Source: Atherinomorus stipes (lineage: Eukaryota; Chordata; Actinopteri; Atheriniformes; Atherinidae). From it: a stretch of DNA of 64,000 nucleotides. The position numbers were made by a program, and so were the translations under genes. Of this stretch, positions 1-64,000 are shown one piece after another. The stretch lies in the NCBI GenBank assembly GCA_023101725.1, contig JALJCO010001078.1, forward strand, positions 372,001 to 436,000, read 5' to 3'. Numbering within the stretch: position 1 is the first letter of the stretch; each line of letters begins with the position of its first letter. Under the pieces are notes generated by a model. It was not told the origin of the DNA, ran no database searches, and worked only from the letters and a program-made list of their open reading frames with translations.

Positions 1-230
1 TGTGTTGGTAGTACAGCAGCGTTGTGTCTCCGACTCTGAAGCCGGAAGCTACAAGCGCTGCCTTGACTCTCTCTCTCCCTCTCGCGGACTCGGTTCATTG
101 GAAGGATAAAAAACTGAAAAGCCGAGCCGCTTTTCCCCCTTGTCTTCTTTTAAAGAAAGGTTGTATAAGCACGTGCAGTCCGGGGAAACCCTTACACACG
201 TGCACGCGTTACTCCAGCTACCACTGATGG
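1..230. promoter_or_regulatory. CpG-richer promoter-like patch at window edge
   Basis: This patch has more CpG and GC than the AT-rich DNA that follows. It contains an ATTGG (inverted CCAAT) at 97-101, a TATA-like GATAAAAAAC just after it, and several ACGTG E-box-like cores around 170-210. It could be the promoter or 5' non-coding exon of a gene cut by the window edge, possibly the first exon of the 4.1 gene. No convincing ORF or splice donor was found, so this is weak. Confidence 0.25.
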
Positions 231-1200
231 ACAAATAGTGGCTGCTGGAGTATAGAAAGCTTTAGAATCAGTAAAATGTAGACCATTCCTTCATATATTG
301 GCCAAGAATGGGAAAAATATATGTTTTTGGATATTTGTATTTTTCAAAATGTATACATATATATACATAATGTATTCAAAGTGTATACATGTATTTGCAT
401 AGTGTTAATTTTTCTGTAAATGGTGCAACATCATTCTACAGTGAAAATTTTAGAAAATGCTGATTGCTTAAATGTTAAACTCCAAGTTTGTTTTCAGTTT
501 TTGTGCAATGCAGAATTCAAGTTTTCACATACCTCAGAAAGCTAAATAACTGTCCCGCTGATTAATAGCCTAGTTATAACTAAGTGCTCAATTGAACTGA
601 AGTGAACAAATCATTCAAATGGGGGGAAAAACTTAAGATGGGATAAAAATTAAATGTGTTGTGTCTGTGTTATTGTATCCATGTATTAATTGTTTACTCG
701 GTGTCCGCCTGTAATGAGAGCCGTGCTAGAAGTTGTTGTGTGGCCAGCAATGAAGAGGTAGTAAAATCAATTCTCCATTCACAGACAGCAATTGAGCTGC
801 ACGATTTACTTTTTCATAAATGTGACTAAGACAAAATGTATCGTTTGTGATAAATCTAAATATAAGCTACAAAAAATGATAAAATTATGTCCCATTCAGC
901 CATAATTCAAATGAATGATGCAGCTGGGTACTAAAATACTGTAGCCTATGTAGGCTGAGCTACATTGTTACGTTTTTTGATATGCACAAGGTTAAGCTAA
1001 GTGCTTGACAACAAAAAACAAGACAGAGCAAGGGGACAACGGGATTCTCTTATCTGCCTGTGTGGGATATAACATTTGTCCTAACTGTTTACATTTTATG
1101 AAGAGGATGTAAAAGCCATAAAAACCACCAGATGTGACCACTGTGCAAAGTTAATCATCCAAGAATGCTGAAGAGACACTCATAAAACGTTTGATTTGGC
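231..1200. other. AT-rich non-coding DNA
   Basis: I see no gene, RNA gene or clear repeat here. The stretch is AT-rich with stop codons in every frame. Confidence 0.5.
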
Positions 1201-1742
1201 TTAAAGGTACAGAGTGCAAAAAAAAAAAAAAAAAAAAAATCAAAGGTCAATGGCAGAAAAATGTGATATATAATTAAAGACTGTGTTTCTTTTTATGGGT
1301 AATCTCTACACTAGAATAATTGTTATGTGTTTATTTTCTTAGAATAAGGAATTTATATCTACTTGCTGGGGCGTGCACATGGAGGCGGCCATATTTGTTC
1401 CACAATTTTTACTACGGTGTCCCTGAATGGACAAAACAATGTGTGTGAAGTGAGAAAAACTACCAGCTTTGTTCAGTGGGAGTTAGAGACTGTTTGGGAT
1501 CAGTAATGCCTTAAAAGATATTAACATAGTTACTCATAGTACAGTCATAGCTACACCTGAGACCACTGGATCCACTTACAGATGAAAACATCTTTATTTT
1601 CTGGGAGAATTTTGGCCACTAACAGCTACCATACTTTCACAAAAAAGGTGGAATGTGAAGTCATTTGAAAGAAAACATCTTTTCTTTCAAATAGCCATCT
1701 TTACCACTAGATGTCAGTAATTCTTACATACTGTACCTTTAA
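1201..1742. mobile_element. TTAA-flanked MITE (non-autonomous DNA transposon)
   Basis: The ends are inverted copies beginning AGGTACAG at 1205 and ending CTGTACCT at 1738, each bordered by TTAA (1201-1204 and 1739-1742). The right end reads, on the reverse strand, like a teleost repeat I recognise (AAAGGTACAGT...ACATCTAGTGG). The TTAA duplication fits piggyBac- or Kolobok-type mobilisation. There is no transposase. An A-run lies near the left end at about 1220-1239. Confidence 0.65.
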
Positions 1743-2460
1743 AGCAAGTGTTTCTTGTAATAGGTGAAGTATAAATCTGTACAGGACCAATGAGTAAACG
1801 AGTGTTGATGAAAGAATATATCATTGGCTTCAAAAATCAAAGTTATGCTGAGTTGGTAAAGGTGCTGACTATTATCAGAACTGACACATCTCTATGACAT
1901 ATATATTCACTCTGTCCAAAACGGGTTGGCCTCCTCAAAGATTTGAGAAGGCACCAGAGCAGCCCTCCTAAAACATCACTGACACTTGATTAAATGAAAC
2001 AGAATTGTGAAACCCCACCTGGTCCTGGGTTCAAAAGTAACTGATGATGCAAGAAGGAGCTGCTTCCCTCTAATGGTCTCTCAGTATATTGCATGCTGCT
2101 AGTGAATTGCTACCATCTGAATTATCCAACCTTTACTGTGCTTTTAATAAAATACACAATGATAGTAAATACATAAATATGTGAATAATTTTGGGGGGAA
2201 AAGGCCCCAGTTATGTTTGCCGCTCCCCAAGTTTCATTTGAAGAATCATTCGCATTCATAAGAGGACTGCTATTCTTAAAGTAAAGACAAAATCGTTTTT
2301 GCTCATTTGCTTGATGGCAGCTTCAGTAAAGCTTATCTGTGATGATGCAAAAATGCTAGATGTGGTGCATTCAGGTACCTAGGCACAGCTGTCTGTCTTT
2401 GACATCAAAGGCTTATCCTTTGACATCAGCCTCTCAGTCCATGACAAAAACCCACTTTAG
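1743..2460. other. Non-coding DNA, nothing recognised
   Basis: AT-rich sequence with no ORF of note and no repeat that I recognise. Confidence 0.4.
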
Positions 2461-2471
2461 GCATCTAATCA

Positions 2472-2526
2472 TTAAATCAAATCAAATTTTATTTATAAAG
2501 CACTTTTTATACATGAAGTAGCACAA
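2472..2526. mobile_element. LINE/SINE 3'-tail-like fragment
   Basis: The repeated AATCAAATCAAAT followed by TTTATTTATAAAGCACTTT matches the form of fish L2-type retroposon 3' tails. Only this tail signature is visible and the rest of the element is unrecognised. Confidence 0.35.
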
Positions 2527-3217
2527 ATTGCAGTAGTGCAGTACTGGTCTTCCTTCAGGTTTATGAAGTGCTCAAGAAACACTTGAAGAAAATGATGCAT
2601 TGGTTGGGAAAAATGAAACCTGTCTGATGTGAGCAAAAATCTGATTTGAAATTCCCAGTGTAGGTCTTTTCAGTTGCTGGACTGATTCAAAGAATGTGAA
2701 CTGACTCAGACCTGTTACTGGCTGTGCTGGAAACAGACAACCTGGTGGATGTGCTATTAAAAGAGATATTGGTTTACAAAGATTTAGGATGCAAAACTAT
2801 CATTATCTAGATAACACATAAAATATTCAAGTTTTAGGTCTGCAGTTTCTATTGGTAACATACTCTTCTACCTGTTAAAGTCTTAAAGATAAATGTATTT
2901 TAGATTAAGCTAAAAGAAAGGGAGTCTGATACAGTATTTAAGCCACGAAAACATTGCCTCTCTGGTGACAGCCTGAGAATATAAACAAGCAATATTTCAA
3001 CTGTGTAGAGCACTTAGCTACATTTCTGTTCAAATATTTAGAGATGTGCATTTGCAAATGGAGTTCATTCCAGTCAGGTGACTTAGGACCTCCTGAATGA
3101 TTGCATTGTCAGAGAAATGTGCAATAAGTGCTTGGAAAGTATTGATTACAAATGTGCATGTGCAACTAGAGAGCAGGAAGCCATCATCAACTTGGTCTTT
3201 CTTGCAGAACCAAGCTT

Positions 3218-3769
3218 TTAAAGACCCACTCCGATCCATCTTTGAGTTACTTTAAAACCTTCTCAGTGGTCTTTAAATTATGACTGTAAAGTTTTGAGCC
3301 AAAATCACACAACATGTGCCATTTTCCAGGACTCTACTTCTGCAGAGTCCCAGCAGCTCATTAGTAAATTTCCTCTGGGTTGTGGGCAGAGTCTCACATG
3401 CTAGCTAGCTCCTCCTGCTAGCTTTTATGGACTCAAAGATAAATTGTTTGTTGTGAGTTTACGTCTGCTTTTGGGTGTTCCTTCTCAGCCTTTGATCAGA
3501 AACTTTATAAACAAGGAGGATAAAGTGATATTAAGCATTTCAAGCTTTGTGATTGGCCACTGGATTAGTGACATCAGAAACCCAGTTTGTCAAAACCCCC
3601 CCCTTAGCCTGCCTTTTAGGGCCTGCCATTAGTTCATGATGATTTGAATACTCAGAAATGCAATTTTGAGTTCAATTTTCTCAACTTACGTCCTTTACCA
3701 TAAGAAATATGTCACAAGAACATATAAACAACATGGAAAAACATGATTCTCATTGGAGTGGGTCTTTAA
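3218..3769. mobile_element. TTAA-flanked MITE, AGACCCACTCC terminal repeats
   Basis: The left end (3222) begins AGACCCACTCC, and the right end (3765) finishes with the inverted copy GAGTGGGTCT. TTAA lies at 3218-3221 and 3766-3769. The interior, about 540 bp, has no transposase; a 62-codon reading frame inside it is not credible as a gene. The TTAA duplication suggests a piggyBac- or Kolobok-type non-autonomous element. Confidence 0.7.
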
Positions 3770-3805
3770 ACTGAAATAACCTGCAATTGAATTTACCAGT
3801 TGGAA

Positions 3806-4155
3806 TGCAGCAGTGGCTCAGTTGATGGAGCAGGGCATCCAAAAACTGGGAGTTAGAATTCCCCCTCCCATCCCCTCCCCCCATCTGCCGTTGTGTCCTT
3901 GGCCAAGACACTTCACCCTCCTTGCTTCCAGTGTCGGTTGTTGGTGTATGAATATGTGTGAATCTTCGGTGGTAGTCAGAGAGGCCGTTAGCATGCATTG
4001 GCTGCCATGTCTCTGTCAGCGAGCCCCAGGGCAGCTGTGGCTACACATGTAGCTTACAGTACCACCACCATGTATGACTCAGAAGTGAATGAATAATGGA
4101 TACAATGTAAGCACTCTGAGTGCCCTCAGCTGTAACAATGTAACTCTAATCCATT
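3806..4155 (+). mobile_element. tRNA-derived SINE-like repeat
   Basis: A tRNA-like head is visible. An A-box-like TGGCTCAGTTGATGG starts at about 3814, and a B-box-like GAGTTAGAATTCCCC follows some 35 bp later. The body includes GTCCTTGGCCAAGACACTTC, a phrase typical of a widespread teleost SINE. The tail is diverged (GTAAGCACTCTGAGTGCCCT). It resembles no intact tRNA gene. Confidence 0.55.
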
Positions 4156-5172
4156 ATCATTATTACCAATCACCAAAAAAGATGGATCTTAGGTGTTCGC
4201 ACATACTTTGCCAAGAGCAAAAGAACATGGTGGAACCAGACCACTAAAAGAGCACACTGAGGTCCGAGCAAGTCCCAAAGAAACGAACTTCTGCACTTCT
4301 TCACTTCATGTCTCAAAATGCAAAACTTGAACTTATTTCTGGAAACTAAACAGGGAACCTAAATAGATGCATCTAATTTTATGCATGCATGCAGATTTGC
4401 ATCTGTAAAACACCTGTTCATACTCTGAAGTGTATGCAGTCATGCAATTACTCATTCTGAAAGATGACAGTGAGCGTTTTCTGGGACAGTGGGTAAATCA
4501 AAATGTTGTTAACTTGGATCTCATCGTTCATATTGTACAGTGACAGTTAATTGACAGTAAAAGAATCTGAAATCAAACTTGCTGAAAAAGTGAGCACAAA
4601 TGGTTTGAGATGTCTTGGATAGCACATGTCATTTCTATTAAGTGTGGCAGGTTGTAAAGTATAACTTCTCCTGAGCCCAGTAATCAACATTTTCATCATG
4701 CTGACTGATTAATAAATTTATAGATGGTCTTGGAAGTTCAGTCCTGCAGTCATGTTGGCTGTAGCTGCATAACCAGTGATAGGCTTCAGCTCCCTCTTGT
4801 GTTCAAAAGATGACCTTGGTCCCAGTTCTTTCAATCATCTTTGCAACGGCTGGTCAATTAAATGTCTGATGTGTGTTATGATGTCTGTCACATGTAGCAA
4901 GAACCTTATGTGATAGAGTTGCAAAATAAGATGGTTATACTATGGGGTATGTAACTCAGTGGAACAACATGAAGATGAGTACACCAGGTCACGCTGCATG
5001 TTTTTTAGGCAGGGTCAGATCTATTGACCTACTTCCAGTTAATAAACTCACTCTGGAAGATGTACTCTGATCTTGAGAAACACCTGCAGAAGTTTCTGTC
5101 TGACATTTACAGATAACGGTGTAAAGACAGAACACCCTATAGCACAGAAATCATGTTTCATTTTCATAATGT

Positions 5173-5760
5173 ACACTAGTCAAAAGTTTGGGCGCACTTT
5201 CCCATTACTGTAAATCCAATGTATTCAAACAAATGTGTCATACAACTGTAGAATTTGACAGAGTATCTTGACACGTGTTGTGTGAAGACACAGGCAAGAA
5301 AAAAGATTCTGAGCCTTGCTGCTACTCTGTTTTAAGTGATCACCCCCCAACATACCCAAATAGACAAAAAAAAGAAGTAATATTTGCCCGACAAATTCTC
5401 ATGAAATAAAACAAACAGACAGCACTTTATGGATAATGTCTATACCTAACATTTATATAGAAAGCTTCCCTCATAAGCTTCCATTTGAGCCCCAAATGAC
5501 CTTTTACTAGCTACAGGTTTGCATTGTTTGGAGCCACTCTTTTTTTCTTTTTTTTTTTTCTTTGCCTTTTGTGGATGTTGAGGGTGATAACTTAAAATAG
5601 AGTTGCAGCAGGCTCAGAATATGTTTTCCTGCCTCCCCTTATGCATCCAGATACTCTCTGTCAAATTCTATGACTGTTTATGCAATTGTAGTATCTAAAT
5701 ATTTGGCTTCATATGATTTTGTCCAAGATATCATTTCTGGTGTCAAACCTTTTTGCTGTG
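5173..5760. mobile_element. Fold-back element with diverged inverted arms
   Basis: The left part (about 5175-5390) and the right part (about 5530-5760) are inverted copies. Matching blocks include AGAATTTGACAGAGTATCT, ATTCTGAGCCT and TTTTAAGTGATCACC against their diverged reverse complements. The outer end reads CAAAAGTTTGGGC, a Tc1/mariner-like fish repeat terminus. The arms have diverged and there is no coding capacity. Confidence 0.55.
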
Positions 5761-5947
5761 TGTGTGTTTCTTTTGCTTGGCCTTCAACTGTCTGTATTTA
5801 ACAACATCATCATCATCAGTTAAGTCCATCACAGATTTAGATGTGTAGTCATTACAGCACACATGGAGCAGAGATAACATCTACAGTAGGTCAACCAACT
5901 TGTCTCAGATATTTAACAAAAATCAAATCTGGGTGCTTATCATCATT

Positions 5948-5954
5948 TATATAC

Positions 5955-6003
<49 letters not shown>
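5948..6003. repeat. (AT)n microsatellite
   Basis: A long run of alternating A and T interrupted by two CAT units. Reading frames across it give poly-Tyr/Ile artefacts. Confidence 0.9.
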
Positions 6004-6007
<4 letters not shown>

Positions 6008-7261
6008 AAACATATTTCATGTTTAATTACTATGGGTTGGTCAGACTGGGCTATAGCAGCAGTAAAATTACAAGAATCAAAAGCTCCTCCTAAATTTTTT
6101 AGTTTCACCAACTCCAACTTCACCATCCGTGACTCCACAGACCATAAAGAGACCCTGTTCTCCACATCAAGACAGCCACTGAAAATAACTGAGAGGAAGT
6201 TGGAGGCATGTGTTTGTCCTTACAGCTGAGAAAAATGTTTTGTTCCAGAATTAAACAAGGCAAGCTTCGGTAACTTTTTCTTTCTGTGATCGTAGAATGT
6301 AAGAAATTTGTCATCTCCACCTCCGGGAACGTTTGCAGCTAATGTTGCCAGAACCTTCAGCAAACATTCCAAGAACATTCCCTTGTTAGGTAGGGCATGA
6401 CCACTTAGTCAAATATGCCAACAAACACTACTCAATTTATATTTAGACCACATTTTAATTAAATATTTTGGAGAGAAGCAAACTAAATCAGATGGGAAAA
6501 AAACCCTCCAATTTGTTCAACTAACTGCAGGACTTTCTTCTTATGAACCTTTATCCCATCTGCTTTTCTATATGAATAGTTAGATAATCTTACAATTTGA
6601 AGTGGATTTCTGAAACCAAACTTATGCACCCCAGCTTGATGTATTTGTAATATACATTAGGTGGGTTTTCCTTTCCCACAGTCTTAAATCGTAGCAAGAT
6701 CATAACTCAAACAAAACTACCCTAAGCGATGCAGTTGTTTCTCCCGCTCCTGAAACAACAGCCCAGTATTTGTCTAAGAGGCTTTACCAATCAATCTGGG
6801 TACAAATGGCATAAGTTAATATAAGGATTAACACACAAGATTTTATAATTCATTCAGCTCAAAACCAAGTGATCGCATTACACATTAGTAAAGTTTTCAA
6901 AGGAACAAAGTGCTCAGCTGGCAAGCTGTTCAAAAACAAGCACAAGTCTAATGAATGGATGTCAGCGGTGCAGTTACACAGCTCTGTGTGTGTATATATC
7001 TAAATGCATTAACAAATCTGTTTCAATGTCAAATACTGTTTATGATTTTAGTGGATAGTTTGTGACATTTGCAATTAAGAATGAAATCATTTTTTAGCCT
7101 TGACTTTTGGTGTTTTCAATCAAGCTTTCAAACTCTGATTTAGGTTCTTGGGGCGCTGTTGTAATGTTTTAACTAGTTCTGTAGAAACCTGTAGAAAAAG
7201 TCCAGACTTCGTTTGGAAGGCCTTGCAAAACATACAGCGCTTTTAGCAAAAAAAAGAAGAA

Positions 7262-7263
7262 AA

Positions 7264-7303
<40 letters not shown>

Positions 7304-7307
7304 AAAA
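7262..7307. repeat. (GAAA)n microsatellite
   Basis: A tandem GAAA tract directly after an A-rich stretch. Confidence 0.9.
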
Positions 7308-7941
7308 GGCATTCTGTGCCAAATGTAAATAAAAACAGCGCAACTAATCCCATTAGGAAATTAATCCAGTAATCCAGAAATTCAAACCATTTACTTCAAA
7401 CATTTCCCTGAAAATAGTGGAAAGACGGTAGATATATTAATAAAACCAAGGAATTTTAATTTTTTTCTTTTGTTATATTTTTCATTGCAAACCACAGCAC
7501 AGTTTCCCACGTTTCCACTTAAAGCTGGAAACCAAATGTTTGAAAACTGGAAAACAGTTTCCCATTTTGGAAATATTTTTAATATTATACTTTACAGTAA
7601 AATATGATTAATTAATAAAAAGCATTATATATTTATGTAGAAGTAAAATACTGTATGTGAGGAAAATGTGGCTCTTTTATTTTTTGAATCAATGCATGTA
7701 TAAAAGGGTTAAATGAGTTCATTTCAAAGAGCTGGCTTTTCTCCAAGCATGCTGGTGTGGCTCCAGGCGTCACAAAAACTGTTCAGTTTAGTTGTTTAAT
7801 CCACTTGTTTTCTTTATACTGGACTTTTTTCTTCATCATAGTTAATTTTGTTGTGTTTATTTTCACTCTACAAATTTCATTTGCCTTTGTCTCACCCCCT
7901 GAAATCCAGTTGGTTCTTCAACAAGCTCTATAACTCCAGGC

Positions 7942-7948
7942 TCTTCCT
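7942..7948. repeat. Left 7-bp flanking direct repeat (candidate target duplication)
   Basis: TCTTCCT lies immediately outside the left arm of the large inverted repeat. The same 7 bp abuts the right arm at 13713-13719. This is the footprint expected of transposon insertion. Confidence 0.6.
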
Positions 7949-9667
7949 CAACCCAGTCTCATTCCAAAACGTGACAGTCCTACGTTGGTCCACACCACAA
8001 TACGTACTTATTTTACAATTTTACCTCAAAATACGTAGACTTACTACATTTGATTTTCCCATTCATTTTTGTAGGTCACGTGACTGTGGAGTTTCTCACA
8101 AGGAAACATGGCGGCTATCCCTTCAATTTTGGGTGGAAATTGTCATATTTTGAAATAGATTGCGACTCTACCATTGTTTTGATCACTTTTCTAGCGAGAA
8201 ATATACCCTTTATTTTCACATTATTCATTCATTTTATGTATACAATCCATAGTTTTTTTCGTTTCGACGGACATTTTGTCCGCTCTCTCATCAAATATGT
8301 AGAAATACTACGTTTTTTTTCTCTTTTTCACTTCGGTGGTTGCAACGCTTTTAATATGCTAGAATAAGCCGGTGTTCTTGTAATCAGGCCTAAACACAAC
8401 TCGATCTCACAGAAGTACGTGAAATATGCGGATTATAATGATGTTTCAACACTTATTTCTGGTCCAGGCACGTCGGAAATTAGATCAATATAGTCAAGAG
8501 CGGAGCCGGTTGTCTACACAACCTTCCTGTTTCTGGAACAAATAAAAGCACAAATTACGTTTTTGTGACTACTGAAATCACGTTTTTTTTTTTTTTTTTT
8601 TGGTAACATCTCCATTGTTATTTCACCAGTCAAATTGCGGTAGACTATTAAAGTTTTGATATTCTGTTATCTTGTGTGCGTGTGTTCGCCATCCAGAAGT
8701 AAACAGTGGCGCACATCCCTAACTGGGTGCTGGTTAAAGTGGAACATAAGATAAAGAGCAGAAACATAAACACCAGAAATAGCTCCCAAAGAGTTTTTAA
8801 AAGGTGACGTTACGTTTTGGGAGTGCGAATATGTTTATTTTAATTTGCTATCCACACGTCACACGGAATCCCGGAAGTGACGTAGATGGGAGCGCAACGT
8901 CATTCCCGTTTCCAGGCCTATTTCCACATCATAATCAGCAAGACATTTTATGGCACATTGGGTTTTCCATGAAAGTCTTCTTCAGCCTCCCCTGGAAGTC
9001 TTTTTGTTTTCTTTTATAAGGATAAAAAGCATTTTTATTGCCATCGCACGTATCCAATCAGCGCGTCTGACGGCTTCTCTGTCCTCTTCTCATTGGCTGC
9101 GGTGACGCGGAAGTAGTGGCGGAACGTTTGTCCAGAAAGTCATAAATAAACCGATATATTTACTTTTTCTCAGCACTGATCATTTAGTTGTTGCCATTGA
9201 TAATTGGACTGTACAATATGCTTGGAATATGAAGTCAGAATAGTATTTTAAGATTCGATATGTGGCTGCAAAGCAAGAAATGCTCACACACTCCCACGTT
9301 CCGCCGTAGAATGGGGTGCATTCCATTCCAACGTGAGCCCAACCGCCGTCGTCTGGTGGCATTTGGGGTTTTATAGGCCCTGATTCTGTCTATTTTCACG
9401 TCTATTTCAGGAATATGAAGGAGATTTTGTATGTGTGTAGATCAAATTTTCAACTTCTTCTATAAAAAGTTATCAACATAAGGTTATACTGGTCTTTCTA
9501 GACTGAATCCCACATTAAATCCTGCTTTATTTGGGCCTAACTGGACATAATGCATTGCATTAAAACCTTAAAACCCCAGTGGTGCATTATTTATTTATTT
9601 ATTCACAAACAAAAACTGAAAGTGTGTTCTGTCCAGTTTTAAAACTTCATGCTATTGTCTTGTGTTG
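7949..9667 (+). repeat. Left arm of large inverted repeat
   Basis: 1719 bp, the reverse complement of 11992-13712. By eye I found no substitutions in the stretches compared. The two-base length difference is explained by two homopolymer changes: T8 against A9 at the run near 8313, and T5 against A6 near 9002. The arm carries a GTCACGTGAC E-box (8075-8084), a YY1-like ACATGGCGGC (about 8106), a CCGGAAGTGACGTA ETS/CRE composite (8871-8884) and CCAAT boxes (9054-9058 and, inverted, 9092-9096). Short frames of up to 105 codons match nothing I recognise. Confidence 0.9.
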
Positions 9668-9884
9668 CTTTCATTTTTAAATAAAGTTAAATTAAAAAAT
9701 ACTTTTTATTAATGAATTATTAAAATTTTTTTCAAAGGGAAATTCAGTATTGAAGTGCTTTTTCTTTTGTTCAATCATAAAAACAATGATGACAATAATA
9801 ATTATTTGAAAGTTTTGTTATGGAGGGTGATGGCTGCTGGCATGAATGATCTGTACTTCTCCGTCTTGCAGCGGACCTGAAGAA

Positions 9885-9956
9885 GCCTAGCCTGGTTGGT
9901 GTACCAGGCTAGGCTTGGTACACCAACCGTGTATCATGACTAACACCATGATACAC
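9885..9956. other. Cluster of three perfect hairpins, two mutually exclusive
   Basis: Stem 1 pairs 9885-9895 with 9904-9914 (11 bp). Stem 2 pairs 9894-9905 with 9917-9928 (12 bp) and shares bases with stem 1, so the two cannot form together. Stem 3 pairs 9929-9938 with 9947-9956 (10 bp, 8-base loop). A short telomere-like tract, about TAGGGTTAGGGTTAGGGG, follows at about 9964-9981. Confidence 0.75.
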
Positions 9957-9981
9957 AGCTAGTCTAGGGTTAGGGTTAGGG

Positions 9982-10790
9982 GTCTGACTTGTCATGGGTC
10001 TCATACATGTGTTCCCACCGTGGCTCAAGGTGGCAACAAAAGAGGAGTCCACACAATGAGAGTTGTAATAATCAAATTAAGTTTATCATAAATTATGAGA
10101 ACTAAAATGGGGTGTGGAAATGTAGAGTATTAGTGGTGAAGTGCCATGCATGGTTGAGTGACAGTGTGTGTGCTATGTTGTACAAAGATGCAAAGAAACA
10201 TACCTAAACAGAAAAGGTTACCATATGGAGGTGAAATTGGCTACCCAGCGAGAGAGAGCTTGAAAGAGCGACTGGCCTCTAGCCTCTAACCCTCTAGTCC
10301 TCTAGCCCGAGAGACTTGCACAGGCTGCCATTTATCAGCTTGGCCACTCCCAGCTCCACAGGTGCAGCACATTAAAAATAAACTCACCTCAAAACAGAAA
10401 CAAGTAAACATGATGGTGGGCCATCACACATGGTACTGGTCAGGATGTTGTGTCAGGCTGGAAGAAGCCTCCCACTGAACACACTGTTGTTTCTTTACTG
10501 TGTGTGTAGAGGTTGAGAAGAATCCTCCATCATCCTCAGTGTGTGCATCATTCTATTTTGGAAAATCAGCTCCAGCACACATCTAAATGAATTCATACAA
10601 GTGTCTTTCAACTCTGCAGAAGCCTGGTAACAAGCCATGTAATACAGACGTGTTGGAGAAGGGATGGAGAAGAAATGAAAAATTGCAGGATTGTCACTCT
10701 CAATGACTGGACTTTGCCACACCTATCCTTATGGATCATATAACTTTAAAAGGTTAATCAAGGGCCTTCATCTGCCGTCTTTTGGATGGA
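9982..10790. other. Spacer of the large inverted repeat, unidentified repeats
   Basis: No gene. The stretch at about 10570-10660 resembles, in reverse, the interior of the hAT MITE described at 55420-55642 (shared CTGCAGA, GGTAACAAGC and TTGGAGAAGGGATG phrases). The rest is unidentified. Confidence 0.35.
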
Positions 10791-10794
10791 TGTA

Positions 10795-10834
10795 TGAGAA
10801 GGTGTGTCCAAACTTTTGGCCTGTACTGTATTTT
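10795..10834. mobile_element. Tc1/mariner-type repeat terminus
   Basis: GAAGGTGTGTCCAAACTTTT followed by GGCCTGTACTGTA is one end of a very common teleost Tc1/mariner-like repeat. Only one end is recognised here. Confidence 0.45.
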
Positions 10835-10971
10835 TCTGGAGTGGCGGCTGGGGTCCGGGCCCTGAGGTTGCTGCTTGGGTCTTGGGACCCTGTGATAGAT
10901 AGGATTTAAAATAATACTTTTCTATCTTAGATCAAAAGCTTTATAAAGCTGAGCTAGTGATCACAGTACTT

Positions 10972-11785
10972 CTAAGGCAAGGCAAGGCAAGTTTATTTGT
11001 ATAGCACATTTCATGTACAGAACAATTCAAAGTGCTTTACATAAAACATTATAAGCAAAAGGGAGAGAAAAAAACAATTAAAAGCATGATTCAAAATTAA
11101 AAGCATTTAAGATTAAAAAGAGAGAATACAGAGACGTGCGGATTTTAACTTTTGAATAAAATCTACGTAAATGCAGCTGAGAACAGGTGGGTCTTCAGCC
11201 TGGATTTAAATAAACTAAGTGTTTCAGCTGATCTGAGACTTTCTGGGAGTTTGTTCCAGACATGTGGAGCATAGAAGCTGAACGCAGCTTCTCCATGTCT
11301 GGTTCTGACTCTGGGAACTGATAAAAGGCCGGATCCAGATGACCTGAGGGGTCTTGTAGGTTCATACTGGGTCAAGAGGTCACTGATGTATTTTGGGCCT
11401 AAACCATTCAGAGCTTTATAGACCAGCAGCAGAACTTTAAAGTCTATTCTCTGATGGACCGGCAGCCAGTGTAAAGACCTGAGAACTGGACTGATGTGGT
11501 CCACTTTTCTGGTCTTGGTGAGAACTCGGGCAGCAGAGTTCTGAATGAGCTGCAGCTGTTTAACTGATTTTTTAGGTAGACCAGTAAAGACGCTGTTACA
11601 GTAGTCAAGCCGACTGAAGATGAATGCATGGACTAGTTTTTCCAGATTTTCCTGAGACATCAGCCTGATTGGTGGTTTTTATGTGGATGGACTGAAGTTC
11701 TGTGACAACCTGCTGTCGTTTCTCTTTGGCTCCAAAAACAATCACCTCAGTTTTGTTTTTGTTCAGCTGAAGAAAGTTCTTCTAA
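10972..11785 (-). mobile_element. L2/Maui-type LINE 3' fragment
   Basis: On the minus strand a broken reverse-transcriptase C-terminal region is readable. A short upstream piece (about 11690-11785) encodes LNKNKTEVIVFG, then an internal deletion or frameshift leads into the 165-codon frame at 11163-11660. That frame carries SRLDYCNSVFTGLP, the AARVLTKTRK motif and SLHWLPVHQRIDFK. The element ends in the classic teleost L2 tail (TGTGCTATACAAATAAACTTG and repeated CCTTG units at 10972-11040). It is truncated at the 5' end, so it is inactive. Confidence 0.85.
11163..11660 (-). pseudogene. Reverse transcriptase C-terminal fragment (L2-type LINE)
   Basis: This 165-codon open frame corresponds to the region after the catalytic domain in L2-clade LINE polymerases. 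Recognisable blocks are SRLDYCN near residue 17, ARVLTKTRK near 44, LHWLPVHQRIDFKVLLLVYK near 62 and the terminal SLFKSRLKTHLF. The catalytic palm and the endonuclease are absent. The first ATG is just the first Met after the truncation, not a natural start. It lies within the spacer of the large inverted repeat. Confidence 0.85.
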
Positions 11786-11956
11786 ACAGAACATGTTGAT
11801 AAAATGAAAATATGATGGTTTATTTGAGTTAGTGTTTCAATATATAATGTGGGTGTGAACACACCTGAATCAAATAGATGGCTTGTTACCACAGTTAAAT
11901 GACATTTGCATGAATTCATCTACGTGTGTTGGAGAAAGAATGCATCTGATTTTATT

Positions 11957-11989
11957 TTCCATCCATCCATCCATCCATCCATCCATCCA
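11957..11989. repeat. (ATCC)n microsatellite at inner arm junction
   Basis: A tandem ATCC tract that ends 3 bp before the right arm of the inverted repeat begins. Confidence 0.9.
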
Positions 11990-11991
11990 AA

Positions 11992-13712
11992 CAACACAAG
12001 ACAATAGCATGAAGTTTTAAAACTGGACAGAACACACTTTCAGTTTTTGTTTGTGAATAAATAAATAAATAATGCACCACTGGGGTTTTAAGGTTTTAAT
12101 GCAATGCATTATGTCCAGTTAGGCCCAAATAAAGCAGGATTTAATGTGGGATTCAGTCTAGAAAGACCAGTATAACCTTATGTTGATAACTTTTTATAGA
12201 AGAAGTTGAAAATTTGATCTACACACATACAAAATCTCCTTCATATTCCTGAAATAGACGTGAAAATAGACAGAATCAGGGCCTATAAAACCCCAAATGC
12301 CACCAGACGACGGCGGTTGGGCTCACGTTGGAATGGAATGCACCCCATTCTACGGCGGAACGTGGGAGTGTGTGAGCATTTCTTGCTTTGCAGCCACATA
12401 TCGAATCTTAAAATACTATTCTGACTTCATATTCCAAGCATATTGTACAGTCCAATTATCAATGGCAACAACTAAATGATCAGTGCTGAGAAAAAGTAAA
12501 TATATCGGTTTATTTATGACTTTCTGGACAAACGTTCCGCCACTACTTCCGCGTCACCGCAGCCAATGAGAAGAGGACAGAGAAGCCGTCAGACGCGCTG
12601 ATTGGATACGTGCGATGGCAATAAAAATGCTTTTTATCCTTATAAAAGAAAACAAAAAAGACTTCCAGGGGAGGCTGAAGAAGACTTTCATGGAAAACCC
12701 AATGTGCCATAAAATGTCTTGCTGATTATGATGTGGAAATAGGCCTGGAAACGGGAATGACGTTGCGCTCCCATCTACGTCACTTCCGGGATTCCGTGTG
12801 ACGTGTGGATAGCAAATTAAAATAAACATATTCGCACTCCCAAAACGTAACGTCACCTTTTAAAAACTCTTTGGGAGCTATTTCTGGTGTTTATGTTTCT
12901 GCTCTTTATCTTATGTTCCACTTTAACCAGCACCCAGTTAGGGATGTGCGCCACTGTTTACTTCTGGATGGCGAACACACGCACACAAGATAACAGAATA
13001 TCAAAACTTTAATAGTCTACCGCAATTTGACTGGTGAAATAACAATGGAGATGTTACCAAAAAAAAAAAAAAAAAAACGTGATTTCAGTAGTCACAAAAA
13101 CGTAATTTGTGCTTTTATTTGTTCCAGAAACAGGAAGGTTGTGTAGACAACCGGCTCCGCTCTTGACTATATTGATCTAATTTCCGACGTGCCTGGACCA
13201 GAAATAAGTGTTGAAACATCATTATAATCCGCATATTTCACGTACTTCTGTGAGATCGAGTTGTGTTTAGGCCTGATTACAAGAACACCGGCTTATTCTA
13301 GCATATTAAAAGCGTTGCAACCACCGAAGTGAAAAAGAGAAAAAAAAACGTAGTATTTCTACATATTTGATGAGAGAGCGGACAAAATGTCCGTCGAAAC
13401 GAAAAAAACTATGGATTGTATACATAAAATGAATGAATAATGTGAAAATAAAGGGTATATTTCTCGCTAGAAAAGTGATCAAAACAATGGTAGAGTCGCA
13501 ATCTATTTCAAAATATGACAATTTCCACCCAAAATTGAAGGGATAGCCGCCATGTTTCCTTGTGAGAAACTCCACAGTCACGTGACCTACAAAAATGAAT
13601 GGGAAAATCAAATGTAGTAAGTCTACGTATTTTGAGGTAAAATTGTAAAATAAGTACGTATTGTGGTGTGGACCAACGTAGGACTGTCACGTTTTGGAAT
13701 GAGACTGGGTTG
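11992..13712 (-). repeat. Right arm of large inverted repeat
   Basis: 1721 bp, the inverted copy of 7949-9667. Equivalent frames recur in mirror orientation, for example the 60-codon frame at 12297-12479 (+) is identical to that at 9180-9362 (-). The same promoter-type motifs occur in reverse, including the E-box at about 13577-13586 and CCAAT/CRE-like elements at about 12540-12605. Confidence 0.9.
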
Positions 13713-13719
13713 TCTTCCT
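13713..13719. repeat. Right 7-bp flanking direct repeat
   Basis: TCTTCCT, the partner of 7942-7948. Confidence 0.6.
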
Positions 13720-16650
13720 TTACATTCAGCAGAAGAATATTTGCTTTTTGGAGTCTCATAGTTTAAAGGTGTAAAGTGTAGACATTTGCAAATGGTGCGT
13801 ACACACAACACAGTCCTATTTAAACTGCTGCTGAGACACACTTACCGCTGCAGCCCACAGTCGCATACTCTACTTGTATAATGGCATTGTATTACATTAC
13901 ACGACTCCCTGGTAACCCGTTCCTGTGCCAAACAAAATCTAAAGCCTGAACTCTGATAGGATTTAATTGTCCCAAAATTGAAGTGCACACATACAAATGC
14001 ATCATCGGCTTTATTTGTATCAGTGAGTGCCAGCTTGTTTTTATCTGTCTGCCCATCGGCTTGTTTCTGTTTCTCTGTCTTCCTCTCATCCTTATCTGAC
14101 ATCTGATGCTGGAGTGTAGCGTTACCACACACACATGTAAGAGGAAGGAAGGGGCACGAGTGGTTGACTTTACTCTAAGCCAACAGATGTTTAGCCAACT
14201 GGAAGAGGAATATTTCGTTGGAGTATTGGCTTGCGTTTAACATTGAGACGATACAGAGAGTCAGAGAAGTGATTGTATGAGGCGCGTAACATCTTCTTAA
14301 AGGTAAAAGAAAGCACCATGTTTATGTGGCTGTGTGTTTTTTGCAATGTTAGTTGTGTCTGTGTCCTTTTGCATCATTGTTGCTCACGAACGTGACTTCT
14401 AAGAGATATAGATTGTTTCAGTGTATTCATCCTGCACAATAGTATGTGTGTCTCCACTGAAACGCTGCCTCGCTGGCACTCGGAAGGTTAACTGATGCAC
14501 ACAAAGTAGAAGATGTCTATGAGTGGACTTTTAAACATAGATGATTACTTATTTCATGTTTTAGTTTTGAAACATGTAAGGTGTTAAAAGGAACCGAAGG
14601 GGTGAAATCAGTCTGAAGACCAAGAAAACCCTATAAAAGGAGCCCTTGAGTTATGTGAAAGACAAATCAAAGCCTTATGTGGTGGTGCGCTGTCCAACCA
14701 CCCCAGTCTGACAAAAAAAAAAAAAAAAAAGGAAAAAAGAGTTTTCAAGGTCTTTAAATGTCTTTCTTTGGGTATTGATTTCTTTTTCAGTTTTCAGTTT
14801 TGGATGGCATGTCTGTCTCAATGTCACAAAAAGAAGCAGAAATTTGGAGATAGTAACATTTTCTGAATAAATGAAAGTTTGGATATTCACAGGCAGCTGC
14901 TTTAGCCATTATTTTGTATTTATATAACAGGGAACAGGGTTTCATGCTGTTTTTTTTTCACCCTCAGGTCAATGTTACAGGATGACAAGATGATAGTTGA
15001 CTTGTCCCCAGATCAAGTCGTCCTGGCTGGACTCTAACGTTTCTAGTGGGCAGTGTTTTGCTGCCCAGATGGCTGCGTCAGGGTAATTCCCCGCAGAAGG
15101 GCTCGTCGCTAATCCTCCAGAGAATCTGAACAAGCTTGATCTCATGCCTACATGAGAAACCGAACAGCTAGTTTACAGCAGCTCCCTGGCTGTGAGTTCC
15201 TTACAGCGAAGCCGGCTGGCTTACAGACAGCAGCAGCACAGTCTGCTGGTTTACAGTAAGGTCACGATCAGCTCCACACTGGGAGTACAGCCAGTCAGAA
15301 GATGTAAAGCCAACTGCTCTGTAAGCTTGTCGGGGTAGTGAGAGCTCTCTATAGGACAAACAGGAGGTAAGGAGGTCTAGAGATAGATCAGAGAACAAGG
15401 AGAGGGCGATTCAGAGATCACAGATCACAAGCCGTTTAGTTACAGATTTTTAAATCTCAGCGTGGGAACTCTTTCTGCAATATGGGACCTTTAACAATCA
15501 GGTAAACATGTCTGACTTTTATTACTATTTTTTGTATTGATGTAAATCTACGAAAGTATGAAAAAAAAAAAGATTCACTGTTTTCTGCTTACGGATACAC
15601 AAAGTTTATGTTCATATAGGTGAATGAATTTCAAGAAGCCCAATGTGTTTCAGAGCAGGTCACACAAAAGAGTCAAAGACTGCAGGCATGCAGGGGGGTG
15701 ACCTTAATTCAGTTGGCCTTTAATTATTTGTGTGAACTCAGTGTGGGTTTGTTTCATTTTGCTGCTTTTGTCAGTGCAGCAAGACTGATAAAAGTCTGCT
15801 GCCACACCAAAGCGGGCTTTTTCTTCATGTAAAGTACATGATTCTTAAGAGTGGTGTATGGACAAGAATCAGCTGTCATCTTCACTGACGAGCAGATAAA
15901 AGGGGATTATTTTTGCCTCCTTCTCATGCTCATGGTAACAAGAAATGTGAAGGAAGTCTATGTGATATAATTTCATGAGCTGGATATCAAAATTGATTTT
16001 AATCTTAATGTCCAGCTGAGATGTGCAGCTTTAGCTTTGATGTGGTGCTAATATGGGTTTCTAAGTGGTGTTTGTACTTAAGCTTTCATTTCCTCTGTGT
16101 TTGCTTGTGCACGCTGCTCCGGCCTGCTTTGGATCCACACTGCTTCACTAATGGTGAGTCCACTGAAACATACTCCACCTCACTCTTCATTGAAATTTTT
16201 TTCCTCTACCTTTGCTGCTCTTGACAAAAGAATAGTGAGAATAGCAACAAGTATGATTCTCACACAAGTTTTTCTTTTAGAGGTTTGCATCACTCTGCTT
16301 TATATGAATGCTTCCCCTCTGTGGTTGGTTGTTTACTCTTCTTCAGTAGATGTCAAATCTGCATGCTGGATTCCACTCTAAGCCAATTACCTGAGCTTCT
16401 TTAATCTCTCTGTGGGTATATGCAAAGGTGTATGTGTGTGTCTGTGTGTGCACATACACAGGCACACAGTGGAAGTAGCAATGCCTTATGTTATGCAATG
16501 AAAAGTCTGTCCTTTTTATGTGTGGCTGTGTGGATCAGAATGGGGCTGAAAGGAGAAAGATTAACTAATTGTTGAAGAAGTAATCACAGGAACAAGCTTA
16601 GTTTAAAACACTAAACAGATTTTACTGAGAAAAATAATCTTTTTATTTAT
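13720..16650. other. Non-coding DNA, no gene recognised
   Basis: No convincing coding frame was found. There is an A-run at about 14713-14730. Short frames of up to 96 codons lack family signatures and splice context. Confidence 0.4.
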
Positions 16651-16984
16651 TTATTTAATCAATTATTACATATGTATTAGTTTTATTCATTTAATGTTAC
16701 AAAATAAAAACCATTACACCTAATAAAGTTGCTTATTAATACCCAACAGACAATTAGATGGGAATTTTAAAAGCAAAACGGAATAGCCTTCTTTATCACC
16801 CCCCCTTTTAAAAAACAAGCAAACAAACAAACAAAAACAAAATAAATACAAAAAGAGCATTTATTATTCAATTTTGTTGCAAATACATCTGACTATATAA
16901 AAGAAAGAAAAATAAAAAATGGTTCAAAATACCAGCATCTTTTGGGGAAAAAGACGACTGTACAGTATGCAAAAATAAACTACA

Positions 16985-17024
16985 TAAATACATTTAAAAA
17001 TAAATAAATGAATAAATGAATGTA

Positions 17025-17059
<35 letters not shown>

Positions 17060-17096
17060 AAAAAAAAATGAATGAATGAATGAATGAATGAATGAA
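16985..17096. repeat. (AAAT)n/(AATG)n compound microsatellite
   Basis: Tandem AAAT units change to AATG units near 17068. Confidence 0.9.
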
Positions 17097-17099
17097 TCT

Positions 17100-17990
17100 T
17101 CTACTTGTTGCAGTTTCTCAACGTGGCCTCTGGAGGGAGCTACGTCGTTACACTAGAACTGCCGCATCCACAACGAACATCCCTCCAAGTTAGATAGACA
17201 AGAAGCGTAACCAATCAAATCTCAGCATTTAATACAGTAATTCCTCTCAGCCAATGATACGCAGCCAAAAGATGTTTTTCACTGTATTGGGTGGGTTTTG
17301 AGGATGATAGACAAATCTGCCTCGAACTCCGGCCAGATCTTCGGTGTGGACTGAGGTTGAGATTTTTGGAGGCTGAGGTACTGGGACGTACATTAATTTT
17401 TTTTTCACAGGAGAACAGAACACGAGTCCACGTTTGGAAAAGTCTCCAATACGCATCGGTGGAAATTTCAACAGGTATCGTTTTATTTTCACCTCCATAA
17501 AGTCACGTGATTTAGACATCAGCCACAGCGGCTGGTTCATTGGTTTTAGGATGGTCTGTGTGTAGTAACCTCGCTTTTTTGGTGTAAATAAGAAGGTAGC
17601 ATTCTCTATCTTCACAAATAACCACAGTCTGCTAAAAGGCTGTATGCACAAAGGGTCAGGCAAACACCACGTTTCCTACTGAAACCCGTTATGTAGGAAA
17701 TGTTTTCATACCTTCGATTTAAGGCGCTTCATGGCGCCTATCTTCTTCCATGCTATTCCTGTTGTCATCATCACCTTTACTACCTTCTCGTCCCGCTGTT
17801 TCTCAGTGGGTTGTGATTTACATGGTCAGTGTAAAAGCGTTTAGCTCAGGCAGATTCAGCTTGATTCAGAAAGCCATCTTTTAAAATCATGCTAGCGTCG
17901 TTGCCTTTAGAGACTATTCAAACATCCGGCTGTGTTTTTGTAGGACAATACACGAAGCTGCTTCCTGCCGCTAAGATAACAGGTAGTAGA
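17100..17990. promoter_or_regulatory. CpG-richer segment, possible promoter or 5' exon
   Basis: CpG is visibly more frequent here than in the surrounding intergenic DNA. A spliceable AAGATAACAG|GTAGTAGA occurs near 17981. The segment lies about 11 kb upstream of the first coding exon of the 4.1 gene, where a non-coding first exon would be plausible. A 138-codon minus-strand frame (17247-17663) shows no family motif. Weak without transcript data. Confidence 0.25.
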
Positions 17991-20900
17991 TGGCTATATG
18001 TGAGCTGTTGAGTTTAATTTAATTTATTAATTCGAGGTAATCGTATTCTTTAGTGGTTTTGGGGAGGTGTATATTACCTGGCGTCATTGTGTTTCTGATA
18101 GCAGAACGTGTTTCGTTATAAAGTGATTCATTTTAAATGTTGAGGTTACAAAGGCTGTCTGGGAAATGCAGTCCTATATGGATATTTACTGAATTCAAAG
18201 GATGTTTTTCCTCTCATGATGCATGATTTATGGGGGTGGGGTGATGATGTAATGCCAGCAGACTAAAAGAATAAGCATGTGGTTTGTGGAGTGAGTGAGT
18301 GAATGTATGTATGTATGTTTATAAACAGTCATAGAAATCACACTTAGAAGAAAAACGCATACATGTAGAGAGATAATGGGAGAAACACGGCTGGGTTGAG
18401 ATTGTCCATCCATGTTACTTTGAATAAACATCTGATTTTTATCAGTAACTATACGATTTTTTGCAGCTCTGTGTATGATGTGTGTTAGTCTGATATAAGG
18501 ATCTCTGGCCATGGTTGTTTACAATCACTCTAATTATGGGTTTTAGTGTGTGATGTCAAGTTGTCACTACACAACATTGCTGCCTTATTGTGTTTTGTCT
18601 GAAAGAAGGGTAGAATGGAAATAGGACAAGAATACCGTCACAAGAGTTGAGTAAAACCAGTGCAATTCCAAATCCCCCATCACAACTGTTGTACACCAGT
18701 CATTTATGTTTATGGCAAACTCTGTTTTGCTTTTTTTGGCATTGAAAATGAGCTCATACTTACCAGTTTATTTTTGCACAGACAAACCTATAGGCTGCAG
18801 GTGTAAGCCAAATGAATGTTGAGTTTGGTAAGCCATTAAAGAGAGCGTTAGCAGTGAACATGTCTGTCTCTGGGGTGTGTTTTTCCTGTCAGGCCTCTCA
18901 CTTGTGTGTACAGTTTATCTATAATCATCAGCGCAATGGTCGCTCTCAGGATGTGCAGAACAGTGGCAGCTCTGTTAAACCCACTAATGAGAAGCCTTAA
19001 TTGGTTGTTCTGGTGGGGAGAATCTGCTCATTAAACAGAGCAGGAACTTAACTGTGGGCTTGCAAGAATGAGTGCATGGCTGGATTTGGTTTTCTTTTGA
19101 TATCACTGTTGTCAGCTTGAAACTTTGCAGCGTTATTTTGGGCCCATGGATTTGATGAAATTATATTTTTCAACACACTTTTGGGGAATTTGTTTTGTCA
19201 CATTTCCACAAAACATGTCAGTGGATATAAAATTGAACACCTGTAACTTAAGCAAAGTTTCATTTTTTTTTAAAGCTAAATAAAAAAGAATACTGCTACC
19301 ACTCTGCAGTTCCACTTTAATTTTGAAGATGCAGGGATGCAAAGATGGAAAAGTAGCAATGTATTGAGGTGTTGTGAGAAACAGGGAAAGGAAGCGAGAC
19401 ATACATAGAAAGGAAGTTGATAAGAGACACAAGAGAAGAAAGAGATTGGGTTAACGCGGCAGAAAGAGTGAAAGAAATTGCTTAACCATTCGGAAAGGCT
19501 ATGGGAACATCCCCCTGTGTGCAATTGTGTACATATGTGTGTTTTCATACTGTCCTTGTGGGTTCAATGGGAGCAACACACGTCACATCAGCTCAGATAG
19601 CCTGACGTTGGTTTGAATGAATATAGTTTTTTAGAAAAAAGTAAATAAAAAAAAAAAAAGTCATCCAGTCAGTGTCAGAAATCCACAAGTCGGTAACCCC
19701 GTTGCTCATGTAATCACAAAGCACAGTTCAATGCCTTCATCTCCTTCGTGATTGTAGTGACATCGGGGCAGTCACAACAATTATTAAGGCAGACATACTG
19801 TATGGTGTAGTCAGCCGTGAGAGGCAAGTATTAGCCTCTAGCTTTCAGGTCTGCCCGGCCAGCAGGCATCGCGGGACTCGGTGTTCATGCAGAGAAGATC
19901 AGAGGGGCATGGATGAATGGAAACTGTAATGCAATGTTCAGCTTATTACAGAGACAGTGAGTGCTGCAGGGTGGGTGAAAGGGTGTGGTTGGGGGAATGA
20001 AAGAGGGATTGAGATGTTTGATGGAGAGGACAAAATGGGAGATTGGGTTACTCTTTGGATAAGAGGGTAACTTAACTTCTTCACCCCACAAAATGTGGAA
20101 AAAAATAGTTATTTTGTTTTAGCCAAGAGTGAGAGCAGCCTTATCTTAATTGTGTCGAACCAGCGAATTAATTAAGTTAAATTCAGTGCAGTGTGACAGT
20201 AGATTTGAATTGCAGAGATTAGTTGAGCCATATTTTTTCCTTGATAAGAGGGTCCATCAGAAAAGAAAAGAAAGTCTTTGTGTTAAATGGTAACATTTCG
20301 CATCAGAGAGGGGGACAGAGAGGGCAAACTGCCTTCCCCAGCATGTGTCCAACTCTGAAAGAAATGATAGAGTAAAAAACAGAGACAGAGCGTGGGCCTG
20401 TGGCTTTGGCATGAAGCCAAACATAGTTAAAAAGAGATTAATCAGCAAAGGGTCACATTCTCACAGAGAGAGGCTGAACAGGACGGGGCAGAGCCTTCAT
20501 CTTTTAAAGGCCACAACTGAGGGAGCAACACGAGGAAATTTTGGCCTAGAGGTTTGTGTCAGCTTATAATGATGTCTGATTTCGTAGCATGTTCTTGACA
20601 CGGCTTCCTAAAATTTGGCAAATTGAGACAAATGGAGAATGTAGTGTTATATTATTTATATGCATTTGAGGTTAGTTTTATAATGGCATCATTATTTATT
20701 TTAGATAAGGGGATATTTAATCGATTATGTTCAGTTGCACACAGGATGTTGCATTGATTTATATGTCTGATTAAAGAGTTGTGCTCATGTTGCAGCCCTC
20801 TAATCTGTTGCAATATATTCTTTTATTATATCCATCGTTTAATAGATGGAGCAATGCTCAAGTTTCTCCTTTGCCCCCAAACTGTGTGTCTCTTTACCCA

Positions 20901-23500
20901 CGCCAACTGTGCTGCAGGAGACAGGGTTGCTAGATCTTGTGACAAAGCAAGCAACCTGATTTCCTAAAAGTCTAAAGCAACAGACTTTTGTTTGTTTGTT
21001 TGTTTTTAAGATGGCAAATAGTTATAAGTTGTCTGGCATATATAACCTTATTCTAGTTGGAGTAATCAGAAAAAGCAATGTCTTTTTTTAGAGTCATGTC
21101 TCATTTGAGTTGATATTGGAATATTGATCTATATGTAAACATTGCCATCGATCACCTCAACAATCAGTTGACCTGCAATGATTATGTCTAATTGCTGAAT
21201 TGCATTCTGTTGCATGTAGCACAATTAAGCTTATTGAGCAAAAGCAATAGCGGCCATCAAAGTGAACCAGTACAAGGATGTTTTGATAGATTAAACTTTA
21301 GTTTTAAGCTTTTTTTTCTCCTTTTAATCCAGTTTTATTACACCAAATATCTGAATCAAATCTTTTACGGCGGTTTCACCGATTCTAGATTTATAAAAGG
21401 TTAATACGTTAGCTTTAACATGAAAGCAATAGATTTCAGAGATTTCAATGTGACATAATTGAGAATAAAGTCTTGCAATCATTTTTTTTTTGTGATGCAT
21501 CATACCTTCAAAGCTGTTGTTGCGGTTTGATAAGATTATCAACAAAGACTGACTCATTCATTTCTCAACTGAGTGATTTAAGTTCCATTTAAGCAAATCA
21601 AATATTAAGTTGCTGAATTAATCATGTATTGGCTATTCATTCGTTGGATCTCAAATAAGTTGTGAAAGGGTTTGAAAAGAAAAGATGATGGGAGAAAAGT
21701 GAGATAAAGGAAGGAATGATGGGTCCCTCTGCAGAGGAGTGTCTGGACCATAAGGTTGAAAAGATTCCAGCCTCGCTAACTAGCTCTCATTAGTAGCTGC
21801 AAGGACGTCTGATGTTAAACCATCACATGTGTCTGCTATAGTGGGAGATAGGTGTTTATGTCTGAAGTATTTTTTCCAGGCTAAAAGTATCTGTGACAGG
21901 AAGTGGTTGTGTGAGGCCCTCAGACAAAATGTAGTAAAGCACATCAGACAGGTCAAAAATGCAACCCAGCTGTAATAAGTTAATAAGTGGTTAGACCCTT
22001 ATAAAAACAATGTAGAATATTTCTTTTTTTCTTTAAGTTTGACAGCCTCCATTAAAATGGGTTTTTTTCTTGAGACATATTTGACATTCTTGTATTCTGT
22101 GTTTTTTGTGCGTGAGATTTTTCAGTTTTTTTTTTTTTTTTTTGCATGCAATGGGTATGATGTTGGGTGTGTAACTATCCAATATCTGCCTGCAGGTCAT
22201 GTTTCCATGAAACCTCATCAGCCACTTCTCGTTATTGTGTGTCTATTTACTAATGTATCCATTTACTAATTTCTGTGCTCTCCTAACCATTGATGTACTT
22301 GCATTGGTTGCAAATCATAGCCTGAGAATGACAAACTGAGTTCTGTGTGTGATCGTGCTTTGTGATCATTGACATAAACCCAGAGACACAGAAAAAAAGG
22401 AGTTTAATGATGTTTTGCTCTCAGTTGTTTCCTGTTTTTGTGTTGTTGATGGCTAAAGAAAAAAAAGCTTTAGAAACTCTGTGGCCAGAAATGAAAATTG
22501 TAGGTAAAAATGGAAAGACAGGAATAGAAGGATGGGAGATTGAGTGGGTTAAACAGGGGGAGGGTTACTTCCCGTTTCCTGGTTAGAGGTCAGAGGTCAC
22601 TGGTCTGGGATTAGCTGATACCAGTCGCCTAAATAATCTGTCTGGTCATGTCTTTTGCTTACTTGAGCAGTGGCCTCCAATATTTTTTCTCACAAAAGTC
22701 TGTGAGCTGACTTTGACAGCGATGTGTCCTTGAATCGGATTGAGGAAACGACACCGTGTTGGAAAAACGAGGACATCTTGCAGTGTTCGACAGGGGAATG
22801 GCTAATTTTAGAGGTCAGGATTGAGGATTGAGACAGGCAGCTAAGAGTTTGTGTGAATGCTGCATGGAGGAAGAACATCCCACTAAACAATCCTGATCTG
22901 AGTGTCTGTTTGTTTTAATTTATTGATAATATATTTATTATTTTCATGTCAGATGATGGTGAGAGCTTGAGCAGTTGTGACACTGATAAAACTGATGAAT
23001 GATGGATGTTAATTCTATCAGTATTTATACAGGGATGTGATGTTTTCCTAAATCTGCATCAGCTATCACACAAGTAAACCACAGCGTCGCATCTTGATGC
23101 TCATGAAGTCATTTGTTTTGCCAGAGCACCCATTATTACCTTCCTCTACGGGATGTTCGCTGCCATAGAAACACCACACCCACAGCCACTGGGTGATCTG
23201 TGCAGTTTCACCATCAGTTTCGCTGTCTTACTCTGTCCTTTTTTCACCCCGGCTCAACCCGTGCCGGCCTTTTTCTTTTTTTCTCTCTCTCTCTTCTTCG
23301 TTTCCATCGTTTTCTCTCCGTCTCAGTAAAATGTAACTCCCCTCATGTGCACTTGTGTAACCCGCCCATTCTTTGTCTTCCATGCGCACACAGTCCCTCA
23401 CTCCTACATTCACACAGACAGGGCACTTGCGCCTGACTGCTTTAATCGCTGAATAGGGGAGTTTAGCAGTTAACAATAGTAGTTATGAGCTGACCCATTA
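17991..23500. other. Non-coding DNA upstream of, or in intron 1 of, the 4.1 gene
   Basis: AT-rich, with small ATGT-type (about 18300) and T/A-run repeats. No coding frame with support was found. Confidence 0.4.
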
Positions 23501-23510
23501 TTCTCACACA

Positions 23511-23536
23511 CCCCCCCCCCCCCCCCCCCCCCCCCC
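23511..23536. repeat. Poly-C tract (26 nt)
   Basis: An uninterrupted run of C, G-run on the other strand, within non-coding DNA. Confidence 0.95.
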
Positions 23537-23539
23537 ACA

Positions 23540-26500
23540 GACACACACGGGAAAAAAGAGACTAACTAGATACATGAAATCTTTCCATTTTTCTTCCTCA
23601 GGTTTTATTTGGCTCTATAATGTTCTTAAACTCCTATAAGTTTGTGTTAATGACATAAGTGCAAGTCTGAAACACATTTATGAACAAAAGTGTGCAGATT
23701 TTCTGCTTTTATCTGTTTTAATATTGTTGTAAATTGAATTCTAGATGATTTGATGTGTTTTGGTCCAAACAAGTAATTTCTGATCAATAAACCAAAACTA
23801 AAATCAGCTTTTTCTCTATATTTGCAGTGCAGCTTGTATTGTAATACTGAGTAGCAAACTGAGAGCTGCTGTTGTTGAAGAATGGGGCTTTGCAGCAGAC
23901 AATAGCAGTTATGAGTTGACAACAATGATAAAGCAGCACATAATGACATGGTATTGGTCACTTAAGAATCACTTAGAGGCAACCTTTGATTTAGTAAGCT
24001 CGAACTGAAAGCAAAGGAGGCTCAACAGCAGCCTTTGTATGGCTGAGAGGTTGAAATCAGGTGTGGATGGAAGCAGAAATGGAGAGGAAGGATGAATGGA
24101 TTGACAGACAAGCAGGCAGAGTGACAGACACACCAACATACACAGGGATTATCCTTTGTGTAATCCTCAGTTTGAGGGTCAGAGTGCTGTGTAAAGGGAC
24201 AGGCATGGTCCGAATTTTCACACCACCATCGTTTGTGTGTATGTGTTTGTGCATGAGTATGCATGATAATTTGTGTTCGACGTCACAAACCCATCACTTG
24301 TGCTTTTTTCTTTCAAAGTTTTTAATTGGTAATTCAGAGATTATGCGTTCACATATGCTTTTGTTTGTTCTGACATGTATCTGCGTATGCACGTGGCATA
24401 TTTTTGTGTGTATGTGACGCTGCGTGCCAGATGGACAGATCATACAAGAGAACAGCACAGATTAGGATTCTGCACTCTGTATGTGTTTGGTTATTTCGAA
24501 ACCAGGGCTCTGTTACTGTCAGCTGCTGGCTATATTTTGAAAAGCTGTCAGCTTGTTGCCTCAGTCTGCAGCATTTTGGATGTCCCCATGCGATGTGCAG
24601 GATTGGATTTTTAATTCATTAGACTCAGTTGTATGGAGGCCAGTTTTCCAGTTCTTTGTTTGTTGGATCCCATTGTCCTCGGCGAACACCAGCTGCCTGA
24701 AACAACTTTATAGCTCCACTGAAATGCTGCAATTGTTTATGAACACAGTTGGATGAGCGAAAGAACAGTGGAGTCCAACAAGCAAAAAGCAAACAGTGCA
24801 GCTTTGGGGATAAGATGTTGGTTGAGCATCTGTATACATATTTAAGTGCTTTTTCTGGTTCAATTCTTTGAAGTTTGCAGAGTTTGTCCCTTTTATTTTT
24901 TATAGTCCAAAAGTTGTGATGCAGATGGAATTCAAATGATTTAATGTTATAGTAAGGGTGATTCTAGTTCTTTGGCCAAAATAGCTTTATTCACATCCGC
25001 ATGCCCTTTATGATGAATGTAATAGAGCTAATTTAAGTTTGGTTTGCAAAGAATAATTCATGGTTCTCCACTCTGTGTTGCATTAAGTAGCTCCCCTATC
25101 GTATGCTAGCAAAACTGCAAAATCCTCCATGTGATCAGATTAATCTCCAACAACAGGGTTAAAATGCCGGAACTAAGTTTTTATTAGTAGCGCAACTTTG
25201 AAAATGTTTCTTCATGTAAATAAATGCAGCATGAATCCAGCATTTTACCTCTTGGAATGTTAGATATTAAGATTTCAAAATAAAGCTTCTTCATTTTGCA
25301 CCCTCCTCAGTTGAAAGCTGAGGAGGGTGGGTGTGGAGAGGTTGAAATATGATCCTCATGAGTGGTATTGTGTGTATATGTGTGTATGTTTGTTTGACTT
25401 AAGAGAGAAACCCACTTTCAAAGTGAATAAACAAAGCCAGGATTAAAAGCCACACGGATACAGAAGTCCTGTTTTTCCCTTTAAATCAGGATATTGATGA
25501 ATGATCATTTCTCTCAATTAGGAGCTACATAAAGGAAGTGTTTAAAATATGACAATTTAGTTAAATTTTTTTCCATAAGCATCTATGTACTCATATTTGC
25601 TGATGTAGAAGCTTTTTGACTTTTGGATCCATAAAATGTTAGAGGAATTCAATGCTTACAGTTTTCTGCTCCCTTGGTTGAGGTATCAAATAACATGTAC
25701 ACAGTAAGACGGAAGTGGCATATCATTAGTCTGACACTAACATAATGTCAACTGAAAATTACACTGGGCTTGCAGAATCCATATTTAGACACACAAAGAT
25801 AAAGATCTTGTGTAAACCAAGCACCTGGAGGGAGTGAAAAGTATCTGTTGCAGTTCTGGTAGGTCCAGCAGGAAATATTGCCTGTAAATCTGATGCGGTT
25901 TGAAATGGGTTTAGACACGGTAATAATCTCTATTGTCATCTATGCACTCTTCCACTAATCTGTATTTTTGCCGTGGTAATCTCTTGTCTCCATGGGGATT
26001 TATTGTTGTAGTCCATGAATGCCCTCACCATGGAAACCAGTTCCTCCTTTCGTTTCCCCCATTATGCCCCATAGTGTAGGGCGGATGGGTATGTATATGT
26101 TTTTGTATGCAACAGAGAGTTGTCATGTCTCCTTTATAAGTTTAGAAAGTGGGAAAAACCCAAACACATTAAACCCAGTAGTGTAACCCTGGCTTTTCTT
26201 TGCACAATTATTCTTTTTTCCCTCCTGTGCCTGGCTGTCATAAATTTTTATCTCTTGGCCGAAGGCCAAACCAGGAAGCTATGATGATAGCCCAAACACC
26301 CAGTCAGACAGCCATAAAGTTGTAAATGGAAGGGCTGTTGTACGTCTGTTTGTGTGACTGCAATATGCTGTTTTAGGAATAAAAATGGCAACTCCTCAAA
26401 TGTGGAAGAGGAGGAGTCTGGCCAGTAACTGCCTATATAAAACATACTATCCTTACCACAGGAATTTTAAAACAAGTCTGATTATTGGAGCTTCTTAAAG

Positions 26501-29330
26501 TAGCTTTTTTTCCCTCCATAGGATGTAAAAATTGAGTTGCTAAATATTGCACTCTAATAGTGCGCAGTATTAGCTTGTTATTGTGGTGTTTATTGTGAAA
26601 TGATGACTGTAAGAGCAAGATTGATTCTTACAGCTAAACATATCTAAAGGACTGAAATTAAAGGCTGTGGGTTGATTGAAAGATGGAGATAATGGAAAGC
26701 TTTCTCTTTAATGTGTGCATCCTCCTTTTCTCTCCTTTACTCTGTCACCACTCCCCCCTTACCAAGTTCTTTCTCATTTTCTGCCCTGGTTTCTCTAAGC
26801 GATCGTCCCAGGGGAAGAAGAGCTCTGAGGGAGGAGAGGAGAGGATGAAGGAGAGAAAATGGCAATGACAGTTTGGAGGGCAGGCATTTGCTAAGAGGTG
26901 GGGAAGTGAAAGTGAAGCAAAGAAAGAAACAGAAGGATAAAGGCCGACGGAGTTTAAAGAAAGTGAGGAAAAAACAGGGGAAATAGTAAGTGAGAAGAAG
27001 TGAGGGGAAGAGGAAAAGAAGTTACAAGATAAAACAGCGAGAGAAACAACAGTAGGTAAGGTTATACGTCCGTCAGATCATTTAACCACTCATTTAGCCA
27101 TCCATTTGAAAAATAAAAACTAACAAGACAGGTGTAACAGGTGGAGGAGCTATAGATTTATGGTTTAGTGTCAGTAAAACTTCCTGCACGTCTAATCGGG
27201 GTCATGCAGCAAGATAACATTATACATCCCTGTGATAGGTAAGTCCAACCTCCCTTCATGTGATGCACTTTCTTTTTAATGGAGGAGATTGAGGGAAAAA
27301 GGCAAGTAGTCAGGAAGTATACAAATTTACAGTTAAAGATTAAATGAGGTGAGGTATGATAGGTCAGTGTAAGCGAATACCAAAGTCTGCAGGTTGTTAT
27401 AATGCGTGTTTGGACAGTTGCTTTTCTGAAGCTCACTAATTGGCTGTGAAATAGTTATGGATTTTATCACAGCACCAAAAAAAGAACAGTACATGCCTGG
27501 GACAGATTGTAAGCGAAGATGCACTCCTCTGTAAAGAAGCAACAAAACCCATGATAGCACATTCAGGAGATAAGTTCAGGAGGTTTAGCCCACGTTTGAC
27601 CTCATTTGTGTGAAACTTGGCCTGCAGTGTTTCCTTTAAAATGGTTTTCCTGACAAAAACGCCTCAGTGTGTTTACGTGTATATATGAAGAGAGTGTGTA
27701 CTGTCACTGATATAGTTGATATGGAGTGTGGGAAGAAGAGAGAAAGAGGAGGGGTTTAGATGGAGATAATGCAGATGGTGGAGGGGGAGTTGGAAAAGGG
27801 CCTGGGAAGAGAGGAGAGGGATGAGTGCAAAGGTCTGCTGAAAAGGAGAAAGAGGCACCCGGGGATGGAGAGCAGAAACCAAGAGAGAGAGAGGGGTAAA
27901 AAAAGAAAAAAAGAGACAAGGAGAGACTGAGTTGAAGTTTAGAGAGCAATAGAACAAGGTTCCCGGTGTTAACAGTTGTAGAGAAGGAGGCCGAGTTTAA
28001 AGCAGGCCTAAGTCGCCGTGACCAAGCTCCTCTGTGATGCCAGCTCACAAAAACACACTGTGAGTTAGTCTGCTGAGGAACAGCATCTCTAAGGAGTGGG
28101 ACCTGCCGTTGGTACTGTAGGTACTAACTAACCTGTTCTGATGACAATACAGAGGGATTATTCACAAAATAATTTTTCATTAATGTTAAATGTTGGACTT
28201 ATAACTGAATAAAACCACCTGCATCTCTTTTCATCTTGTCTTTCATTCACTCAGAAACATAAAGTTTTGGGTTTTTTTTACCTTCATTTGCACACACCCA
28301 CACACCTCTACGTATCCATCTTTCCTCCTCCCCCCCTGCCTCATTAGCCGATCATGCGTAAGAAGACCTGTTCTATTTTTACTCCCGCCCCCTCCCTACA
28401 CACCACTGCTGCATTGTGGATATTTGTGTGTGTGTGTGTGTGTCCTCTCTTATTGAAGGTGGTGGCGCAGAAAAGAGAGCGTCAGAAAACTGGTAAGATG
28501 GTCAGAAAGTAAAATGCAGACAGAGTTATGAATTATGGAATCAGATGATGGAGGCAAGATGAACAAAGGATGATGGAGAAAGAAAAAAAAAAAAGAGAAC
28601 AGTGGAAAGGACGGGGAGTGACGATGACTTAGCTGTGTATGATTCATGTTTATCCCTCGGCCTGAAGCTGCTTGTGTACAAACAGAAAACACCAGACGAC
28701 AGCAGGCTGTCCCTGCAGGTAGACACCCCTCAGTGGGTCCATTTCCACATTCATGCCCTCAACTCCCCTTCAAGGCTGCTGTCATTGTCACGTCGTGTCA
28801 TCAGCAAAATTAATGTCACGCTAAATAAAAGTGTCTGTAGCTGTGATGGGGTGTGTGTGGACAGTGCTGCCAGAGATATTTGGGTTGAAGAGTGTGTGTG
28901 CTGACCACAGCTGCAGGGTAAAACCAGTGACTCAGATAATAAGAATTGAGTAATTTGGCATTTTTCTGTGTGTGTGTGTGTGTGTGTATGCATGGGACTG
29001 CTTGCAACCAGCTGTTGAGCTGCTGACCTACATGAAACTTGTTGTGAGGCACACTGACATCCTAAGCCATTGTGGTTTTTATGTAGTTGGAAGCAAATCC
29101 AAGAGCTAATGTTTCAAACATTTATGAGCTCATTTGCTTTTAGCTTTAGGTCAAAGAACCAGAGCTGCTGTACTGATATAACCTTAGTATGTTCAGTTTA
29201 GGTTTCCTTTTCTTTCAGGGATCTACAATTTGAGAAGAAACACGCACACAAAAGATCAATAGACAAAATCATCTCCTTTAATTAAGAATTTAAAAGATCA
29301 CATCTAATGCTCCTGAATCACTGTCCTCTG
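23540..29330. other. Non-coding DNA, probable 5' intron of the 4.1 gene
   Basis: Contains purine-rich stretches (26800-27060 and 27720-27960) and TG repeats (about 28427 and 28967). It also holds a 12-bp perfect hairpin at 25299-25329. No exon could be supported. Confidence 0.4.
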
Positions 29331-29353
29331 TTTCTTTAGGTTGACCCGTCACC

Positions 29354-56295
<26,942 letters not shown>

Positions 56296-57678
56296 CTGAA
56301 CTCAGGTAATGATAGCAAAAGTAACTCCTTGTTATTATTTTATGGTTCTACATAGCCTGAGAAAGATATTTTTAAAGGGTTAACTTATGAAGATAAGATC
56401 CTTAAATCTGAGTGGTCACTCAAAGAAATAGATTTTAAATGTAGGAGGGATGACAGCAGAGCTGATTATGGGAAGGAAACCGGATGTGTGTTGACATGAT
56501 AGTGCTACAGTTTTATCACCTTGTATCTACTTTTCCCAGAGCTGAAAGGCCCATCGTGACTGTTTTCTTTCTTGACAACAATCTTCATCACTCTGCAACA
56601 ACCGAACTTGACAGAAGGGGAGAAGAAGAGGAGCTGAGGAACAGGAGGAAGAGGAGGAGGGTTAAGATAGTGGGATTGAAGTTGTCACTCTCATCCCAGA
56701 TGGTCTTTCTCACACATTTTTGGTGCATTTCTGTCCCTCACTGTAAAACCAAGAAAAAGAAATATAATGTCCTCAATCTTTCTGAGGGAACAAAAAGAAC
56801 CACTTAGTTAGCTTAACATTTGTAGCTTTTTTTTTCTCTTCATTATTTTTATTAGTTTTTCTTTAACTATTTTACAAAAAGAGTAAAAATAGTCTCACAT
56901 GTTGCAAAAACAAAAATGGGGATGCACCGTTAACTGCTGCAGACTAAATCTAGAGAGCTGTTAAATCTTCAGTAAAACTCACCAGTCAGGTCTCAAAAAG
57001 CTTTGATTAGGATCATTTTTTTAAAAAGAAGGTTTGGTGCATTCCTTAAAAAAAAAAAAAAAAAAATCACAAAAACAATCAAAAAAGATTTTTGAAAAGA
57101 GGAATTTGTTAAATTACAGCTCCCCCTGATGCTTCTTTAAGGTGTAAATGAAACAAAATGTAATATAACTCAATAATTTCATGAATTTTTAAGCGACATG
57201 TTTACCTTTTATTTCACAACACTCATTTATTTTAACACATTCTGGTGAATAGTAGAAGCAAGATATGTCACATTATTTGTCTATTAATAGTTACACAAAA
57301 GAGGGAGCTGTAACTTAAAATATTGCAGTAAAAATCATTCAGATTTTTGATTTTTGTATCTGTTTTTTTTTCTTCTCTCCTGTAAGTATGGTTGTTATTC
57401 ATCCACATTCCTTGTGTGTGACCAGCATCTGAGTCAGTCCATTTTCAGCTCTGCTCACATTTCTCAACTCCTTAATCAGAGGAGATGTTTTAACATTTAC
57501 AGGAGGTGAAGATGAGCTGGGGTTAATTGGGTCAGTGGGTTTTACATCAGTGAAGCTTGGGAAGTCAAATGTGATGAAATTTTACTGCTTTTTTTTTTTT
57601 TTAAATAAACTAAATTAAAATAAATTTAACTGAAAATGAACAGACTTTAGAGCTGGTGTATACAACTCTGTACAGAAA

Positions 57679-57684
57679 AATAAA
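57679..57684 (+). terminator. Candidate poly(A) signal (proximal)
   Basis: AATAAA in TACAGAAAAATAAAGGTTAT, within the predicted 3'UTR exon. Confidence 0.4.
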
Positions 57685-57837
57685 GGTTATTGAATGGGAG
57701 CAACTCTCCGTAAGCTAAATATCCCCCTCAGGCCCTTCCTCTGTATGACACTAACCATTCCTAATGGGCCCTCAGGGAGCCAAGGGAGAAGAAAACTGAC
57801 CTTTGATTGGGAGAGATGACCAGTAAACTGGAGGAAT

Positions 57838-58065
57838 AATGGGCTTTATGCACAACTCCACTACTTCCTAATTTAAGCCAGCTCCTTTTGTCTCCTGTCT
57901 TTCATTATTGGATGATTTGATTAATCCAGGTGTGACTGACCTCAGTAACCATGAGGATAATGGCCAGACACACCTGGATTAATCAGTTTGTCCAGTAATG
58001 AAAGGCAGAAGGGAAAGGAGCTGGCTGAAGTTCAGGAAATAGTAGAGTTGTGCATAAAGCCCATT
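57838..58065. repeat. Inverted repeat with about 97-bp arms in the putative 3'UTR
   Basis: The arms 57838-57934 and 57969-58065 share AATGGGCTTTATGCACAACT (inverted), the CAGCTCCTTT core and GATTAATCCAGGTGTG, with scattered mismatches and a 34-base spacer. Likely a fold-back MITE. If transcribed it would form a long hairpin. Confidence 0.75.
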
Positions 58066-60216
58066 GGGAGAATGCCAACTAAGATTGTGGGGCTGAAAAC
58101 AAATCTGAATATTAATGAAAGTTGGCCTTACTCTGTGGAAATGGTGAAACTTTCAGCGTTCTGCTGCATACACCACAGCCTCAGTTAAATTATTCAAAAT
58201 GAGTTTTTGCTACGACTAGCAAAGGTACCAAAATGAAGACAACTTGAAAGCGGTTCTGTCACAAAATCCAGCTTAAGTAATTTCCTTGTATTTTGCAGCC
58301 TGTTTGTCGTCGTAGTTCAGCACCATTCACGTCCAGCTTCTTCTCATACCCGACTAGTTATAAAACCAACAGAGCCTGATAGACATAATCACATATGGGA
58401 TTAAATTCAGCATGTTTCACACATTTTAACCTTGTAAGCGATTCTAGATAGGATGCTACTGTGTTGATTGGTTTGAGAGTGTGCAGAGCAGAGATTATTT
58501 TTAGCTCGTACAGCATGACTTGATAATATTATGAGACATGTCGCTGGCTGTGTGTTGTAACTGTTTTACTGCAACCAAATATTCAGCTGGATTTATTCTG
58601 TATGTTTTTGAACAGTCATTACATTGCATTCATTCCTATGCTTCATCTGTGCACCACACAAAAATACAACAATGAATCTGTCACACACTATAAACACGAG
58701 TCAAGAAAAATAGTTACAACACATCAGGAAAAAGCAGTTTAAAGGGAAGAATATTTGAGGGTGTGAAGTGCCCTTTTAACCCCTAAATGGAATATCATTG
58801 TGGTGTATTCATTTTCTGTTCTTTTACTCAAATTTATAGCAGAATTTGACAACAAAATGTGACTTGGTGTTATTAGTAACTGCATTAATGTGTGATAATG
58901 AGGGGCTAATGCATTAAGCTGGCAGAGATTTTGTTTTTTTCTGTGAGCAGCAAAAAGCACGGACATATTCTTGGGAAAAGTGCCACAGAGTACCATAAAT
59001 ACATTCCACTTAGGCCTGTCGGAGTCCACTCTTTCCTCTGACAGGATATTTTCAATGAGATTCAAAAGGAGAAATTATTTTCTCCTTCTAGTTCAGCAAA
59101 ACTGACACATTCTCTGGAAGAAAAAGCCTGACTGTAACTTGATTATCTGTGTCACCTGAGGTGTGTAAGCATGCACCTTAGAATTTGAAAGCTTTCTAAA
59201 GTATATCAGACCGAGCGATTAAAAACAGGCTTTCTGTTGTGGGAAACGCTGCTCTGACTTCTACTATGCAGTTAAATGACATTCCACGAGGAGGAAGCTT
59301 TAACTCCTTATCCTCTTGCAAAGATGCAAAGCAGCAGAAAATCTTTTAAAAAAAAGAGAGAAAAAAGAAAAAAAAAAATCTCAATTTTCAACACTAGGCA
59401 GCTTCTGGAAGCTTTCGCTGTTCCAAAAACAATAATAAAAAAAACGAATCAGTCATGTCACAGCAACTATATTGTCGGATTTCTCATTGTTTCTTGTAAC
59501 TTCTGTGTGAAACTGGTTTAGTTGTGGGAAGGTGGGAGTTGTTGTACCGCCTTTTGCATATTTGTAATGCTGTCACTGACTTTTGACAATGAAGAAGAAC
59601 ACCACTACAAATCAACCATCTTTTCTGTTTCATCACCAGGGTTGGTCTCCACTTGGGGGGTTCTGGGCTTTCTTAACCAATCGTACGAGCTTGGTGGCTG
59701 CAAGGTTGGGTTTTCCAAAATGTTTTTAGCTCTTTCTCACAACATTATATGGAGGAAAAATAGGCATTAATAACTTGTAACTCTTTTTAAGCTAAAACAG
59801 CACACATCCAGTGTAACTGCTCGAGGTTTCCATGGCAACTGATGATTCAATGCCAGCTGATTTTGAATGCGTCAGGGGTCTCAATGTCATAGCATCAGAT
59901 ACACGCGGTGTAATGACCAAATTGTCGTTGAAGCATCTTGTTTCTACAGTCTCAGGCCATGTTTCATACTTTAGACAGAAACCAGCACATTTTTGTATTT
60001 TATCCAACAAGCAAAATAAAAAATAAATACACTTTATTAAGAAGCACAATTTTGGAAAACCAGCCAGCTGCCACTTTGCTCCCTGTTTGCTAACCAGTTA
60101 TCACTGGTAGTTTTTTTTTTTTTTTTTTTTAATTTCTTTTTTCTTTTGGTCTAGCAGCTTAATTGTGTTGTGTTTCCCCACACACATCCACTCCTCCCCC
60201 TGTGTAACACTGTTTA

Positions 60217-60222
60217 AATAAA
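60217..60222 (+). terminator. Candidate poly(A) signal (distal)
   Basis: AATAAA in CTGTTTAAATAAAGGATTGT, followed by a T-containing stretch. It is the best distal end for the 4.1 transcript. Confidence 0.45.
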
Positions 60223-60240
60223 GGATTGTTATACTCTGAA

Positions 60241-61290
60241 ATCTCTTGAAGCGCTTCTTTTCCTCATACATTCACTTGATTCATATGTTGATTTACGTGG
60301 TGTGAGAACTGTGTAATCTGTCCAGTATTTATAACAAAATGTGTACAGAATAGTGTACACTTTCCTTAAATTATATACCTTCCATGTAAAGAGGTAATTC
60401 TGAGCTTTACATACAACAGCAATTACTGTATAGATACATCCGTAGAAGAGACTTTAAATTCATCAAGACTGATATTATTTCCTAACAGTTTATTGTAACA
60501 GATTTTTCTTTTTCTGTATGCTTTCCAGATGGCCCTGAGGATTGCAAGTGGTGCTACAGTTTCAGTTACAGACTTTTATTTATTATTTATTTATTTTTAA
60601 TCAACTTTCAATACCAAGATCCAGATCCACAATATACAGAAAACTGCAGTGTCCACTATATATTTACGCTGCATTCTCCCAGCCATTGTAAAAGATGTCC
60701 ATGAATGTTTGTCTTGTGTCAGGTACATGAATGAAACCCAAAACTTCTCCTCTTCAGATGTGCACTTCTGTCCATCTGCCTGTGGATGGTGCTTCTGTCC
60801 TGCTGAAATCTTGCAATATTGGCCTCGGCTGTAAATTTAAAAAAGAAAAAAGCAGAGCCATTAATCTAAGAAATTACATAAGAAACAGTTGTGTAAAAGT
60901 AATATTTTTTTATTTGATTGAGATAACTGGAGAATACTTAAAACTTACAATCTGCTGCTTTCTTTTTTATGTTGAACTTTTCCAAATTACTACTTTTACT
61001 AAAATATTTGGCAACTTGCAGTCATTCAGATGGTCAGTAGTAAAGCATAACTTGATATTTTTTTATCTAGATAGCTAACTGGGATACAAACTGCAGCTGA
61101 AGTCTGCTCTCCTGCTCTGACAGCAGATTAAACTGTATTCTAATTAAACTTTCATTTAGAAGTTAGTTGATAAAAGTAAACTAAAGTAGCTCCTCTTTGA
61201 AAGATTCTTAAGAAAACAATGCTGAAGCTTATTTTAAGCAGTATTGGATTGAGACAGACAGACATCCAGTTGCTAGCAGTTAGCAGTTAA
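60241..61290. other. Intergenic DNA, nothing recognised
   Basis: AT-rich sequence with no coding support. Confidence 0.4.
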
Positions 61291-61936
61291 AGCTAGGAAT
61301 GGGTGATGCCAAATGCTTTCCTGTCAATACGATACAAGTATGGTATTTGTTCATCTATATCAAAACTAATACTTTGTTTCTCCCTTAAAAGAAAACCAAA
61401 CTATAGTACAGTTTTTATTAATATCTTGAATGCAAGGTCAATATTAGATATAAGTAAAACTTGACAGCAAAAGTCCCAGAAAGACATTTTTTAAAAAAAA
61501 CAATAAATATATTGATGAATAAACTAAAATAAAAAAAGACTAAAAAATTCTTTCAATTGTCAAATAACTTAAGTACAGCCTAATATTATTTAAATTTATT
61601 CAGTAGAAAATGTTCAAATATAAAATGTAATGGTAATATTATAAATTTATCAAACATAATGTGCATAAACCTGCATCAAACCACTGAAAAAAAAAACAAA
61701 ACATCATCATCACTAACAGTGGCAGCATCATCATGGCATCTGAGAGGCTACCACGATCATATGACACAGGCTAGAATCTGCCTGGTTTTGCACATAATTT
61801 CATTACTTCATTGCTTTCAATTGAATTCGGAAGTTAAAAAAATGTATGTTTTGTATCTGTGCTTTGGTACAGATGGGATATTTTGTGTCTTAAGTATTGA
61901 CTCCAGGGTATTGAAATGCCCATCCCTATTTAAAGC
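61286..61936. mobile_element. hAT-type MITE, 635 bp
   Basis: The left end TAGGAATGGGTGATG (61294) is matched in inverse by GAAATGCCCATCCCTA, ending at 61928. The 8-bp flanks GTTAAAGC (61286-61293) and TTTAAAGC (61929-61936) match at 7 of 8 positions. The interior has the CGATAC-type repeats of a teleost hAT MITE and no transposase. Confidence 0.7.
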
Positions 61937-62912
61937 TAGCTAAGAGCTAATTTGGTCAATGCGGCCTCTAGCTTAATAAACTTGTAGATTTTTCATGCTA
62001 ATTTTTAACCTTATTGTTTCTTTTTGTTCATTTCATGAATATTTATATCTTTCTCTTTTATTATATACTGTACCTGTAGTTTAATCTGTGTGGTTAGTTT
62101 TGGATATTGCTGATGGGAACAGGCAGTAGGTAGCCTACTACCATAAAACTGAGTAAATGAATACTTAAATTAGGGCAGATTGTAACAATTTTGTAACTCT
62201 TATGGTAGCTGGCTCAAAAATAACACAAAAGCCTGGTATTTACATCAGTCCTCAAGTTATTTATTCCAGTTCCTTGATTGACAAAAACCTATTTCTTACC
62301 ATGAGTCAAACAGTATTTAATTAAGTACCACAGACATGCTGCAATCTGCAAGTGTTTGATTAGATGTAATTGGTTTTAATTGCGCTCAGCACTAACAGAT
62401 GATACACTCACTTGTTACGATGGCCTTATTTAATGAGTCAAGATTATTTATTTTCAACTCCTAAATAGATTGTCAAAGCAAAAATGTCTTCTTAACAATA
62501 ATTTAGCATTTTTAGGTTAGGTTTGTAAATGACAGCAGGATGTTGCTGTGGTCATGTTCTATGTAAACCCACTAGGAGCAGGAGCAGATGGTGATAGTGG
62601 CCCATACCGGATGTGTGTGTGACTGAATGCATGTGTGTGTCTCTATTTTATGTCAGCACAAAAAAGAGAGGGGTCAGGGTTATCTGTCACAGCCATACCG
62701 ACTGGAGCACACATATAGAGATGAAAGAAACCATGTTTCCAGGTTTTTCATGCTTCAGATACATCAAAACCTGCAGCTGCCCCTCCCATACATGCTTTTA
62801 TGGTTGACTGCTTGATATCCTGATTAGTGATCAGTCAAATTTAAATCTAGCCCAGAAACATTACTTTTTCCTTGTAGATTTTAATTGTTTCCCCCCGTAT
62901 TTCCTTCTTTAG

Positions 62913-62979
62913 GATGTAGAGTGCTCAGGACCCAAAGGCATTTGGGGGACAAGAGCTGTCATGCTGAAAAGACACAACG
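62913..62979 (+). CDS. Weak candidate exon of an unidentified downstream gene
   Basis: A 67-nt segment preceded by a good acceptor (TTTCCTTCTTTAG) and followed by AACG|GTATGA. It is open in two frames (DVECSGPKGIWGTRAVMLK or CRVLRTQRHLGDKSC). I recognise neither. In mammals AKAP7 neighbours EPB41L2, but no AKAP7 motif is visible here. Confidence 0.2.
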
Positions 62980-64000
62980 GTATGAGAAGTCCTCAGTTTT
63001 GAAAAGGCTTTCTGTATGTTTCAAACTAATGTGATGTATTACATGTTATGAATGTTATTTTCCTTTGGGTGTTGGTGAAAAAATCTGATGTCTTCTACTC
63101 ATTTTTGACATTGGTCTATGCACTTAATAGCACAGGATAAAAGTTTATCCAGAAGAGAGATTATGTCTATATTTAATCACATGGTTGTATAATAAATATA
63201 ATATAATGAGGGATCTGAAGAGCTTGACATGAAAGGTTCGTGAGTTGCCCACCCTGTTTGAGTTTCCAGCTGAAAAAGATAATTATTTGCAGCAGCAGCA
63301 GACAAACCGACAGGAACAGCAGCAGGCCGAACAGCCAGAGAGGAAGAAAGCTGTCTGTCTCGCTGTTTGACAGTGTGACAGTCTGTCGCAGGAGTAGAGC
63401 CAGATCAGCCCAGGGCCCACTCAACACCTCCATACTCGCACTGGAAAAGAGAGGACATCAGGTTCAAGCTCTGTTATGACTAATAAAGATCAATCAATTC
63501 CTATCAATATTAATCAGCCATGATAATACGACACCTTTGTAACATTTGGTATATTTAGTATATATAATATCTTCTCAGTTCTGACCAGTCAGGGCATGTG
63601 CAAAGACCAACTGGGGTTGCACTGGAGTGTCTGGTTTTGGCACAATCATAGTAATTTCCCTGGGTTTTGTGGGTTCCTGTGAAATAGCCTTGTATCCCAC
63701 AAAGTGAGATTTGGGGGGGGTTTGAAAGACCTCCAGAGTCTTTATTGTGTTCTTTGAGTCATTGCTAAGTAGTTCCAACTGCTGTCCTACTGAGGGAGAC
63801 TGCTCCTGTAGGAGAGTGCTATTACCATATGGGGAAATGTCTGTAAAGATGGATTAATGTTAAGGCTGATTGATATATTTTTATAAGTACGTAGGCACAG
63901 CAGACATTGTATAAGGAGCAGCTGTCTCACAGCATTTCATGACACTTTCTTGAAAGTATTTAAAAGTTTCAACAATGTATAATATGCTATTTTAAAGGTT
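62980..64000. other. Non-coding DNA to window end
   Basis: No supported gene. A CAG-rich stretch at about 63287-63335 has no splice context that I could establish. Confidence 0.35.

Follow-up and report, generated by a model that had tools for sequence, protein, structure and literature searches.

The window analyzed here, a 64,000-nucleotide stretch of DNA from the teleost Atherinomorus stipes, carries at positions 7949–13712 an element of 5764 bp, not counting the short direct repeat at its borders, in which two long inverted arms enclose a core of different composition. Its features are as follows:

7942..7948 (no strand): left target-site duplication, TCTTCCT
7949..9667 (+): left arm, a long terminal inverted repeat that starts with CAACCCAGTCTC, ends with TGTTG and has 0 substitutions relative to the right arm
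7949..9400 (+): outer, ACGT-rich part of the left arm without CpG depletion (59 CpGs vs 57.2 expected)
9401..9667 (+): inner part of the left arm, devoid of CpG (0 vs 6.8 expected; boundary set post hoc) and probably older DNA
9668..11991 (no strand): CpG-poor core (o/e 0.23), host-like in composition, with old repeats and no domain found
11166..11678 (–): 171-aa open piece in the core, a putative fish LINE reverse transcriptase region by its protein matches
11958..11989 (no strand): (TCCA)8 array bordering the right arm on its inner side
11992..13712 (–): right arm, the reverse complement of the left by alignment
13713..13719 (no strand): right target-site duplication, TCTTCCT

A sequence-only reading of this locus had described a 5.76-kb element with arms of 1719 and 1721 bp that are reverse complements of one another, and both BLAST and MAFFT return these coordinates and lengths. 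The two arms differ by 0 substitutions and by two single-base length differences, both in poly-T runs (8312/13348 and 9000/12659), which places their divergence at no more than 0.17% (95% upper bound for 0 changes in 1719 aligned positions). Both ends of the element start with CAACCCAGTCTC, and the terminus, read as an end sequence, is CAACCCAG; apart from the two element ends, the window holds no further site for this 17-base terminus with up to 3 mismatches allowed. At the inner side, identity stops after TGTTG, where C at 9668 is opposed by T, and the sequence further in is unrelated. When the whole window is searched for inverted pairs longer than 60 bp (E 1e-8, with low-complexity masking), three are obtained, of 1724 aligned columns (the arms), 85 bp and 131 bp. 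Upstream of the element, the segments 5292–5376 and 5553–5634 form an inverted pair (85 bp, 82% identical, ~180 bp apart), a small, older MITE-like structure.

The heptamer TCTTCCT, also proposed previously as an exact direct repeat bounding the arms, indeed adjoins both outer ends without mismatch (7942–7948 and 13713–13719). An 8-bp duplication is ruled out by the neighboring bases, which differ (C at 7941 and T at 13720), and two 7-mers drawn at random from the window match with a probability of ~1.6e-4 (one million random pairs). No separate 7-bp duplication of either arm was found in the inner-end flanks inspected, and the presence of the duplication at the outer ends, with none seen at the inner arm ends, indicates that all 5.76 kb were inserted together, as a single unit. 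With long inverted repeats making up most of the element and a target-site duplication flanking them, its structure is that of the foldback or long-TIR class of DNA transposons.

The composition of the locus is a mosaic. The CpG o/e, at 0.93 for either arm, falls to 0.23 in the core; the remaining window has a value of 0.32, and there 1131 overlapping windows of 1719 bp give a mean of 0.312 and a maximum of 0.715. At a scale of 500 bp, CpG-rich spots do occur elsewhere in the window (o/e 0.92 at 17001 and 0.84 at 44001), and thus the arms stand out by the length of their CpG-rich stretch. The first of these spots belongs to a further CpG-rich, low-GC stretch at 17001–18200, which has an o/e of 0.82 at 17701 in 500-bp windows. 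Within the left arm, the last of the 59 CpGs lies at 9399, such that the outer 1452 bp show no depletion, whereas the inner 267 bp contain no CpG and are enriched in TG+CA (40 vs 28.9 expected). A terminal CpG gap of this length has P ~5e-5 under an even spread, for a border that was chosen post hoc at the last CpG. The tetranucleotide ACGT, picked after looking at the sequence, occurs 20 times in the arm vs 5.8 expected from dinucleotides, a count that was reached in 0 of 2000 first-order simulations. The inner, CpG-free part of the arm is probably older DNA that was drawn into the inverted repeat. As the inverted repeat continues for ~270 bp beyond the composition border, and thus crosses it, the arms would either have grown inward or have been remade, in the course of repair, around host DNA that the element had captured; this suggests that the change took place after the old DNA had joined the element. 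Alternatively, germline hypomethylation of promoter-like sequence could cause the CpG contrast.

The core looks like ordinary old host DNA. A protein search with its 171-aa open piece gave 1641 matches with E values of 0.001 or lower and a best identity of 84%, and the 120 matches listed include proteins of Sebastes umbrosus, Embiotoca jacksoni, Zoarces viviparus, Larimichthys crocea, and Leuciscus waleckii, together with a single record carrying a bacterial name, Alcanivorax. On the strength of these protein matches, we read the piece, which has no Pfam match, as a probable teleost LINE fragment. It is flanked within the core by diverged inverted repeats (10570–10641 and 11875–11934), and a stretch of the core resembles positions 55425–55548 elsewhere in the window (72%); these repeats and their relative constitute an older nested repeat. 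Strong stem-loops are found at 9880–9960, and the DNA of 9668–9990 folds far better than its shuffles (z –5.2).

That the element lacks a transposase, as had been noted before, is borne out by our Pfam scan, in which all 34 open reading frames of 50 aa or more that lie within or at the borders of the element stay below the cut-off, with the reservation that short exons could escape a scan limited to this size. No transposase of the P, hAT, or KDZ type is thus seen in the element. Weak matches below the cut-off were returned for five of the frames, to four unrelated families (DctM twice, TMTC_DUF1736, Rrn6_beta-prop, and DUF7873), none of them a transposase. Within the reach of these tests, we therefore take the element to be non-autonomous. 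With all Pfam matches of the 34 frames lying under the cut-offs, we also rejected the idea that arms or core preserve a coding relic. Two open reading frames of the arms have no homologous protein among 5.8 billion proteins, although fish LINE fragments do have relatives there, and thus there is no sign that the arms belong to a repeat that is common in fish. Elsewhere in the window, an open frame at 31605–31979 has no match as a whole in Pfam, nor do its last 40 aa in a solved-structure search; its end bears some resemblance to the beginning of a FERM protein of the band 4.1 type.

Nucleotide searches with words from the arms gave similarly sparse results. Among viral contigs, the 17-base end has one match, which does not extend, and four other arm words have 0 matches; five matches in bacterial genome contigs do not extend beyond 20 bp when compared with the arm, and the arm words are unmatched in plasmid and phage collections. 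Such absence from prokaryote and virus collections says little about fish. Rfam has no match anywhere in the window. The letters of the terminus also appear in four papers, whose titles deal with fertility in sheep, hybrids of butterflyfish, C-reactive protein of fish, and lung injury; judging from these titles, they are likely to be primers. The element itself was not found in a literature search, beyond the reach of which lay Repbase entries and most subscription papers, and for foldback elements in vertebrates the 20 matches listed, of 11,641, were all off-subject.

We also compared eleven promoter motifs in the arms with a first-order model, without correction for their number. CCAAT is not enriched (4 seen vs 4.88 expected), and the excess is weak for the ETS-like motif (2 vs 0.42, P 0.065) and the YY1-like motif (1 vs 0.08, P 0.078). 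Nominal excesses are seen for TGACGT (4 vs 0.73, P 0.010) and for CACGTGAC, where the two counts amount to a single GTCACGTGAC site. These counts provide only a hint of a possible promoter function of the arms; in Mutator elements, long TIRs are known to contain promoters (PMC3310237).

Taking these observations together, we consider it likely, with a probability of roughly 0.8, that positions 7949–13712 represent a single, recent insertion into this teleost genome, the inserted unit being a DNA transposon of the foldback type that is non-autonomous and has very long TIRs. A foldback or long-TIR transposon had already been put forward by the sequence-only reading, and it stands as the best explanation of the duplication and the near-identical arms; the accompanying suggestions, that the element may be undescribed and does not clearly fit a superfamily that can be named, are not established, and several known groups make 7-bp duplications. 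Against our reading stand the single copy known, with the terminus absent elsewhere in the window, the lack of protein relatives for the two arm frames, the possible promoter-related cause of the CpG contrast, and the further CpG-rich spots seen at a scale of 500 bp. The insertion would have proceeded by cut-and-paste, with a trans-acting transposase of the RNase-H type recognizing the CA...TG ends, and with the 5764-bp unit being excised and then inserted at a 7-bp staggered cut to leave TCTTCCT on both sides. The ends proper of the transposon would be the CpG-rich outer 1.45 kb. The core, together with the inner 0.27 kb of either arm, would be older DNA that entered by template switching during gap repair, after which the inverted repeat would have been extended or homogenized inward, in line with what is described for the TIRs of Galileo.

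The same data can be read in other ways. If a CpG-rich host segment had undergone a segmental inverted duplication, for instance through fold-back replication or template switching, with no transposition, TCTTCCT would be a product of chance or microhomology. The single known copy, the lack of a coding relic in the arms, and an inverted repeat that spans the composition boundary and has its inner end at the (TCCA)8 array would all sit well with such an event. However, the chance of an exact 7-mer at both outer ends is small (~1.6e-4), and nothing in a simple inverted duplication would place a direct repeat at its outer ends, such that we regard this origin as unlikely. A composite transposon, in which two inverted 1.72-kb elements (CAAC...GTTG) would be mobile together with the intervening DNA, is brought to mind by the fact that each arm spans CAAC to GTTG, and by a core that resembles unrelated host DNA. 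It strikes us as distinctly improbable, however, as the two ends of a single arm share little past CAAC, its innermost 267 bp are host-like in composition, and neither arm has its own 7-bp duplication in the flanks inspected. Finally, near-perfect arms are a known pattern of the false inverted duplications that arise in assemblies from chimeric or fold-back reads, but here the arms differ at two poly-T runs, have 2.3 kb of unrelated sequence between them, and are bounded outside by an exact 7-bp direct repeat, which makes an artifact very improbable.

Returning to the insertion of a foldback-type transposon, its class is most likely the CA...TG group with duplications of 7–8 bp, that is, P/Galileo-like, hAT, or KDZ. 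The 7-bp duplication and the CA...TG ends fit, without proving, a Galileo-like P element, hAT7, or Kyakuja. We place a P/Galileo-like origin slightly ahead of hAT and KDZ, since, in the literature consulted, no other of these candidates is reported to combine 7-bp duplications with TIRs of kilobase length. Galileo (P superfamily, Drosophila) is described as making 7-bp, sometimes 8-bp, duplications (PMC2775673, PMC4168063), has TIRs of 18 to 1250 bp that are longest in non-autonomous copies (PMC3573991), and changes the length of its TIRs by taking in internal sequence (PMC3573991, PMC4168063). On these descriptions, the present element resembles Galileo in its 7-bp duplication, in its kilobase TIRs without a transposase of their own, and in a TIR that runs into internal sequence. 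It differs in its vertebrate host, in its 1.72-kb arms (vs the 1.26 kb reported for Galileo), in the target TCTTCCT (vs a GTANTAC consensus), and in that no P transposase is seen in the element; furthermore, on self-comparison the arms show none of the internal tandem repeats described for some Galileo TIRs. The likeness is a parallel rather than proof of membership.

The other candidates each share part of this structure. The zebrafish P element Pdre2, with 13-bp TIRs and an 8-bp duplication, has in common with our element the fish host and the CA at the start of its ends (PMC10983969), and differs in lacking the long arms and the 7-bp duplication and in its terminal sequence beyond CA; its short TIRs and 8-bp duplication speak against a simple P assignment. 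Duplications of 7 bp are also made by hAT7 and Kyakuja (KDZ), both described in the source from fungi, and Kyakuja additionally shares the CA..TG ends (PMC12730594); TIRs are absent from the Kyakuja families of that source, in contrast to the present element, although its long arms might be secondary. Dada elements resemble ours in fish host and duplication length (6–7 bp), and are described as having no TIRs and inserting in tRNA, snRNA, or 5S genes (PMC3706591, PMC8869645); on this description, the 1.7-kb TIRs and the absence of any Rfam small RNA match in the window exclude membership. With regard to the core, Pack-TIR elements of animals, including zebrafish, are reported to capture neighboring DNA through gap-filling repair, and the TIR element Ssk-FB4, with TIRs of ~700 bp, makes duplications of 9–10 bp (PMC8277862). 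Ours is similar to both as a TIR element enclosing captured non-transposon DNA, and differs from Ssk-FB4 in its 7-bp duplication. Gap-filling capture fits the combination of young-looking ends with an old-looking core.

Much more tentatively, and with the odds against it, one may envisage a vertebrate foldback family served by a 7-bp-duplicating transposase, in which CpG-intact ends of 1.45 kb would take up old host DNA and then turn the edge of the captured piece into new inverted repeat, such that every round of repair would lengthen the arms inward; the undecayed CpG would then reflect either a recent horizontal arrival or promoter-like, ACGT-rich ends kept free of methylation in the germline. 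To our knowledge, a non-autonomous long-TIR element of this kind is unusual in vertebrates. In the literature consulted, the combination of kilobase TIRs with a 7-bp duplication is best documented for Galileo of Drosophila, where recombination between copies makes natural inversions, and if the present element is a young vertebrate counterpart of Galileo, it would be a source of inversions and of hairpin-forming DNA in its host. The sharp CpG step within a near-perfect inverted repeat may, moreover, offer a way to watch the lengthening of the arms.
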